Shown in pieces: positions 1 through 64,000 of a stretch of 64,000 nt of DNA. The notes under the pieces were generated by a model, which searched no databases, had not been told where the DNA came from, and worked only from the letters and a program-made list of their open reading frames with translations. The stretch covers positions 186,001 to 250,000 of the forward strand of contig NZ_JAMXWN010000002.1 in assembly GCF_024125425.1 (NCBI RefSeq). The letters are read 5' to 3'. Within the stretch, counting starts at the first letter, position 1. Each line of letters starts with the position of its first letter. A program made the translations under genes and the position numbers. The stretch is from Sporolactobacillus kofuensis. GTDB lineage: Bacteria; Bacillota; Bacilli; Bacillales; Sporolactobacillaceae.

Positions 1-1543
1 CTTGAGCGCAAAGGAAGACTGCGGCAAGTAGGCTGCCTGTGAGTACAAGCCGGAGTCCTTTGCCCACACGCTGAACACGTGTCTTTTCCGCATTTTCCAT
101 ACTTAATAAGTGGACAAGCTCTCTAAATCCGAATATGCTGCCGAGCAGAATGAATGGTGTATAGAGCATGCTATAGCGCGGCTCTGCCTCCCACACGAAC
201 ACATAGAAGATAAAATTCCCGAACAGGCAAATTTGGATCAAAAGATTGAGATCTGCCTTTCTCGTTCTGAAGTAGCGCAGTACGGAAAGGATCAAGAGTA
301 AAATGTTTACGATATAAAACACTTGGATCATAAAAAGAGTCAATTGATTTTTATGATTAAAGAGATACTGGTACGCTTTGGTAGGATGATTGGACAAATG
401 GGTGTACCAATAATAGCCATGCGCACCGGTTCCCCACGTTCTCGCTGTCTTTATCCCCCAAAGGCGAACCAATCCTTGCCATCCATAGTGACTTACTTGT
501 TGCTCGATCCGAAGTGCTGCTGCGTGTTTTTTCGCTGCCTGGTCCGGCTGTTGTCGTGTCAACTCATAATCATGACGATTGTAGCCACCGTCTTGAGAGA
601 CGCCGAGCATGATCCAGTTAAGTGTGGGCATGGACAACGAAGGATCTTGGGTATAGCCAAAATGACGTTCGACACCCTGGGAAGCTAAGCTAATCGAACT
701 GATCAAAATACCAATAATGGCGAGGTTGATCAATGTCTTTTTCCAGTTCAGAACAAGGAACATATAGATGACGAGCGCCGGCAGAAATAAAATCAGATTT
801 GGCCGGATTAGATCGCCAATGCCTAGAGCAATCCCAAGCAAAAAAATGTATCGAATTTTCATCGAACGACTGTACAGATCCCAAAGATAGAGCAGCAGAA
901 CCGGAAAGGCAATGGCAGCAGTATCTGTGTAAAAGTACATGGTGTAAAAGAATAACGGCAGACATGTGAGCGCGATCAATAGAAATAGACATGCTGTCCG
1001 TGCATCAAAAAACGTGCGTATAAGCTTCCATGATAGGAAAATGCCGACGAACAAGATCAGCGCACAGAAACTCCGATCAATGATCATATAATTCGTTACA
1101 TGCATGAGATCAAAAATACGATAAAGAACGTAACGCAACAGGGTGATCGGGATGTTATTCGGATACACCTTAAAATAAATACTGTCGGATGCATGTCCAT
1201 GCGCGAGAAGATATAAGGCTTCTGCGTAGGTATGTCCGCCATCAATGGCCGGGGGAATGATCGAATTAAAGACGGTGATCAATGTTCCCTCAATCAGTAG
1301 CATGATTGCAAAGAGGCCGGTTGAAAGTTTATTGATGACATGGTCGGAGAATCTTCCGAGCCATCGATAACAGGAAATCAGAAACAAGAGCACAATCATT
1401 GCAAACAGTGCAAGAGCAAGTGCTGTTGTCATAAGACCCTGGGTATGATGAAAGATTAATGGATACAGGAAACTGATCACGAGTACAGCGAGAAAGCATG
1501 CTACAAATGCAATGCTAAACAGAGTAATCAGGCTTTTTTTCAT
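1..1543 (-). CDS. Polytopic membrane glycosyltransferase (GT-C/PMT-like), 3' end off the window
   Basis: The minus frame is open from an ATG at 1543 to the left edge, about 514 codons, so the C-terminus is outside the window. The protein opens with MKKSLITLFSIAF and has many hydrophobic spans separated by short loops. An early loop carries the acidic patch IPPAIDGGHTYAE, and a late segment reads WEAEPRYSMLYTPF, resembling the E-x-PRY segment of lipid-linked-sugar glycosyltransferases of the GT-C fold. B. subtilis YkcB, next to YkcC, has the same general plan. It probably moves a sugar from a polyprenyl carrier to an envelope acceptor on the outer face of the membrane; the acceptor is unknown. 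It lies downstream of the GT2 gene on the same strand with a gap of 78 bp, so co-transcription is likely. The ribosome binding site is weak, and an in-frame GTG at 1561 is an alternative start. Confidence 0.72.
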   Translation of the reverse strand, partial: MKKSLITLFSIAFVACFLAVLVISFLYPLIFHHTQGLMTTALALALFAMIVLLFLISCYRWLGRFSDHVINKLSTGLFAIMLLIEGTLITVFNSIIPPAIDGGHTYAEALYLLAHGHASDSIYFKVYPNNIPITLLRYVLYRIFDLMHVTNYMIIDRSFCALILFVGIFLSWKLIRTFFDARTACLFLLIALTCLPLFFYTMYFYTDTAAIAFPVLLLYLWDLYSRSMKIRYIFLLGIALGIGDLIRPNLILFLPALVIYMFLVLNWKKTLINLAIIGILISSISLASQGVERHFGYTQDPSLSMPTLNWIMLGVSQDGGYNRHDYELTRQQPDQAAKKHAAALRIEQQVSHYGWQGLVRLWGIKTARTWGTGAHGYYWYTHLSNHPTKAYQYLFNHKNQLTLFMIQVFYIVNILLLILSVLRYFRTRKADLNLLIQICLFGNFIFYVFVWEAEPRYSMLYTPFILLGSIFGFRELVHLLSMENAEKTRVQRVGKGLRLVLTGSLLAAVFLCAQ

Positions 1544-1621
1544 TGTTAAAATAGAAGTCACATCCTATTCATACGGGGTATCGATAGCACGATAACTCCG
1601 ACAATAATGCTCAGATTTCTC

Positions 1622-2605
1622 TTAGAGCGCTTGTTTCTCAAAACGGTTGTTTTTTGATGCTACTAATTGCTTTTCAATGATGTAGCGTGGGCGGTGTTTG
1701 GTTTCTTTAAAGATCTTCCCAATATATTCACCAATGACACCGATCGCTGTAAGCTGTATACCGCCGAGCAACCAAATTGAGAGGATCATGGATGTCCATC
1801 CGGTAACGACATGACCAAGAAAATGTTGAATCAATGCGTACACACCAATCAGAAAACCAATGCCGACGATCGATGCCCCCAAATAGGTGACGATCCGGAT
1901 CGGTGCGATCGAAAATGAAGTAATTCCATCAACAGCGAAATTCAACATTTTCTTAAGAGGGTATTTTGACTCACCGGCAAAACGTTCTGCTCGATTGTAG
2001 TACACTTTCGTACTTTTAAAGCCAAGCAGCGGGATCATGCCACGTAAAAAGATATTTTCCTCCTGGTATTTGATGAGTTCATCGAGTACGCGACGACTCA
2101 GTAATCGGAAGTCTGCATGGTTAGGCACTGTCTTGACCCCAAGATGACCCATCAGTCCATAAAACATACGCGCGGTGTTTCTTTTGAAAAATGTATCTGT
2201 TTCTCGTTTGTCGCGAACCCCATAGACGATATCAAAGCCCTCATTGTATTTGATTAGAAATTGTTTAATTGCATTGACGTCGTCTTGCAAATCGGCGTCA
2301 ATAGTGATCACACAATCAGAATAAGGGCGCGCCGTCTCCATTCCGGCGATCAAAGCGTTCTGGTGCCCAAAATTTCGGCTGAGTTTCAATCCGGTGACTT
2401 CTTTATATTCTTCTATATAATGTTCAATAATTTCCCAAGTGTGGTCACTGCTGCCATCGTCAACGAGCAATAGCGTGCTGCCTTTAGCAATTAGCTGTTC
2501 CCGGCAGGCGTGCATTAACACGCCGCGTAATCGAGTCACTGTTTCTTTAAGAACCGCTTCTTCGTTATAGCAAGGGACGACAATGGTTAGAATCTGTTCG
2601 TTCAT
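1622..2605 (-). CDS. Family 2 glycosyltransferase, YkcC/GtrB-like (polyprenyl-phosphate sugar transferase)
   Basis: A protein of 327 residues. The N-terminal GT-A domain starts LTIVVPCYNEE, has VDDGSSD near residue 48 and the DADLQDD metal/nucleotide-sugar motif at 103-109. Two hydrophobic spans follow near residues 235-300, with the GEYIGKIF..TKHRPRYI ending usual in this family (GtrB, DPM1-like, B. subtilis YkcC). Length is typical. Members load a sugar from a nucleotide donor onto undecaprenyl phosphate at the cytoplasmic face. The next gene downstream is a GT-C-type membrane transferase that could use the product, so the two form a two-step envelope-glycosylation pair. The start has a TTTTTCCTCCTAAGG complement upstream, a good ribosome binding site. 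The sugar is not predictable from sequence. Confidence 0.88.
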   Translation of the reverse strand: MNEQILTIVVPCYNEEAVLKETVTRLRGVLMHACREQLIAKGSTLLLVDDGSSDHTWEIIEHYIEEYKEVTGLKLSRNFGHQNALIAGMETARPYSDCVITIDADLQDDVNAIKQFLIKYNEGFDIVYGVRDKRETDTFFKRNTARMFYGLMGHLGVKTVPNHADFRLLSRRVLDELIKYQEENIFLRGMIPLLGFKSTKVYYNRAERFAGESKYPLKKMLNFAVDGITSFSIAPIRIVTYLGASIVGIGFLIGVYALIQHFLGHVVTGWTSMILSIWLLGGIQLTAIGVIGEYIGKIFKETKHRPRYIIEKQLVASKNNRFEKQAL

Positions 2606-2724
2606 CTATTTTTTCCTCCTAAGGACTTACTTATTTCAAAACACGTTCAACTTCTTAACACTGCCCATCTTAAACTTGAATTGTTACGTGGTAACTAACG
2701 CAGTATGAAAATATCATGAGATTT

Positions 2725-2780
2725 TTCTCATTAAATTCTCATGTCACGTTCCTGACAGCGTTTCATTGAACTTGTATAAT
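2725..2780 (+). promoter_or_regulatory. Promoter of the response regulator with direct-repeat operator candidate
   Basis: A sigma-A-like promoter is visible: CTGACA at 2752-2757, a 17-bp spacer and TATAAT at 2775-2780. Just upstream of the -35, TTCTCAT occurs twice with an 11-bp period (2725-2731 and 2736-2742). Head-to-tail half-sites one helical turn apart are the usual layout for OmpR-family dimers, so this may be an autoregulatory site. The operator role is inference. Confidence 0.6.
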
Positions 2781-2833
2781 AATGGAGAGTTCTGAAAATC
2801 GGGAAATATTAGTGGAAGAGATGGACTTTACTT

Positions 2834-3532
2834 ATGAAAAAGGCGAATATATTACTTGTTGAAGATGAGAAAAGTGTGGCTTCCTTTGTTTCAACGGAGT
2901 TAGGCTTCGAAAATTATCAGGTTGAAGAGGCTTATGATGGGGAACAGGCCCTGAATCTTTTTCTTCAGGATGAGTCAAAATGGGACTTGATTTTGCTCGA
3001 CTGGATGCTGCCGAAACTTAATGGACTTGAAGTGTGCCGGCGCATTCGTAAGCGGAGTCTCGTACCGATTATTATTATGACCGCTCGGGATTATATTGGG
3101 GATAAGGTAGCGGGACTTGACGGTGGAGCGGATGATTACATCACGAAGCCTTTTGAAATTGAGGAACTGCTCGCTAGGGTTCGTGTTGCAATCCGGCGCA
3201 AGGATAGTTACGCAGCGGCGCCAATGAATCATGTTTATCAAGTGGGCGACCTGCGGCTCGATATCGAAAAACGGACGGCTGCACGAGATGGAGAAACCTT
3301 CAATTTAACTCAGAGAGAATTTGATCTTCTTGCCACGTTGATGAAGAATGAGGGGAAGGTATTGACCCGAGAAGAATTACTTTCCAAAGTGTGGGGATTT
3401 GACTATATGGGGCAAACCAATATTGTTGACGTCTATATCCGCTATCTACGGAATAAGATTGACAAAAATCAAACCTCAAGTCTGATTCACACAGTGCGCG
3501 GTATTGGCTATGCTTTGAGGATTGAAGAATGA
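2834..3532 (+). CDS. OmpR/PhoB-family response regulator
   Basis: A protein of 232 residues. The receiver domain spans about 1-120, with the acidic pocket ED at 10-11, the phospho-acceptor D56 in LLDWMLP, T83 and the invariant K105 in TKPFE. The winged-helix DNA-binding domain spans about 132-231, with LTQREFDLLATL and a VDVYIRYLRNKID recognition region. It is a DNA-binding transcription factor controlled by the kinase encoded directly downstream; its stop overlaps the kinase start by four bases (ATGA), implying translational coupling. It is divergent from the two glycosyltransferase genes, which are plausible targets but not shown to be. General architecture resembles ArlR/CssR; no closer identity is claimed. 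Confidence 0.93.
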   Translation: MKKANILLVEDEKSVASFVSTELGFENYQVEEAYDGEQALNLFLQDESKWDLILLDWMLPKLNGLEVCRRIRKRSLVPIIIMTARDYIGDKVAGLDGGADDYITKPFEIEELLARVRVAIRRKDSYAAAPMNHVYQVGDLRLDIEKRTAARDGETFNLTQREFDLLATLMKNEGKVLTREELLSKVWGFDYMGQTNIVDVYIRYLRNKIDKNQTSSLIHTVRGIGYALRIEE

Positions 3533-4920
3533 AAAATTGGCGTACCGCTTTTAACAAAAATAGGAAGACAACACTCTTCCGAATGAGCTTCTGGTATATC
3601 TTAATTCTTCTTCTCACGGTAGTATTCATTGGCCTTGCTGCCGTTACAAGCATCAGCTATCAACTCTACAAGAGTACCGAGCATGAAATTAATTATGTAG
3701 AAAAGCAACTTCATAAAGAGTCAAAGGAAAAGAATCCGGATTGGACCGATTCACTTGAGAATATTTTTTATTCTCAACATCCGGATTTTTACGTGCATAT
3801 TGAAACCCCGCAGCACAAAACGATTTATTCCAAGGGCAGCGAGAGCATTACGGACAATAATATGTATAAATTCAAGCTCTCACTTTTTTCATCCATTGCC
3901 TTTAAAAAGAAACTTGTGCCGATCTATCATCACCATTTCTTATATAACGGATACACCTTTGATTTGTATGTCCGGATGATCAGTATTCACAAATTCATTA
4001 GTCTCATGATCAAAGTCCTTTTGGTTTGTATCTTATTGGGTACTGTATTTGGCGCTTTGGCAATCTATCAGCTGTCGAAAAAATTGAGCAGACCGCTGAT
4101 GGAAGTCACGAGTATGATCAATCAAGTTACGGAAACCAATGATCTCAAGCAGCGTGTGCCTGTGCCGGAAAGCCCTAAGGAAGTCCATGAACTTGCTCTG
4201 GCATTCAATCAGTTGATGGGTCAACTTGATCAGCAGATTGAGCGGGAACTGCATTTTGTGTCCGATGCCTCCCATGAATTGAGAACACCACTTTCGGCGA
4301 TACGCGGTCATGTCGAACTCATTAAGCGGCATGGCAACGATCATCCGGAGCTCGTTCAGAAATCAATGCATTTCGTTGATGAAGAATCTAAACGTATGCA
4401 ACGCTTGATAAACCAGCTTCTGATGATTGCTCGATTAGATCGCAGATCAAAAGAACTGGAAAATGTTAATTTATCAATGATCGCAAAGAATGTCGTTTTG
4501 GATTACGCAACAGATGTCAAGCAACACTTTTCTACTGAGATTACGGATGCGACCTACGCCCTAGCCAATGAGGATTATGTCCACCAGGTTATGGTTTCTT
4601 TACTGGGCAATGCACGCAAATATACTCCGGAGGACGGATGGATTAAACTCATTATTAATCGAGACGAGCATTATTCCTATATCATTGTCCAGAATTCGGG
4701 CTCGTCGATTCCGGATGACGAGAAAGAGAAAATCTTTACACGTTTCTATCGGCTCGATAAATCCAGAACGAGTGAAAATGGCGGTTCCGGACTTGGACTC
4801 GCAATTGTCAAAGAATTGGTTGAGCTCGATGAGGGATCGATTTGGGTTGAAGATGTTGAACCGACCGGCAGTGCATTTATTGTCCGATTAAAGTCGAGAA
4901 CAGCGAATTCATTAAAGTAA
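3529..4920 (+). CDS. Sensor histidine kinase (HAMP-HisKA-HATPase_c)
   Basis: A protein of 463 residues. Transmembrane segments lie at about 18-42 and 158-180, enclosing an extracytoplasmic sensor loop of about 115 residues. A HAMP linker (about 181-233) follows, then the dimerisation/phosphoacceptor domain with H249 in SDASHELRTPLSAI. The ATPase domain has the N box at LLGNARKYTP (N361), a FTRFYRLDKSR F box and the GGSGLGLAIVK G2 box. The D-x-G of the G1 box is replaced by NSGSSIPD, as is common in ArlS-like kinases. It phosphorylates the preceding regulator. The overlapping ATGA start and shared promoter indicate an operon. The signal is unknown; the loop has no recognised ligand domain. A hairpin with a T run at 4955-5009 ends the operon. 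Confidence 0.93.
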   Translation: MKNWRTAFNKNRKTTLFRMSFWYILILLLTVVFIGLAAVTSISYQLYKSTEHEINYVEKQLHKESKEKNPDWTDSLENIFYSQHPDFYVHIETPQHKTIYSKGSESITDNNMYKFKLSLFSSIAFKKKLVPIYHHHFLYNGYTFDLYVRMISIHKFISLMIKVLLVCILLGTVFGALAIYQLSKKLSRPLMEVTSMINQVTETNDLKQRVPVPESPKEVHELALAFNQLMGQLDQQIERELHFVSDASHELRTPLSAIRGHVELIKRHGNDHPELVQKSMHFVDEESKRMQRLINQLLMIARLDRRSKELENVNLSMIAKNVVLDYATDVKQHFSTEITDATYALANEDYVHQVMVSLLGNARKYTPEDGWIKLIINRDEHYSYIIVQNSGSSIPDDEKEKIFTRFYRLDKSRTSENGGSGLGLAIVKELVELDEGSIWVEDVEPTGSAFIVRLKSRTANSLK

Positions 4921-4953
4921 GAGGCTTGAGGACCATCATTCTTTCATTTAATT

Positions 4954-5010
4954 AAAAATAGTGGCGTATCGGAATGATTGAGGATTTCGAACGCCTTATT
5001 TTTTTTTCTG
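4954..5010 (+). terminator. Rho-independent terminator after the two-component operon
   Basis: The arms AAATAGTGGCGT and ACGCCTTATTT pair with one bulge around a loop of about 24 nt. A run of eight or more T follows. The remaining gap to 5180 is AT-rich. It has a TTGACA at 5056-5061 but no convincing -10 partner. Confidence 0.6.
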
Positions 5011-5180
5011 AAAAAAGAGGCGAATAGACCATCACTTTTACTAGAATACTTGATTCATTGACAATTTTGGGTGAATATTGGAAAATGGAAATAACTTATT
5101 TATTATTGTGATAATTTTTTTTCTAGTAAAAAAGGCGCGTGAAATAGGATACGGCTCATGTGCAGCAGTGAAGGCTTCGA

Positions 5181-5897
5181 TTGCCACAAAAAGCGATCCG
5201 GCTTCCAAATGATTTGAAATGGTGGGGCGGTGGTTTTATTAACGCGAAATTAGAAAGGTTCAAAGATTTTGTCACTTTTCTTGGAGAAGTGCTCGGCGAC
5301 GATGTTGAAATTATTCTTCATGACGTCACCGACCTTGAGAATTCAGTTGTAGCGATTAGTGAAACGAATTTAAGCGGGCGAGAGATTGGAGCCCCGGTTA
5401 CGAACTTGATCTTGAAGATGTTAAAGGAAGGAAAGGCGGGGAACAAACCGTTTATCACCAACTATGAAGGAGTAGCCAAGGATGGGACGGTTCTACGTTC
5501 GTCAACGTTCTTTATTCGGGACCATGACGGTGAAATTATCGGCATGCTCTGTATTAATGTTGATTATCGAAAAATGGAAAATGTTATTGACTACTTAAGT
5601 AAATTTATTGGTGTACAGAAACCTGTAGAAAAGAAAACGGAAGTGACCGTCGAACATCTAAGCCCTTCCATCGAGGACTTGGCAAAAGCAAGCATTAAAG
5701 AAATTGTAGGTGGTGTGAATATCCCACCCGAACGGATGTCACAGGAAGAGAAATTAGAAATCATTGAAAAGTTAAATGAAAATGGAATCTTTCTACTCAA
5801 AGGAATTGTGAGTATCGTAGCGGAAGAATTATGCACTTCTGAGGCATCAATTTATCGCTACTTGAGCAAAGTAAAAAAAGTGCACGGTAATGTGTAA
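5181..5897 (+). CDS. YheO-type transcriptional regulator (PAS_6 plus HTH_22)
   Basis: A protein of 238 residues. The N-terminal half (about 20-130) matches the YheO-like PAS family, with FVTFLGEVLGDDVEIILHD, the LSGREIGAPVT core and a FFIRDHDGEIIGMLCINVD strand. The C-terminal part (about 165-236) is the family's helix-turn-helix, with EKLEIIEKLNENGIFLLKG and SEASIYRYLSKVK. Relatives such as DauR act as ligand-sensing regulators of amino-acid utilisation. The TTG at 5181 has AAGG six bases upstream and gives the usual family N-terminus after a short extension; no better start is in frame. It sits beside five M20 hydrolases and an ABC peptide transporter, so it is the best candidate for their controller. 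A strong terminator follows. Confidence 0.85.
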   Translation: MPQKAIRLPNDLKWWGGGFINAKLERFKDFVTFLGEVLGDDVEIILHDVTDLENSVVAISETNLSGREIGAPVTNLILKMLKEGKAGNKPFITNYEGVAKDGTVLRSSTFFIRDHDGEIIGMLCINVDYRKMENVIDYLSKFIGVQKPVEKKTEVTVEHLSPSIEDLAKASIKEIVGGVNIPPERMSQEEKLEIIEKLNENGIFLLKGIVSIVAEELCTSEASIYRYLSKVKKVHGNV

Positions 5898-5925
5898 AGG
5901 CAATGACATATGTCTCTATTCATGG

Positions 5926-5972
5926 CAAAAACTCCTGAAGGATGGCGAGTGTGATCCTTCAGGAGTTTTTTT
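5926..5972. terminator. Strong bidirectional terminator
   Basis: Perfect arms ACTCCTGAAGGAT and ATCCTTCAGGAGT surround a 9-nt loop. They are flanked by A on one side and a T run on the other, so the hairpin serves the yheO-like gene and may also serve the minus-strand hydrolase ending at 6090. Confidence 0.9.
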
Positions 5973-6089
5973 CAAAAGAAAAGAAACAGTCATGATTCGC
6001 TTAGGAGCGGAACAACGCTTGAATGAAAAAATAAAATGCTCTGTTTACGTCTAAAAGTATGAAAATACGTTTATTCGTTTGATTTTCGC

Positions 6090-7247
6090 TCAAAGATCTT
6101 TTACTTTTTTCAGCATATCAACAGCAAGATTGGCAAAGAATTTTGCACTTGGAAGAATGGCTTTTTCATCAATAATTAGGTCCGGATGGTGAAGATCAGA
6201 GTTTCCGGAAACCCCCATAAAGAAGAAGGCACCGGGGATTTTACGATTGTACTCAGCAAAATCTTCGCCTGCAAAAGACGGAGTGGGGGTAATCACTTGC
6301 AGTCCGGAAGATTTGGCGCTGCTCACGGCCCAGTCCGTTAGTTTTGCATCATTCATCAATGCCGGTCCGAGCTTTGTATAATGAAGACTACCTTTTGCGC
6401 CGAACCCTGCTGCAACACCTTCTACGATCCGTTTCATTTGTTCTGGAATCCGGTCACGCACTTTTTCGCGAAAGGTACGTACCGTGCCCTCCATTTGTGC
6501 GGTTTGAGGAAGTACGTTCCATGTATTTCCAGATTCAAGACGGGTTACACTGATGACGGCACTGTCCAAAGGGGAAATATTTCGGCTGACAATGGATTGC
6601 AGTGCAGTAATAATGTGTGAAGCCACAACAATGGAGTCAATCCCTGTTTCAGGTGCGGCAGCATGCGTCCCAATGCCTTCGATATCAATAGTGAATGTAT
6701 CGACCGCTGCCATGAGCGGACCGGACTTGATGCCAATTGTTCCAGTTGGGAGATTTGGCATGTCATGCATGCCGAAAATAGCTTGAACGTCGTCAAGAAC
6801 GCCGGATTCAATAACTTTCAGCGCACCACTGCCACTCTCTTCAGCAGGTTGGAAGATGATTTTAACAGTGCCTTCAAGTTCTTCTTTCCTTTCATTGAGT
6901 AACAAGGTCGCTCCAAGAATGGAAGCTGTATGGAAATCATGGCCACACGCGTGCATTTTGCCGGGAATTTTGGAAGCAAATGCCAATCCGGTCGCTTCCT
7001 GAATAGGTAAAGCGTCAATGTCCGTCCGGAGGCAGATCACAGGGCCTGGATTGGCTCCACGAATGACTGCCAATACGCCGGTCTCTAAGGGTAAGGGGAG
7101 CATATCAACGCCCGCATCGGAGAGCCAGTTTTTTATCGCTTTGGTTGTTTCCTTTTCTCCGTATGCGAGTTCAGGATACTGATGCAATTGGCGACGGCAC
7201 GCAATCAATTTTTCTTCAAATAAGGGATCATCTAAAAAAGTAGTCAA
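6090..7247 (-). CDS. M20D amidohydrolase (N-acyl amino acid / hippurate hydrolase type)
   Basis: A protein of 385 residues, typical of the family. It starts LIACRRQLHQYPELAYGE, has the cysteine and metal ligands in MHACGHDFHT (CGHD at 101-104), the catalytic and ligand glutamates in QPAEESGSG (136-137), a lid-domain GTHAAAPE segment and the C-terminal FAGEDFAEY. These zinc or manganese enzymes remove acyl or amino-acyl groups from amino acids in the cytoplasm; the substrate cannot be read from sequence. The TTG start at 7247 has GGAGCG eight bases upstream. It follows another M20 gene on the same strand (98 bp gap), both transcribed away from the transporter operon. It shares family but not close identity with the plus-strand gene at 9006. 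Confidence 0.9.
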   Translation of the reverse strand: MTTFLDDPLFEEKLIACRRQLHQYPELAYGEKETTKAIKNWLSDAGVDMLPLPLETGVLAVIRGANPGPVICLRTDIDALPIQEATGLAFASKIPGKMHACGHDFHTASILGATLLLNERKEELEGTVKIIFQPAEESGSGALKVIESGVLDDVQAIFGMHDMPNLPTGTIGIKSGPLMAAVDTFTIDIEGIGTHAAAPETGIDSIVVASHIITALQSIVSRNISPLDSAVISVTRLESGNTWNVLPQTAQMEGTVRTFREKVRDRIPEQMKRIVEGVAAGFGAKGSLHYTKLGPALMNDAKLTDWAVSSAKSSGLQVITPTPSFAGEDFAEYNRKIPGAFFFMGVSGNSDLHHPDLIIDEKAILPSAKFFANLAVDMLKKVKDL

Positions 7248-7345
7248 TGGGCACGCTCCTTGCAGAAATGGTTTGTTAAAAAAACTAGCATAATCAATTG
7301 GTTATTTTATAGCGATCATGTCATAGATCATTTAATTAATAAATC

Positions 7346-8587
7346 TTACTCCGACATCAGTATAGCCGAGGGGAGTTCTTTGTCGATTCCGGAAAAAGCA
7401 AGGGCAATCAACAAGACTGTCTGAGCACCTAAATGGGCGCCTTCAGGATTATAGTATTCTTCGAGGGTATGTTCACCGCCGCTTTGTCCTCCGCCACTCA
7501 ATGTCAGTGCCGGAATCCCTAAGCTGATGGCAACATTGGCATCAGTACTCATCGGTATCAGAACAGGTTTCAGGCCAAAGGAACGAGCGACTGCAAAAGC
7601 GATGCTGACCGCAGGTGCGTCGTGATTCTGATCACCGGCCGGGCGATCGCCGACTTGTGTGACTTCAGCCTGAATCAGCGTTCCTTTACCCCACCGATCA
7701 TTTTCCGCCTTGACCGCTTGATGAATACATTTAAGCGCCCTTTCTTCAAGATCGAGGAGTGCCTCTTGCGATATAGAACGCATGTCCAGTCCCATCTGCG
7801 CATGTTGAGCAATCGAATTAATTGACGTGCCCCCGCGGATTGTTCCAACAGTAAAAGTGGTCACCGGATCAGCCGGTACGCTCAGGTCGCTGATTGCTGT
7901 GATGGCGCGGCCAAGTGCATGAACGGCACTCGGCAAACCGAAATTTCCAAAGCTATGTCCTCCCGGTCCTTTGAAAGTAACCTTGTAACGGTGACTGCCA
8001 ACTGCTGTAGCGGTGATCTGTCCGGGTAGTCCCGGCTCGACAGATAGGAAAGCACCAATATCCGTGTGCGTTTTGAAAAGCGCCTTGACGCCGCGCAGAT
8101 CACCTAAGCCTTCTTCACCCACTGTGGCCACAAACATCAACGTATGCTTTGGTTTGATCTTTGAAGCATGAAGCGCACGAATGAGCGTGAGCAGTACAGC
8201 AAGCCCTCTCCCGTCATCTGAAATACCCGGTGCATAGATAATTCCTTGCTTAATCACGGGAGTAATCACTGTTCCCTCTGGAAAAACGGTATCCAAATGT
8301 GCGGAAATAACAATTTTCTTTTCATCCACAGCACCGGGCAGGAAGCCAATAACATTTCCTTCTGCATCTGTATGTACATCTTTTAATCCAAGTGTCTGGA
8401 ATCGGTTGGTCATCCATAGACCTTTTGCTGTTTCTTGAAAAGGCGGTGCAGGAATGGATGTAAGCTCAATTTGTTCAGAGGTGGTGGGCTCATGATCAGC
8501 AACAAGAAAGTGTAACGCAGCCTTCACAGCAGGCAGATCAACCATGTTCCGTATTATCTGTTCATCATCGCGTGCTCGACTGTCCAT
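7346..8587 (-). CDS. M20/M25/M40-type metallopeptidase
   Basis: A protein of 413 residues. Metal-binding motifs are SAHLDTVFP (H97, D99), GISDDGRG (121-128) and VGEEGLGD (about 157-164); a lid domain with GPGGHSFGNFG follows, and a late GGQSGGEHTLEEYY supplies the last histidine. The layout is that of the co-catalytic zinc peptidases of the PepT/M20 group. N-terminal residues 1-40 are not conserved-looking. The start ATG has GGAGG ten bases upstream. It probably heads a two-gene unit with the M20D gene at 6090-7247 and diverges from the transporter operon across a 418-bp AT-rich region. Activity is likely on di- or tripeptides or acylated peptides; this is inferred from family and context. 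Confidence 0.86.
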   Translation of the reverse strand: MDSRARDDEQIIRNMVDLPAVKAALHFLVADHEPTTSEQIELTSIPAPPFQETAKGLWMTNRFQTLGLKDVHTDAEGNVIGFLPGAVDEKKIVISAHLDTVFPEGTVITPVIKQGIIYAPGISDDGRGLAVLLTLIRALHASKIKPKHTLMFVATVGEEGLGDLRGVKALFKTHTDIGAFLSVEPGLPGQITATAVGSHRYKVTFKGPGGHSFGNFGLPSAVHALGRAITAISDLSVPADPVTTFTVGTIRGGTSINSIAQHAQMGLDMRSISQEALLDLEERALKCIHQAVKAENDRWGKGTLIQAEVTQVGDRPAGDQNHDAPAVSIAFAVARSFGLKPVLIPMSTDANVAISLGIPALTLSGGGQSGGEHTLEEYYNPEGAHLGAQTVLLIALAFSGIDKELPSAILMSE

Positions 8588-9005
8588 CGAATAAATACCT
8601 CCGCTCGTTTGTTAATAGATTGAAATTTCAAACTATTAATCTTCTTTAGGGAAGAAGAGAATTGCAATGATTGATTCAAGTTTTCTTGAGAATACACCCA
8701 CGGACAAAAAAACACTTTGTTATCTTTATCCAATTACCAATTGATAGTCAATGATCATTATTGCAATAAATTATAGCACATGGATAGCATTTGCTTGAAT
8801 AATAGAATTAAAGATTTTTTGCTGAAAAATGGAGAAATTTTGCTTAGTTGCAGATAATTTGTAGTAAAAAACATTTATTATATTAAGAATTATTTTGACG
8901 AATAATAAATTCTCATTTATAATAGCTCTTGTAGTTTTGTAAATTCAGAAAATAGAGTTTAGTTTTATTTTTCTATTATTTATTCTTTTCAACGGGAGGA
9001 AGAAA
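8588..9005. promoter_or_regulatory. Divergent intergenic region with a clear sigma-A promoter
   Basis: Very AT-rich DNA between the two divergent hydrolase units. The plus-strand promoter is TTGACG (8895-8900), 17 bp, TATAAT (8918-8923), giving a 5' leader of about 75 nt before the ATG at 9006, which has GGGAGGAAG directly upstream. No minus-strand promoter was convincing. This is the natural place for operators of the YheO-type regulator, but no inverted repeat stood out. Confidence 0.7.
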
Positions 9006-10229
9006 ATGAACAATTTATGGTCTGATGATTTGGAAAATTCATTTAATGATATGGTTGAGTGGCGTCGCTATCTCCATCAGCACCCGGAATTGTCTTTTCA
9101 AGAAACGCAAACATCCGCTTTTATCTTAGAAAAATTGAAAAGTTTTGGTATTACGGATATTAAGACCCATGTAGGCGGTTATGGTATCGTTGCACGCATT
9201 CATGGCGCAAAACCGGGACTTACCGTTGCCTTGCGCGCGGACTTCGATGCGCTCCCAATTAACGAGGAGACTGATGTTCCCTATAAATCAAAAGTGCCAA
9301 ATGTAATGCATGCATGCGGACATGACGGACATACTTCGACATTGCTTGGTGTTGCAAGGGTGATTCAAGAACATCGGGATGAATTAGTAGGCGATGTTGT
9401 GCTGATTCACCAGCCTGCAGAAGAATATCCGCCGGGCGGGGCTCAGGCAATGATTAAGGATGGCTGTCTCGATGATGTGGACTTGGTTTTTGGCGCGCAT
9501 CTTTGGAGCACCATTCCTTTTGGCACAATTGGCTATCGCAAAGGTTATTTCATGGCTGCGGCCGATTATATAAAAATCAATATTCAAGGAAAAGGTGGGC
9601 ATGGTTCTGCACCACAACTCTCAATAGATTCAGTTGCTGTTGCATCTCAGGTTGTGAATCAATTGCAAATGATTGTGAGCAGAACAGTAGATCCGCAAAA
9701 AGCTGCGGTCGTAACCATTGGCCAGTTTCATGCCGGTGTTGCGCCTAATGTCATTGCCGACACAGCAGTTCTCGAAGGAACGGTGCGTACCTTTGATCCG
9801 GCTGTCCGTGAACAAATTAAGAAAGAGCTATCAAGTATTGTGGAAAATGTATGTGTCGCTTTTCATGCGCAAGGGGAAGTTGTCTACCAAGAAGGTTACC
9901 CTGCTGTATATAACCATGAAAAAGAAACGGATGTATTCAAAAAGGTGATGGGGCAAACCTTTGGTGAGGACGCAGCTGTTGAAATTGCACCACAGATGGG
10001 AGGAGAGGATTTCGCGCATTTCTTGCTTAAGAAGCCGGGAATGTTTTGGTTTTCCGGTGCCGGAAATCCGGAAACCGGTGCTGTATATCCCCATCATCAT
10101 CCCAAATTCAACGTTGACGAACGCGTGATGCTGACAGCTGGAAAAGCATTTCTCGCCATGGTTCGTGAGTATCTCTGTGCGGATGAACGACCGGAATTGA
10201 GCCAAAATATTGCGCTTGGTAATCAATAA
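9006..10229 (+). CDS. M20D amidohydrolase, first gene of the transporter operon
   Basis: A protein of 407 residues. It carries WRRYLHQHPELSFQE, the metal and cysteine motif MHACGHDGHT (CGHD at 104-107), the glutamate pair in HQPAEEYPPGG (139-140), the lid GKGGHGSAPQ and the late MGGEDFAHF. This is the aminoacylase / carboxypeptidase-like subgroup that hydrolyses N-acyl or N-aminoacyl amino acids. It opens an operon with the ABC transporter (15 bp to the first ATPase gene), suggesting that the imported compound is its substrate. The start is clear: ATG with GGGAGGAAG, and a sigma-A promoter about 85 bp upstream. It resembles the 6090-7247 product in family, length and motifs; paralogy is likely but not measured. 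Confidence 0.91.
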   Translation: MNNLWSDDLENSFNDMVEWRRYLHQHPELSFQETQTSAFILEKLKSFGITDIKTHVGGYGIVARIHGAKPGLTVALRADFDALPINEETDVPYKSKVPNVMHACGHDGHTSTLLGVARVIQEHRDELVGDVVLIHQPAEEYPPGGAQAMIKDGCLDDVDLVFGAHLWSTIPFGTIGYRKGYFMAAADYIKINIQGKGGHGSAPQLSIDSVAVASQVVNQLQMIVSRTVDPQKAAVVTIGQFHAGVAPNVIADTAVLEGTVRTFDPAVREQIKKELSSIVENVCVAFHAQGEVVYQEGYPAVYNHEKETDVFKKVMGQTFGEDAAVEIAPQMGGEDFAHFLLKKPGMFWFSGAGNPETGAVYPHHHPKFNVDERVMLTAGKAFLAMVREYLCADERPELSQNIALGNQ

Positions 10230-10243
10230 GGAGGGATAACGAT

Positions 10244-11266
10244 TTGGGCGAACTTTTGAAGGTAGACAAAATGAAAACCGAATTTCAAACGGAAAAGGGC
10301 ACGGTTACTTCAGTTGATGAAGTCAGTTTTGATTTGAATGAAGGTGAAACGATCTGCCTTGTTGGCGAATCGGGTTGCGGAAAGTCAGTCACGTCATTGT
10401 CCATCATGCATCTCCTTGATCGGAACGGCTCAATTAGTGAAGGATCGATTCTTTTTGAAGACAAAGATTTAGCCAATGCTTCCGAAGCTGCAATGCGGAA
10501 GATTCGAGGAAATGAAATTTCAATGATTTTCCAGGAACCAATGACTTCACTCAATCCAGTTCTGACGATCGGTGACCAGCTGACCGAGGGCATTCGGCTA
10601 CACATGCATTATTCAAAGAAAAAGGCGAGAGCCTATTCGATTGATATGTTGAAAAAGGTCGGTATTCCTAGAGCGGAAAGTATCATCGATGAATATCCGC
10701 ACAAGTTGTCTGGGGGAATGAGGCAACGGGTCATGATTGCTATGGCACTTAGTTGTAAACCGAAACTACTCATTGCCGATGAACCAACAACAGCACTCGA
10801 TGTGACGATTCAGGCACAGATCTTGAAGTTAATGAAGAAATTACGCGAGGAATCGAACACGGCAATTATACTGATCACTCATGATCTTGGTGTTGTAGCG
10901 GAAATGGCTGATAAAGTTGCGGTGATGTATGCCGGCCAGGTTGTTGAAGAAACAGATGTTTTTACCTTATTTGATAATCCGAAGCACCCTTATACACTCG
11001 GTTTGATGAGGTCGATCCCACATATTACGAATCCCGATGATATGCGTCTAGAATCTATTCAGGGTTCGGTACCAAGTGTGCATAATATGCCGAAAGGCTG
11101 CCGCTTCTATGATCGTTGTCCTCATGCGATGCAGCGATGTTTGGAAGAAAAACCGCAATTAAAACCGATTGAGGACAAACAGTCCCACAGCATCAGATGT
11201 TTTTTATATGAGAAAGAAGAACAAGACTATGAAAATAAGAAGAAAGCAAAGGAAGTGAATTCTTGA
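10244..11266 (+). CDS. Oligo/dipeptide ABC transporter ATPase (DppD/OppD type)
   Basis: A protein of 340 residues. The Walker A is GESGCGKS (41-48), the Q loop FQEPMTSLNP, the signature LSGGMRQR, the Walker B LLIADEPTTALD, and the H loop ITHDLGVV. The C-terminal oligopeptide-transporter extension has the cysteine cluster CRFYDRCPHAMQRC, which holds an iron-sulphur cluster in some Dpp ATPases. It pairs with the next gene to drive peptide import. It starts at TTG with AAGGAGGG nine bases upstream; the stop overlaps the next start by four bases. Confidence 0.94.
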   Translation: MGELLKVDKMKTEFQTEKGTVTSVDEVSFDLNEGETICLVGESGCGKSVTSLSIMHLLDRNGSISEGSILFEDKDLANASEAAMRKIRGNEISMIFQEPMTSLNPVLTIGDQLTEGIRLHMHYSKKKARAYSIDMLKKVGIPRAESIIDEYPHKLSGGMRQRVMIAMALSCKPKLLIADEPTTALDVTIQAQILKLMKKLREESNTAIILITHDLGVVAEMADKVAVMYAGQVVEETDVFTLFDNPKHPYTLGLMRSIPHITNPDDMRLESIQGSVPSVHNMPKGCRFYDRCPHAMQRCLEEKPQLKPIEDKQSHSIRCFLYEKEEQDYENKKKAKEVNS

Positions 11267-12264
11267 ACATGCCACCTCTCGAGCAAGAGACACCTTTACT
11301 TCAGGTCAAAAATTTGAAAAAGTATTATCCGATCAAAAAAGGCATTATCTCTAAGACTGTGGGGCATGTCAAAGCCGTGGATGATGTAAGCTTTGATATT
11401 TATCCCGGCGAAACGATGGGGCTAGTCGGTGAATCCGGCTGCGGAAAATCGACAACCGGACGCTCGCTCGTTCGTTTGGAGGACCCGACGGCAGGCCAAG
11501 TGATTTTCCAAGGAAAAGATCTGGCCAGTATTTCTCACAGAGAAATGAGAAAGCTCAGAACAGACTTACAGATCATTTTCCAGGATCCGTATTCTTCACT
11601 CAACCCAAGGAAACGAATTGGAGATTTGCTTGCAGAACCACTGATTGCTCATAAATTGGCGACACGGAGCGAAGCGGATCAGAAAGTGAACGAAATTCTG
11701 GAAATTGTTGGCCTTTCGAAACAGTATAAAAATCGATATCCCCATGAATTTTCAGGCGGTCAGCGTCAAAGAATCGGCATTGCACGTGCATTGATGCTTC
11801 ATCCGAAGCTGATTATCTGTGATGAACCGGTTTCGGCACTTGATGTTTCTATTCAGGCACAGGTGCTGAACTTGCTCAAGGATCTTCAAAAGGAACTGCA
11901 TCTTACCTACGTGTTTATCGCCCATGGACTGGGTGCGGTGAAATACATTAGTGATCGAATTACGGTAATGTATCTTGGCAAAGTGATGGAGCTTGCGACA
12001 ACCAAAGAAATATTTGAACATCCAAAACATCCATATACGGAAATTTTACTCAATGCCTATCCGATCCCGAACCCGCATATGCGCGGGCGTGATCAGATTG
12101 TGGTCGATGGTGATGTGCCTAGCCCGGCAAACCCACCGAAAGGCTGCGTGTTTCATACACGCTGTCCGTTTGCTAAAGATATTTGCCGGGAAAAGATACC
12201 GGTGCTGTCTGGAAAAGATCATCTTGTCGCTTGCCACTTTCCACTTGAGTCAGTCAATGTCTGA
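11263..12264 (+). CDS. Oligo/dipeptide ABC transporter ATPase (DppF/OppF type)
   Basis: A protein of 333 residues. Walker A GESGCGKST, Q loop FQDPYSSLNPRKR, signature FSGGQRQRIGIARAL, Walker B LIICDEPVSALD, and a C-terminal CVFHTRCPFAKDIC cysteine motif. The histidine of the H loop is kept (FIAHGLGAVKYI), but the aspartate usual in AHDL is glycine; the effect is unknown and the switch histidine is what matters for catalysis. It heterodimerises with the preceding ATPase. The TTG start overlaps the upstream stop by four bases, with AAGGAAG upstream. Confidence 0.94.
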   Translation: MNMPPLEQETPLLQVKNLKKYYPIKKGIISKTVGHVKAVDDVSFDIYPGETMGLVGESGCGKSTTGRSLVRLEDPTAGQVIFQGKDLASISHREMRKLRTDLQIIFQDPYSSLNPRKRIGDLLAEPLIAHKLATRSEADQKVNEILEIVGLSKQYKNRYPHEFSGGQRQRIGIARALMLHPKLIICDEPVSALDVSIQAQVLNLLKDLQKELHLTYVFIAHGLGAVKYISDRITVMYLGKVMELATTKEIFEHPKHPYTEILLNAYPIPNPHMRGRDQIVVDGDVPSPANPPKGCVFHTRCPFAKDICREKIPVLSGKDHLVACHFPLESVNV

Positions 12265-12279
12265 AAGGAGGAGCTCACG

Positions 12280-13230
12280 TTGCTGCACTACATTATTCGC
12301 CGACTATTAATTGCGATTCCAGTTCTTTTCGGTGTTACTGTTCTGAACTTCTTCATTATTAATCTTGCGCCCGGAAACCCCGTGGATATGATGGTGAATC
12401 CATCTGCGACACCTGAGCAACTTGCAATGACCAAGCACGCTTTGGGACTGGATCAACCCGTATGGGTACAATATTTCAATTGGCTCGGACAACTTATCCA
12501 TGGCAATCTCGGATTCTCGTATCAAACGCGTGAACCAGTGACACAAATTCTGATGTCACATATCGGACCAACCCTTTTACTCATGGGGGTATCGCTTGTT
12601 GTTGGTTATTTAATTGCCATACCGCTTGGTATTCTCTGTGCGAGAAAGCAAAATTCATGGATTGATTACCTAGTGACCGGTTTCTCATTCTTCGGAATTT
12701 CTGTGCCGCACTTTTTCTTAGGACTCGGTGTGATCTACGTATTTGCCAGCAAGCTCCTGATGTTCCCAACCGGAAGCATGAATACCTTGGGGGGAGACGG
12801 GGGGTTGATTGATACAGTTAATCACCTGGTTCTTCCAGTTCTTGTACTATCAACTGGGATTGCAGGCAATATGGTCCGGTATGTCCGTTCCAGCATGTTG
12901 GATGTGCTTGGTAAGGACTATCTAAGAACTGCAAAGGCGAAAGGACTCTCGCAATTTATTATTACGAATAAACACGCACTCAGAAATTCATTGATTCCAA
13001 TCATTACGGTTATCGGTATTGACATTCCACTCCTTATTGGCGGTGCGATCGTGACGGAGCAGGTCTTCCAATGGCCGGGATTAGGTCTTTTGACCATTCA
13101 ATCCATTACATCCAGGGATTATTCAACGCTGATGGCGATCAACCTGCTCGCAGCAGTAACGGTACTTTTTGCTAACCTGCTGACAGATATACTTTATGCC
13201 GTTGCCGACCCAAGAATCAGGTATGACTAA
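12280..13230 (+). CDS. Peptide ABC transporter permease (DppB/OppB type)
   Basis: A protein of 316 residues. It opens MLHYIIRRLLIAIPVLFGV, the conserved first membrane helix of the OppB group, followed by the INLAPGNPVD periplasmic motif. Five further hydrophobic segments follow. The EAA-like coupling loop lies around YLRTAKAKGLSQ...KHALRNSLIPI, which contacts the ATPases. The TTG start lies seven bases after AAAGGAGGAG. It forms the membrane channel with the next gene. Confidence 0.94.
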   Translation: MLHYIIRRLLIAIPVLFGVTVLNFFIINLAPGNPVDMMVNPSATPEQLAMTKHALGLDQPVWVQYFNWLGQLIHGNLGFSYQTREPVTQILMSHIGPTLLLMGVSLVVGYLIAIPLGILCARKQNSWIDYLVTGFSFFGISVPHFFLGLGVIYVFASKLLMFPTGSMNTLGGDGGLIDTVNHLVLPVLVLSTGIAGNMVRYVRSSMLDVLGKDYLRTAKAKGLSQFIITNKHALRNSLIPIITVIGIDIPLLIGGAIVTEQVFQWPGLGLLTIQSITSRDYSTLMAINLLAAVTVLFANLLTDILYAVADPRIRYD

Positions 13231-13245
13231 GGAGGAGCGGAAGAC

Positions 13246-14178
13246 ATGGCTATGAAACTGAACCCGAATAAGAATGTTCCTGAACTCGAAGGGGTTGGGA
13301 CTTCAGAACAAATTATGGATCAGTTTGGAGAAGAAGAAAGCTATCTCCATATGATTGCAAGACGATTTTTCAAACATAAGCTCGCTTTTGCAGGACTCAT
13401 TGTCTTCTCATTAATTGTACTCATTGCTGCTCTGGCCCCGATTATCACGCCTCACGATCCTAACAAGATCTTTAATGAATTTGAGGCAGCACCATCAGCA
13501 AATCATCTTTTAGGTACTGATCCGGTTGGACGAGATGTGATGAGTCGCTTGATCTATGGTGCACAGGTTTCCATTTCTGTAGGTGTCGGTGCGGTTGCCA
13601 TTTATGTGGCCATTGGGATCGTTTTGGGGCTCATTGCTGGTTACTGTGGAAAATGGGTGGACATGGTTATCATGAGGCTCACCGATGTCTTTATGTCCTT
13701 CCCGTATTTCATGGTTATTCTGGTCTTGGTAAGCATTATCGGTCCAAGCCTATTTAATATCACTATCGTTATTGGTCTTCTCGGGTGGCCAGCCATTGCG
13801 CGCTTAGTCAGGGGCAGTGTGCTTTCAATAAAAGAAATGGACTACGTAAAGGCAGGTGTTGCGCTCGGCTACTCTACGCCGAAGATCCTTTTCCAGCATA
13901 TTCTTCCGAATGCTTTGGCACCAATTCTTGTTAATGCCACGTTCGGTGTTGCTTCGGCCATTATCATGGAGGCTTCATTAAGCTTTCTAGGAATGGGCGT
14001 AAGACCGCCGGCAGCGAGCTGGGGCAATATGCTCACACAAGCAGAATCCATTACCGTGCTCTCCTCACAGCCATGGCTTTGGATTCCACCAGGTTTGATG
14101 ATTTTACTCGCCGTTCTCTCCGTGAACTTTATTGGTGACGGCCTCCGTGATGCAATTGAGTCACAGAATGCAAAATAA
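13246..14178 (+). CDS. Peptide ABC transporter permease (DppC/OppC type)
   Basis: A protein of 310 residues. An N-terminal cytoplasmic stretch of about 40 residues precedes FKHKLAFAGLIVFSLIV, then the LGTDPVGRDVMSRLIYGAQ signature of OppC-type permeases and the coupling loop DYVKAGVALGYSTPKIL..HILPNALAPI. A late SLSFLGMGVRPPAASWGNML is also characteristic. It partners the DppB-type protein. Spacing is 15 bp behind the previous gene, with AAGGAGGAG upstream of the ATG. Confidence 0.94.
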   Translation: MAMKLNPNKNVPELEGVGTSEQIMDQFGEEESYLHMIARRFFKHKLAFAGLIVFSLIVLIAALAPIITPHDPNKIFNEFEAAPSANHLLGTDPVGRDVMSRLIYGAQVSISVGVGAVAIYVAIGIVLGLIAGYCGKWVDMVIMRLTDVFMSFPYFMVILVLVSIIGPSLFNITIVIGLLGWPAIARLVRGSVLSIKEMDYVKAGVALGYSTPKILFQHILPNALAPILVNATFGVASAIIMEASLSFLGMGVRPPAASWGNMLTQAESITVLSSQPWLWIPPGLMILLAVLSVNFIGDGLRDAIESQNAK

Positions 14179-14203
14179 CAGAAAAAGGGGATGCAACAAA
14201 AAC

Positions 14204-15841
14204 ATGAACAAGCACAAATCCATGTCAAAACGTATTTTTAACTATGTGATTACATCCTTTATGGCACTCTCACTCGTCTTGCTGGCAGCTTGCGGCGGCG
14301 GATCTGGATCTTCAGGCGGTAGTAAAGGGAAAGATACCATTTATCTTGGAATGGTTAACCCTCCCGGTGGATTTAACCCAATTAATACCGGAGATATTGC
14401 CGGGCAATTCGCGATTCGTGTCATGTTTGACTCATTTCTCGATATGACGGCACCTTTGAAATTTCAGTCAAAACTTGCAACATCAATTGACACGACGGAC
14501 AATCAAACGTACACGATTAAACTCAATCCGAAGGCAAAATGGACCGACGGCAAAGCGATTACAGCTGACGATGTGCTTTTCACATTTAACCTTATTGCCA
14601 ACCCAAAAACTGAAACAGCTGTTGGGTCCAACCTGTCTACTCTTGAGGGATTGGATGACAACGGCAAGCTGACCGGCGGTGCCACAGCTATTCCTGATTT
14701 GAAGAAGATTGACGAACATACGGTTTCGTTCAAAACGAAGAAACCTGTTGATCCAAATTACATTAAAGAAATGATTGGTACCAAAATCATCACCATGCCT
14801 CAGCATGTGTTGAAAGACATTGCTCCAGCTGATTTTTCGAAGAGCAAATACGTTCAGGCACCAAATGTAACAAGCGGGCCTTATAAATTCGTTACCTACA
14901 ACAAAAATACGTATATTCAATACAAAGCAAATAACGCTTACTATCTAGGAAAACCAAAGACGCCTAAATTCTTTATCAAGATTATGCAGGCACCTAACTT
15001 ATTGAGTGAACTTCAATCGGGATCCATTCAAGCGAACGCATCCGGCGGTATCGGCAACATGCCATTCCAGGATGTTGATTCGGCAAAGAAATTGAAAAAC
15101 GTGACAACAGAGATTCATCCGCAAATTGGATTCCAGACAATGCAATATAACACAAAAACATTGCCAAATCCGAAAATCCGTCTAGCCCTTGCCTATGCAA
15201 TTGACCGCCCACAAATTGTAGATAAGCTGCTTAAAGGTAATGGTGAAATTATTGACGGGCCGTACACATCACAAAGCCCTTACCTCGATAAGAGCACAAA
15301 CGTGATTAAATATGATCCTAAGAAAGCAAAACAAATGTTGAAGGATGCAGGTTGGGACTTTAACAAGACGCTCAACTTCGTTGTTCCAATTGGGAACAAA
15401 GTCCGTGAACAATCTGCCGACATTATTGTTCAGAACTTCAAGGCGATCGGTGTAAAAGTGAAAGAAACAACCTATGATTTCCCAACTATTATGCAAAAAG
15501 GAGCAGCGGGCGACTTCGATCTCTTGTTGATTGGGTTTACGTTCAACATTGATCCGGACGTTTCCGCGCTGTACGGACCAAACGGTGCCTACAACTTTAT
15601 GAAATATAAGAACCCTGAAGCAATCAAATTGATTGACGAAGGAAAATCACAACCAGACAGTGCAAAGCGAAAAGTGATCTACAGCAAATTGCAAGCGATC
15701 TGGGAAAAGGATATGCCGGTACTCACACTCTACTCAGATAATGAAGTTGTTGTGAAGAGCAAAGACCTTGCTTATGGCGGTGCTTCCGCTTACTGGCCAG
15801 GTACAGTAGCAGACTTCCAGAAATGGGCGTATAAAAAATAA
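14204..15841 (+). CDS. Peptide-binding lipoprotein of the ABC transporter (SBP family 5)
   Basis: A protein of 545 residues from the ATG at 14204. The frame is open further upstream to 14132, but that would overlap the permease; the AAAAGGGG at 14183-14190 and the signal peptide favour 14204. Residues 1-35 form a lipoprotein signal with the lipobox LLAAC, followed by a GGGSGSS linker. The mature protein is a family 5 (DppA/OppA) solute-binding protein, with LATSIDTTDNQTYTIKL..KWTDGKAITADDVLF near the front and RLALAYAIDRPQIV in the second lobe. It is anchored outside the membrane and delivers peptide or related solutes to the permease pair. A terminator follows, so the last two hydrolases may need their own promoter or read-through. 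Confidence 0.93.
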   Translation: MNKHKSMSKRIFNYVITSFMALSLVLLAACGGGSGSSGGSKGKDTIYLGMVNPPGGFNPINTGDIAGQFAIRVMFDSFLDMTAPLKFQSKLATSIDTTDNQTYTIKLNPKAKWTDGKAITADDVLFTFNLIANPKTETAVGSNLSTLEGLDDNGKLTGGATAIPDLKKIDEHTVSFKTKKPVDPNYIKEMIGTKIITMPQHVLKDIAPADFSKSKYVQAPNVTSGPYKFVTYNKNTYIQYKANNAYYLGKPKTPKFFIKIMQAPNLLSELQSGSIQANASGGIGNMPFQDVDSAKKLKNVTTEIHPQIGFQTMQYNTKTLPNPKIRLALAYAIDRPQIVDKLLKGNGEIIDGPYTSQSPYLDKSTNVIKYDPKKAKQMLKDAGWDFNKTLNFVVPIGNKVREQSADIIVQNFKAIGVKVKETTYDFPTIMQKGAAGDFDLLLIGFTFNIDPDVSALYGPNGAYNFMKYKNPEAIKLIDEGKSQPDSAKRKVIYSKLQAIWEKDMPVLTLYSDNEVVVKSKDLAYGGASAYWPGTVADFQKWAYKK

Positions 15842-15880
15842 GCCAGTGAATTGATGCTGGTTATTCATCTCAGGATTACC

Positions 15881-15920
15881 AATTTAAACAGCTGCTCATT
15901 TGAGTCAGCTGTTTAAATTT
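15881..15920 (+). terminator. Terminator after the binding-protein gene
   Basis: The arms AATTTAAACAGCTG and CAGCTGTTTAAATT are perfect around an 11-nt loop. The trailing T tract is short (ATTTTAT), so termination may be partial and let some transcripts continue into the hydrolases. Confidence 0.65.
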
Positions 15921-15989
15921 TATAAGCGATCATCTTAATCTCTAAGTATTAAAGCATTTAACGAACATCTGAAAAAGGAAGCGATCTCT

Positions 15990-17366
15990 ATGATTGAAAG
16001 TAATAGGCAGGAACTCAAAGAAAGTGTCATTAAGCAAGCCGATCAATCCGTTGATACACTCTATCACTATCTACGGTTAACTTCGGTGTCCGCACAACAT
16101 CTCGCTATTCCAGAAACGGTAACTTTTATCGCCGATCTGCTCAAAAAATTTGGTGGAGAAGTTCAGGTGCTCGACGAATTAGGAGGAAATCCGGTCATTT
16201 ACGGCCTATTTCCTGCTGGAGAACAGGGCAATTCGGAAAGAACGTTGCTTTTTTACAACCATTATGATGTTCAGCCTCCGGATCCGCTTGATGAATGGGA
16301 ATCAGAGCCGTTTGAACCTTATCTAAAGGATGGGACCTTGTACGGACGTGGAACTGCCGATAATAAGGGCTCATTGATGCAGCGGTTGGCGGCAATTAAA
16401 GCGTTGGAAGAAACAGAAGGTCTGCCCTGCAATGTGAAATTTCTGATTGAAGGTGAGGAAGAAATCGGAAGCCCAGGGCTGCCTAGTTATCTGAAAAAGT
16501 ATGCCGATCTTTTTCAGGCAGATGCATGCATTTGGGAATTCGGTAGTAAGGATGCAGAGGAACGCGTTGAACTATTTGCGGGTATCAAAGGATCGGCTTA
16601 CTTTGAACTTTCAACAAAAAGCGCATCGATTGATCTGCACTCTTCACTTGCAGCGGTTGTTGATAATCCGGCTTGGCGTCTGGTTCAGGCGTTGGCGAGT
16701 ATGAAAGATCAAAACAATAACATTTTGGTTGAAGGCTTTTTTGATGAAATTGAAGCAGCGGATGAGGAGCTGTTGCAGTTGGTTCGCAATGTCCCCTTTG
16801 ATAAGGCAGCACTTAGCGAACCCTTTGGCCTTACGCGCCCGCTGATCACCGAAGCGCGCGGCGAAATTCCTCAGGATGCCTTAATGCTTTATCCGACGAT
16901 GACCATTTGCGGTATGGTCAGTGGTTATATTGGAGAAGGCGCAAAGACGGTGCTCCCTAAAGAAGCCAAAGTGAAATTGGATTGCCGCATGGTGCCTGGC
17001 CAAACCGGCGAGCATTTGCTTGCCTGCTTTCAGCGCCATCTTTTGCGGCATGGTTTTTCAGATATTCACATTGAACTGATCGAATCGCAGCGCGCTTATC
17101 GCTCAAATATTCATGATCCTTTCTTAAATCTTGTAAAACAGACTGCAGAGGAAGCTTATCAGTCCGACGTTGTTTTATACCCAAACTCTCCTGGAACAGG
17201 TCCGATGTACGCGTTCAACGAATCGCTTCACCTGCCAATTGTCAGCACAGGAGTGGGCTGGGCGGAATCTAAGGCACACGCACCAAATGAATCAATCCGT
17301 ATGAAAGATTATGTAGACGGTGCCTTGCACATGGCTTATTTACTTACTGACTTTGCTGCAAAATAA
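15990..17366 (+). CDS. M20 family dipeptidase (CNDP/DapE-like)
   Basis: A protein of 458 residues. Metal ligands appear in LLFYNHYDVQPP (H91, D93), YGRGTADNKGSL (D124) and IEGEEEIGSP (E156-E158 region). A lid-domain ASIDLHSS segment and SPGTGPMYAFNE near the end complete the fold. The W-x-S-x-PFEP after the histidine is typical of the dipeptidase group that includes CNDP and PepV-like enzymes. It acts in the cytoplasm on dipeptides. It is the fourth M20 enzyme of the island. An ATG start with AAAAGGAAG upstream, 149 bp after the binding protein with a hairpin between. Confidence 0.9.
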   Translation: MIESNRQELKESVIKQADQSVDTLYHYLRLTSVSAQHLAIPETVTFIADLLKKFGGEVQVLDELGGNPVIYGLFPAGEQGNSERTLLFYNHYDVQPPDPLDEWESEPFEPYLKDGTLYGRGTADNKGSLMQRLAAIKALEETEGLPCNVKFLIEGEEEIGSPGLPSYLKKYADLFQADACIWEFGSKDAEERVELFAGIKGSAYFELSTKSASIDLHSSLAAVVDNPAWRLVQALASMKDQNNNILVEGFFDEIEAADEELLQLVRNVPFDKAALSEPFGLTRPLITEARGEIPQDALMLYPTMTICGMVSGYIGEGAKTVLPKEAKVKLDCRMVPGQTGEHLLACFQRHLLRHGFSDIHIELIESQRAYRSNIHDPFLNLVKQTAEEAYQSDVVLYPNSPGTGPMYAFNESLHLPIVSTGVGWAESKAHAPNESIRMKDYVDGALHMAYLLTDFAAK

Positions 17367-17389
17367 ATCAATGAAAAGGAGCTCTAAAA

Positions 17390-18808
17390 GTGGGATTAGT
17401 TGATGAAATCAAAGCGATGATTGCAGATAAACGAGAGATCTACCAAACACTGAGTGAGCAAGTATGGTCTTTTGCTGAACTGCGTTTTGGAGAAGTGAAG
17501 TCGGCAGAAGTACTTAGTCGGGCACTGGAACAGGAAGGATTTACTGTTGAACGCGGAGTTGCTGGGTTAAAGACAGGGTTTATTGGCAGCTATGGTGAAG
17601 GCAAGCCGGTGATTGCTTTTCTTGGCGAATTTGATGCACTGGCCGGTCTGAGTCAAAAAAGCGATACAGCTGTTCATGATCCGATCGTACCGAATGGAAA
17701 CGGTCATGGCTGCGGGCATAATTTACTCGGTGTTGGTTCTCTTGCCGCTGCTTTTGCTGCCAAATCGTATATGATTAAGCATCAGCTCAAAGGGACTGTA
17801 CGCTATTATGGTTGTCCTGCTGAAGAAAGCGGGAATGGGAAAGCCTATATGGCAAGAGAGGGCTACTTTAACGATGTTGATGCTGCCTTTTCATGGCATC
17901 CGGAGTCGATTAATGCAGTGCAACATCTTTCATCCAACGCAGTGATTGAAGCACGATTTACTTTTACAGGGGTCAGTGCGCATGCAGCAGCATTGCCGGA
18001 ACTTGGACGTAGCGCGTTAGATGCAGTTGAATTGATGAACGTTGGTGTGAACTATTTAAGAGAACATATGGCTGATCAAGCACGTGTGCATTATGCGGTT
18101 ACCAATACCGGCGGGGTATCACCGAATGTTGTTCAGTCCTTTGCCGAAGAACGTTTTCTTGTACGTTCGCCGAAACCGAATGAAGTGAAAGAATTGTTCA
18201 AGCGCGTTGTCAATGTTGCGAAAGGTGCTGCTCTAATGACGGGCACAAGTATGAGCTATCAAATAGAGGGTGGCTGCTGCAATCTGATTCCAAATACGGC
18301 ACTTCATCAAGTGATGGCTGAATATATGGAGGAGATTGGACTCCCTGAACCAAGCGAACAGGATCTCGCTTTTATTAAATCGATTTATGCCTCGCTTGGT
18401 GACCAAGAGAAGTACTTTGCGATGAAGCACTTAACGGCAGAACAGAAAGAAAAGATAAATGAAAAGCCGATTTCAGATTGGATGATCCCATGTCCTGATC
18501 AGGAAACCTTCATGGAAGGATCAACTGACGTTTCAGATGTCAGTTGGAATGTGCCGACAGCGCAATGTTTCACGGCAACATGGGCTTATGCTACTGTTCC
18601 CCATACCTGGCAAGTGGTTGCACAGGGGACACAGGATTATGCATTGAATGCGGCATTGTTTGCCGGGGCGGCCATGGCCTGTACCGCGCTTAAAGCTGTT
18701 GAGGAACCGGAATTATTGGCCGAAGCAACGCGTGAATTCAAGAAACGGCTTGAAGGTGAGACTTATGAATGCCTCATTCCTAAGGAAATAACGCCGCCTG
18801 TTTATTAA
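17390..18808 (+). CDS. M20D amidohydrolase, AbgB-like (aminobenzoyl-glutamate hydrolase type)
   Basis: A protein of 472 residues, longer than the other M20D members here, as usual in the AbgB group. It carries VWSFAELRFGE at the front, the FLGEFDALAG strand, the GHGCGHNLLG metal motif (CGH at 108-110), CPAEESGNGK, and the lid GVSAHAAALPE. E. coli AbgB with AbgA cleaves p-aminobenzoyl-glutamate; related proteins hydrolyse acyl-amino acids. No AbgA-type partner is adjacent, so it may work alone or with another M20 protein here. A GTG start with AAAGGAGC, 23 bp after the dipeptidase gene, indicating co-transcription. A terminator follows. Confidence 0.88.
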   Translation: MGLVDEIKAMIADKREIYQTLSEQVWSFAELRFGEVKSAEVLSRALEQEGFTVERGVAGLKTGFIGSYGEGKPVIAFLGEFDALAGLSQKSDTAVHDPIVPNGNGHGCGHNLLGVGSLAAAFAAKSYMIKHQLKGTVRYYGCPAEESGNGKAYMAREGYFNDVDAAFSWHPESINAVQHLSSNAVIEARFTFTGVSAHAAALPELGRSALDAVELMNVGVNYLREHMADQARVHYAVTNTGGVSPNVVQSFAEERFLVRSPKPNEVKELFKRVVNVAKGAALMTGTSMSYQIEGGCCNLIPNTALHQVMAEYMEEIGLPEPSEQDLAFIKSIYASLGDQEKYFAMKHLTAEQKEKINEKPISDWMIPCPDQETFMEGSTDVSDVSWNVPTAQCFTATWAYATVPHTWQVVAQGTQDYALNAALFAGAAMACTALKAVEEPELLAEATREFKKRLEGETYECLIPKEITPPVY

Positions 18809-18836
18809 GTCGATTCCAGTAACTAAGATATCCTTG

Positions 18837-18875
18837 GAACTTTTCTTCATGAAATTGGGAAAAGTTCTTTTTTTA
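18837..18875 (+). terminator. Terminator ending the peptide-utilisation operon
   Basis: The arms GAACTTTTC and GAAAAGTTC pair around a 13-nt loop and are followed by seven T. Confidence 0.8.
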
Positions 18876-19027
18876 TTGCATGAAAATGGCCAAAGCCGAG
18901 CAATTTAATGGAAGAGATGTGGACGGTGGATTGTAAGAAGTCCCACACATACTGAGAAAATAGTGAACCTTCTTCGGGTGTGCGGGTGCCTGCCCTCCGG
19001 GACATTGCGTCTGAAACGGAAGGGAGA

Positions 19028-20257
19028 ATGAATGTATCTATGCGTGATCAGGAACAGCCAAGTTATATAATAATCAAAATCATGATCGTACTTTTGTTTC
19101 TCGGGTGTGTCATCTCAGGCATTCTGAGTCTTTTTCCAACGAAACAAACGGGATTGAATGCCCAAGTGGCGAGTGCTGAACGCCACATCCATCAACGTCA
19201 GTTTCAGCGTGTATTCTTCAGAAAGCCTGAATTCATTCATGAGGATCATCAGGAGCCAAAGGTTTCCCATAAACTTTTTAAAGGGATTCATTCTATTGAT
19301 TTCACGTTTGCTGTACTTCCCGATACCCAATATTATAGTCGCTCGCATCCTGATATTTTCAAGCGTATGAATCGCTGGTTCGTCGACAATCGGGATGCGC
19401 TTCAATTACGCTATATCTTTCATTTGGGTGATATCGTGAATAATCACGATCAACCCTATCAATGGAAAGCGGCAGATAAGGCGATGCGGATTTTAGATGA
19501 TGCAATGCTACCCTATGGCATTATTACCGGTAATCATGATGTCGGCTTTCAGAAAAATTATAGGCCGTTCTACCATTATTTTGGCGAAGAGCGCTACCTG
19601 TGGAATCCATGGTACGGCGGAGACTATGAAAATAATAAAGGACATTTTGACTTAATTAATTCAGATGGGCAAAAATATATCATGCTCGGTATGGGCTGGG
19701 GCATTGGCGGTCAAGAAATTGCATGGATGAATCATGTCCTTCATGACTATAGAAAACGGATTGCGATTCTCTTTGTTCATGATTATCTAGGAAGTTACGG
19801 GAAACGAACAGTGCAAGGCCAGATGCTGTTTGAAAAAATTGTAAAACCGAATCGCAATGTGCGACTGGTGATGAATGGACATAGCTACGGTGCAGCGAGA
19901 CGTGTGGATAAGATTGATGACAACCTTGATGGCAAGCCTGATCGTCAAGTCACGCAGATCCTATCTGATTATCAGTCCGTCAAAGGAGGGCAGGGCTACA
20001 TCCGGGTCATGGGCTTCGACCTCAGCCACGATAAAGTCTATGTTCGAACCTTTTCGCCACAGGTGAATCGTACCCACGCATTCAAAAAGAACAAAGACAA
20101 CTTCACCTTCAGCCTTGACCTTGATCAAGAACCGAAGAAGAAAGCAGGACAGAATAGAACAAAAGATCAAGATGAACCTAAGAGGATAAAAACCGAACCT
20201 AAGCATGAGAAAACGGGACCTAGTAAAACGGAAGTTGAACCCAAGAAATCAAAGTGA
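19028..20257 (+). CDS. Membrane-anchored metallophosphoesterase with repeat-derived charged tail
   Basis: A protein of 409 residues from the ATG at 19028, which has GGAAGGGAGA immediately upstream; the frame is open to 18980, and ATG 19040 is another option. A single membrane segment (IMIVLLFLGCVISGILSLF) near residues 17-37 anchors it, with the rest probably outside. The calcineurin-like domain shows LPDTQYYS, FHLGDIVNN, ITGNHDVG, FVHDYLG and MNGHSYGAAR, the metal ligands of the family. The last 28 or so residues are lysine/glutamate-rich with a seven-residue period (EPKRIKT, EPKHEKT, GPSKTEV, EPKKSK). They are encoded by the first four units of the 21-bp array at 20174-20656, and a 19-bp unit creates the stop. 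Substrate unknown. Confidence 0.85.
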   Translation: MNVSMRDQEQPSYIIIKIMIVLLFLGCVISGILSLFPTKQTGLNAQVASAERHIHQRQFQRVFFRKPEFIHEDHQEPKVSHKLFKGIHSIDFTFAVLPDTQYYSRSHPDIFKRMNRWFVDNRDALQLRYIFHLGDIVNNHDQPYQWKAADKAMRILDDAMLPYGIITGNHDVGFQKNYRPFYHYFGEERYLWNPWYGGDYENNKGHFDLINSDGQKYIMLGMGWGIGGQEIAWMNHVLHDYRKRIAILFVHDYLGSYGKRTVQGQMLFEKIVKPNRNVRLVMNGHSYGAARRVDKIDDNLDGKPDRQVTQILSDYQSVKGGQGYIRVMGFDLSHDKVYVRTFSPQVNRTHAFKKNKDNFTFSLDLDQEPKKKAGQNRTKDQDEPKRIKTEPKHEKTGPSKTEVEPKKSK

Positions 20258-20656
20258 ACTTAAGCGGGAAAAAACCGAACCTAAGCCAGAGAAAATCGAA
20301 CCTAATAAAACGGAAACCGAACCCAAGAAATTAAATTGAACTTAAGGAGGAAAAAACCGAACCCAAGCATGAGAAAACCGAACCTAATAAAACGAAAACC
20401 GAACTTAAGCTTAGATAAGTCGTAACAAATTAAGGAAAAATTGTAACCAAGCCTAATAAATTAGTAACGAAAAAATGTAATGGTAACGAAATAGTGAAAA
20501 GTCGTAACGAACCAGGAAAAAATCGTAACCAATCTCAAAAAAGTAGTAACGAATCCAAGAAAAATCGTAACGAAGCCTAAAAAATAAGTAACGAAAAAAT
20601 ATAATGGTAACGAAACACCGAAACACCGAAACACCGAAACACCGAAACACCGAAAC
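20174..20656. repeat. 21-bp-phased repeat array A (about 22 units), with an 8-bp microrepeat at its end
   Basis: Units run back to back. Twelve begin GAACCTAA or a close variant (20174, 20195, 20216, 20237, 20256, 20277, 20298, 20319, 20338, 20359, 20380, 20401). From 20422 they begin GTAACGAA or variants (20422, 20443, 20464, 20483, 20504, 20525, 20546, 20567, 20588, 20607). Spacing is 21 bp except for four 19-bp units (20237, 20319, 20464, 20588). Unit interiors differ but are A-rich and often end AAAACC or AAAATC. The first half has a higher-order period of four units (82 bp). The array ends in five copies of ACCGAAAC (20617-20656). It starts inside the phosphoesterase gene and fills the gap before the convergent acetyltransferase. 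Confidence 0.92.
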
Positions 20657-20658
20657 AT

Positions 20659-20722
20659 GAAAAAAGACCGGCTGTTTGCGTAAATCGATAAGGCAGATAA
20701 CACGCAGTTTGCTCGGTCTTTC
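20659..20722 (-). terminator. Possible terminator of the minus-strand acetyltransferase
   Basis: On the minus strand AAAGACCG and CGGTCTTT pair across a loop of about 48 nt, followed by T. The loop is long, so efficiency is doubtful. It lies at the edge of repeat array A. Confidence 0.35.
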
Positions 20723-20745
20723 TAAATTTATAAAGGCTTTTTCGA

Positions 20746-21648
20746 TTAGTTCTTTAGTGAATAGGTGTAACACACTACGGATTCCACTTGTTTAAACCCT
20801 TCGTGTGTGTATAAGGTTTTCGCACGTTCATTTTCACCATTCACGCATAAGACAGCGCTTGAATAGTTATTTGCATGAGCAAAATTAAGCGATGATCGGA
20901 GCATTGCCCGACCCAAGCCTTGACCTTGATAGGATGGGATAATCGCCAGAGGGCCAATATTCATGATCGGTGCGCCTTCATATTCATCATCTGCGCCGCG
21001 TACAATACCAATCGGCTGATTGCCATGATACAGAATCAGCATACCATCCTCTAAATAATCGCTTTCTGAGACCATTTTTTTCACCATATTTGCGGTAATT
21101 GGTGTTTCACTTCCAAGCAGTTTCGCAAAACCTGAGTTCCGTACTTCTGCCCATAAGTCTTCATCTTTACCTGGTTGAAAGGGACGGATGACAAACCCTT
21201 CAGGCAAAGCAACAGGAAGCGGGGTTAAATTTTCCTTTACCAATAAAAATGAATAGCGCCATTTTGTGAATTGCAATTTTTCTACATTTGCCATCATCTC
21301 TGCATTTGTCGTTTGAATGAATAGCGACAGCTCAGTTAATGCTTGCGTGTGTTGCTTTATTGCGTTTAACAGCATTTGATACTGATCATAGGCATTGCTT
21401 TCACAGTGAAAAATACGAAAACGACCGCGTCCGCTTTTTTGGTAATATTCATCCATGAGCAGTGATGCTGCGCCAACAATCATATCGTTTTCATCGGTCA
21501 GGATGTAGGTCGGGTTCTCTTCATCCGGTTCGAAATGCTCCAAATCCTCATCGTAGAGATAGGAATCATCAACGTCCATGCGGTGTTTTTTGCAATAAGC
21601 AACAAAATCATGAATGCGTTCGTTACTCAAATAGTCAATAGTCACCAT
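20746..21648 (-). CDS. GNAT family N-acetyltransferase, double-domain type
   Basis: A protein of 300 residues from the ATG at 21648; a TTG three codons upstream is also possible. The C-terminal half has the acetyl-CoA binding segment PSYQGQGLGRAMLRSSL, preceded by the MNIGPLAIIP strand and followed by SAVLCVNGENERAKTLYTHEGF, all typical of GNAT folds. The N-terminal half (about 1-140) is a second, degenerate GNAT-like region, as in several 300-residue family members. It transfers an acetyl group to an unknown amine. It is convergent with the metallophosphoesterase; repeat array A lies between them. Confidence 0.85.
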   Translation of the reverse strand: MVTIDYLSNERIHDFVAYCKKHRMDVDDSYLYDEDLEHFEPDEENPTYILTDENDMIVGAASLLMDEYYQKSGRGRFRIFHCESNAYDQYQMLLNAIKQHTQALTELSLFIQTTNAEMMANVEKLQFTKWRYSFLLVKENLTPLPVALPEGFVIRPFQPGKDEDLWAEVRNSGFAKLLGSETPITANMVKKMVSESDYLEDGMLILYHGNQPIGIVRGADDEYEGAPIMNIGPLAIIPSYQGQGLGRAMLRSSLNFAHANNYSSAVLCVNGENERAKTLYTHEGFKQVESVVCYTYSLKN

Positions 21649-21780
21649 GGTCACCAACTTTTCATTAATAAAATTAGTATAAAATGTGAAACCTTTCCGT
21701 TATCGATCAACTGATTCCATGATAATAAAACCCGACATGACTCAAATTTTAGTTTTCGATCATACCGGTTAAATTTCTAT

Positions 21781-22383
21781 TTACTCAACAACCTTGATCC
21801 CGAAAGATGAGATCAACCCGGCAGCCTGAAACTGATTGATTTTCAATCCTGTTGCCAAGTTGACATCAATCCGAATCGATGAAAATTCACAGCTTGAGAA
21901 ATTGAGATCCTTGAGTGCTGTCTCACTGAAATCAGCGCCGTCTATGAGCGCATGATTAAAGTTCACTTTCTTCATTTGTACGTGTTGGAAGGAGGTCTCG
22001 TTGAGTTTATCCGAGTCAAAGGTTATATTGGTCAGTTTGGAATCCGAGAAATTTGCATAGGTCATGAGACAGTCTGTGAATGTTGTATCTTTAAAACCGG
22101 CCTGAATAAAATTGGTGCCGAGTAACTTACAAGCGGTAAAAGTATTACGATATATAATTGCTTTCTCAAAATCAAAGTTGGAGAACTCACAATGTGTGAA
22201 GGAACAATCTAGGATCTCCGTCTTCGAAAAATCATCAAATAAAAAAATACAGTTGTTAAATTGTACCTCACTCAGCATTTTTCGTTCTTGGGCACTCTGG
22301 ATCTCACAGTTTTTTAGTACAGTGCCTGCTTCAATGTGTTCAAGAGAAACAGTTTGATTCTCAATTGGGGTTGATTGCTTCAT
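21781..22383 (-). CDS. Pentapeptide-repeat protein
   Basis: A protein of 200 residues from the ATG at 22383, which has GGTGG seven bases upstream; the open frame extends to a TTG at 22416 that would abut the upstream gene. Residues about 30-185 show the A(D/N)LXX periodicity, for example NFDFEKAI, GTNFIQAGF, YANFSDSKL, ADFSETAL, with F, L or M at the centre of each five-residue turn. This predicts a right-handed quadrilateral beta-helix. Some family members mimic DNA and protect gyrase; nothing here shows that role. It is 33 bp downstream of a GNAT gene on the same strand, probably in one operon. Confidence 0.82.
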   Translation of the reverse strand: MKQSTPIENQTVSLEHIEAGTVLKNCEIQSAQERKMLSEVQFNNCIFLFDDFSKTEILDCSFTHCEFSNFDFEKAIIYRNTFTACKLLGTNFIQAGFKDTTFTDCLMTYANFSDSKLTNITFDSDKLNETSFQHVQMKKVNFNHALIDGADFSETALKDLNFSSCEFSSIRIDVNLATGLKINQFQAAGLISSFGIKVVE

Positions 22384-22416
22384 GTCCGTACCACCATTCT
22401 TTTCATCGTTGATCAA

Positions 22417-22938
22417 TTAGGAGAGCAAAAGTTGGTAGGCCCAGCGTTTATCATGGGATCGCTCAAGATAAATCACGCCTCTATAGTCGAATCCGGATTT
22501 TTGAATGACCCGTTGCATCGCATTGTTTTCAGGATGGGTATCAATTCGGAGGTCCGTACTGCCCGCTAATCTTGCGGCGGTGATTAAGTGGTTCATGAGT
22601 GTTGCAGACAAGTGCTGACCTCGAAAATCCGGAGATAGGGCCACTCTGTGAATGGAACGATAAGTTGACTGGTCGGAATCCAACCAGCTACCTTGTACGA
22701 TTTTCTCATAACCAGGATCCTTATCTTGAAGAATCACACCGACACCGGCAATTTGTTGATCGACAATGAGGACATAACAGACTTGTTGCTCAATATCGTG
22801 ATGCAACGTTTCTAAGTCGGGATAACCATCCTGCCATTGGTTAATTTCATTTGCTTTTAAAAGTAATTTTGCACTATCAATGATTTTATTGATTTCAAGC
22901 AAATCATCATCGGTTGCCTTGCGTAAATAGGTGGTCAA
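22417..22938 (-). CDS. GNAT family N-acetyltransferase
   Basis: A protein of 173 residues starting at TTG 22938, with AGGAGC eight bases upstream. It begins LRKATDDDLLEINKIIDSAK, has the beta-4 strand RSIHRVALSPDFRGQHLSATLMNHL with the acetyl-CoA loop (here RGQHLS in place of the usual R-G-x-G-x-G/A), and then LRIDTHPENNAMQRVIQKSGFDYRGVIYL. The last is typical of the group that includes several B. subtilis Yxx acetyltransferases. Substrate unknown. It is transcribed with the pentapeptide-repeat gene. Confidence 0.85.
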   Translation of the reverse strand: MTTYLRKATDDDLLEINKIIDSAKLLLKANEINQWQDGYPDLETLHHDIEQQVCYVLIVDQQIAGVGVILQDKDPGYEKIVQGSWLDSDQSTYRSIHRVALSPDFRGQHLSATLMNHLITAARLAGSTDLRIDTHPENNAMQRVIQKSGFDYRGVIYLERSHDKRWAYQLLLS

Positions 22939-23174
22939 GTAGCATTGCTCCTATCTTTTAGAGAATATCTTCTGGCCTCATTGACTCATGAGATGAAAAA
23001 AGAATGAATCCCTGATATGATTAATTTGTTTCCACCACATACATGCTGATCTCTTATAGGATTAGAATAGAGGAAAATATATGTATGTTCAATCAGAAAG
23101 ATTAGAGAAAACGCTCACAGACAGAATCATGTCTGAGTGCAAAAAGATGAAGAACGTTTGGGGATTAAATAATA

Positions 23175-23603
23175 ATGATCAAGAACAAGATTCCAAATCA
23201 CTACATTTTGCTTTTCGCTTGGATTGTCGCCATTGTTGCAACAGCAGGTAGTCTCTTTTTTAGTGAAATCATGCATTTTGTTCCTTGCAAGCTTTGCTGG
23301 TATCAACGCATTCTGATGTATCCGCTCGTCATCAGTCTCGGCATCGCTTATTTATTGAATGACTCATCGATAAGAAAATACATACTGCCGGTGTCTTGCC
23401 TTGGATTCATCCTCGCGACTTATCACTATACCATTCAGATGTTGCCTCAAGTTAATAAGGTGGCTTTTTGTTCACCAAACAATCCATGCACAGTGAAAGA
23501 TTTCTCGATCCTTGGCTTTATCACGATTCCATTTATGTCGGGAATCGCATTTCTATTGATTACATTAGTGATGCTCATGATTCGCTCACCGGAAGAAGAA
23601 TAA
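23175..23603 (+). CDS. bdbC: Thiol-disulfide oxidoreductase BdbC (DsbB family)
   Basis: A protein of 142 residues with four membrane segments. The first extracytoplasmic loop has the redox pair CKLCWYQRILMYP, the DsbB/BdbC signature, and the second loop has CSPNNPC. It re-oxidises a thioredoxin-like partner (BdbD in B. subtilis) and passes electrons to quinone, enabling disulfide formation in exported proteins. No bdbD gene is adjacent, so the partner is elsewhere. A terminator follows within 20 bp. The ATG lies downstream of a weak purine-rich site. Confidence 0.9.
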   Translation: MIKNKIPNHYILLFAWIVAIVATAGSLFFSEIMHFVPCKLCWYQRILMYPLVISLGIAYLLNDSSIRKYILPVSCLGFILATYHYTIQMLPQVNKVAFCSPNNPCTVKDFSILGFITIPFMSGIAFLLITLVMLMIRSPEEE

Positions 23604-23616
23604 ATCCTTGCAACAT

Positions 23617-23656
23617 CAAAAAACTCTCCGCAGTTTCTTCAGCAGAGAGTTTTTTG
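23617..23656 (+). terminator. Terminator after bdbC
   Basis: The arms AAAAACTCTC and AGAGAGTTTTTT flank a loop of about 14 nt. The A and T flanks make it usable in both directions, so it may also end the small minus-strand gene at 23674. Confidence 0.75.
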
Positions 23657-23673
23657 TATGGTGGTGCTCTTAA

Positions 23674-23844
23674 TTAACCTTGTGGGCTGAACGATCCAGT
23701 GATGTTCTGCGTTGCTTTTCCCATTTGGTCCATCGGTTGTTTCGCCCATTTAGGCATATTTTTCTGATTGCCTCTTAGCCAAAAAAAAGCTGCTGTTGCA
23801 CCGCATCCTGCAACAAAAGACCAAAAAGTATTCCCGTTACCCAT
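23674..23844 (-). CDS. Small conserved-looking protein, DUF3918/YrzQ-like (56 aa)
   Basis: A short frame on the minus strand encodes MGNGNTFWSFVAGCGATAAF, then a single-helix FWLRGNQKNMPKWAKQPMDQ region, ending SFSPQG. The ATG at 23844 has GAGGAG eight bases upstream. The N-terminal part could span the membrane; the rest is basic and amphipathic. The pattern recalls the small DUF3918/YrzQ proteins of bacilli, judged by eye only. No function is known. Confidence 0.65.
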   Translation of the reverse strand: MGNGNTFWSFVAGCGATAAFFWLRGNQKNMPKWAKQPMDQMGKATQNITGSFSPQG

Positions 23845-24052
23845 TTCATCTTCATCTCCTCAAATTGTGGTGCATTACTATTTTGGATTGCTTTTCGAAA
23901 ATGATGTAATGAAAAAACAGGAAGTTGCACATCGTAAAGGTATAAGGCTGAAAGCAAAACATGCCATGTAGACTTTATTCAAAAAGACAAACGCATTCAA
24001 ACAAAAGGCGATGCACTTATTCGAATAGTGAACGCGTCATTTGAATAGACAT

Positions 24053-24433
24053 TCATTTTTTTTCCATTACAGCAAGGTAATTTTCTTCGTTGTCTGCAAA
24101 ATTGAATACCCTACCTGAAGGCATAGTCACAATTTTTCCTACGGTAACATTTTTGTCCAACAAGTTACTATATAATTTGTCGAGTTCATTTGTGAAGAAC
24201 ATTAAAGAAGGTGTTCCAAGGTTTAATTCGGGCTGCATTTTAGCAATTAGTTCCTTATTATGGAGAATGATGCTGGTTTCAGCTTCTTTAGTTGGAGCGA
24301 TTTCAATCCATCTCATGCCCTGACCGTTATCATTTTCTGAAAGGACCGTAAACCCTACTTTTTCTGTCCAAAACTTGCTTGCTTCCTCTTGGTTATTCAC
24401 GTACAACATGATTTGACCAACTTGGCTAATCAT
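24053..24433 (-). CDS. VOC superfamily protein (glyoxalase/bleomycin-resistance fold)
   Basis: A protein of 126 residues from ATG 24433, with AAGGGAG eight bases upstream; the frame is open further to 24520 but that would overlap the next gene. It has two beta-alpha-beta-beta-beta modules: QIMLYVNNQEEASKFWTEKVGF then RWIEIAPTKEAETSIILHN, and LMFFTNELDKLYSNLLDKN then GRVFNFADNEENYLAVME. It is close in pattern to the YraH/PhnB-like VOC proteins that bind or modify small molecules. The specific reaction is not predictable. It lies about 70 bp downstream of the flavodoxin gene, same strand. Confidence 0.82.
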   Translation of the reverse strand: MISQVGQIMLYVNNQEEASKFWTEKVGFTVLSENDNGQGMRWIEIAPTKEAETSIILHNKELIAKMQPELNLGTPSLMFFTNELDKLYSNLLDKNVTVGKIVTMPSGRVFNFADNEENYLAVMEKK

Positions 24434-24500
24434 CGATTCATTCACTCCCTTATTCAATAATGATGAAAGCATCTCTTGCATAAATCCGGACTGAATGTAC

Positions 24501-25031
24501 TTAAATAAAATGCTGAGCATGGATAATAAGAGGGTTTATTGACTCTTTCTCAGTGAAATCAATCTGTTTCCCGTAGGTTTCCAAAAATAGCGATGTTTCA
24601 GGCGATGCATTTTTTGATTTTTTTATTTTGCTTTTTAAAGCAAACATCATTATTCGGTGAATGATATTTAACTTTTTATAGTCAATTGCACCACGAAAAT
24701 GGAAAAAGGAAATTGCTTGTTGAAGTTGGTCGTTAAAATTTTTGTTAATGATTTCTTGATAATCAGTTGTTTTTGGATTTGATAAGCCTACTGTAAAAAC
24801 GATTAAATTTTTATCGTGTACGCCAGAGAAATAGTTTGAAATCTTCTTTGACCCCATAATTCCACTCGCGTAAAGAGCACCACCATAGATTATTGTTGTG
24901 TATTTTTCCAAGATATTAGCATGAACATCTGACAAATGATAAAGATCGGAATGAAGTGCTTCAGAGATCCATTTTGCATATTTTAGTGTTGCTCCATGTC
25001 TTGTCTGATATACAACAACAACGTTGCTCAT
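24501..25031 (-). CDS. Flavodoxin-domain protein (HemG/protoporphyrinogen oxidase-like)
   Basis: A protein of 176 residues from ATG 25031, with AAGG eight bases upstream. It begins VVVVYQTRHGATLKYAKWI, the FMN phosphate-binding loop of a flavodoxin fold (T/S-x-x-G-x-T), followed by IIYGGALYASGIMG and IVFTVGLSNPKT. This variant of flavodoxin is found in HemG-like proteins and in many uncharacterised Firmicutes proteins; menaquinone-linked electron transfer is one possibility. There are no haem genes nearby, so the haem role is not supported by context. Confidence 0.75.
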   Translation of the reverse strand: MSNVVVVYQTRHGATLKYAKWISEALHSDLYHLSDVHANILEKYTTIIYGGALYASGIMGSKKISNYFSGVHDKNLIVFTVGLSNPKTTDYQEIINKNFNDQLQQAISFFHFRGAIDYKKLNIIHRIMMFALKSKIKKSKNASPETSLFLETYGKQIDFTEKESINPLIIHAQHFI

Positions 25032-25232
25032 GACGGTACCTTCTTTCATTGTTTTAAAAAATAGGGATTACTCCCGACAATTCGATAGGCTAATTTTACC
25101 ATGCAATTGTGATATTCAGTAAGTGCTGTGTGATGTGAACCTCGAAAAAATCCATGAGCTATTTAATAGTAATCAAGCTTTCACGATCGATTGTGAAAAC
25201 GTTTCAAAAACATTTGGTAACCCATTTGCCAC

Positions 25233-25278
25233 ATAAAGAAAACAGCAAGGATCGGATCATACCGAAATCCTTGCTGTT
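25233..25278 (-). terminator. Terminator after tRNA-Ala
   Basis: AACAGCAAGGAT and ATCCTTGCTGTT are perfect arms around a 13-nt loop; on the minus strand they are followed by TTTTCTTT. Confidence 0.8.
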
Positions 25279-25294
25279 CTCATGTTTTCTATGA

Positions 25295-25367
25295 TGGAGC
25301 ATAGGGGGCTCGAACCCCTGACCTTTGCGCTGCCAGCGCAACGCTCTCCCAGCTGAGCTAATGCCCC
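25295..25367 (-). tRNA. tRNA-Ala (anticodon GGC)
   Basis: A 73-nt cloverleaf on the minus strand: acceptor GGGGCAT with ATGCTCC (one G-T pair), D arm GCTC/GAGC, anticodon stem TTGCG/CGCAA with loop CTGGCAG, so anticodon GGC, and T arm AGGGG/CCCCT with TTCGAGC. Discriminator A; the CCA end is not encoded. Confidence 0.95.
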
Positions 25368-25516
25368 GTGTGGTAAACCGTGACCTTATGCTATTTATAA
25401 GCATTTTTAAATAAATGAGTCGATTACTTAATCATGTTACAATATCGACTGCGCGAAGGTCAATTAAATTGATAAAGAGCTCTAATAACAAGCGCTTTAA
25501 TTTTTTCTATAGGATC

Positions 25517-26296
25517 TTATCTATTTCTATGATTTGTGTTCTTTTTCTGTTTTGTTAATCGGTTGACTTGGTCGGATAAATGATCAACTTTCTTGGAGAG
25601 TTGATCAATGCTGGACATGAGTTCTTTGAGCTCATTTTGATTCACTGTGTTTTCTTTTGCTTCCTTATTAAATGTGAAGAAATCGGTAATAGTACTTGTG
25701 AGCAAACCGATAAAACCAATACCGCCAATCATTAGTATTGATGCGATAATTTTACCAATAAAAGTGTGAGGATAAATGTCACCATAACCCACTGTTGTAG
25801 CGGTTGTAATCGCCCACCACAGCGCATTAGACAACGATATTTTTTCAACAACAGAATACAGTAGAGCGCTCAATATGAGAATCGCAACACTAATTGAAAA
25901 GAGATAAATAAATCCGGTGGAGTAGATGAATTTATGAATGCTGCCGGTGAATGCTCCATCAATGCCAAGCACGACAAAGATACGATGAGCGCGAAGGATG
26001 CGCACAACTCTGCCTAACCGAAAAAATACAAACAGCGGATGCATGGGAATAATGCCTAGAAGATCAAATGAGTTCTCGATCAAAAAATGCTTTTTATCAT
26101 GGGCATAAATGAATCGAATCACATAATCAATGGCAAAGATGATTAACCCACCGTTATGAATGTAATTATAAGGATAGGTAACAATGCTCAGCCAATGAAA
26201 TAAAGAACACAACACAAGAAGAACAGAGAACAGCGCTAGAAAAATTATGGTTATATGATATATAAGTGTTATTTTTTTTAATTTCTTATCCATCAT
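25517..26296 (-). CDS. Voltage-gated-type potassium channel protein
   Basis: A protein of 259 residues. The pore shows ITTATTVGYGDIYPHT, with the selectivity filter TVGYGD at 168-173, between a pore helix and a last membrane span. Upstream are four or more membrane segments including the arginine-rich FFRLGRVVRILRAHR (about 91-105), which resembles a voltage-sensing S4. A C-terminal coiled-coil with heptads (LKELMSSIDQLSKKVDHLSDQVNRL) probably drives tetramer assembly. It is a six-transmembrane Kv-like channel, passing K+ across the plasma membrane. AGAGGC precedes the ATG pair at 26296/26293. Confidence 0.9.
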   Translation of the reverse strand: MMDKKLKKITLIYHITIIFLALFSVLLVLCSLFHWLSIVTYPYNYIHNGGLIIFAIDYVIRFIYAHDKKHFLIENSFDLLGIIPMHPLFVFFRLGRVVRILRAHRIFVVLGIDGAFTGSIHKFIYSTGFIYLFSISVAILILSALLYSVVEKISLSNALWWAITTATTVGYGDIYPHTFIGKIIASILMIGGIGFIGLLTSTITDFFTFNKEAKENTVNQNELKELMSSIDQLSKKVDHLSDQVNRLTKQKKNTNHRNR

Positions 26297-26521
26297 TAAA
26301 TAGCCTCTTATTTCCCACTCTTTTTTCTCTGTTTCACTTTCAGACGATCAAAACTAAAATAGTGTTCGTTCATTGACCTTTCTGAATGGGGAGAGGGGAG
26401 TGGCTCGCTGAGTCCAATTATTTAAAAGGCTTTGTGTGATTCCTGTCTTGATCATCAAAATTAAAATGAGTAGGCCATGAATGCCGCCTGTCAGTGTATT
26501 AACCTCTTCTTAGTTCAGAAT

Positions 26522-27004
26522 TCAACTGACTTGTTCTTCTTTGACCGGTTTGGTTTTTATATGATGCTTCTGACCACCAAATTTGAAGAATAGAGCGCCG
26601 AGGATAATGATCAACACACCGAGCAATTTATCAAAGGATAATGGTATGTGTTTGAGTCCGAGAATTCCTAATGAGTCAGCGAGTAAAGCAAAGATCAGTT
26701 GTGAGGTCAATACAATAGACATCGCTAATGTTGGACCAAGCAAACGTGTACTGTTCATGAGGCAGACAACAACACCAATGCCGATTAGTCCGCAAATCCA
26801 GTACCACGGCTTTGCGTATTGAATGGTCAGCATGTTTTTGCCCTCGAACACGAGACCAAGAATTAATGATGCAGCAAACCCCGTACCCAGCACGAGAGAA
26901 GTAGCCGCCCAGGTCCCGGTTTGTTCATTTGTTCTGCTATTGAAAACATTCTGTAGGCTTACAAGCCCGCCGGCGATAAATGCCAGCATCATTCCAATTA
27001 CCAT
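26522..27004 (-). CDS. DMT-superfamily membrane protein, YdcZ family
   Basis: A protein of 160 residues with about five hydrophobic helices. It begins IGMMLAFIAGGLVSLQNVFNSRTNEQTGTW, has the STRLLGPTLAMSIVLTSQLIFALL motif and ends GVLIIILGALFFKFG, the pattern of the DMT_YdcZ (formerly DUF606) family. The half-size proteins often occur in pairs and probably form a heterodimeric transporter; the substrate is unknown. It is 47 bp downstream of a Crp-type regulator gene, with a second YdcZ-type gene on the regulator's other side, all on the minus strand. Confidence 0.87.
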   Translation of the reverse strand: MVIGMMLAFIAGGLVSLQNVFNSRTNEQTGTWAATSLVLGTGFAASLILGLVFEGKNMLTIQYAKPWYWICGLIGIGVVVCLMNSTRLLGPTLAMSIVLTSQLIFALLADSLGILGLKHIPLSFDKLLGVLIIILGALFFKFGGQKHHIKTKPVKEEQVS

Positions 27005-27051
27005 CTCTAATTTGTCATCCTTTCATGATGCCACAATCGTTAATCGAATGC

Positions 27052-27780
27052 CTATGATTCATAAATATTGCCACCTGCTATTTTTGATAGACCGTCTTTA
27101 TTTATTGCCTTTAGGTAACCTTTGTTCCGCTCAACGAGTCCGTCCGCGCAGAATCGGACAATGACTCGGTTCAGATGACGGTAGCTTGTGCCGATCAGAT
27201 TAGCGATATCGGTAATCATCAATTCATGATTACTTTCAGTTTGTTGCTGCCCTGTCTCATCAAAGCCAACCGATAAGAGGTAGCTCGCAAGACGTACCTC
27301 CACTGAATGCATCAAATTAAAACTCATAAAATTGGATTTTATATAAAATTTATTCGTGATGATTTTGAGTAAAAAGCGCTGCAAGTCAGGATCATTCCAT
27401 CCATATTGTTTCAGAGAATCATAGGAGACACGAATCATGGTTACCGGTGAAATCGCCTGGACTGTATTCAAATAGGGTTTCTCCATCACATATTCAATAT
27501 CACCGATCATTTCGAGCGGTGTCATAAAGGAAAGAATTAATGTTTTTCCTTCCCTTGAATTCGTGAAGATCTTAATTTTACCAGTGACCAAAACGCTTAG
27601 GTAATGAGCATGTGTACCTTGAGAACATATAACTTGGCCTTCCTTGAAGGTACAAATGGATAGAAAATCTCTTAGCGGCTCCTTAAATACTGATTCCAGA
27701 TGGAACTTCTCTAAATAATTGATGATTTGGTTGTCTTTACTTTCTTCGATCATTTTTGTCACCTCGAGCTGATCAGACAT
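27052..27780 (-). CDS. Crp/Fnr-family transcriptional regulator (YeiL-like)
   Basis: A protein of 242 residues. The N-terminal cyclic-nucleotide-binding-type beta barrel (about 30-145) shows FKEGQVICSQGTHAHYLSVLVTGKIKIF and an incomplete phosphate-binding segment, so it may not bind cAMP. The C-terminal winged helix (about 165-240) has LMITDIANLIGTSYRHLNRVIVRFC. There is no cysteine set typical of Fnr clusters. Position between two YdcZ-type transporter genes suggests that it controls them. GGTGACAAA lies before the start. Confidence 0.88.
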   Translation of the reverse strand: MSDQLEVTKMIEESKDNQIINYLEKFHLESVFKEPLRDFLSICTFKEGQVICSQGTHAHYLSVLVTGKIKIFTNSREGKTLILSFMTPLEMIGDIEYVMEKPYLNTVQAISPVTMIRVSYDSLKQYGWNDPDLQRFLLKIITNKFYIKSNFMSFNLMHSVEVRLASYLLSVGFDETGQQQTESNHELMITDIANLIGTSYRHLNRVIVRFCADGLVERNKGYLKAINKDGLSKIAGGNIYES

Positions 27781-27828
27781 AAACCAATAAGAAACAGATG
27801 TAAAAATGGGGTGAATGTGCGAGCTAAA

Positions 27829-28266
27829 TTACATTTTTAAAATAATGACGCCGAGAATCATGAGGCCGATACCCAAAAATTGAGGGACATGCATTGGTTT
27901 TCTTTCGATTCCGAACCATCCGAACAGGTCAACAAGAAAGGTGAGAAGAAGTTGGGCAATGAGCAAGATCGCGACCGAGAGTGTGACACCGATGTGGTGA
28001 ATCGCAGTGACTTCTCCGGAAATAATTAATGCAGCAAAGGCACCACTGACCAGATACAATGGTTTGACGTTCTTAAAATCACTGATCTTTCCATCACGGA
28101 CCACCATGAAGATGAGGAGTGCGACAATGAAACCTGTAAACTGAGTGATTGTCGGTGCTTGCCACGTTCCGATGTCACGGCTAATTGTTGAATTGGCTAC
28201 GCTTTGAAATGTAATACAAGCACCGCCAATAAATGCATAGAAAAACCCTTTCATATTGTTACACAT
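27829..28266 (-). CDS. DMT-superfamily membrane protein, YdcZ family
   Basis: A protein of 145 residues. MKGFFYAFIGGACITFQSVANSTISRDIGTW at the front and GVTLSVAILLIAQLLLTFLVDLFGWFG in the middle parallel the family member at 26522-27004. About five membrane helices. It is likely to pair with that protein. The frame starts MCNNMKGFF; the second ATG (28254) gives the usual family N-terminus and may be the true start. Confidence 0.87.
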   Translation of the reverse strand: MCNNMKGFFYAFIGGACITFQSVANSTISRDIGTWQAPTITQFTGFIVALLIFMVVRDGKISDFKNVKPLYLVSGAFAALIISGEVTAIHHIGVTLSVAILLIAQLLLTFLVDLFGWFGIERKPMHVPQFLGIGLMILGVIILKM

Positions 28267-28377
28267 TCCTTCCGTTTAAATCTCCTTTTACTATTTAAAC
28301 TGAGATCAAGGAGTATGTGAAGGACATGTGTCCTAAAAATTAAAAAATGGGTTCGTACATAACTCAATCCAACTAAA

Positions 28378-28410
28378 AAGAATGGGCCAAACATGCCCAT
28401 TCTGTAAAAA
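28378..28410 (-). terminator. Terminator after the NTF2-like gene
   Basis: AGAATGGGC and GCCCATTCT pair around a 6-nt loop, then TTTTT on the minus strand, directly downstream of the stop at 28413. Confidence 0.75.
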
Positions 28411-28412
28411 AA

Positions 28413-28823
28413 TTAATCCAGTAGTGAAGTTCCATAGGAGTTATCAATACTGCAAAGCCACTGATTGTCGACTTTTTCAAAAACATAGGTTGCTCGTCGA
28501 TCCAAAGAAAATTCGTTGGTTTCTTTGGCGGTATCATTGGTTTCGATTAAGGTTTGTGCAAGGACAAGGGCTGAAGAACCACTATTAAGAATAGTCATCT
28601 TCCCTTCCTTTGGAACAATACTGTTATCAAAGTATTTAGCGATCTTTATAAAAGCTGCCTTTATTTCCTCCCGGCCATGAGCGACCATTCCTGGTTTAAC
28701 AACTAAGATCGCATTTTCCGAATAATGCTGAATTAATTGATCAAAGGCTTCATGTTTGATCAGATGATCACATTCATCAATCACGCGTTTGATTTCCTTA
28801 TTTTCTTCATCAATAGTCATCAC
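28413..28823 (-). CDS. SnoaL/NTF2-like (DUF4440-type) protein
   Basis: A protein of 136 residues, a one-domain cone fold: an N-terminal helix EENKEIKRVIDECDHLIKH, then YSENAILVVKPGMVAHGREEIKAAF, a beta-sheet half ending RRATYVFEKVDNQWLCSIDNS. The W-x-C-x-D-x-S end is typical of the SgcJ/EcaC group. Some members are enzymes (isomerases, hydrolases); others bind ligands. No role can be inferred here; neighbours are unrelated. ATG start with a moderate GAGTGACCC region upstream. Confidence 0.75.
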   Translation of the reverse strand: MMTIDEENKEIKRVIDECDHLIKHEAFDQLIQHYSENAILVVKPGMVAHGREEIKAAFIKIAKYFDNSIVPKEGKMTILNSGSSALVLAQTLIETNDTAKETNEFSLDRRATYVFEKVDNQWLCSIDNSYGTSLLD

Positions 28824-28889
28824 TGGGTCACTCCCTCAACTTCAATTGAACTAATCATAACCGAAGTGATGTATTGATGCCTCATTTTT

Positions 28890-29555
28890 TTATTTTACAT
28901 AGCCAATAACAGTAAGTTGGGACAGCACAGACGTCCCATGAGGTGCATGCTCAATCGCTGTTGTTAAGTCTTGTCCGGCTTGAACGCCGTGGTGCCAACC
29001 GTTGTGCCAGCCCGGTGCATGAGTGACATCATATACTTTTCCATGAACAGCTACATATGCAGGGCCACCGTTTTGCCCATTATATTTTTTCAATTCAGCT
29101 AACGTGAACGTTCTCTTTGTTTTGCTTTTTGCCGTTTGATGTCCTTTGTTATTCGCCTTGGAATTGGTGCTCTTTGCTTCAGAACTTTTCGTTCCCTTGA
29201 CCAGATTGCCGACAATTGGGACAGCGGATAACACTGCCGTTCCATGAGGTGCATGCTCAATCGCTGATGTTAGGTCTTGACCGGCTTGGACGCCGTGATG
29301 GCTGCCATTGTGCCAATCCGGTGCATGAGTGACATCGTATACTTTTCCTTTCACTGCAATATAGGCCGGGTGCCCGTTTCTTCCATCAAATTTACTTAAT
29401 TCATTGAGTGTGAACTGTTTATTTGCTGCAACACGACTGGTATTTGTTTTGGAGTGAACGGAAGTGGTGTGTTCGCTTGGTGCTGCATGTGCACATCCTG
29501 TCATGAATAGAAGTGTAAGGATTAAAGGATAGAATAACCATTTTTTCGTGGACAT
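28890..29555 (-). CDS. Lipoprotein with two cytochrome-b5-like haem/steroid-binding domains
   Basis: A protein of 221 residues from ATG 29555, chosen because GAGGGAG lies nine bases upstream and the signal peptide starts there; an ATG at 29573 overlaps the upstream stop and is an alternative. The lipobox is LFMTGC (C21). Two repeats follow at about 48-117 and 149-219, each with FTL-x-EL-x-K(F/Y)(D/N)G, PAY-x-AV-x-GKVYDVTHAP and a W-H-x-G-x-HHG-x-QAGQDLT-x-AI-EHAPHG block. This is the bacterial cyt-b5-like (MAPR-related) domain. A lysine/serine-rich linker separates them. It is probably exposed outside the membrane. The upstream gene is a ferric-reductase-like flavoprotein, suggesting an electron-transfer pair. 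Confidence 0.87.
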   Translation of the reverse strand: MSTKKWLFYPLILTLLFMTGCAHAAPSEHTTSVHSKTNTSRVAANKQFTLNELSKFDGRNGHPAYIAVKGKVYDVTHAPDWHNGSHHGVQAGQDLTSAIEHAPHGTAVLSAVPIVGNLVKGTKSSEAKSTNSKANNKGHQTAKSKTKRTFTLAELKKYNGQNGGPAYVAVHGKVYDVTHAPGWHNGWHHGVQAGQDLTTAIEHAPHGTSVLSQLTVIGYVK

Positions 29556-29569
29556 GTTTTTCAGCTCCC

Positions 29570-30928
29570 TCATAATGAGAAGTCTTCTAGATGAATGTTC
29601 TTCTTGTGTACATGAAAACAGTGCAAAATGTGAGTGACCGATTCCATCATTTTTGATGGGCCACAAATGATATAATCGGTACGCTTTGGATGATAGTGGT
29701 ACGTGGCCAACAAGCGTTGCATTTTCTCTTGATTCAAATGCCCACTTTCTCCGAGTTCATCTATTTCTCTTGAAAGAATGGGCACAAAACTGAAGTGTGG
29801 CATTTGCGCTGAAAGATCATTGATTAGATCGTGAAACATCAGCTCTTTTCTTGTTGGTACACACCAAATTAACAATACGCGCCTATCTACATAGGTTTGC
29901 TTTATGTCTTTTAAAATGCTGATCATTGGTGTAATCCCGATACCGCCTGCAACGAGAGCGATGTCTGTTTTATGTCGGCGTACGCTATTTCCAAGAATTC
30001 CAAACGGTCCCTCGATCATTACTTGAGTATTTAAAGGTATTCTCGATATGGCTCTTGTGAAATCACCAACGGATTTAATGGTGACAGAAAGATGGTAACG
30101 ATCACGAGGATTGGACGTTATTGAAAAAGGGTGTTCCTCGCCGTTTAATTCCTTAGTTAAGAAGCGAAGAAAAATGAATTGTCCAGCCTTATAGCGCGGA
30201 ATTTTTCCTTTGATCCGTGTGAAAACAAAGGTGTGCACATTCGGCGATTCATTAATGATTGCGGTCACTCGATAGTGTTTGCGCATTGCATATCTTTGTT
30301 TTATGAATTTATGGTTGACATAGTAGCCGAACGCAATTGCAAAATAGAGTGTGTAAATACTACAGATCCAAATGTTCCGTTGATAAAAGGCACTAAGCAT
30401 AAAAACATGTGCAAAAACCAATACAATTGCAATAACATTTGCGTTATGAATCCAAACACTATATTTGAAGTCAACGTGTAGTTTCTGCTCGAGAAAGGAT
30501 CGAAGTGTCTCTAAAAAGGGAATCCGTCGAATAATTGTGCGGGTCATAAAAAACAGAGACAGTGAGGCTAATACAATAAAAAGGATAAGCGCAAGATCTC
30601 CAATTTGCCGAACCGTATGAAGAAAATGGCCCCAAATGGCGTCTTCGAGCTGCTTATGAAGCAAGGAAAGCATGATGGACATAATCGCGGCTGCCCCATG
30701 AAATTGATAAAAATGATTCAAGCCAAAAAACCGTTCGATAAATTTAGGACGGGCACTAATGACTAGTTCAGCCATGAGCCAGGTATACGCAATTGTGCCA
30801 AGTATCATCGGGAGTAACCCTCTCATCGTTTGATACGCGGTTGGGTCCGATGAATAGACTACATAAATAGCTGGAAGAGGACTGAACAAATAGATAAGTA
30901 TAAACAGCGATCTCATGATCTTAATCAA
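29570..30928 (-). CDS. Membrane ferric-reductase-like flavoprotein (FRD TM domain plus FAD/NAD(P) reductase)
   Basis: A protein of 452 residues from the TTG at 30928, preceded by CGGAGG with a nine-base gap; ATG 30916 and an upstream TTG at 30988 are alternatives. The N-terminal half has about six membrane helices with histidines in FYQFHGAAAIM, HFLHTVRQ and WIHNANVIAIVLVFAHVF, the haem-ligating helices of the ferric reductase/NADPH oxidase domain. The C-terminal half is a ferredoxin-reductase module: HPFSITSNP (FAD), VAGGIGITPMI (NAD(P) ribose region), and YIICGPSKMMES. Electrons likely pass from cytoplasmic NAD(P)H to a receptor outside. Its stop overlaps the start region of the cyt-b5-type lipoprotein, a plausible acceptor. 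Confidence 0.85.
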   Translation of the reverse strand: MIKIMRSLFILIYLFSPLPAIYVVYSSDPTAYQTMRGLLPMILGTIAYTWLMAELVISARPKFIERFFGLNHFYQFHGAAAIMSIMLSLLHKQLEDAIWGHFLHTVRQIGDLALILFIVLASLSLFFMTRTIIRRIPFLETLRSFLEQKLHVDFKYSVWIHNANVIAIVLVFAHVFMLSAFYQRNIWICSIYTLYFAIAFGYYVNHKFIKQRYAMRKHYRVTAIINESPNVHTFVFTRIKGKIPRYKAGQFIFLRFLTKELNGEEHPFSITSNPRDRYHLSVTIKSVGDFTRAISRIPLNTQVMIEGPFGILGNSVRRHKTDIALVAGGIGITPMISILKDIKQTYVDRRVLLIWCVPTRKELMFHDLINDLSAQMPHFSFVPILSREIDELGESGHLNQEKMQRLLATYHYHPKRTDYIICGPSKMMESVTHILHCFHVHKKNIHLEDFSL

Positions 30929-31369
30929 CGTTTTCGACCTCCGAGTCAAATCAAGCCTTGTGCCCAGCCATAAGGTGATGATACTCAATATAAAACCGAG
31001 CCTGAGCGGGCAAAGTTATTATACTTTCAATTCGATGAATAGATCATGAGTGTTTGATGAGATTTTTCACATATTAAATGAAATTAGATATCTCTCAGGC
31101 GACTATGAGAACCCGGAAACACGTGTGCAAAATTGCTGCAATTGGATACGCATAGTAGCGCAAATACTGAAAGTAGATTAATAGAGAGGACAAATGAACC
31201 GCATGAATGGAACGGTAGCAGCATTTAGAAAAAAATAAGAATATATATGCAATACTTTTGGCTATTTTTTTTAAAAAAAAGAAGGGGAATTTTCAAAAAC
31301 GTGTAATTTATATCATTGCTTGCATTTTTTGAGAGTTTAGGCGACTAGAATTAGGGGGAGAGATATGGA
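30929..31369. other. Intergenic region upstream of the pectinesterase
   Basis: A divergent gap of about 440 bp. It is AT-rich, includes a long A tract around 31270, and ends with the ribosome binding site AGGGGGAGAG before the TTG at 31370. No complete promoter pair, operator or small gene could be supported. Confidence 0.5.
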
Positions 31370-34300
31370 TTGAAAAAGTTATTAAGAATGATGTTGTGTC
31401 TGACTTTGGTCGTTTCTCTAGTCTCAGATTTCAGCTTAGTTAGGGCATTGGCCGCTCCGCAAGAATCTCAGGATTATATGATAAATGATAATTTTGAAGA
31501 TCCTGGCTTGCCCAGTAACATAACTGATTCAATCACCGATACTTTAGGCAATTATAAGGTACAAATCACGAGTAACAAAGGTGAACCATGGGTTTTTAGT
31601 CCTGGAGATAATAACGTCCAGCTAACTGATGATCCGGTAAACCCTGGAAACAAGGTTTTGAAGTTATATGATAATCAAGACGGTTCTCCAGACAAAGGTG
31701 GATCGACGCGAATTTCTAACAGCAGTTTTTCAAAACAAACAAATAAGACGACCGTTGTTGCTTTTGATTTTATGGGCGCACCTATTGGCTCAAGTACACG
31801 ATTTAGACTCACAAATGCAGGAGTCAATACAGCTTTGGTGTCTCTTGAAACATCAGGTAACCAGCTTGTGTATCGAAAAGCAGACAATACGACAGCTCCC
31901 CTTTTAGACTCACTTCAACCGAACTCGTGGTACCATGTGAAAATTGAAATTGACATGCAGCAAGCATTGTATAGTGTGAACGTGAGCGGTGCGGGTGACG
32001 CTGAAATAAAAAACGTACCTTTTTATCAGTCAGTTTCCGATTTTGGAAACTTTGATGTGAACACAGGCAATAGTTCAATAGCAACACTTTATCTAGATAA
32101 CATCCAGATATACACTCCATCGATTGTTCCATCGGCTCCTACAGATTTAACCACACAAGCAGGCAATACACAGACAAAACTTTCCTGGAAATCAGCAAGT
32201 AACGCTACTTCTTATAATATAAAAAGAAGTACAACTCCCGAAGGTCCATTTACAACAGTAAAATCAAATGTCACAGACCTAACATTTACAGATTCGGGTT
32301 TAACAAATGATACAAGCTATTATTATGTTGTAAGCGGTGTAAATTCAGTTGGAGAAGGTCCGGATTCACTTCCTGTGATTGTGACGCCATCTAGCGCAGT
32401 ACCATTGCCTCAAACACCTAAAAATGTAACCGTTACCTCAAAAGATTCTTCGATAAATTTATTATGGGATAAGGTAGATTCGGCAGATTTCTACACCGTG
32501 AAGCGTAGTACAAGTCCCGAAGGTCCGTTTGTAACGATCGCGTCCGAATTAATTGATCCAACTTATACCGATAAAGATGTTGTGAATGGTACAACGTATT
32601 ATTATCGTGTACAAGCGAGTGGAGTGGGGGGAGACGGACTCGAATCTACTCCTGTCCGTGTTCAACCGAGAACACCTATAATGTCGCCGGAAGAATTAGT
32701 AGCAAATCCTGACAACAAGCGAGTTATTTTAAATTGGAAGAGAGTAGATGGGGTAACTTCTTACGTAGTCAAAAGAAGTTTAAATAATGGTGGACCCTAT
32801 ACAACTGTTGCAACGGGGGTTAAAGACTCAACCTATACTGATTCAGAGGTAGAAAATGGAATATTGTACTATTATGTGGTTACGGCAGTTGGTGATCAAG
32901 CTGAGAGCATGATTTCTAATCAAACTCAAGCCATGCCAAAAGTCTCTATCGTTGGTGCTCCAGCATCACCAACGGACATTTTAGCGAGTGCTGGTAATCG
33001 TCAAGTTGAGTTGCAATGGAAAGCTCGCCCAGATGCTTCATTTTATACGATAAAAAGAAGTACAACCAGTAGCGGACCATATACGGATATAGCAACCGGT
33101 TTATCTTTACCTGCATTTACAGATAGTAAAGTAGAGAACGGAACACAATATTACTATGTTGTCTCAGCTTCTAATGCCAAAGGAGAGAGTCAACTATCCA
33201 ATGAACTAGCTGTGATGCCGGCTAAAATAATTGTTGTTGCTCAAGATGGCACTGGTGACTATACAACAATACAAGATGCGGTTAATGCGATTCCGTCGGA
33301 TAATACAATGAGAACGATTATTTACATTAAGAATGGGATTTATAAAGAAAAGGTATCCATCCCACAGGATTATGTAAGCATTATCGGAGAAAGTCGAGAT
33401 CAAACGGTTATTGATTGGGACGATTATGGAGGAACAAATGGACAATCCGGCAATGTCGGTAGTACATTCGCAAGCCAGACAGTAGGCGTAACCGGTGATT
33501 ATTTTAGAGCTTCAAATTTGACCATTAAAAATTCTAGAGAGCCGCGTGTAACATATGGAACCGCTGTTGCATTATCTGTAAAAAGTGATCAAGCAGTGTT
33601 TGAAAATATGAAGATCATTAGTCATCAAGATACCCTTTATACGGGGAGTGGAAGACAGTATTACCACAACTCATATATTGAAGGGGATGTTGACTTCATA
33701 TTCGGTGAGGCACCAGCTGTTGTCTTTGATCATAGTGAAATCCATAGTAATGGAACATCTGGATACGTTACTGCGGCTGCTCAATCTAATGAATCGGACA
33801 AAGGATTCGTCTTTCTTAATTCACGTTTAACAAAAGATGATTCGGTTACCAGAGTCTATTTAGGTAGACCGTGGAAAAATAATCCGAAAACGACTTTTAT
33901 TAATACGTGGATGGATGATCACATTGATCCTAGCGGATGGAGTAAATGGTCGAATACACTGAATCACGAACTAGCGAGTTATGCAGAGTACAACAGCATG
34001 GGTCCGGGTGCTAACGCAGCAAAGCGTGTCTCTTGGTCGAAACAATTAAGTGCCCAAGAAGCAAGTGCATTCACCCTTCCACGTATTTTCAATGGGTGGG
34101 ATCCATCTCTAACTTTGATTATGCCACCACCAGTTACTTTACCAACTGTTATAGCACCTGTTGAGCCATCTAATAACGGTATTTCAACTGGAGAAGAGAT
34201 GCCTCAAACCGGACAAATGGGAAATAATGAGGTGAATGGAGCAAAAAATCAGGATGGAGATGGCAAAGCTATTGAGCACGATACAATGGGAGAAGTAGAA

Positions 34301-35254
34301 GATGGAGGAAAATCCTCTAATAATGGAGGTAAAGATAATCCAACCACCTATACCGCATACTTATTAGAGAAGCATGCAGTACGTACAGGGCCTTCAACAA
34401 AAAATAGAGTGCTCGCAACATTAAGTGCAGGATCAGCTGTACACGTGTTAAATGGTAGAGGGAAATGGGTAAAAATCGATTTCAAGGGAAGAACTGCTTT
34501 TGTATATGGAGAGATCACAAAAGCGAAACCGTATACGGCTTATCTAACAGAGAAGCATGTGGTACGTACAGGCCCGTCCACAAAGCATAGGCGTATCACA
34601 ACATTAACCGCCGGAACGGCAGTAAACGTTCTGCACTCAGGGAAATGGGCAAGGGTTGCTTATAAAGGAAGAGCTGCCTATGTGTATGGTGAGATCACAA
34701 AAACGAAACCGTATATCGCTTATTTAACAGAGAAGCATGCAGTACGTACAGGCCCGTCCACGAAATATAAACGAATGGCAACATTTAAGATTGGAACAGC
34801 AGTAAACGTTCTGCGTTCAGGAAAATGGGCAAGAATTGCTTATAAAGGAAGAGCTGCCTATGTGTATGGAGAGATCACAAAAACGAAACCGTATATCGCT
34901 TATTTAACAGAGAAGCATGCAGTACGTACAGGCCCGTCCACGAAATATAAACGAATGGCAACATTTAAGATTGGAACAGCAGTAAACGTTCTGCGTTCAG
35001 GGAAATGGGCAAGAATTGCTTATAAAGGAAGAGCCGCTTATGTGTATGGAGATTTGTCGAAGCATAGACTTTATACTGTATATCTCACAAAAGATTTTGT
35101 GATCCGGACGGGTTCATCTACAAAAGATAAAATAGTTGCAAGATTAGAAGCGGGAACAGCCATTCAAATTCAGCAATTAGTGAAATGGATAAAAATTATG
35201 TATCATGGGGAAACCGCCTATTTGTACGGCGATGTGATCAAGTTTATCCGATAA
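31370..35254 (+). CDS. Secreted modular pectinesterase with four FN3 and five SH3-like domains
   Basis: A protein of 1294 residues starting at TTG 31370 (AGGGGGAGAG upstream). A signal peptide (about 1-29, ending RALAAPQ) precedes a lectin-like beta-sandwich region (about 35-250), four fibronectin-type-III modules (about 254-345, 347-436, 437-529, 530-618), and a family 8 pectin methylesterase (about 623-895). The catalytic parts are SHQDTLY (Q about 752), GDVDFIFG (D about 772) and VYLGRPWK (R about 830). A polar acidic linker follows, then five SH3-like repeats (about 992-1290), each with AVRTGPSTK and a GKWA-x-(V/I)-(A/D)-(Y/F) core, probably binding cell wall. It de-esterifies plant pectin outside the cell while held at the wall. 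SH3 copies 3 and 4 are nearly identical in DNA. Confidence 0.93.
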   Translation: MKKLLRMMLCLTLVVSLVSDFSLVRALAAPQESQDYMINDNFEDPGLPSNITDSITDTLGNYKVQITSNKGEPWVFSPGDNNVQLTDDPVNPGNKVLKLYDNQDGSPDKGGSTRISNSSFSKQTNKTTVVAFDFMGAPIGSSTRFRLTNAGVNTALVSLETSGNQLVYRKADNTTAPLLDSLQPNSWYHVKIEIDMQQALYSVNVSGAGDAEIKNVPFYQSVSDFGNFDVNTGNSSIATLYLDNIQIYTPSIVPSAPTDLTTQAGNTQTKLSWKSASNATSYNIKRSTTPEGPFTTVKSNVTDLTFTDSGLTNDTSYYYVVSGVNSVGEGPDSLPVIVTPSSAVPLPQTPKNVTVTSKDSSINLLWDKVDSADFYTVKRSTSPEGPFVTIASELIDPTYTDKDVVNGTTYYYRVQASGVGGDGLESTPVRVQPRTPIMSPEELVANPDNKRVILNWKRVDGVTSYVVKRSLNNGGPYTTVATGVKDSTYTDSEVENGILYYYVVTAVGDQAESMISNQTQAMPKVSIVGAPASPTDILASAGNRQVELQWKARPDASFYTIKRSTTSSGPYTDIATGLSLPAFTDSKVENGTQYYYVVSASNAKGESQLSNELAVMPAKIIVVAQDGTGDYTTIQDAVNAIPSDNTMRTIIYIKNGIYKEKVSIPQDYVSIIGESRDQTVIDWDDYGGTNGQSGNVGSTFASQTVGVTGDYFRASNLTIKNSREPRVTYGTAVALSVKSDQAVFENMKIISHQDTLYTGSGRQYYHNSYIEGDVDFIFGEAPAVVFDHSEIHSNGTSGYVTAAAQSNESDKGFVFLNSRLTKDDSVTRVYLGRPWKNNPKTTFINTWMDDHIDPSGWSKWSNTLNHELASYAEYNSMGPGANAAKRVSWSKQLSAQEASAFTLPRIFNGWDPSLTLIMPPPVTLPTVIAPVEPSNNGISTGEEMPQTGQMGNNEVNGAKNQDGDGKAIEHDTMGEVEDGGKSSNNGGKDNPTTYTAYLLEKHAVRTGPSTKNRVLATLSAGSAVHVLNGRGKWVKIDFKGRTAFVYGEITKAKPYTAYLTEKHVVRTGPSTKHRRITTLTAGTAVNVLHSGKWARVAYKGRAAYVYGEITKTKPYIAYLTEKHAVRTGPSTKYKRMATFKIGTAVNVLRSGKWARIAYKGRAAYVYGEITKTKPYIAYLTEKHAVRTGPSTKYKRMATFKIGTAVNVLRSGKWARIAYKGRAAYVYGDLSKHRLYTVYLTKDFVIRTGSSTKDKIVARLEAGTAIQIQQLVKWIKIMYHGETAYLYGDVIKFIR
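34691..35050 (+). repeat. Tandem 180-bp duplication within the SH3 region
   Basis: 34691-34870 and 34871-35050 match at all but about three positions, each encoding one SH3-like module plus linker. The other three modules are diverged. The near identity means a recent duplication or ongoing homogenisation, and makes the module count likely to vary between strains. Confidence 0.92.
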
Positions 35255-35331
35255 AGTTGTACCGATTAAAAAATAAAAGGGCAAAATAGCTTTCCTACAG
35301 CGCTAATTAAATATGAAGAAAAAAATCATTA

Positions 35332-35375
35332 GAATCATCCACACTGTCTAAGTAACCAGGGTGGATGATTTTTTT
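35332..35375 (+). terminator. Terminator after the pectinesterase gene
   Basis: AATCATCCAC and GTGGATGATT pair around an 18-nt loop, followed by TTTTT. Confidence 0.8.
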
Positions 35376-35465
35376 CTGGTAATGAGAAGGATCCACCATT
35401 TTTCATTATTGGAGAAGACAGGACTATTCAACTTTTTTGTCGAATAGGAAAATAGGATTGTTAGT

Positions 35466-35732
35466 ATGTACGATTGCGGTGAACGGATGTATTGGAAACT
35501 GAGAATTCCACTTTTACTCGTTACTTTGGGCATCCTATCGGGGCTTTATCAGAGATTTCCCAATGTCTTCTTGGTTAATACAAACTACTTTGTGAGAAGT
35601 GCGATGTTTATTGGCATTGTTACCGCAATTTTTCTCATAGTCGAGAAAACAAAAGTTAATGAACGAAAAGTTCATTTTGTAGTAGCGCTTGTACTTATTG
35701 GATTGGGCTATATCGTTGATCGATTTCTTTAA
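35466..35732 (+). CDS. Small membrane protein of unknown function
   Basis: A protein of 88 residues with three hydrophobic segments: LRIPLLLVTLGILSGLY, YFVRSAMFIGIVTAIFLIV and FVVALVLIGLGYIVDRF, separated by short charged loops (VEKTKVNERKV). AGGA lies nine bases before the ATG; a second ATG at 35487 would remove the MYDCGER leader. The gap to the next small gene is 36 bp, so the two are probably co-transcribed. I do not recognise the family. Confidence 0.6.
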   Translation: MYDCGERMYWKLRIPLLLVTLGILSGLYQRFPNVFLVNTNYFVRSAMFIGIVTAIFLIVEKTKVNERKVHFVVALVLIGLGYIVDRFL

Positions 35733-35768
35733 CGGATGTGGTCGATTAAGACTGGAGGATCAGGGAAA

Positions 35769-35906
35769 ATGACCGATCAACATAAACAAAACAAATCAAG
35801 AGAAGACAACTTTGATCGCGCATTTATTGGGAAACCAGGCTGCATGGGGATCGTGTCGGGGATTATTATTCTGTTTATTATCTATGCGCTTTTTATTGCA
35901 AAGTGA
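35769..35906 (+). CDS. Very small single-span membrane protein (45 aa)
   Basis: A frame starting MTDQHKQNKSREDNFDRAFI continues with GKPGCMGIVSGIIILFIIYA and ends LFIAK. A polar N-terminal half is followed by one hydrophobic helix. The ATG has GGAGG twelve bases upstream and AGGG close by. The hydrophobic profile and the ribosome binding site make it a likely gene. No function is known; it follows another small membrane gene by 36 bp. Confidence 0.55.
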   Translation: MTDQHKQNKSREDNFDRAFIGKPGCMGIVSGIIILFIIYALFIAK

Positions 35907-36000
35907 GGGTGTTTCAAGAAAGGTAACTAATTTATGCGCTACAGTGGGGTTCCCTAGTGAGAACAGTAAGCAATAGACGTGAAAATGGAGGCTTTTTTTG

Positions 36001-36318
36001 TTGGAACAAAAAGATTATTTCCGAGATTTAATGAAAAGAATGGTCAAAAATCAAGGTATTTCTTCTACAAGGCCTAGATTTGAAAAAATAGAAAATGTAG
36101 TAATCATTAGTGTTAAAAATCATTTGAAAGAAGGGGTGGATTTAGAGTGTTTTAAAATTTTAGAAATCATCCAGCGGACGGTCTTATCGTTGGGGGTAAA
36201 ATTTAGTCAACAGTCTTATTGGTATTCCATTGGGAATCGTTTGGATCGAGTGGTAATATCTTTCGATAAGCATGATTATGAACGTTTAAACAAAAAGCTA
36301 GAGACTGGAATTTTTTAA
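36001..36318 (+). CDS. Hypothetical protein, about 105 aa
   Basis: The frame begins at TTG 36001 (or TTG 35998), with TGGAGG upstream. The protein is soluble and mixed alpha/beta: a basic start LMKRMVKNQG, then ENVVIISVKNHLKEGVDLECFKILEIIQR, QSYWYSIGNRLDRVVISFDKHDYERL and a short charged end. It has no membrane segment or recognised motif. The region is AT-rich relative to the flanking genes. It is kept because of the ribosome binding site and the amphipathic pattern, but the evidence is limited. Confidence 0.45.
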   Translation: MEQKDYFRDLMKRMVKNQGISSTRPRFEKIENVVIISVKNHLKEGVDLECFKILEIIQRTVLSLGVKFSQQSYWYSIGNRLDRVVISFDKHDYERLNKKLETGIF

Positions 36319-36438
36319 ATATTGGGGGAAAATTTTAATTCGCACTTTTTTTCATATCATAGTGATCCTGGCATGGACGACCGCTTAGTGGTGAAAATCT
36401 GCTACAGAATGAGCAAACAAAGCGAAGGATCGTTCAAA

Positions 36439-36520
36439 ACAAGATTCAACGCTTGCTACTGTTGTTTGGTAGTTCGTTACGATTTTAGTTGTTAGTTACT
36501 GTTTTGATAGTGTTCGTTAC
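36439..36520 (-). repeat. 21-bp-phased repeat array D (GTAACGAA type, minus orientation)
   Basis: Read on the minus strand, units start at 36520 (GTAACGAACA), 36499 (GTAACTAACA), 36480 (GTAACGAACT) and 36459 (GTAGCAAGCG, degenerate). Steps are 21, 19 and 21 bp, the same two lengths as in array A. It lies between the hypothetical gene ending at 36318 and the membrane gene starting at 36556. Confidence 0.82.
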
Positions 36521-36555
36521 GATTTTTTAAAATAAAGTATTAAGGAAGAATCATA

Positions 36556-36852
36556 ATGAAAAAACTTGTTGTTTTCCTCATTGGAATAGGTGTTGGTGTG
36601 ATCTTTTTTATTCTCGGTATTATTCTCAAAAATCATTCGCTTATTGCAAATATTGTTGGGCTTATCGGTCTTATCAGTTTACTGTTTTCAGGAGCATCAG
36701 TTGGTGCTCTTGTGAGTGGCGATCGCATTCGCGCAAATTATTGGTCCGAGTCTAAGCAATCGAGAACAGATCGCTTTGATTTTGGAATCAAGGCCGCCCT
36801 CTTTGGTGTGCCACTTGTTTTGTCGGCTTTAGGTATTTATTTATTCGTTTAA
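36556..36852 (+). CDS. Small membrane protein, possibly DUF5316-type
   Basis: A protein of 98 residues with three membrane segments: VVFLIGIGVGVIFFILGIIL, IANIVGLIGLISLLFSGASVGAL and IKAALFGVPLVLSALGIYLF. The soluble piece between the second and third reads VSGDRIRANYWSESKQSRTDRF. The layout recalls the DUF5316 proteins of bacilli, by eye only. AAGGAAGAATC before the ATG is a good ribosome binding site. No function known. Confidence 0.65.
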   Translation: MKKLVVFLIGIGVGVIFFILGIILKNHSLIANIVGLIGLISLLFSGASVGALVSGDRIRANYWSESKQSRTDRFDFGIKAALFGVPLVLSALGIYLFV

Positions 36853-36949
36853 TGAAGTGTCAACCCTATGAAATATTTCATAGGTACGAACGAGCGCTAG
36901 AGAATGATAATTTGTCATTCACCGGAACATATTTTGAGGTGAATCGGGG

Positions 36950-37570
36950 GTGACCGTGATCGTAACAATTCTCGCTTTTGGTTGGACAGGAATTTTTCTT
37001 TTTTTCTTGTTATCTATTAAGGTCAATGGCTTAGCAAAAAAAAATGAGTACGCGTTGATTCATGTCTTGTTTATTCTCATTTTTTCGTCTTGGTTGCCGA
37101 TTCCATTGATCTTCAGTATTTTGTTCGCTGGGTGGCCGGCACAGATAGGGGCATTATACGGGATACTTTCTCTATCTCTTTTTATTATTGCAATGGCTCT
37201 ACAAACTGGTCATATTATCTATTCAAACAGACATGCACATGAGCAAAAGAAATTGTGGGACAACTATGATTCTTGGATGATGAGTATGCTCTCAGATCCA
37301 ATTGAGGTGATTGCAGGTATTTTCGCCTGGATAAGTGCGATTTTTAACGCAATTGCGCTTGTGCATCACAATATTGGTTTCACATCGATTATTATTTTCC
37401 TACTTAGCCTTCAAATCATTTATTGTGTTGCTCTGCTGCTCAGATCTGTTCTCAATTCGCCACCTCAATGGATTAATTCCATTAAGCCTAATCCATACAT
37501 ACTGAATATTGGGTTATTCTTATATTTTTTAGTTATCTTGATTCGGCTAACGATTGATTATTATTTATGA
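36950..37570 (+). CDS. Polytopic membrane protein of unknown function
   Basis: A protein of 206 residues starting at GTG 36950, with TGAGGTGAATCGGG upstream. Six hydrophobic helices are apparent, from VIVTILAFGWTGIFLFFLL to IGLFLYFLVILIRLTIDYY, with a soluble stretch around SNRHAHEQKKLWDNYDSW. No motif was recognised. Nearby genes are small membrane proteins of the same strand, possibly a loosely linked set. Confidence 0.6.
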   Translation: MTVIVTILAFGWTGIFLFFLLSIKVNGLAKKNEYALIHVLFILIFSSWLPIPLIFSILFAGWPAQIGALYGILSLSLFIIAMALQTGHIIYSNRHAHEQKKLWDNYDSWMMSMLSDPIEVIAGIFAWISAIFNAIALVHHNIGFTSIIIFLLSLQIIYCVALLLRSVLNSPPQWINSIKPNPYILNIGLFLYFLVILIRLTIDYYL

Positions 37571-37696
37571 TATTGAGTGCTGTATGAATTTAACAGGAAT
37601 CTATTTTGAAAGCAGCTCATGAATTATTACAGCTCCTTAGTTAAATGAACAAATGGGGAAAATTAAATCATTGAATTTAATAAAGGTGGATTCGAA

Positions 37697-38300
37697 TTGA
37701 TTAAATATGTAGGAAACAAAATTATTATTCGTGATTGGAAATTGAAAGATGCAGACGATCTTATTTTATGGCGCACGCCTGGTCAAATGTGGCAAAAATA
37801 TGATGGGCCGTATTACGTATTACCCGAGAATGTCAAAAGATGAAGTTATTGCTTTTGTCGAAGAGCTATGTACAAAAATAAAATCGAATACATTAGAAGC
37901 GCCAAGACAAAGCCTTGCTATTGCTGATAAAAATACAGATCAACTTATTGGTCAGGTAGGTTGGTATTGGGAAAGCAAGGAAACAAACTGGTTGTCCGCC
38001 GGTATTGCCATTTTTAATCCTGAGTATTGGAGCGATGGAAGAGGATATGAAGCTTTTGGATTGTGGACGGGCTACCTTTTTGATGCGATGCCGGAGATTG
38101 TGCGAGTGGATTTAAGAACATGGTCAGGTAATTTCGGCATGATGAAGTTAGCTGAGAAATTAGGCTACACCAAAGAAGCCTGTTTTCGAAAAGCAAGAAT
38201 TGTCAATGGTGAATACTACGATTCGATCGGCTATGGTGTGCTCAGAGAAGAATGGAATGCACTCCATCCCCAAGGATTTGAGAGTGATCTGAAAAAGTGA
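37697..38300 (+). pseudogene. Frameshifted GNAT acetyltransferase
   Basis: Frame 1 starts at TTG 37697 (AAAGGTGG seven bases upstream) and gives a normal GNAT opening: KIIIRDWKLKDADDLILWR then WQKYDGPYYVLPENV, ending in a stop near 37842. The other frame, from about 37825 on, gives the rest: MSKDEVIAFVEELCTKI, IADKNTDQLIGQVGWYWESKETNWLS, then LRTWSGNFGMMKLAEKLGYTKEACFRKAR and YDSIGYGVLREEW. Joined with a one-base shift at about 37815-37830 they make a complete family protein of about 200 residues. The shift is either a true inactivation or a sequencing error; no slippery heptamer typical of programmed frameshifting was seen. Confidence 0.83.
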
Positions 38301-38518
38301 ATAATTAATGTCAATTTGTCTTTCAAAAAATTACATTGAATAATACTTTAAATATAGGTCATCTCATGCATCTAATAAGAGAATTAAATAATCATGAAAA
38401 CCGGAACGGTGTTGAAACGACAAAAAAATTCATTAAATATGAAATTTATGAGTGAATTTACTTAACCATATTCAGGGAATCATTCATTTACAAAATTAAT
38501 TTACATTCCCAAAGAATC

Positions 38519-38602
38519 GAACTTAAGCACGTAAGAATCGAACTTAATCCAGGGAAAAACGAACCGAACGGACTGAAAGCTGAACCTAAGAACTCTAAAA
38601 CA
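38519..38602 (+). repeat. 21-bp-phased repeat array B (GAACCTAA type)
   Basis: Four consecutive units begin at 38519 (GAACTTAAGC), 38540 (GAACTTAATC), 38561 (GAACCGAACG) and 38582 (GAACCTAAGA), exactly 21 bp apart. The unit interiors differ from each other and from the other arrays. Confidence 0.85.
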
Positions 38603-38631
38603 ACTTTAAAGAGATCTGTTATTTTTGACCT

Positions 38632-38657
38632 GCCCAGCGTATAAGCCGGGCTTTTTT
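38632..38657 (+). terminator. Short hairpin terminator after array B
   Basis: GCCCAGC and GCCGGGC pair with one mismatch around a 6-nt loop, followed by six T. No gene ends immediately before it; the frameshifted acetyltransferase ends 330 bp upstream. Confidence 0.5.
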
Positions 38658-38771
38658 CATATACGATAAAGTGAGAAAAACCAAAAAATTGTTCGTCGCG
38701 GTTGTAAGCATTGAAAATGGGGTAAAGATAAGAAAAGAGATTAGGGTGTCAATTGAGGGTGGTGTATTTTA

Positions 38772-41429
38772 GTGAATTGGTTTTCAACGGATGTTGATGA
38801 TGTATTAAACGAGCAAAATGTCGACCGTAAAAGGGGGCTGTCGGATGATCAGGTCCGCACAAGGCTAGAAAAATATGGCGAAAACAAGTTAATTGGTAAA
38901 CCGAAGAAAAGTCTATTTGCACTCTTTTTTTCACAATTGAACGATATGCTGATCTATGTTCTGCTTGGTGCGGCGGTCATTACACTGCTCATTGGTGAAT
39001 ATACAGACGCAATCATCATCTTGCTTGTTGTTCTTCTGAATGCGATCATCGGTGTTTTTCAGGAATATAAAGCAGAAAAAGCAATTGAGGCCCTGCAAAA
39101 GATGACAACACCGCATGCGTTGGTTCGACGTGATGGTGAGGTTATTGAGGTTGATTCAAAGACGATTGTGCCTGGAGATATTATTATCCTTGACGCAGGA
39201 CGGTATATTCCGGCAGACTTGCGCCTGATTGAGAGCATAAATCTGCAGATTGAGGAATCAGCATTAACTGGGGAATCGGTACCCTCTGAGAAAAATGCAA
39301 CAGCTCTTTTTAATGATCCGAAAACGCCTCTTGGTGATTTGGCCAATATGGCGTTCATGTCGACGCTCGTCACATATGGGCGAGCAGAAGGTGTCGTTGT
39401 TGGTACGGGGATGAATACGGAAATTGGCAAGATTGCCAAAGGACTCGATGAGACCAAGTCTGAAATGACGCCGCTTCAGAAACGCCTTGCTGAATTAGGA
39501 AAAATTCTGGGATACCTCGCGATTGGAATTTGTGTAGTCATATTTATTGTTGCTTTGATTCAGAAACGAGATCTTTTCGAAATGTTTCTTACCTCAATCA
39601 GTCTTGCGGTAGCCGCGATACCAGAAGGGCTGCCGGCGATTGTAGCCATTGTACTTGCGCTCGGTGTGACGCGCATGTCACGCATTCATGCGATTGTCAA
39701 GCGGCTGCCTGCAGTGGAAACATTAGGCTCGGTGAATATTATCTGCTCAGATAAGACAGGCACGCTTACCCAAAATAAAATGACGGTGCTCCACCTTTAT
39801 ACACACGGACAAAAGCTTGATGTACCAAGTGAAGGAACAGCGACCGCTGAAGAGCATACGGCACAACTTTTGATTCAGACGATGGTCTTGTGTACGGATG
39901 CAACACTTGTTGACGGTGAGGGGACCGGTGACCCGACAGAAATTGCCTTGCTTGAACTGGGGGAAAAATTTCATTCGCCGAAACGTGAACTGGAGTCCGG
40001 TCACGAGCGTGTGGCAGAAAAACCTTTTGATTCAGACCGCAAACTCATGTCGACGTTGAATAAGGAACGTGATCATTACCGCGTACATACCAAAGGCGCG
40101 ATCGACAACCTCTTAGAAATCGCAACCCATGCATTGATTAATGGTGAAAGAGTGCTGCTTACTGAGCAGCTCAAAACGGATTATTTGCGAGCAGCTGAGA
40201 AAATGTCCGATCAGGCGTTGCGTGTACTCGGTGCCGCCTATAAGGATACCGACAGCGTCATCGATCCTGATGAGATGGAAAAAGAACTGACCGTGCTTGG
40301 CCTTGTCGGGATGATTGATCCACCACGACTTGAGGTTAAGGGTGCCATTCGCCAAGCCAAGCAAGCAGGGATTACACCAGTAATGATTACGGGTGATCAT
40401 CAGCATACTGCCGCAGCTATTGCCATGGAGCTCGGTATGGCTACGTCGTTAAAACAGACGCTCTCTGGAAGTGAGATTGACGCGATGTCTGAAGCAGAAT
40501 TCAATAAGAACATTGGAAATTACCGCGTGTTCTCACGTGTTTCTCCTGAACATAAAGTGAAAATCGTTAAAGCATTTCAGTCTCATGGAAATATTGTCTC
40601 AATGACCGGGGACGGCGTGAACGATGCGCCTTCGCTCAAAAATGCTGATATTGGTGTTGCCATGGGCATTACAGGGACTGATGTATCTAAAGGCGCCAGT
40701 GATATGATCCTGACCGACGATAATTTCACAACGATTGTCGCGGCGATCGAGGAAGGACGCAATATTTATAATAACATCAAGAAAGCCGTTGTTTTTCTGC
40801 TTTCTTGTAACCTTGGCGAAATTGTAGCGATTCTCGCATCCGTACTGTTTTACTGGCCGGTGCCGCTATTGCCGACACAGATTTTGTGGATCAATTTGAT
40901 TACCGATACATTTCCGGCGATCGCGCTTGGGGTTGATCCTGGCGATAAAGATGTAATGAAGAGGCGGCCTCGAAATCCAAAGGAAAGCTTTTTTGCCGGC
41001 GGTGCTGCCATACGTGCTATTGTAGGTGGTTTATTAATTGGGATCCTAACCCTTGTTGCTTTTTACTTCGGATTGAACGAGCATGGTTATCAACTTTGGT
41101 CAGAATCCATTCCAAAACAAGTCCTGACCTATGCGGAAACGATGGCATTCGTGGTCCTCGCGGTTTCCCAGCTTTTCTTCTCGCTATCGATGAGAAGTGC
41201 GTCCCATTCAATCTTCAAAGTTGGACTCTTCTCGAATAAATACCTAATCGGTGCGATTATTCTGGGCGTTGTGCTCCAATTCGCCGTCATCTCCATACCA
41301 TTCCTGGCCTCGGCGTTTCATGTGCAAATGTTGACGCTACGTGACTGGGTGATCGTGATCCTATTTGCCTTAATCCCGCTTGTCGTCAATGAATTCATAA
41401 AAAGCGGAATGCGGATGAGAACAAAATAG
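38772..41429 (+). CDS. Calcium-transporting P-type ATPase (P2A, YloB-like)
   Basis: A protein of 885 residues starting at GTG 38772. The N-terminal cation-ATPase domain (about 1-70) is followed by LLGAAVITLLIGEYTDAIIIL, the actuator TGES loop in ALTGESVPSEK, the ion-binding AAIPEGLPAIVAIVLALG (PEGLPA near 284), the phosphorylation site SDKTGTLTQNKM (D327), the KGAIDN nucleotide loop, MTGDGVNDAPSLKNADIGVAMG and a six-helix C-terminus. The PEGLPA motif and ILWINLITDTFPAIALG are typical of SERCA/PMR1-like calcium pumps. It exports Ca2+ (or Mn2+) from the cytoplasm at the cost of ATP. A bidirectional terminator follows. Confidence 0.93.
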   Translation: MNWFSTDVDDVLNEQNVDRKRGLSDDQVRTRLEKYGENKLIGKPKKSLFALFFSQLNDMLIYVLLGAAVITLLIGEYTDAIIILLVVLLNAIIGVFQEYKAEKAIEALQKMTTPHALVRRDGEVIEVDSKTIVPGDIIILDAGRYIPADLRLIESINLQIEESALTGESVPSEKNATALFNDPKTPLGDLANMAFMSTLVTYGRAEGVVVGTGMNTEIGKIAKGLDETKSEMTPLQKRLAELGKILGYLAIGICVVIFIVALIQKRDLFEMFLTSISLAVAAIPEGLPAIVAIVLALGVTRMSRIHAIVKRLPAVETLGSVNIICSDKTGTLTQNKMTVLHLYTHGQKLDVPSEGTATAEEHTAQLLIQTMVLCTDATLVDGEGTGDPTEIALLELGEKFHSPKRELESGHERVAEKPFDSDRKLMSTLNKERDHYRVHTKGAIDNLLEIATHALINGERVLLTEQLKTDYLRAAEKMSDQALRVLGAAYKDTDSVIDPDEMEKELTVLGLVGMIDPPRLEVKGAIRQAKQAGITPVMITGDHQHTAAAIAMELGMATSLKQTLSGSEIDAMSEAEFNKNIGNYRVFSRVSPEHKVKIVKAFQSHGNIVSMTGDGVNDAPSLKNADIGVAMGITGTDVSKGASDMILTDDNFTTIVAAIEEGRNIYNNIKKAVVFLLSCNLGEIVAILASVLFYWPVPLLPTQILWINLITDTFPAIALGVDPGDKDVMKRRPRNPKESFFAGGAAIRAIVGGLLIGILTLVAFYFGLNEHGYQLWSESIPKQVLTYAETMAFVVLAVSQLFFSLSMRSASHSIFKVGLFSNKYLIGAIILGVVLQFAVISIPFLASAFHVQMLTLRDWVIVILFALIPLVVNEFIKSGMRMRTK

Positions 41430-41441
41430 TGTATCGAAAAG

Positions 41442-41481
41442 CAAAAACAGGTAGGACTCCAACGGGTCTTACCTGTTTTTC
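41442..41481. terminator. Bidirectional terminator between convergent genes
   Basis: AAAAACAGGTAGGA and its complement (TCTTACCTGTTTTT, one mismatch) flank a 10-nt loop. A and T flanks allow use by the ATPase gene and the minus-strand methyltransferase gene. Confidence 0.85.
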
Positions 41482-41498
41482 ATGTCACAAGTGAATCA

Positions 41499-42446
41499 TC
41501 AGTCACGTGCCCATTCCGCAATTTGGCGAATATCTTCAGGGGTTGTCCGACAGCAGCCACCGATCAATGAAGCACCGGCATCGAACCATTCTTTTGAGAG
41601 GGAACCGAAGCTGGGCAACTTTTTCGGCGCCTGCCAAATTTTCTTGATTGGATTGTAGTGTTCACCGGAATTCGGATAAACGATTATGGGTTTGTTAGTC
41701 GCATTTCGGATGGTCTCAATTGCGGATGTTATTCTTGTCAACGCGGTGCAGTTTACACCAATAGCAGTAATTTGATCATTGCTGTTGAAGTATGCGGCCG
41801 CTTCAGATAGTGGGGTGCCATCGCAAAGTTGCCCATCCCTTGAAATGCTGAACGAGAGCCATGCTTCATCATCAGGGTATTCATTCTGAAGCAACTCAGC
41901 AAGTACCTGTGCTTCGTGAAAATTCGGCAGAGTTTCAAATGCAAATACATCACTACCTGCTTCTTTCAAAAGTTGCATTCGCGATTGATGAAACTGCTTG
42001 TAGCCTGCATCATTCAATGTATAGTCACCGGTATATTCCGAACCATCGGCAAGGTATGCCCCATAAGGACCAACACTTCCTGCGATCAAAGGAAATGGTC
42101 TTTTTTTGCGCTGTTCCTCTGAAAGACTCTCCCAGAACTCAGTTCTTGATTCAATAGCGATTTCAACAGCCTTTTTAATCATGGTCGCGGCCTCTTGCTC
42201 TGTGTACCCGCTTTGTTGAAAACCCGCCATGGTTGCTTGATAGGTGTTAGTCGTCGCAACATCTGCGCCAGCATGAAAATAATCTAGGTGCACCTTTTTG
42301 ATGCTAGCGGGATTGTCATGGATCACCGAAGCTGACCAGAGCTCGCTATCGATCACAATCCCTTGTTTTTCAATTTCCGTAGCCATCGCCCCGTCAAGGA
42401 TAATCGGCTTCATTTGGTGTAGAAGTTCGCTGATTTTATTTTTCAT
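41499..42446 (-). CDS. mmuM: Homocysteine S-methyltransferase
   Basis: A protein of 315 residues, the size of E. coli MmuM and B. subtilis YbgG. It opens KPIILDGAMATEIEKQG, has FAFETLPNFHEAQVLAE, the first zinc cysteine in IGVNCTALT, and the paired cysteines in LIGGCCRTTPEDIRQIAEW. It moves a methyl group from S-methylmethionine (or S-adenosylmethionine) to homocysteine to make methionine, in the cytoplasm. No S-methylmethionine permease is adjacent, so the donor is not fixed. It is a single gene on its strand. The start has GGAAGTG a few bases upstream. Confidence 0.9.
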   Translation of the reverse strand: MKNKISELLHQMKPIILDGAMATEIEKQGIVIDSELWSASVIHDNPASIKKVHLDYFHAGADVATTNTYQATMAGFQQSGYTEQEAATMIKKAVEIAIESRTEFWESLSEEQRKKRPFPLIAGSVGPYGAYLADGSEYTGDYTLNDAGYKQFHQSRMQLLKEAGSDVFAFETLPNFHEAQVLAELLQNEYPDDEAWLSFSISRDGQLCDGTPLSEAAAYFNSNDQITAIGVNCTALTRITSAIETIRNATNKPIIVYPNSGEHYNPIKKIWQAPKKLPSFGSLSKEWFDAGASLIGGCCRTTPEDIRQIAEWARD

Positions 42447-42675
42447 TCATACACTTCCTTCTATAGTTCAAGTGGGTGCTTGTTACGAATCATGATTCCA
42501 ATTATAGACAAAACAACTGAAACAGGCACCTGTGAATTTGGACATTATGGAATTCGCCATACACGCACTCTTCATAGAAACAAATTTTGTTAAATGGTGA
42601 ATGTTCACAGTGATTCATGAATAAGTTTTACTAATTGCCATATTTATCATGTCTTAAATTGGAGGAATGAATGAG

Positions 42676-43386
42676 ATGAATGATCTAAATGTAAAGATTT
42701 ATGCCGACGGTGCGGTGCTTAGCGATATGCTCTCAGCCTATGAATCTGGTTTCGTTAGTGGATTTACAACAAATCCAAGCCTCATGAAGAAGGCGGGGGT
42801 AACCGACTACGTGGCATTCGCCAAAGACGTTGTTGAGAAAATTCCGGACTTGCCTCTCTCTTTTGAGGTGTTTGCAGACGATTTCGAAACGATGGAAAAA
42901 GAAGCAGAGAAGATCCATTCTTTCGGAAAAAATGTCTTCATCAAGATTCCGATTACTAATACAAAAGGGGAATCCTCGATTCCACTCATCAAGAAGCTCG
43001 AAGATAAGGGCTATTCATTAAATGTAACGGCAATTTTGACAATTAAGCAAGTCGAAGAAACAGTTGCTGCGCTGAATCCGGACGTTGAAAACATTGTCTC
43101 CGTATTCGCAGGGCGTATCGCTGATACAGGTGTTGATCCCATCCCATACATGAAAAAGTCTGTTGAGATCTGCAAGACGAAAAAAGGAGCGAATTTGCTA
43201 TGGGCAAGCTCGCGAGAATTGTTCAATGTCTATGAAGCAGACCGACTAGGGGTCGACATTATCACATGCACACCCGAAATAATTTCCAAATTGAAAAAGG
43301 TAGGAACACCGCTCGAACAATTGTCCCTTGATACAGTAAAAGGATTTAATAAAGATATTCAGACACTCGGCTATTCTATTTTATAA
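42676..43386 (+). CDS. tal: Transaldolase family protein
   Basis: A protein of 236 residues from ATG 42676; GGAGG at 42661-42665 favours it over the ATG at 42667, which is only one base away from the motif. It has KIYADGAVLSDMLSAYESGF and GFTTNPSLMKKAGV, the Schiff-base lysine in NVFIKIPITNTKG, LNVTAILTIKQVEE, SVFAGRIADTGVDP and LLWASSRELFN, all marking the small transaldolase/fructose-6-phosphate aldolase group. The SR after WAS and the tkt gene 54 bp downstream support a pentose-phosphate transaldolase exchanging three-carbon units. Confidence 0.9.
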   Translation: MNDLNVKIYADGAVLSDMLSAYESGFVSGFTTNPSLMKKAGVTDYVAFAKDVVEKIPDLPLSFEVFADDFETMEKEAEKIHSFGKNVFIKIPITNTKGESSIPLIKKLEDKGYSLNVTAILTIKQVEETVAALNPDVENIVSVFAGRIADTGVDPIPYMKKSVEICKTKKGANLLWASSRELFNVYEADRLGVDIITCTPEIISKLKKVGTPLEQLSLDTVKGFNKDIQTLGYSIL

Positions 43387-43393
43387 ATTATTC

Positions 43394-43407
43394 TGTAAAC
43401 GCTTAAA
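43394..43407 (+). promoter_or_regulatory. Candidate cre site (CcpA operator) before tkt
   Basis: TGTAAACGCTTAAA fits the cre consensus TGWAANCGNTNWCA with one mismatch, at position 13. It lies between the transaldolase stop and the tkt start, about 35 bp upstream of the ATG. Confidence 0.45.
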
Positions 43408-43440
43408 TTGTCGGCTATTGTCGATATAAGGAGGGCCACG

Positions 43441-45453
43441 ATGACAACAGTTCTTGAACAATTATCGATTAATACGATTCGTACGTTATCTATAGATGCC
43501 ATTAACAAGGCGAATTCCGGACACCCCGGACTGCCGATGGGGGCAGCGCCGATGGCTTATACGTTGTGGGCGAAGAAGTTAAAGCACAACCCGGCTGATC
43601 CGAAATGGTTCGATCGTGACCGTTTTGTCTTATCTGCCGGTCATGGTTCGATGCTCTTATATAGTCTTCTACACCTTTTCAACTATGGATTGTCCGTGGA
43701 AGAAATTAAGCAATTCCGCCAATGGGGAAGCCTGACCCCAGGTCATCCGGAATACGGCCACACTGTCGGCGTCGAAGCGACTACTGGCCCGCTTGGGCAG
43801 GGCATCGCCATGGCTGTTGGCATGGCGATGGCGGAAGCGCATCTTTCCGCTACTTATAACCGTGATGGCTATCCAATTATCAATCATCACACCTATGCAC
43901 TTTGCGGCGATGGTGATTTGATGGAAGGTGTTGCCTCGGAAGCTGCGTCATTAGCCGGACGATTGAAACTTGGAAAATTGGTATTGCTCTATGACTCGAA
44001 TAAGATCTCACTGGATGGCCAATTGAACATGTCTTTTACTGAACAGGTGCGTCAGCGCTTTGATGCATACGGCTGGCAGACACTATTGGTAGAAGACGGT
44101 AATGATGTTGAAATGATTCAGACAGCACTGGATCAAGCGACCGCTGAACAAGAACGCCCAACTTTGATTGAAGTGCGCACGACCATTGGATTTGGTGCGC
44201 CACATCTTGCAGGAACAAATAAGATCCACGGTAACCCGCTCGGGGATGAAGAAACAGCTGAGACAAAGAAAAGTTACGGCTGGGCTCATGAACCCTTCCA
44301 TGTACCGGAAGAAGTACGGGCGCATTTCCTGAAACTGAACACGACGGAAGCACAAGTTCAGGCAGATTGGCAAAGCCAATTTGATGCATACGCCGAAGCT
44401 TATCCGGAACTTGCAGCGCAGCTGAAGGCAGCGATCAGTGGAAAACTTGCGGACGATTATGCAGATCAATTGCCGATCTATGCTACAGGAACAAAGAAAG
44501 CGACACGCCAAACTTCCGGCGAAGTGATTAATGCTCTCGCAAAAACGGTACCGGCCTTGTTCGGTGGTGCTGCGGATCTTGCTTCTTCCACTAAGACGGC
44601 GATCAAAGAAGGCGGTGAGTTCCTTCCGGAATCTTACAGCGGTCGCAACATTTGGTTTGGGGTTCGCGAATTCGCCATGAGTGCAGCGGTTAACGGCATG
44701 GCGCTGCATGGCGGTGTGCTTCCATTCGGATCAACGTTCTTCACTTTTTCCGATTATGCAAAACCGGCGATTCGTCTGGCGGCATTAATGGGCATACCAT
44801 CGATCTTCGTGTTCACGCACGACTCTATCGCTGTCGGAGAAGACGGACCGACCCACGAACCAATCGAACAATTAGCCGGGCTCCGTGCGATCCCGAACTT
44901 AAATGTACTCCGTCCGGCAGATGGGAATGAAGTCCGGGAAGCATGGAAGATTGCTTTGGAAAGCCCAAATCGCCCAACCGTATTGGTCCTGACCCGACAG
45001 AATGTGGAGACGTTCGATGGAGAGTTGGATGATGCACACGAAGGTGTGCGCCGCGGTGGTTATATCGTTAGTGAAGCCAAGGAGGGAAAACCGGAAGGGA
45101 TACTCATTGCGACGGGTTCTGAAGTTGGAATTGCGATCCAAGCGCAACAATTGCTCGAAAAGGAAAAAATTTTCGTGCGCGTCGTCAGCCTGCCCTCATG
45201 GGAATTGTTCCGTGAACAATCAGAAGAGTACAAACAAATGATTCTTCCGAGCGAAATCCGTGCACGCCTCGGTATTGAAATGGCAGCTTCTCTCGGTTGG
45301 CAAGAATTTGTCGGTGCAGAAGGTGGCCTGGTGACAATTGATCGTTTTGGCACATCTGCACCAGCTGGGATCGTATCTAAAGAATACGGTTTTACGCCAG
45401 AGAATGTGGCTTATCAATTCAAACAGCTGCAGTCATCAAAACAAAAAATATAG
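43441..45453 (+). CDS. tkt: Transketolase
   Basis: A protein of 670 residues from ATG 43441, with AAGGAGGG eight bases upstream; the frame is open to 43408 without a ribosome binding site. The thiamine-diphosphate domain has [31 protein letters not shown] and the [18 protein letters not shown] ThDP motif; the middle domain has [16 protein letters not shown] and [23 protein letters not shown]-terminal domain follows ([14 protein letters not shown]). It exchanges two-carbon ketol units in the pentose phosphate pathway and here follows tal, forming a non-oxidative pentose-phosphate pair. A bidirectional terminator follows. Confidence 0.96.
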
Positions 45454-45513
45454 GTGCATAGTAGTACACCAGTCATGCTCCTATCCTCTCTCATCTTATA
45501 CTAGGAAATAAAA

Positions 45514-45560
45514 AAACAAGCCGGATGTAGAAGAATGTGTTCTGCATTCGGCTTGTTTCT
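45514..45560. terminator. Bidirectional terminator between tkt and ridA
   Basis: AACAAGCCGGATGTAGAA and its near-complement (TTCTGCATTCGGCTTGTT, one mismatch) pair around a 7-nt loop, with A and T tracts on either side. Confidence 0.85.
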
Positions 45561-45564
45561 CTGT

Positions 45565-45948
45565 TTACCTTCGATAAGCAACGCAAGAGATTTCTAGTTT
45601 CGCGTTCTTTGGCAGAGCAGCGACTTGAATAGCGCAGCGTGCCGGCAAAATTTCGCCTGTGAAATAAGTTGAGTAAATAGTGTTAACGGTGGCAAAATCG
45701 TTGATATCTGCAAGATAGACCGTTGCATTGACAACGTTTGAAAAATCGAGTCCGGCTTCATTTAACACAGCCTTCAAGTTAAGAAAGACACGAGTGGCTT
45801 GTGCTTCAATGTCGCCTGGGACAAGTTCCCCTGTTGACGGGTCAAGTGCAATCTGTCCGGATGCAAACAGAAAATCACCAGCCACAACACCTTGAGAATA
45901 CGGCCCAACTGCCTTAGGAGCGGCATTCGTTGCGATTTGTTTTTTCAT
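45565..45948 (-). CDS. ridA: RidA family enamine/imine deaminase
   Basis: A protein of 127 residues, normal for the family. It contains KAVGPYSQGVVAGDFLFASGQIALDP, NLKAVLNEAGLDFSNVVNATVYL, the catalytic arginine and glutamate context in LPARCAIQVAALPKNAKLEISCVA. It hydrolyses reactive enamines from pyridoxal-phosphate enzymes, protecting the cell, in the cytoplasm. It is convergent with tkt and co-directional with the RpiR-type gene 170 bp away. AGGTATGA lies before the ATG. Confidence 0.93.
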   Translation of the reverse strand: MKKQIATNAAPKAVGPYSQGVVAGDFLFASGQIALDPSTGELVPGDIEAQATRVFLNLKAVLNEAGLDFSNVVNATVYLADINDFATVNTIYSTYFTGEILPARCAIQVAALPKNAKLEISCVAYRR

Positions 45949-46118
45949 GTAATCATACCTCCAGATGCGTAGCGGCTAACCTTAATCTATAGGACATCAG
46001 CCTAACAAGCCGCGAGTGATTAATTCTTTCTATTATTTTAACACGGATTTCGAAACATTCTTAACACGATAATTTTATTTATTCGATTAACAAATAGAGA
46101 GTATGTAGGATTACCCAA

Positions 46119-46898
46119 TTACTCGCGCGTCCGTATTGCATAGGCATCGAGAATAATTCTTGCCATCACTTGAAGGGGGAGGCGCGAGCGTACTTCATAG
46201 TCAGGAAAATACGAAACTTTCGATTTGTAGCCGACTAGAGCCAATTCAGACAAAGCATAGATCGGGCTTTCGCGATTTGCAGTCAATGTAATTGTGCTGA
46301 CGCCATTCGCTTTGCAATTCTTCGCTGCCTCAACCAGTTCCTCTGTGTAGCCATTAAGTGAAATCAAAAGTACCACATCTTGTTTTTGGATGCGTTTGCT
46401 CATGGTCTTGATAATATTCGGGTCGTCGTGCATCTCGCAATATTTGCCTGCGAGTTGAAATTTGATGGTCATCTCTTTGGCAATTAACTCTGAGAAACCA
46501 CGCGCAAACAGCACAATTTTACGGGCATAGATAATCTTCTGCAGCACGTCTTCAATCGTTCCTCGATCCAGCATTTGGATCGTTTTGCTGACCTCCTGCT
46601 CGTTCTTCAATATCGCTTCTTTGATTTTATTGTCCACTTTTTCTACTACTGAAAATTCTGGAGACAACTGATGTTCATCCTTGAGACGAATTTTGAATGA
46701 TGTAAATCCATCATAGCCCAACTTTTTCATCGTACGCACGATCGTTGCAGTTGATACATTGGCTTTCTCACTCAAACGGACGATTGATATCTTCGGCATG
46801 TCACTAATGTGATCTTGGATGTAACGGAGCAAAAATTTTTCACTGTCGCTCAATCGATCAAAGTGTTGATTGACGCGTTCAAAGAATGTTAAATCCAT
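46119..46898 (-). CDS. RpiR/MurR-family sugar-phosphate-sensing regulator
   Basis: A protein of 259 residues from ATG 46898, with GGAGG five bases upstream; the frame is open to 47018 without support. The N-terminal helix-turn-helix domain (about 1-77) reads FFERVNQHFDRLSDSEKFLL, IVRLSEKANVSTATIVRTMKKLGY; the C-terminal SIS domain (about 120-240) reads RKIVLFARGFSELIAKEM, VVLLISLNGYTEELVEAAK and GVSTITLTAN. Such proteins sense phosphosugars. It diverges from fruK-fruA across about 120 bp and is likely to control them, taking the place of the usual DeoR-type FruR. An inverted repeat GAAAACATTTTC (46945-46956) in the gap is an operator candidate. Confidence 0.88.
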   Translation of the reverse strand: MDLTFFERVNQHFDRLSDSEKFLLRYIQDHISDMPKISIVRLSEKANVSTATIVRTMKKLGYDGFTSFKIRLKDEHQLSPEFSVVEKVDNKIKEAILKNEQEVSKTIQMLDRGTIEDVLQKIIYARKIVLFARGFSELIAKEMTIKFQLAGKYCEMHDDPNIIKTMSKRIQKQDVVLLISLNGYTEELVEAAKNCKANGVSTITLTANRESPIYALSELALVGYKSKVSYFPDYEVRSRLPLQVMARIILDAYAIRTRE

Positions 46899-46944
46899 GA
46901 TGACCTCCAATTTGAAAACCTTTACATTGATTATAGCCTTTTTG

Positions 46945-46956
46945 GAAAACATTTTC
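46945..46956. promoter_or_regulatory. Inverted-repeat operator candidate between rpiR-type gene and fruK
   Basis: GAAAACATTTTC is a near-perfect palindrome (GAAAA, CA, TTTTC) about 70 bp upstream of fruK and about 45 bp upstream of the regulator start. It is a candidate binding site for the RpiR-type protein; the role is inference. Confidence 0.35.
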
Positions 46957-47016
46957 ACTGTAAAACATGTCACAATAGAACTATAGAAAGAGGCAAGTGA
47001 AAGTGAGGGATGAACC

Positions 47017-47961
47017 ATGATTTATACATGTACAATGAATCCGGCTATTGACTTATTTACTAAATTTGAACACTTCAAACCTCATGTCGTCAATCGCAGT
47101 GTGTTTGAAGATTATCAGGCAAACGGTAAAACAATTAATATTTCATTTATGTTGAAGAAAATGGGCATAGACAGTGTGGCTATCGGTTTTCTCGGTGGTT
47201 TTACCGGACGCTATATCGAAGAAGAATTGAGAAAGACTGGTATTCGTACCGATTTTGTGTCCATTGAAGGAATAACACGCATTAATACATTTATCAAAGC
47301 AGAAGCCCATGAATATAAAGCGGTGAATCGAGGTCCTGAAATCAGTGCTTCTGCCCAAGAACAACTGATCGGAAAAATCAGCCGACTCGGACCAGAGGAT
47401 ATTTTGTTTGTGTCTGGAAGCTTACCAAGAGGTGTTCAGGATTCGATTCTGAAGAAAATTTCCGAACTGTCTCGGAAAAATGGATTTGATCTCATTCTTG
47501 ATGTGAGTTCGAAGACTTTGCTGAGCTGTCTTGAAGATCAGCCTTATCTCATCAAGCCAAGTGATGAAGAACTTGCAGCATGGCTGGACGTTGATCCGTT
47601 AAGTTTCGATAATGAAGAGAACCTGATCACTGCTGCAGAGAAACTTCTGAAAAAAGGTGCACAGAGAATTCTTGTCTCACGTGGCGAAAAAGGAACAATG
47701 TATGCAGATCGTGAACATCTCCTGTTCACCTCCGCACCGAAAGGAGAAGTTGTTAATACAGCATGCGCGGGAGATACGCTACTTGGTACTTTTATCGGAT
47801 CACTGATACAAAATAAGCGTTTGGAAGATGCATTAATCTTTGCAACAGCGGCAGGCTCATCGACAGCATTTACAGCCGGACTCAGTGATTTAAAGGATGT
47901 TCCGGAATTAATGAAACAAATACAATTGACTTCAAATTTGAAGGGGGTTAGAGAATCATGA
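47017..47961 (+). CDS. fruK: 1-phosphofructokinase
   Basis: A protein of 314 residues of the PfkB family. It starts YTCTMNPAIDLFTKFE, has GKTINISFMLKKMGIDSVAIGFLGGFTG, the ILFVSGSLPRGVQDSI substrate loop and VNTACAGDTLLGTFIGSLI with the catalytic aspartate. The NPAID opening and context mark 1-phosphofructokinase rather than LacC. It makes fructose-1,6-bisphosphate from the fructose-1-phosphate delivered by the PTS protein encoded next. The genes overlap by four bases (ATGA). AAAGTGAGGG precedes the ATG. Confidence 0.92.
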   Translation: MIYTCTMNPAIDLFTKFEHFKPHVVNRSVFEDYQANGKTINISFMLKKMGIDSVAIGFLGGFTGRYIEEELRKTGIRTDFVSIEGITRINTFIKAEAHEYKAVNRGPEISASAQEQLIGKISRLGPEDILFVSGSLPRGVQDSILKKISELSRKNGFDLILDVSSKTLLSCLEDQPYLIKPSDEELAAWLDVDPLSFDNEENLITAAEKLLKKGAQRILVSRGEKGTMYADREHLLFTSAPKGEVVNTACAGDTLLGTFIGSLIQNKRLEDALIFATAAGSSTAFTAGLSDLKDVPELMKQIQLTSNLKGVRES

Positions 47962-49871
47962 CAAAAATTATTGCAGCGACCGGTTGTCCCACAGGTATTG
48001 CGCATACATTTATGGCAAAAAAAGCGCTAGAGGATGCCGCAAAGGCGAAAGGCATTGAGATTAAGGTTGAGACGCATGGCCAAACCGGCATTGAAAATGG
48101 GCTCACGCCAAAAGAAATTGCTGAAGCAGATGGCGTCATTATTGCAGCGGATAAAGATGTTGATGAGGATCGATTTGCAGGAAAACGAGTCATCAAGGTA
48201 TCGGTAACGAAGGGAATCAAAGAACCGGATAAACTGATTGATGAACTTGTAAACGGTTCCGTTCCTTTATTTAAAAGTGGACAAACACCGAGCGGAGGCA
48301 GTTCTGAAATCAGTGTTGAGAAAGAGTCCTACGCACATAAACTGTACGTCTATCTCATGAATGGCGTTTCCCATATGTTGCCGGTTGTTGTCGCAGGTGG
48401 TGTATTGCTTGCTATTTCCTTCATGTTCGGCATCAACTCAGCAGATCCGAAAAGTCATGAATACAATGTATTTGCCGCAAACTTGAATGCAATTGGTAAA
48501 ATTGGTCTTGGCTTGATGGTTCCAATTCTCTCAGCGTATATTGCGCAGGCAATTGGGAAACGGACCGGGCTCGTTATTGGCTTCATCACCGGCATGATTG
48601 CCTTTACGAATGGAACGGGTTTTCTTGGTGGCATTGTCAGTGGGTTCTTATCCGGCTACCTCGTTTTAATGCTGGACTATTTCCTGAAGGGGTTACCGAA
48701 ACAATTTGACGGATTGAAATCAATCTTTCTTCTTCCGGTTTTGGGTGGATTCATTGGTGGGTATATCATGATCCTCCTTTCTTCACCAATGACTGCAATT
48801 AACCAGGGCATGATGCATTTTCTAACCAACATGCAAAACCAAAGTCCGTTAATCCTTGGTCTTATAATCGGCGTCATGTGCGCATTTGACATGGGTGGAC
48901 CTATAAACAAAGCAGCATATGTTACCGGTGTAGCGTTACTTGGACAAGGAAATTTCTACTTCATGGCCGGAGTTTCAGCGGCTTGTATCGCACCACCAAT
49001 CGCTACCGGATTCGCAGTACTCTTTGCTGGCAAATATTTTGAAAAAGAAGAGCGGAACGCAGGTTATGTCAATTTCCTACTCGGCTCAACACATATTACT
49101 GAAGGTGCAATTCCTTTTGCAGCGAAAAGTCCAATCACGGTGATTCCATCCTTGATGGTTGGTTCATCGATAGCAGCCATTCTGACTTATTATATGAAGG
49201 TGCAGGTTCCGGCACCACATGGCGGCTTCATTGTCCTGCCGATTGTCACACATCCATTCTTATGGGTCATTGCGATCCTCTTGGGATCACTCGTTTCCGG
49301 TTATTTGATTGCCATGGATCAAAAGCGTCGTTTTCTTAAAAATAAGAGAGCAAGTCTTGCCACACAAACCGCAGCACGGGCTACACAAAGCACAAATACT
49401 GCAAGTCAAGAAGTCGCTCCAGCCGTAGAACAAGCGGGCTTGTTGACAAAAGATAACATCTTCTTTGAAAAAGGTATTGAAACGAAAGACGAACTGTTCC
49501 GCTTTATCGCACAGAAAATGAAGGCAAAAGGGATCATTATCGATCAGGATCAGCTCATTGACGCTTTTCAGAATCGTGAAAAGCAAAGCTCGACCGGTAT
49601 GGAAGGCGGTTTCGCCATTCCCCATGCTCAATCGGAAACGATCAGACAGGCAGCGATGCTCGTCGTTAAACTGACCGATCCGATTACCGATTGGCTGACG
49701 TTAGACCAAAAGCCCGTCCGCTTTGTCATTGCTTTCTTGATCCCACCGAAAGGCAGCAGTGCTCATCTGCATTACCTTTCTGAGACAGCGCAGAAGCTCG
49801 TTGACAAGGATACGGTGCACCAATTGATTACTGCCGAGCGCGCTGATCAGATATACACACTACTGAAATAA
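47958..49871 (+). CDS. fruA: Fructose PTS permease, EIIBCA fusion
   Basis: A protein of 637 residues. The IIB domain comes first (about 1-100) with IIAATGCPTGIAHTFMAKK (phospho-Cys C10), then IIC (about 125-465) with membrane helices, RTGLVIGFITGMIAFTNGTG and GGPINKAAYVTGVALL, a linker rich in A, T and Q, and IIA (about 490-637) with TGMEGGFAIPHAQSE (phospho-His about 556). The order B-C-A differs from the A-B-C order usual in bacilli. It imports fructose while phosphorylating it to fructose-1-phosphate for FruK. A strong terminator follows at 49891-49926. Confidence 0.93.
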   Translation: MTKIIAATGCPTGIAHTFMAKKALEDAAKAKGIEIKVETHGQTGIENGLTPKEIAEADGVIIAADKDVDEDRFAGKRVIKVSVTKGIKEPDKLIDELVNGSVPLFKSGQTPSGGSSEISVEKESYAHKLYVYLMNGVSHMLPVVVAGGVLLAISFMFGINSADPKSHEYNVFAANLNAIGKIGLGLMVPILSAYIAQAIGKRTGLVIGFITGMIAFTNGTGFLGGIVSGFLSGYLVLMLDYFLKGLPKQFDGLKSIFLLPVLGGFIGGYIMILLSSPMTAINQGMMHFLTNMQNQSPLILGLIIGVMCAFDMGGPINKAAYVTGVALLGQGNFYFMAGVSAACIAPPIATGFAVLFAGKYFEKEERNAGYVNFLLGSTHITEGAIPFAAKSPITVIPSLMVGSSIAAILTYYMKVQVPAPHGGFIVLPIVTHPFLWVIAILLGSLVSGYLIAMDQKRRFLKNKRASLATQTAARATQSTNTASQEVAPAVEQAGLLTKDNIFFEKGIETKDELFRFIAQKMKAKGIIIDQDQLIDAFQNREKQSSTGMEGGFAIPHAQSETIRQAAMLVVKLTDPITDWLTLDQKPVRFVIAFLIPPKGSSAHLHYLSETAQKLVDKDTVHQLITAERADQIYTLLK

Positions 49872-49890
49872 CTAAACGAGATGATTAATA

Positions 49891-49926
49891 AAAATGCCTC
49901 CGGTTAACTACTCCGGAGGCATTTTT
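49891..49926 (+). terminator. Terminator after fruA
   Basis: AAAATGCCTCCGG and CCGGAGGCATTTT are perfect arms around a 9-nt loop, with a T run. Confidence 0.9.
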
Positions 49927-50041
49927 CATGTGTTCGTTCAAAACCAATCTCCTATGTTCATAAAACGTAATCCAACTTTTTCAAAGGTGCTCACCATTTT
50001 TTGGTGGATCTTCTACTTACTTCATGTAGGAGGTGATCACA

Positions 50042-50260
50042 ATGGCAAACAGCACAATAACCGCATCCGTATTCGTCATGAATTTGGATGGAGGTCTGGA
50101 TGAGCAAGGGGAGCAAGTGCTGCTCACAAAATCATTCAGAAACATCAAGGCAGCAGCAGCGCATGATGGTCTGTTGGCGGTGGCAGAACAATTAGCTCCG
50201 TTACAGAAGCATCCACTCATTTCTATTGAGCGCAATGACACTGCTGAAATTACGAACTAA
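50042..50260 (+). CDS. DUF1659-type small protein
   Basis: A protein of 72 residues from ATG 50042, with AGGAGGTGATC eight bases upstream, a nearly perfect ribosome binding site. It has ITASVFVMNLDGGLDEQGEQVLLTK and a hydrophobic-helical QLAPLQKHPLISIERNDTAEI end, the pattern of DUF1659 proteins. Function unknown. It leads a trio with the DUF2922-type and YvrJ-type genes, an arrangement seen in other bacilli. The trio sits between the fructose and mannitol operons but has no evident link to either. Confidence 0.82.
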   Translation: MANSTITASVFVMNLDGGLDEQGEQVLLTKSFRNIKAAAAHDGLLAVAEQLAPLQKHPLISIERNDTAEITN

Positions 50261-50304
50261 TTTTTCTTGGATGCACGCACAATAGGGAAAGGAGGAGCTT
50301 CTTG

Positions 50305-50523
50305 ATGAAAAAATTGAATCTTGTGTTTTTGAATACGGAAGGGAAGAGTGTGACGCTTGCACTCAATGATCCGGTTGAACCTGCGGATCCTGCTGCAATT
50401 AAGGCAGCGATGAACACGATTATTGCTCAGAATGTGTTTGTGTCGAAAGGAGGAGATTTGACCGAAATTAAATCGGCGCGTATCTCTGAGAGTAACACAA
50501 CCCCTATTGACTTAGGAGTATAA
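50305..50523 (+). CDS. DUF2922-type small protein
   Basis: A protein of 72 residues from ATG 50305, with AAAGGAGGAGC six bases upstream. It reads KKLNLVFLNTEGKSVTLALN, then DPAAIKAAMNTIIAQNVFVS and ISESNTTPIDLGV, a typical DUF2922 sequence (a small soluble alpha/beta protein of unknown role). It follows the DUF1659-type gene by 44 bp. Confidence 0.85.
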   Translation: MKKLNLVFLNTEGKSVTLALNDPVEPADPAAIKAAMNTIIAQNVFVSKGGDLTEIKSARISESNTTPIDLGV

Positions 50524-50598
50524 GGATTTGGAGGAACCGGAGAGAGGGGGCAGACCTTCTCTTCGGTTTTCTGCTAGTCTATGAAAAGGAGGGTGCTT

Positions 50599-50769
50599 AT
50601 GGAGGTATGGATATCCATGGTCAAAGATGTTGGCTTCCCGGCGGTCGTCACCTTTTTTCTTTTGCACCGTATTGAGGGCAAAATTGACGAGTTGATCCAG
50701 TCGGTTCAGCTGATTCCGCATCATCAGGAAACCATCCGGTCCGAAGAGCCGATCAAGCGTGAGGCCTAA
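50599..50769 (+). CDS. yvrJ: YvrJ family protein
   Basis: A protein of 56 residues from ATG 50599, with AAAGGAGGG five bases upstream. It contains VKDVGFPAVVTFFLLHRIEGKIDELIQS, the YvrJ pattern (a membrane segment then a short amphipathic helix with an E-x-K-x-x-x-L motif). It is the third gene of the trio; its terminator follows at 50862-50898. No function is known. Confidence 0.85.
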   Translation: MEVWISMVKDVGFPAVVTFFLLHRIEGKIDELIQSVQLIPHHQETIRSEEPIKREA

Positions 50770-50861
50770 TTTGATCGGCGGTCATTGCACCCAAGGGTGA
50801 ATGATGTTGAAGCATTGAAAGTCTGACCATTACTTGTGTTTGCGTATAGAATTGAATTGTT

Positions 50862-50898
50862 CCAGTTTTGTCATTGAAAGGATGACAAAACTGGTTTT
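50862..50898 (+). terminator. Terminator after the trio
   Basis: CCAGTTTTGTCAT and ATGACAAAACTGG are perfect arms around a 7-nt loop, followed by TTTT. Confidence 0.85.
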
Positions 50899-50906
50899 AG
50901 TTTGTG

Positions 50907-50988
50907 TTGTTTTGGTGAACGGACACTCATTATAATGGAAATGTAAGAGATATATATAAAGGTTAGCGGAAAAATGTAAGCGGTTTAA
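50907..50988 (+). promoter_or_regulatory. mtlA promoter with candidate cre site
   Basis: A TATAAT at 50931-50936, with TTGTTT 18 bp upstream (50907-50912), is a plausible sigma-A promoter. About 40 bp downstream of the -10, TGTAAGCGGTTTAA (50975-50988) fits the cre consensus with one mismatch. A cre inside the transcribed leader is a roadblock position for CcpA. The mtlA start is a further 90 bp away. Confidence 0.55.
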
Positions 50989-51076
50989 TGAAAACTATTT
51001 TACTACTTAATTTTTTTTCGGAAATGCCTTTCTGTTTATTCCGATGTGAATAAGCAATTTGAAGGAGGAGAAACAC

Positions 51077-52978
51077 ATGTCTGGAAGTTCAATCAAAGTT
51101 AGAGTACAAAAATTCGGCAACTTCCTAAGTTCAATGATCTTACCCAACATTGGCGCATTTATCGCTTGGGGGCTGATCACCGCACTCTTTATCCCGACAG
51201 GGTGGCTGCCAAATAAAGAATTGGCGACGATGGTTGATCCACTTGTAAAATATCTACTGCCAATTTTAATTGGTTATTCGGGCGGTAAACTTGTATTTGG
51301 CCATCGAGGCGGAGTTGTTGGTTCCATCGCTACCGCAGGGGTCATCGTTGGTACCGATATTCCGATGTTTCTTGGTGCAATGATTATGGGTCCGCTCGGT
51401 GGCTATGTCATTAAAAAGTTTGACAAATCCATTGAAGGCAAAGTCAAAACCGGTTTTGAAATGCTTGTCGATAACTTCTCTGCAGGTATTCTTGGTGCAC
51501 TACTAGCGATTGTTGCATTTTATGCAATTGGACCGGTTGTTGATGCGATCAGCGGTGCACTTGCTTCAGGTGTTGAATGGCTCGTGCATGCCGGCTTGCT
51601 TCCACTTGCCAGTCTGTTTATTGAGCCAGGCAAAATACTATTCTTAAACAATGCGATCAACCATGGTGTATTAACACCGATTGCGGTTGAACAGGCACGT
51701 CAATATGGAAAGTCTGTACTCTTTTTCCTTGAAGCAAATCCTGGTCCTGGTATGGGCGTTCTGCTGGCCTATTGCTTCTTTGGAAAAGGCAATGCGAAAA
51801 AGTCGGCCCCAGGTGCTGCAATTATTCACTTTTTCGGTGGGATTCACGAGATCTATTTTCCTTACATTTTAATGAAACCGCTCTTAATTCTAGCGACCAT
51901 TGCCGGCGGTATGAGCGGCATCTTTACCTTGGTTACGTTAAAAGGCGGACTCGTCGGACCGGCATCTCCAGGTAGCTTTCTCGCAATGCTGGCGGTTACT
52001 CCGAAATCCTTTGGCAGCTTTGTAGCCAACATTGCGGATGTTCTTGTTTCATTAACAGTGTCCTTCGTCATCTCCATGCTGATCCTGAAAATGGATAAGT
52101 CTGAAAATGCAGATCTTGAGGAAGCAACACGGAAAATGGAAAGCATGAAAGGAAAGAAAAGTAGAGTTTCCGATGTGCTGACAACTAGCGATGGATTCGA
52201 TCCAAAAGCTGTAAAAAAAATCGTCTTTGCCTGTGATGCAGGTATGGGGTCGAGCGCGATGGGGGCGTCACTGCTTCGAAAGAAAGTGAAAGCTGCAGGT
52301 CTTGACATTAATGTGACCAACACGGCAGTCAGCGCAATACCGGGCGATGCACAGATCGTGGTCACTCAATCCGAATTGACGCCAAGAGCACGAGACAAAG
52401 CGCCGAGCGCATACCACATTTCCGTAGACAACTTCTTGAGCAGTCCTGAGTATGATCTACTGATCAATCAGCTGAGCAAAGGAGAAACAGTCGAACCGGC
52501 ACCAGGTGTTAAAGCGGAAACACAGCCATTCGTTGATGGGACGATCCTACGTAAGGAAAATGTATTCATCAAGCAATCGTTTAAGACCAAGGAAGAAGTC
52601 ATTCGTTTTGCCGGTCAAAAGCTCGTGGAAGGCGGGTACGTCAAACCGTCCTACGTCGAAGGCATGATTGCACGTGATCAGCTGATGTCCACATACATGG
52701 GAAATGGGATTGCGATCCCTCATGGCACTGAAGACGTGAAAAAGGAAGTGCTCGCATCAGGTATTGTCATTGTTCAAATCCCGGACAGCGTTGATTTTGA
52801 TGGAAACAAAGTTCGTCTTGTCTTCGCAATTGCCGGAAAGAATAATGGGCATTTAGAAATTCTTTCAAAAATTGCCATTGCCTGCTCGGATGTAATCAAC
52901 GTCGGCGAGATGGTACGTGCACAATCAATCGATGAATTGCTGGAAACGATTAATAAAGCAGCAGCACAAAACGGGTAA
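51077..52978 (+). CDS. mtlA: Mannitol PTS permease, EIICBA fusion
   Basis: A protein of 633 residues from ATG 51077, with GGAGGAG eight bases upstream; the frame is open to a TTG at 51059. The IIC domain (about 1-340) opens VQKFGNFLSSMILPNIGAF and has FLGAMIMGPLGGY and GGIHEIYFPYILMKP. The IIB domain has IVFACDAGMGSSAMGASLL (phospho-Cys C386), and the IIA domain (about 490-633) has MGNGIAIPHGTEDVKK (phospho-His H549). It imports mannitol as mannitol-1-phosphate. Many bacilli have a separate IIA (MtlF); here it is fused as in E. coli MtlA. It leads the mtlA-mtlR-mtlD operon. Confidence 0.95.
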   Translation: MSGSSIKVRVQKFGNFLSSMILPNIGAFIAWGLITALFIPTGWLPNKELATMVDPLVKYLLPILIGYSGGKLVFGHRGGVVGSIATAGVIVGTDIPMFLGAMIMGPLGGYVIKKFDKSIEGKVKTGFEMLVDNFSAGILGALLAIVAFYAIGPVVDAISGALASGVEWLVHAGLLPLASLFIEPGKILFLNNAINHGVLTPIAVEQARQYGKSVLFFLEANPGPGMGVLLAYCFFGKGNAKKSAPGAAIIHFFGGIHEIYFPYILMKPLLILATIAGGMSGIFTLVTLKGGLVGPASPGSFLAMLAVTPKSFGSFVANIADVLVSLTVSFVISMLILKMDKSENADLEEATRKMESMKGKKSRVSDVLTTSDGFDPKAVKKIVFACDAGMGSSAMGASLLRKKVKAAGLDINVTNTAVSAIPGDAQIVVTQSELTPRARDKAPSAYHISVDNFLSSPEYDLLINQLSKGETVEPAPGVKAETQPFVDGTILRKENVFIKQSFKTKEEVIRFAGQKLVEGGYVKPSYVEGMIARDQLMSTYMGNGIAIPHGTEDVKKEVLASGIVIVQIPDSVDFDGNKVRLVFAIAGKNNGHLEILSKIAIACSDVINVGEMVRAQSIDELLETINKAAAQNG

Positions 52979-53042
52979 GTGCTCCCACAAGAAATCGTCT
53001 GTTCGTTATGCTATGGTATAGGAAAAAAGGCGGACGAATTGT

Positions 53043-55133
53043 ATGTATGTGACCAATCGAGAAAAAACCATACTTGAGCTGCTGATGAAGACAAGCGGTA
53101 GGCATTCAGCGTTATCGATGGCGTCCTATCTCCAGGTCAGTGTGCGAACGGTTCACCGCGACTTGAAAAATGTTGAGAAAATGCTTAAACCGTTTGGACT
53201 TCAATTGATCCAAAATGAAGATAAGACCCTGCAAATTCAAGGGCCAAACGAAGCGGTGTTCAAGCTGGTACAGGAGCTTTCAAAAATAAAACCGGTGGAT
53301 TTATCGGCAAAAGAGCGTAAACTCCTGCTGTTTCTGAAACTTTTTAATACTGATGAGCCCATGAAAATAGGACCGCTAGCAAAGGAACTGGGCATCTCGT
53401 CCACAACATTAGGCGGTTATCTGGATGAATTATCCACATGGATGGAGGATTTTGAGGCCCATGTGGTACGAAAACGCGGCGTCGGTGTACAACTAACCGG
53501 GTCGGAACGATCCAAACGAACAGCGTTTGCGCATTTTTACTTGTTCTATTTTAATGAGGAACTGATTGAGGCAATTTTTCAGATCAACCATCAGCAGCCG
53601 AATCGGGGCATACGTGTCCTGCATTATATTAAGTCGGACTATCTGTCGGCGGTTGATCAGGTGATGAAGCATAATAGGAACCTTTATACAGAACTTGCGG
53701 ATAGTGATTATGTCAGCTTTCTCATTCAGGTGTGTATCGCCTTGCAGCGATTTGAGAGCGGACATCCACTTGAGGAGACAGAAGCAGAAGATAATGAGAA
53801 ACAAAATAGTCACGAAAGAGAAGCTTTGTCTTTTATTGAGAAGCTTTGTGGACTTCTATCCGATCAATTAGGCATTGTGCTTCCGGACCAGGAAAAGGCA
53901 TTCATGGTGACATTGCTTAAAGGGTCACGGCTTCAAAATGCCGAATCCATATATTTTGATCAGGTCATTACAGGTAAGGCAATAAAAAAATTGATCCAGC
54001 ACGTTTCGCAGCAGCTGCAGGTAGATTTGACCAGCGATTTCTCTCTGTTTCAAGGATTGCTGGCACATTTGGAACCGTCGCTATTCCGAATCAGAAAAGA
54101 CCTTGCTACGTTCAATCCGCTGACGCAGCAAATCAAGGACCGGTTTCCTGTGCTGTTCAAGATTACTGAACAGGCTTTGCAGCAGGTGTTTCAGCAAATC
54201 CAGTTTCCTGATGACGAGATTGCCTATATTGTGCTGCACTTCGGCTCCGCCCTAGAACAACGCAAGCAGATACGAAACATCCATGCATTAATCGTTTGTC
54301 CGACGGGAATCGGTGCATCGAAAATGCTTGCTGCAAGACTTAGAAAAGAAATGCCGGAGCTGTACTCGGTGCAAACGGCTTCGATCCATGACATGAGACG
54401 TATGGATTTAGATACTTTTGATCTGATTCTATCTACTGTTCATTTGCCAAAACAGAAAATACCGTGCCTGTTTGTGAATCCGTTGTTAAGTAAAGAGGAT
54501 ATTGCAGCAATCGAACAAGTCACGCGCGATTTGTCGAAAAGCAGGAGCGGTGTAGAACTGCTTCCGGTACGAATAGTTTCCAGTCCTGAGGCTGCCGGGC
54601 AACGCTCACTGCAGCAGTTGATGGATGAAGTGGATCAAGCGCAATCGGCCATCCGTAGCATTTTAAAAAACTTTTCGGTAATCCAAGTGAGCAAGGCAGA
54701 AAAAATGAATGATGTGTTGATCCAATTAATTGACACCTGCTTTGATCAATCCATTATCGATGATCGTGAATCCGTCTATTGGCGGTTGATTGAACGTGAA
54801 CGAATGGCGGGACTTGCCGTTCCGGGAACGAATATGGCACTGTTTCATTGCCGAGCTAAGTCGGTACGGCATTTAAGCTTCAAAATTGCGCATTCAAATC
54901 AGGCTTTTGATTTGGCAGCAATGGACGGCGGGATGTGTTCGGTCAGTAATTTTCTGCTCATGCTTGCGCCCGACCGCTTAGATCCGGTCGCTCAGGAAGT
55001 GATCAGCACAATCAGTTCGTCACTCGTTGAAGATCGCGAAAGCACGTTAATTTTCGCATCTGCGAATGAACCGATGATTCATGCGAAATTAGAAGCATTG
55101 TTCTATCGATTTTTCATTCAAAAATTAAAATAA
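53043..55133 (+). CDS. mtlR: PRD-containing activator MtlR
   Basis: A protein of 696 residues. The N-terminal helix-turn-helix (about 1-70) has MASYLQVSVRTVHRDLKNVEK, and a second HTH-like region (about 80-150) has ELGISSTTLGGYLDELS. Two PRD domains follow (about 185-285, 300-400), with HVVRKRGVG between the HTH region and PRD1 and IAYIVLHFGSALEQR near the end of PRD2. A IIB-like domain has LIVCPTGIGASKMLAARL (C near 419), and a C-terminal IIA-like domain has RERMAGLAVPGTNMALFHCR. It activates mtl transcription when its PRD and IIB sites are appropriately phosphorylated by PTS proteins, including MtlA. The ATG is 64 bp after mtlA. Confidence 0.93.
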   Translation: MYVTNREKTILELLMKTSGRHSALSMASYLQVSVRTVHRDLKNVEKMLKPFGLQLIQNEDKTLQIQGPNEAVFKLVQELSKIKPVDLSAKERKLLLFLKLFNTDEPMKIGPLAKELGISSTTLGGYLDELSTWMEDFEAHVVRKRGVGVQLTGSERSKRTAFAHFYLFYFNEELIEAIFQINHQQPNRGIRVLHYIKSDYLSAVDQVMKHNRNLYTELADSDYVSFLIQVCIALQRFESGHPLEETEAEDNEKQNSHEREALSFIEKLCGLLSDQLGIVLPDQEKAFMVTLLKGSRLQNAESIYFDQVITGKAIKKLIQHVSQQLQVDLTSDFSLFQGLLAHLEPSLFRIRKDLATFNPLTQQIKDRFPVLFKITEQALQQVFQQIQFPDDEIAYIVLHFGSALEQRKQIRNIHALIVCPTGIGASKMLAARLRKEMPELYSVQTASIHDMRRMDLDTFDLILSTVHLPKQKIPCLFVNPLLSKEDIAAIEQVTRDLSKSRSGVELLPVRIVSSPEAAGQRSLQQLMDEVDQAQSAIRSILKNFSVIQVSKAEKMNDVLIQLIDTCFDQSIIDDRESVYWRLIERERMAGLAVPGTNMALFHCRAKSVRHLSFKIAHSNQAFDLAAMDGGMCSVSNFLLMLAPDRLDPVAQEVISTISSSLVEDRESTLIFASANEPMIHAKLEALFYRFFIQKLK

Positions 55134-55148
55134 AAAGGACTGAGAATC

Positions 55149-56300
55149 ATGCAAGAAGTCGTACATTTTGGTGCAGGCAATATTGGAAGAGGTTTCATCG
55201 GAGGTCTATTTGCGGAATCAGGCTATCATGTCCAGTTCGTAGACATCGCCGAACAAATTATTGACGCTTTAAATGAGAAACAAACATATACAGTTAGAAC
55301 GGCGGCAGAAAACTCAGAAGCGATTACGATTCACAATGTTTCCGGTATTAATAGCAAAACCAATCCTGAGCAAGTGGTTGCGGCCATTGGTAAAGCGGTT
55401 TATCTGACGACAGCAATCGGTCCGAAAGTACTTCCGTTTATTGCACCGCTGATTGCGAAGGGGCTGGCTGAACGCATAAAACATACTGATGCAAAAATCT
55501 ATGTAATCGCTTGCGAGAACCAGATCAATGCTACAGATTTGTTGAAGAAAGAAGTTCTGAAAGCATTAGATGAAGAAACGATTAAAAAGCTTGAAGGAAC
55601 AGTTTATTTCTTAAATTCGGCGGTCGACCGTATTGTGCCACTGCAGCATAACGAGGAACTGCTCGATGTGCTGGTTGAGGATTATCATGAGTGGATCGTT
55701 GAAACGGATCAATCACTTCCTGAAGTGAAAGGTATGCAAATTGTTCCGGATTTAGCTCCATATATCGAACGCAAATTGTTTACGGTAAATACCGGACATG
55801 CTACAACGGCTTATCTCGGCTATCAAGCAGGAAAAAATAAGATTCATGAAGCACTCGGCGATCCGGCTATTTATCAAGATGTCAAGGCAACGATTGAGGA
55901 AACCGGTGCTTACCTGATCAAGCGCTACGGCTTTAAACCCGAAGTGCACGAACAGTACATTGAGAAAATTCTGCACCGCTTCCAGAATCCGAAGTTGAAT
56001 GATGATGTCACCCGTGTCGGCCGTTCGCCGCTACGGAAACTCGGACCCGAGGATCGACTTGTGAAACCGGCACGTGAGGCAGAAAAACTCGGTTTGTCTT
56101 TTACACATCTAGCAAAGGTCATGGCAGCAGCTCTGCGCTTCGATTTTGCAGAAGACACCGAAGCGGTGAAGCTTCAAGAACTGTTGAAAGAAAAAGGTGT
56201 ACTTGCTGCTTTGAGTGAAGTGAGCGGTCTTGCTGCAGACGATCCGATCACCAAAGAAGCGATTCGCTATTACGAGAACAGCGGTTTGCTGAAAAAATGA
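55149..56300 (+). CDS. mtlD: Mannitol-1-phosphate 5-dehydrogenase
   Basis: A protein of 383 residues. The NAD-binding site is VVHFGAGNIGRGFIGGLFAESG near the start, followed by LTTAIGPKVLPFIAPLIAKGL, YVIACENQINATDLLK and the polyol-dehydrogenase signature around YIERKLFTVNTGHATTAYLGY. It oxidises mannitol-1-phosphate to fructose-6-phosphate in the cytoplasm. It is 15 bp after mtlR, with AAAAGGACTGAG before the ATG. A terminator follows. Confidence 0.95.
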   Translation: MQEVVHFGAGNIGRGFIGGLFAESGYHVQFVDIAEQIIDALNEKQTYTVRTAAENSEAITIHNVSGINSKTNPEQVVAAIGKAVYLTTAIGPKVLPFIAPLIAKGLAERIKHTDAKIYVIACENQINATDLLKKEVLKALDEETIKKLEGTVYFLNSAVDRIVPLQHNEELLDVLVEDYHEWIVETDQSLPEVKGMQIVPDLAPYIERKLFTVNTGHATTAYLGYQAGKNKIHEALGDPAIYQDVKATIEETGAYLIKRYGFKPEVHEQYIEKILHRFQNPKLNDDVTRVGRSPLRKLGPEDRLVKPAREAEKLGLSFTHLAKVMAAALRFDFAEDTEAVKLQELLKEKGVLAALSEVSGLAADDPITKEAIRYYENSGLLKK

Positions 56301-56328
56301 AGTGATTCTGCTTCAATATAAATAAACA

Positions 56329-56372
56329 AAGAAGAGGGTGTCTCATAGAAAATGGGGCACCCTCTTCTTACA
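56329..56372 (+). terminator. Terminator of the mtl operon
   Basis: AAGAAGAGGGTG and CACCCTCTTCTT are perfect arms around a 17-nt loop. The T tract is weak, but no gene follows on this strand for over 1 kb. Confidence 0.7.
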
Positions 56373-56501
56373 AGTGGTCAAGTTGTTTTTATATCGCGTT
56401 TCATATTTAAATTCATGCGCTATTCATATTTTAGCTAGGAATCAAAGAAGCATTCACACAGATTGATAGCTTACAGGCTTTTCAGCCAGGTAAATCCTTA
56501 A

Positions 56502-56835
56502 TCATTTCAAAATCTGTTTCTTAGTTTCCGGCCCCCACAGGATCTTCAGCACAGCGACAATGGCCATAAAGATACCGATTGTGATAAAAATGCTGACGGT
56601 TCCCTGAGTGTCGAGTAAACCCGCAACAGCATAGGGCGTGATAATGGTAAAGAAGCGTCCGACCGCCTGTGCTGTTCCGTTACCGCGCATCCGCAAACTG
56701 TGTCGGAAAGAGTTCAGGGACATAGATGGCAAGACCGATTGCCATAAGGAGGTAAATGCATACGGTCAGCAGAAAACCGATGATCATGATTGCGGTCGGA
56801 TCCGTTTGAAATGCATAAGAGTATCCGAAGCCTTG
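56502..56835 (-). pseudogene. Decayed C-terminal end of an MFS transporter
   Basis: On the minus strand, one frame reads GYSYAFQTDPTAIMIIGFLL, then YLLMAIGLAIYVPELFPTQF, and hits a stop near 56690. The next frame continues RMRGNGTAQAVGRFFTIITP, YAVAGLLDTQGTVSIFITIG and WGPETKKQILK. Joined by one base they form the last three helices of a sugar-porter-like MFS protein, with the E-LFPT..RMRG motif normal for the loop before helix 11. Everything N-terminal is missing; upstream sequence shows no homology. It is a truncated and frameshifted remnant, next to the tRNA-Gln gene. Confidence 0.8.
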
Positions 56836-56949
56836 CAAGCACGTGAGGCGCCTAAAAAGATGGCGCAACAGGACAAAAAACAGCCACAAAAATCAAGCTA
56901 CTTTAGGAGCAGAATCACCTACAGCTTATTCTTCAGCAGCCATTTGAAA

Positions 56950-56991
56950 AAAAGCCCGAATTTCTTATCAATCAAGAAATTCGGGCTTTTA
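56950..56991 (-). terminator. Terminator after tRNA-Gln
   Basis: AAAGCCCGAATTTCTT and AAGAAATTCGGGCTTT are perfect arms around a 7-nt loop with a T tail on the minus strand. Confidence 0.85.
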
Positions 56992-56996
56992 TGCGA

Positions 56997-57068
56997 TTAC
57001 CCCATCAGGATTCGAACCTGAGCATCACGGAATCAGAATCCGTTGCCTTACCGCTTGGCCATGGGGTA
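56997..57068 (-). tRNA. tRNA-Gln (anticodon CUG)
   Basis: A 72-nt cloverleaf on the minus strand: acceptor TACCCCA/TGGGGTA, D arm GCC/GGC with AAGCGGTAA, anticodon stem ACGGA/TCCGT with loop TTCTGAT, so anticodon CTG, and T arm TCAGG/CCTGA with TTCGAAT. Discriminator A; no CCA encoded. The body resembles the usual bacillar tRNA-Gln(UUG), apart from the anticodon and acceptor. Confidence 0.9.
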
Positions 57069-57669
57069 ATGAATCAGAACAAGAAATATTATAACCAGAA
57101 TGCATTTGAATTGCAAGCGTTTATTGGAAAAAAATTAATAAAGAACAAGGATAATGGCAGTGATCGGGGGATTAAGCCACATTGATATAAAAATGGAAGA
57201 GGGGACAAAGTCTAGATAAATCATTTCTGGGATGGATATTAATAAAAGCGCGATTAACAATGAGTGGAAAGCGATCAACAAATTATAATATGCAATTAGA
57301 GTGACTTGATAAAATATCTTATGATCGAAACCGAGCGGCAAGCTGCAAATGTACTAGAGCGGCCGCACAAGTCATGATTAATGGATAGGCGCGCCGTCAA
57401 TAAAATAGGTGGATTGTCCGAGGAGTATTGATCGTAATTTACATTTAGTGGCATAATAGACTTATTGTTTTGTGCTCGTCTAAAGAACAGGCTACAAAGA
57501 TAAGACATAGATAAAAAATAGTTTCTCTTCCCCCTGGATCGGTCATTTTCGCAAAAAAGATCTGTGTGTATGAAAACGGACGATCAAGACACCCTCGGTT
57601 TCAGATTCCATCTGGTGTACTGCAAATTGAATCCATCCCGTGGAAGTTAGAACTTAAGGAGAGATGAAT
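57069..57669. other. Intergenic region, no gene supported
   Basis: About 600 bp between tRNA-Gln and the mannose-1-phosphate gene. Short frames occur but none has a ribosome binding site or protein-like composition. Two rare GC-only octamers lie close together in otherwise AT-rich DNA: GCGGCCGC at 57359-57366 (preceded by TACTAGAG) and GGCGCGCC at 57388-57395. The end carries the ribosome binding site of the next gene. Confidence 0.5.
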
Positions 57670-59046
57670 ATGCGTTTAGTTTTGTTGTCAGGCGGTTCTG
57701 GAAAGCGGCTATGGCCTTTATCCAATGATGCGCGATCCAAACAATTTCTAAGAGTGCTTGAGGACCGTGAACAGCACTTATCCTCGATGGTCCAACGTGT
57801 TTTTGGTCAGTTAAAGGAAGTTGGCTTAGGGGATTCAACAGTCGTTGCAACGGGCAAAGGTCAGGTAGAAATGCTTGAGAGTCAACTTGGCAAGAATGTG
57901 CCGTTGATCGTTGAACCTGAGCGCCGCGACACCTTCCCGGCAATCGCGCTTGCGGCAGCTTATCTCTACACGATGACAGAGGCATCACTTAATGATGCAG
58001 TCGCGGTATTACCAGTCGATCCATACGTCGATACCGCTTTCTTTGAACGCATACTTGATTTGGAGAAATTACTCGAGAACACCGATGCCGATTTGGCATT
58101 GATGGGGGTTACGCCGACATATCCATCTGAGAAATACGGTTATATTGTTCCCGAAAAGGACGAGCATAAGGATTATATCAGAGTTGATCATTTTACCGAG
58201 AAGCCGAATACGGAATTGGCGAAACAGTTGATTAAAGAGTCCGCCCTCTGGAATTGTGGTGTATTCGCATTCCGACTGAACTATGTCCTTTCCATTTTGA
58301 AATCACTCGGATTGCCGCTTGATTATGAGGAACTTTCGCAACAATTCACGAAGTTGCCGAAAATCAGCTTTGACTATGCAGTAGTGGAAAAAGCGAAAAA
58401 GATTGTGGCATTACCTTATGATGGTTTCTGGAAAGACCTTGGAACGTGGAATACACTCACTGAAGAAATGGCGACAAAACAAATCGGAAAAGGCATCATC
58501 AGTAATGATTCTGAGAATACACATCTGATTAACGAGTTGGATTTGCCCGTAACCGTGCTAGGTGTTTCCAATGCGATCGTTGCGGTAAGTCCGGATGGTA
58601 TTCTGGTTTCCGATAAGGAACAGAGTCCGCGAATTAAAGAAGTGATGAAAGGCTTCGACCAGCGCCCGATGTATGAAGAGCGCCAATGGGGATCCTATCG
58701 GGTCCTGGATTACTCACGCTACTCAGCAAATAATGAAGAAGTGCTGACGAAGAAAATAAAGATTGATCAAGGCGCAAATCTTAGCTACCATTGCCATCAC
58801 ATGCGCCAGGAAGTTTGGACGATTGTCAAGGGCCATGGACGTTACGCGGAAAATGGCGTGATTCGCTCAATCAAACCAGGTGATGTCGTAATTGTTCAAG
58901 CAGAGACATTACATGCGATAATCGCAGATGAAGCTCTGGAATTGATCGAAGTTCAGATCGGCAGCCAACTAATAGAAGAAGACATTGACCGTAAATACAT
59001 GAAATGGGAAGAAATAGAAGAAAATTGCGCGCAGGTCCGCGGATAA
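57670..59046 (+). CDS. manC: Mannose-1-phosphate guanylyltransferase with cupin (mannose-6-phosphate isomerase type II) domain
   Basis: A protein of 458 residues from ATG 57670; AGGAG eight bases upstream favours it over ATG 57664. The nucleotidyltransferase domain has LLSGGSGKRLWPLSNDARSKQF at the start, PLIVEPERRDTFPAIALA, VLPVDPYVD, YGYIVP and FTEKPN. The C-terminal cupin part (about 335-455) has ERQWGSYRVLD, YHCHHMRQEVWTIVKGHG and GDVVIVQAETLHAI, with the metal histidines of a type II isomerase. ManC/AlgA-type enzymes make GDP-mannose; the cupin may add isomerase activity. It could supply mannosyl groups for envelope glycans such as those built by the glycosyltransferases at 1-2605; that link is speculative. 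Confidence 0.9.
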   Translation: MRLVLLSGGSGKRLWPLSNDARSKQFLRVLEDREQHLSSMVQRVFGQLKEVGLGDSTVVATGKGQVEMLESQLGKNVPLIVEPERRDTFPAIALAAAYLYTMTEASLNDAVAVLPVDPYVDTAFFERILDLEKLLENTDADLALMGVTPTYPSEKYGYIVPEKDEHKDYIRVDHFTEKPNTELAKQLIKESALWNCGVFAFRLNYVLSILKSLGLPLDYEELSQQFTKLPKISFDYAVVEKAKKIVALPYDGFWKDLGTWNTLTEEMATKQIGKGIISNDSENTHLINELDLPVTVLGVSNAIVAVSPDGILVSDKEQSPRIKEVMKGFDQRPMYEERQWGSYRVLDYSRYSANNEEVLTKKIKIDQGANLSYHCHHMRQEVWTIVKGHGRYAENGVIRSIKPGDVVIVQAETLHAIIADEALELIEVQIGSQLIEEDIDRKYMKWEEIEENCAQVRG

Positions 59047-59065
59047 TATGAGTTTTACGTAAGGA

Positions 59066-59096
59066 GTAAAGAGGGAAAGCCTCTTTGCTCTTTTTT
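59066..59096 (+). terminator. Terminator after manC
   Basis: AAAGAGG and CCTCTTT pair around a 5-nt loop, followed by GCTCTTTTTT. Confidence 0.65.
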
Positions 59097-59124
59097 GATC
59101 GAAAATAAGTGGTGGAGAAAAATC

Positions 59125-59304
59125 GAACTTAATAGAGTAACAAATGAACTTAAGGAAAGAAAAACCAAACCTAATCGGGAAGAAGTCGAACCTAAGAAAT
59201 TAAACCGAACCGAGTCGGATAAAAGTCGAACCCAACCCAGTAGGAATCGAACCTAACCGAATGAAAATCGCACCCATCCAAGCTGGAAGGGAACGTAATC
59301 ATCC
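59125..59304 (+). repeat. 21-bp-phased repeat array C (GAACCTAA type)
   Basis: Units begin at 59125, 59146, 59167, 59188, 59207, 59228, 59249, 59270 and 59291, opening GAACTTAA, GAACTTAA, AAACCTAA, GAACCTAA, GAACCGAG, GAACCCAA, GAACCTAA, GCACCCAT and GAACGTAA. All steps are 21 bp except one 19-bp step (59188 to 59207). The array begins after the manC terminator and decays toward 59304. Confidence 0.88.
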
Positions 59305-59448
59305 AGGCCTTCAATCAGGTTTATTCACCATATTTTTCCTTGCCTTTTGCTTTGTGCTAGAATGCATATGAGAAGATGTTCGCGCCTGTTCGTCACTTTT
59401 TCCGAACGCAGAGAACACTACTATTTGAGTGAAAAGGAAGGTTGCAGA

Positions 59449-60855
59449 ATGAGTCAAGTGAATATCAAGGTAGATAAAGATGCATTTCTTGAAGACCTAT
59501 CAACATTGATCGCAATTCCAAGCACGAAGGATGCTGATCAGGCGAAGGAAGGCGCTCCATTTGGACCCGGTCCACTCGCTGCATTGGAAAAAATGTTGGA
59601 AATAGGAAAAAGAGATGGATTCCGCACGAAGATGCTGAAAGGGTATGCCGGTTATATCGAATATGGTCCTGAAGATGCTGAGGACTATATTGCAGTACTT
59701 GGTCATGTGGATGTCGTGCCGGCTACAGGCAAATGGGCACATGATCCTTTCACTGTTCATTTAGAAAATGGCACTTTATATGCCAGAGGCGTGATTGATG
59801 ACAAAGGTCCGACAATGGCCGCGTATTACGCTCTGAAAGCACTGAGAGAGTCAGGTGCTGCGCTCAAACACAGAATTCGTCTTGTGATTGGGTCAGATGA
59901 AGAGAGCGGCTGCGCATGTATGAAGAAATATAATGAACTGGAACCGATGTCTTTATTCGGTTTCGCGCCTGATGCTGAATTCCCATTGATTTTTGCTGAA
60001 AAAGGTCAGATTCGCGCTTGGATTAAATTGCCTCAGGGGGATGGCGATGCACAGGTTCATCTTTCTTCCTTCTATTCAGGTGAACGGATGAATATGGTAC
60101 CGGACCATGCTTATGCACTGCTGACAGGTCCTGAAGCTGAAAAATGGTCTGCGCATGCACAAGCAGCGTTAACAGCGAAAAAAGTAGCCTTTGTCGAAGA
60201 GAAAACAGAGCAAGGATTGAAATTGACGGTAAAAGGTCAATCCGCACATGGTTCGGAACCAGCCGGTGGAGTGAACGCAGCATTCTTACTTGCAGAAGCG
60301 CTCAAGGATTTGCCGTTTATTCCGACAGAGAAAGCCTTTATTGATCTACTTGCTGATACGCTATATAACGACTTTGGTGGTGAACGGCTCGGCATCGCCT
60401 TCCATGACGACGTTTCCGGAGAGTTAACGGTCAATGCCGGCGTGATTCGTTTTGGCAATCAAGGTGGTACGGTGTCGCTCGATATCCGCTGCCCAATCAA
60501 AGCCTCACTTGATCAACTGACAAAGACACTGACTTCATCAATAGAAAAATTAGGATTATCCATCGGTGAGCTTGGTACAACCCAACCACTCTATGTCGAT
60601 CCAAAACATCCGGGTGTGCAAGTACTCAAGAACGTTTACGAAGAACATATGGGGCTCGACAATGTTAAGCTGCTCACTTCAGGAGGGGGCACGTATGCAC
60701 AGTATTTGGATGCAGGTGTAGCTTTCGGTGCATGTATGCCGAATTATCCATATACCGGTCATCAAGTGGATGAACATGTGAAACTTGATGACTTGCTGCT
60801 TGCTTCAGAAATCTATGCGGATGCAATGGAAAGATTAGGAAATCTTGAAAAATAA
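59449..60855 (+). CDS. pepV: Dipeptidase PepV (M20A)
   Basis: A protein of 468 residues from ATG 59449, with AAGGAAGG seven bases upstream; the frame is open to 59347 but the extension has no protein-like pattern. Metal ligands are in LGHVDVVPATGKW (H86, D88), YARGVIDDKGP (D118 region), GSDEESGCACMKKY (E151, E152) and FAPDAEFP; a lid domain follows with GSEPAGGVNA, and the late TGHQVDEHVKLDDL supplies the last histidine. Length and motif spacing match PepV of lactic bacteria. It cleaves dipeptides in the cytoplasm and is the sixth M20 enzyme in the window, away from the peptide island. Confidence 0.93.
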   Translation: MSQVNIKVDKDAFLEDLSTLIAIPSTKDADQAKEGAPFGPGPLAALEKMLEIGKRDGFRTKMLKGYAGYIEYGPEDAEDYIAVLGHVDVVPATGKWAHDPFTVHLENGTLYARGVIDDKGPTMAAYYALKALRESGAALKHRIRLVIGSDEESGCACMKKYNELEPMSLFGFAPDAEFPLIFAEKGQIRAWIKLPQGDGDAQVHLSSFYSGERMNMVPDHAYALLTGPEAEKWSAHAQAALTAKKVAFVEEKTEQGLKLTVKGQSAHGSEPAGGVNAAFLLAEALKDLPFIPTEKAFIDLLADTLYNDFGGERLGIAFHDDVSGELTVNAGVIRFGNQGGTVSLDIRCPIKASLDQLTKTLTSSIEKLGLSIGELGTTQPLYVDPKHPGVQVLKNVYEEHMGLDNVKLLTSGGGTYAQYLDAGVAFGACMPNYPYTGHQVDEHVKLDDLLLASEIYADAMERLGNLEK

Positions 60856-61276
60856 GCGTGTTTCCATGTGATTTTTTTCAAACACTTGCATAAGATAGCA
60901 GGACTAAGGGAGAGGAAAAGTGAATGCTTTTTACCTCTCCCTTTTTCTATAGAAAAGGGCTATGATTCAACGGAGAATAGGGAGAATCAGAATATGCCCA
61001 CCTGTATCGAAGACGAGTCTTAATAAATTTTTTCAAAGGTGCACTTTCGATAAAAAACTAGTTACTTTTTTTCTGATCTGTTGATAGAATGTGAGTACAA
61101 AAGATTACCGAATGCAGCAAGCAATGGTTTAAAAACAGATGGCAAGAGGGCTTACAAACACAGAGTATAGCTTGATTGATTGAAAAAGGATTTTAGTTCA
61201 GTGGTGACTGAAAGAGATGACCCAGTGCTTAGATGGTGAAGACAACTGAAAAGTAATCTTGGAGGAATGAGACGCA
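60856..61276. other. Intergenic region between pepV and the YczE-type gene
   Basis: About 420 bp. A terminator lies at 60909-60950. The rest is AT-rich; the YczE-type gene has TTGGAGGAATGAG (61259-61271) as its ribosome binding site. No promoter pair was clear. Confidence 0.5.
60909..60950 (+). terminator. Terminator after pepV
   Basis: AGGGAGAGG and CCTCTCCCT are perfect arms around an 18-nt loop, followed by TTTT. Confidence 0.8.
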
Positions 61277-61954
61277 ATGTCGAAAGGTTTGTTTTGGCTG
61301 GTTCTTTCTGTATTCTTGAATGCTTTTGGAAATGCATTGACGGTGAAAGCTGCGCTAGGTTCCGCTCCATGGACAGCTGCGGGTATCAACATTTCGCACG
61401 CGGCAGGGATAACAGTAGGGAATGCTTTGATAATCATGGGCATTTTCACACTCATAGCAGATGATTTCTTACGGCATCGATGGAACGGGATTAAGGATGT
61501 TTTTAATTTTCTTTATATGTTGTCCTTTGGTTATTTGATTGATTTCTGGTTGTTCATCATGCAGGCCATCCATGTAAACGGAGGACTCTTCCGATTGGTT
61601 GCATGTGTCTCTGGAGTCCTGTGTATTGCGTGTGCACTCTCCATCTACTTTAAGGTGAATTTGGTGCTTCATCCATTTGATGATCTTCTGAAAATATTGC
61701 GTGAGAAGTACTTGCATGGCAATGTTGTACGCGCTCAGCGTATTTCTTTAGGCATCCCATTAACCCTTGGTTTGTCCATTGGACTTTTCCGTCACAATCT
61801 GATTGGAATCAATTTGGGTACAGCGATCAGCTTTCTCTGTATGGGTTACTTTATCTTGTTCTTTGATCGTGTCATCCATCTGCATCTGAATCGGGAAGCG
61901 ATGATTTGGCATTGGCCGCATTGGGTTCATCGAATCAAACATTCAAAAGCATAA
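61277..61954 (+). CDS. YczE/YitT-type membrane protein
   Basis: A protein of 225 residues. It opens GLFWLVLSVFLNAFGNALTV and then KAALGSAPWTAAGINISHAAGITVGNA, the first-helix motif of the YczE/YyaS/YitT group. Four to five membrane helices follow, ending with FLCMGYFILFFDRVIHL and a basic tail. YczE modulates secondary-metabolite synthesis in some bacilli, but no general function is established and none is claimed here. GGAGGAATGAG lies upstream of the ATG. It lies just upstream of the T-box promoter. Confidence 0.82.
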   Translation: MSKGLFWLVLSVFLNAFGNALTVKAALGSAPWTAAGINISHAAGITVGNALIIMGIFTLIADDFLRHRWNGIKDVFNFLYMLSFGYLIDFWLFIMQAIHVNGGLFRLVACVSGVLCIACALSIYFKVNLVLHPFDDLLKILREKYLHGNVVRAQRISLGIPLTLGLSIGLFRHNLIGINLGTAISFLCMGYFILFFDRVIHLHLNREAMIWHWPHWVHRIKHSKA

Positions 61955-61963
61955 AAATTTGGC

Positions 61964-61992
61964 TTGACAAAATTCTCCATACGAACAATAAT
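61964..61992 (+). promoter_or_regulatory. Promoter of the T-box transcript
   Basis: TTGACA at 61964-61969, a 17-bp spacer and AATAAT at 61987-61992, about ten bases before the expected start of the leader. Confidence 0.75.
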
Positions 61993-62004
61993 CTATGTAA
62001 TTAA

Positions 62005-62312
62005 TGTTTAAATAAAGAAAAGCGATGAAGAGAAGAAGTAGAAAGGGAACGGATCCGCAGAGAGTCCCGGATGGTGAGAAGGGGCATCGGTGAACTTTCG
62101 AACATGGCCTCTGAGCTGCGTGGCTGAACGGTGATTCATGATCAAAGTAAGTCACGACAAGTTAAGGTTCTTGTTGTCAAAACCAAAGTATAAGGTGCTG
62201 GAGCACTTCGTACTTATTGAGGCCGATCATGAAAATGGTCGGTGAAGTAAGGTGGTACCACGGGATAACCAACCCCCGTCCTTAGTCGAAAGATTAAGGA
62301 CGGGGGTTTTTA
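62005..62312 (+). ncRNA. T-box riboswitch leader with terminator
   Basis: A complete T-box leader. Stem I base pairs ATGAA (62025-62029) with TTCAT (62135-62139), with an AGTA loop-E element after the 5' strand and GCAGAGAG plus GGTG elements in its upper part. The T-box sequence AAGGTGGTACCACGG is at 62249-62263, and the terminator CCCCCGTCCTTA/TAAGGACGGGGG plus a T run is at 62273-62311. Uncharged tRNA binding allows read-through into the SAM hydroxide adenosyltransferase gene. The specifier codon is uncertain: the aligned position reads GGT (62130-62132), or GTG one base on. The bulge TGGT pairs with discriminator A, which fits Val, Met or Ile but not Gly. Confidence 0.9.
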
Positions 62313-62357
62313 ACATTTAGAATGGTTAAGAATAGAGTGGAAGGAAAGGTGATTGGA

Positions 62358-63197
62358 ATGAGCAAGGCATTGGTATTTCAAACGGATTTCGGACTTGTAG
62401 ACGGAGCGGTTTGTGCGATGTACGGCGTTGCCAATTCCGTAGATCCGACTTTGAGAATTTTTGACTTGACGCATGATATTCCCCAGTACAATATTTGGGA
62501 AGCTTCTTATCGGTTACGCCAGACAATCGATTATTGGCCGGAGGGAACAGTTTTCGTTTCGGTTGTCGATCCCGGTGTCGGTTCTGCCCGACGCAGTGTG
62601 ATTGCCAGAACACGCCGCAATCAGTACATCATAACCCCTGACAATGGAACACTGACACATATAAAAAAAATCGAAGGTATTGAAAGTGTGCGTTATTTCG
62701 ATGAAAAGAAGAACAAGTTACCCTCAGCAGGGGAATCCTTTACTTTTTTCGGTAGAGATATTTACGCGTTCACCGGTGCAAAACTTGCATCAGGCATCAT
62801 TGACTATGATCATTTTGGTGAAGAGGTTCCGGTCTCTTCGATCGTCGAATTACCGATTGTTCCAGCCTATCGTGAGGGCAACCAATTGAACGGTACGATT
62901 GACATCCTCGATGTTCGCTTCGGTAATCTCTGGACAAATATAGATCACTTGCTTTTCCGGGAATTGCAGGTTGGGCGTGGTGATCGGCTAGCGGTCAATA
63001 TCAAAAATGATACGCGTACAGTTTATGAGAACACGATGACATTCGCACGTTCGTTCGCTGAAGTTGCCATTGGTGAGCCACTCATCTATATCAATTCGCT
63101 CGAAAACATCGGCATCGCGATTAATCAAGGCTCGTTTGCGAAGGCGTACAGTATCGGTACCGGAACCAACTGGCATATTTCTTTTCGCAAAGCGTAA
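62358..63197 (+). CDS. SAM hydroxide adenosyltransferase (DUF62 family)
   Basis: A protein of 279 residues from ATG 62358, with AAAGGTGATT upstream; the frame is open to 62322, without support. The N-terminal domain has ALVFQTDFGLVDGAVCAMYGV, DLTHDIPQYNIWEASYRLRQT, FVSVVDPGVGSARRSV and ITPDNGTLTHI, and the C-terminal domain GTIDILDVRFGNLWTNI and IGIAINQGSFAKAY. These are the conserved parts of the SAM hydroxide adenosyltransferase family, which splits SAM to adenosine and methionine using a water-derived hydroxide. T-box control ties it to an amino-acid signal. A strong bidirectional terminator follows. Confidence 0.9.
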   Translation: MSKALVFQTDFGLVDGAVCAMYGVANSVDPTLRIFDLTHDIPQYNIWEASYRLRQTIDYWPEGTVFVSVVDPGVGSARRSVIARTRRNQYIITPDNGTLTHIKKIEGIESVRYFDEKKNKLPSAGESFTFFGRDIYAFTGAKLASGIIDYDHFGEEVPVSSIVELPIVPAYREGNQLNGTIDILDVRFGNLWTNIDHLLFRELQVGRGDRLAVNIKNDTRTVYENTMTFARSFAEVAIGEPLIYINSLENIGIAINQGSFAKAYSIGTGTNWHISFRKA

Positions 63198-63311
63198 CTT
63201 TTTTCATCGTGATTTCCTTGGAAATTCATCTGAGAAGATGTCTCCTTCGATGAGCTACACAGATCAGAAAAAGGGAAGACAGTATTTTTCACTCAGTAAT
63301 TGCATGTTAAA

Positions 63312-63361
63312 AAAACGAAACAGCATAAACGTTTGAATGACGTTTGTGCTGTTTCGTTTTT
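63312..63361. terminator. Bidirectional terminator between convergent genes
   Basis: AAAACGAAACAGCATAAACG and its complement pair around a 9-nt loop with one G-T mismatch, flanked by A and T tracts. It serves the SAM hydroxide adenosyltransferase gene and the minus-strand reductase gene. Confidence 0.88.
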
Positions 63362-63380
63362 AATCGTCAGGATCTGTAAA

Positions 63381-64000
63381 TTAGACAATATCCAGCGGAA
63401 CTTTTCCCGAAGGACGAGGGAAAGCCAGATTGAGGGTACGCTCTTCTTCAGCTGTTAACCGAATGGCAACAGCTTTAGCATTCTGAAGCACATGCTCAGG
63501 CTGTCCGGCCTTTGGAATGGCCACAATATGCTGGTTTTCGGCATGACGGATGCTCCATGCCAGTAGTAATTGAAGCGGTGTGATCTGGTGCGCCTGGGCA
63601 ATTTTGATCACCGAAGAATCGTGGAGCAGAGCATTTTTAAGCGAACCGCCTTCTGCAAGCGGGCAATAGGCCATGAATGGTACGTGATGTGCCGCTTGCC
63701 ATGGAATCAGATCAAATTCAATACCGCGAGAGCCAAGATGATAGAGGACTTGATTGACTGCACAGTGGGTACCGCCGGGTACGGACCATAGTTCTTCCAT
63801 ATCTTTTGTGTCAAAATTGGAAACACCCCAGCGAAGGATTTTGCCTGCTTTTTTTAATTCCTCCATACCGCGGACTGTCTCCTCCAGAGGTGTGGCTCCG
63901 CGCCAATGCAGCAAGTAGAGGTCAAGATGATCGGTACCCAGCCTTTTCAGACTCTGCTCACAAGCTGTTTTCAGTCGTTTTCGATCCGCATGGTTTGGGT
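63381..64000 (-). CDS. Aldo/keto reductase, 5' end off the window
   Basis: The minus frame runs from the right edge to the stop at 63381 (about 206 residues), so the N-terminus with the catalytic tyrosine is outside. The visible part reads LKTACEQSLKRLGTDHLDLYLLHWRG (in two segments), LEETVRGMEELKKAGKILRWGVSNFDTKDMEEL, NQVLYHLGSRGIEFDL, PFMAYCPLAEGG and LLLAWSIRHAENQHIVAIPKAGQPEHVLQNAKA, with the NADPH-binding IPKAG near the end. It is a typical AKR monomeric cytoplasmic oxidoreductase; the substrate is not predictable. The start codon cannot be placed. Confidence 0.88.
   Translation of the reverse strand, partial: PNHADRKRLKTACEQSLKRLGTDHLDLYLLHWRGATPLEETVRGMEELKKAGKILRWGVSNFDTKDMEELWSVPGGTHCAVNQVLYHLGSRGIEFDLIPWQAAHHVPFMAYCPLAEGGSLKNALLHDSSVIKIAQAHQITPLQLLLAWSIRHAENQHIVAIPKAGQPEHVLQNAKAVAIRLTAEEERTLNLAFPRPSGKVPLDIV

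Follow-up and report, generated by a model that had tools for sequence, protein, structure and literature searches.

Tandem arrays with a shared unit skeleton and a directed position behind genes in Sporolactobacillus

Sporolactobacillus genomes carry tandem arrays whose unit, across species, reduces to the block AAAGTY-G-N3-C-N-AA followed by a spacer of about 8 bp in 21-bp units or about 6 bp in 19-bp units. Block and step persist between species and partly between genera, while the remaining letters turn over. The arrays sit behind genes, mostly directed like the preceding gene, and rarely lie between divergent genes, a position that can also arise through mere tolerance. The array from which the analysis set out lies in the window, i.e., the whole 64,000-nucleotide stretch of Sporolactobacillus kofuensis DNA that was analyzed, and the interpretation originally made from its letters holds in part.

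Architecture of the array in the window

The array occupies positions 20174–20614 of the window and consists of 22 units, with heads running from 20174 to 20607. Head-to-head spacing is 21 bp in 17 cases and 19 bp in four, in the order 21, 21, 21, 19, 21, 21, 21, 19, 21, 21, 21, 21, 21, 21, 19, 21, 21, 21, 21, 21, 19, just as the original prediction of about 22 units with 19 bp as the sole other length had it. The array, its neighbors and two further arrays in the window are as follows.

18980..20257, plus strand: ORF with a calcineurin-like phosphoesterase domain (residues 109–302 of 425)
20174..20421, plus strand: first-family units (n = 12), head GAACCYAA or near variants, spacing 21, 21, 21, 19 (82-bp block)
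20422..20614, plus strand: second-family units (n = 10), head GTAACSAA or near variants, spacing 21 and 19
20611..20657, plus strand: 8-bp repeat CGAAACAC, 5.9 copies, closing the array
20749..21657, minus strand: GNAT-family acetyltransferase gene, convergent to the array
36473..36520, minus strand: second-family array of three units, spacings 21 and 19
59125..59277, plus strand: second first-family array, 6–7 units by two parses

At 20422 the head switches from GAACCYAA to GTAACSAA, and the second family begins in phase, as had been claimed. Four-unit blocks of 82 bp in the first half were likewise correctly foreseen: they appear both in the spacing (21+21+21+19) and in the output of Tandem Repeats Finder, which reports an 82-bp period at 20166–20404 (2.9 copies, 84% matches) and also a 124-bp period at 20417–20665. 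The best chain score of the real window was 16.2, against a maximum of 1.7 among 200 dinucleotide shuffles of an 800-bp segment and of 1.4 in 20 shuffles of the whole window done in 4-kb pieces. The array had been described as intergenic and as extending to 20656. The first four units (20174–20255) form the tail of the phosphoesterase ORF and are read in frame up to its stop at 20257, so the array is only partly intergenic; the array proper stops near 20614, and 20611–20657 is the closing 8-bp repeat.

In 15 units of 21 bp from this array, taken by a stricter parse, pairwise identity was 1.0 at unit positions 1, 3, 7, 8, 17 and 18 and 0.25–0.49 at positions 9–15. Units had been found by their heads, and positions 17–18 played no part in the finding. 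The idea that only a short head is conserved is right in that the head is fixed and wrong in making it the sole fixed part, AA at 17–18 being equally fixed. Constant spacing around a divergent interior, also part of the prediction, is upheld by this alignment and by the arrays of the genus.

The second first-family array (59125–59277) is flanked by two plus-strand genes, one of the nucleotidyltransferase/mannose-6-phosphate isomerase type and one for an M20 peptidase. Elsewhere in the window, a tandem repeat of 180 bp (34349–35052, 3.3–3.9 copies) probably lies within a coding gene.

Arrays across the genus and the skeleton of the unit

A two-head pattern search of the window's genome (G000; 2.96 Mb, 43 contigs) gave 76 matches genome-wide for family A (75+1) and 39 for family B, and the same pattern read backward gave none. 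Family A was matched in nine of the 15 genomes of the genus and family B in six. Beside G000, high counts were obtained in G003 (136), G010 (115) and G011 (27) for family A, and in G003 (65), G013 (13) and G011 (12) for family B; lone matches in the remaining genus genomes did not exceed the control level (0–4 for A, 0–1 for B). The same arrays occur in records of S. putidus JCM 15325 and Sporolactobacillus sp. STSJ-5. A query taken from G010, a stretch that includes an array, was matched at least in part, whether by flank or by array, in 14 of the 15 genus genomes; outside the genus, two of 23 genomes matched over 47–48 bp of flank. Other heads also exist within the genus, namely AGACC and GCACC in G001 and GGTCC, GGACC and GATCC in G006 and G014. 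Further arrays in relatives, whose absence would have counted against the prediction, were thus found.

Among 441 spacings from 31 arrays in five genomes of the genus, 329 were 21 bp, 88 were 19 bp, 11 were 20 bp and 13 had other lengths. Exactly three 21s separate successive 19s in 30 of the 52 intervals of these arrays, and among 21 genus arrays with at least nine units, 13 have a lag of 82 bp as their first- or second-ranked period. The expectation that units elsewhere would keep the 19/21 spacing is thus borne out by these counts, but 19 bp is not the sole alternative everywhere: G006 and G014 have 21 and 22 in place of 21 and 19, and 20 bp is found in other genera. The largest of the family B arrays in G000 is followed by several consecutive copies of a AAGAACTTTCC...GGAAAGTTCTT-type hairpin (L014:3700–4200).

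Copies of 21-bp units lying 82 bp apart (135 pairs) were then compared by position. Mismatch was 1–7% at positions 1–5, 7 and 8, 33% at position 6, 23–38% at 9–16, 10% at 17 and 1% at 18; the low values at head positions are partly built in, since heads served to find the units, and positions 17–18 were not used for that purpose. An information count over nine genus genomes with a looser anchor (AA, [AC]C, AA) gave, outside the anchor, 1.20 bits at G1, 0.96 at G19 and 1.44 at T20. Together these results give the cross-species skeleton with its variable spacer.

Arrays in other genera

BLAST with the window array against 299 genomes of the order, two candidates being scored per genome, returned five weak matches outside the genus, none of which had an array. 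Such a search is blind to arrays with another word, and these were found by the pattern AAAGTCG at 19–21 bp spacing, which matched in 27 of 147 relatives. A pattern search at spacings of 22–24 bp, which serves as an incidental control, matched in none of 38 genomes. The backward control of the pattern gave 0–7 matches per genome, except for G006 (36) and G014 (50). By count, G018 alone stands out among the other genera (27 matches against a control of 4). Six further genomes (G050, G115, G133, G104, G074 and G070) have two to five matches each, no higher than the backward control, so arrays outside G018 were identified by the letters around the match. Read in this way, arrays of at least three units surround matches in G018 and in all six of these genomes; several lone matches in further genomes look random.

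Judged from these letters, other genera of the order carry different words in a common frame, AAGTC-G-N5-AA. Each genome has its own word: GCYCCATTT, GCTATAAA, GTGCATAAA, GCTGATAAA, GCTCCAAAC and GCAAGAAAA. In word-anchored loci from eight genomes, seven of other genera plus G009 of the genus (18 of 20 loci, L303 and L304 being left out), AAGTC is kept before the word, and A7 and A8 follow it in 86% and 80%, respectively. The AAAGTCG half of the cross-genus skeleton is partly built in, because AAAGTCG was the search term; A7–A8 formed no part of that search. The main G018 word, which has TT at 7–8, is an exception.

The array L317 (G070, 25 units), which belongs to another family of the order and whose word is unrelated to that of the window, has the spacing 21, 21, 21, 19 with one run of four 21s. 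L300 alternates 20 and 21, L305–L310 have mostly 20, and L311–L313 have 18, 20 and 21. In L309 (2900–3300), a second array, with TTATTGGCGA on the opposite strand about 20–21 bp apart, stands close behind the first. Gene context in G018 carries little weight, because its assembly has a completeness of 75% and a contamination of 10%, and its dnaA is split into two ORFs.

A scan of genome contigs gave at least 118 stretches. Among the 80 listed, five are from Sporolactobacillus, one (L092) shows arrays of this kind, and the rest are mostly perfect or open-frame repeats. L092 (JAQZAZ010000299.1), filed as Sphingobacterium, holds a family B array and a G010-type left flank. It may be a misbinned contig, its remaining genes looking Bacillales-like by eye. 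Seven other stretches (L072, L076, L083, L086, L094, L098 and L113), from Bacteroidota, Planctomycetota, cyanobacteria, Oscillospiraceae and Herpetosiphonaceae contigs, contain 21-bp arrays whose heads read G[AT]A[AC]C and whose interiors have diverged, in part directly behind a stop codon; since the head was the search term, these arrays in distant phyla may be chance.

Position and direction relative to genes

Sixty-six rows (arrays or array parts from six genomes, with two duplicates) were placed relative to genes called by a hexamer-trained gene caller. The 5' gene is co-oriented with the array in 56 of the 62 rows that have genes on both sides. Counted by distinct gap, 29 gaps are tandem and co-oriented, four tandem and against, 19 convergent and two divergent, and array-free gaps of at least 150 bp divide into 83 tandem, 25 convergent and 48 divergent. 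Divergent gaps thus make up 2 of 54 with an array versus 48 of 156 without (Fisher p = 1.3e-5, divergent vs. rest). A second set comprises 20 loci, 19 from the seven other-genus genomes and one from G009, for which ORF length served to call the genes. Array and 5' gene share their orientation in 18 of these; seven gaps are tandem co-oriented, two tandem against, 11 convergent and none divergent. Direction is tested by tandem gaps only, because either orientation counts as co-oriented in a convergent gap, and the placed rows are partly non-independent, because some loci are common to G003 and G011.

Of the 56 co-oriented rows, 47 show positive local GC skew on the strand of the array, and since skew mostly agrees with array direction, replication strand is a partial confounder. 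As regards a fork direction of the Ter type, Sporolactobacillus arrays lie mostly on the G-rich strand. By sampled skew, two of four arrays read in G133, with a co-oriented gene before them, and all five read in G018, where DnaA domains stand at base 1 and three arrays have a co-oriented 5' ORF, lie on the lagging strand, so no single leading-strand rule covers all genomes.

Turnover and mobile context

In a region 99.7% identical between G003 and G011, the array differs in its unit run, the G003 side having a run of N. The difference is of the kind produced by ordinary change in repeat number, which makes the phase-copying replication slippage put forward in the original prediction superfluous. 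Orthologous array places (L164/L216, L014/L170, L238/L215 and L163/L217) have flanks 73–82% identical and different units. The site of window positions 5890–6110 carries an array in G003, G011 and G012 and none in G000. A hairpin, CAACTCG...CGAGTTG, stands immediately 5' of the first unit at L163:2264–2282 and L217:3758–3776, and is kept at these two orthologous arrays (G003, G012).

The arrays of G010 sit within a dispersed element with conserved ends. Elements of this kind, with conserved ends and variable cargo, were observed at L232:3760–4530, L282:360–950, L280:1060–1650 and L092:1–480, the cargo being an array in G010 and L092 and small ORFs in G002 and G012. The element of L282 has three AAAGTTCTTTACT-type repeats at its left end and inverted copies at its right end, which resemble a multi-site transposon end.

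Relation to known repeat systems

Tandem repeats of a constant length of 20–21 nt were reportedly first described by Subirana and Messeguer in J Bacteriol in 2020. The available text of their 2021 paper counts 781 such arrays in 176 Bacillus genomes; their length is constant, their sequence is species-specific and they are in general non-coding. It adds that they also occur in Firmicutes and other groups, with several families per genome (PMC8161180). For B. weihaiensis it describes TCGCGG as a short signal that stays constant, and it proposes two roles, as small RNAs or in a protein lining for the nucleoid, the function being unsettled (PMC8161180). The window array is, in all likelihood, a member of this class of constant length and variable sequence. 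An array of this class has four or more repeats in tandem, of which 60% or more share one length to within 1 nt; the window array has 22 units, with 17 of 21 spacings equal to 21. It is non-coding in that the stop at 20257 precedes 18 of the 22 units and the 19-bp units shift the frame, the first four being in the ORF. Several families, species-specific sequence and a short within-species signal are all present.

The available text states that the sequence of the 20–21 nt repeats is not conserved between species (PMC8161180), whereas Sporolactobacillus arrays share a skeleton across species. A cross-genus skeleton, an 82-bp block, an in-phase family switch and a directed place were not found in the main texts of Subirana and Messeguer, as far as these were accessible. 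Measured against that text, the class is already in print, and the skeleton across genera, the 82-bp block and the directed position appear as additions. A literature search found no work on intergenic repeats of Sporolactobacillus, and tandem-repeat papers for the genus were unrelated by title.

REP and BIME elements favor gene ends and bind proteins. The window-type arrays resemble them in being dispersed and extragenic; REPs, so far as the accessible source text describes them, are palindromic and alternate in direction, whereas these arrays are direct one-way repeats with no palindrome and no RNA fold. Plasmid and phage iterons are direct repeats about two helical turns long and bound by an initiator. 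The present arrays are chromosomal, many per genome and placed behind unrelated genes, and the neighbors of the window arrays are metabolic genes rather than an origin with an initiator gene. Perfect 21-bp GTAACCAAAAAGGGA repeats are present in phage contigs, and in the phage contigs L240, L241, L245 and L246 perfect or near-perfect 21-bp GTAACCAAAAAGGGAGTTAAG repeats stand shortly before a gene start, in an iteron-like manner. With the low-complexity filter on, the window array matched no phage record and the G010 element no plasmid record. A pattern search of viral contigs gave 7 + 27 stretches, none like these arrays; they are mostly open frames, the closed ones being perfect phage repeats or protein-tail repeats.

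In CRISPR or TIGR arrays, a constant block alternates with variable spacers. Their spacers are unique, whereas those of the present arrays recur with the four-unit 82-bp block, and a Pfam scan of the adjoining genes found no effector gene beside two window arrays. Some resemblances were set aside as probable chance, namely those between the family B block and 16S rRNA 1492–1503 or E. coli Ter, and those between family A and the Spo0A box or the tRNA T-loop.

Possible role of the arrays

We tentatively favor the reading that the arrays are a docking register for a hypothetical protein lining the DNA at gene ends. Units would multiply, often four at a time in 82-bp blocks, through ordinary slippage or recombination; a hypothetical DNA-binding protein docking once per two helical turns would then retain them. 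The protein-lined array at the end of a transcription unit would form a directed barrier or anchor, serving against read-through or for the nucleoid. A fixed block and a fixed step with free letters between suggest docking once per two turns, and the direction of the arrays, which follows that of transcription, points to action at transcription-unit ends. Constraint for docking is further suggested by skeleton letters that are kept while positions 9–16 diverge, and by L317, which repeats the 21, 21, 21, 19 series with an unrelated word. Against docking, spacing varies between 20, 21 and 22 among genomes, so that the units of an array do not all stay strictly on one face of the helix.

Somewhat less probable is that the arrays are instead a tolerated satellite: functionless repeats that arise by slippage and recombination, are carried about by mobile segments and persist behind genes because in other places they would damage promoters or coding sequence, with skeleton and step reflecting descent and mutational bias. 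This would account for the change in repeat number between the near-identical G003 and G011 (one side with N), the dispersal within an element with conserved ends in G010, the avoidance of divergent gaps and the variation of unit words between genomes. Taken alone, it leaves unexplained the direction in tandem gaps, 29 versus four by gap and seven versus two in the second set, and also why spacers diverge yet skeleton letters stay.

An RNA element is unlikely. Here the A-rich strand would be transcribed from the preceding gene and the block bound as RNA, by Rho, Hfq or another protein, with back-up termination, mRNA stability or a sponge as the outcome. Array direction, which follows the preceding gene, is in keeping with this, as are related-class repeats of 52 nt reported from B. 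coagulans RNA-seq in the accessible part of the source (PMC8625621). In 24 of 58 rows the stretch from the stop codon to the array contains a hairpin with a T-run below −8 kcal/mol, and such hairpins are equally frequent within 260 bp past the array; a stricter terminator rule gave 16 of 53 rows versus seven on the opposite strand. With such counts the arrays are not dependably behind a terminator, and loci lacking one would suit an RNA role, but the strong terminators that do precede arrays speak against it. Predicted structure also argues against an RNA element (mean z +0.5 sense and −0.5 antisense in 17 arrays, single values −1.6 to +4.1), and no Rfam family was found in window positions 19900–20900 or in L229, L232, L164 and L216.

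Intrinsically curved DNA, with A-tracts in phase with the helix, is very improbable: AA at 7–8 and 17–18 are indeed ten bases apart, but a wedge model gave a mean z of 0.6 against dinucleotide shuffles in 20 arrays, two of them above 2. Predicted curvature is therefore not raised, which counts against the docking reading as well. A decayed protein-coding heptad repeat, suggested by units 1–4 being in frame within the upstream ORF, is scarcely credible and as a general account is refuted by the other loci, since 19-bp units break the frame, a stop closes it at 20257, and arrays of this kind stand behind many different genes.

The docking reading can be widened, with less confidence, to a single directed system in many Bacillales and perhaps beyond, which would read the AAGTC-G-N5-AA skeleton with an interchangeable word of 4–5 bases. 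Such a system, which we regard as somewhat unlikely, would have one skeleton per two helical turns, with 21+21+21+19 as its fullest form, and its arrays would mark or insulate transcription-unit ends. Each species would have its own word because the word would evolve together with its reader.

In practical terms, the arrays disrupt assemblies, several of those in G003 holding runs of N. The available text of the 2021 paper leaves it as an open question why some bacteria have numerous non-coding repeats that are fixed in length yet free in sequence (PMC8161180). With a skeleton, a four-unit block and a directed place, the question of what these repeats do becomes testable.
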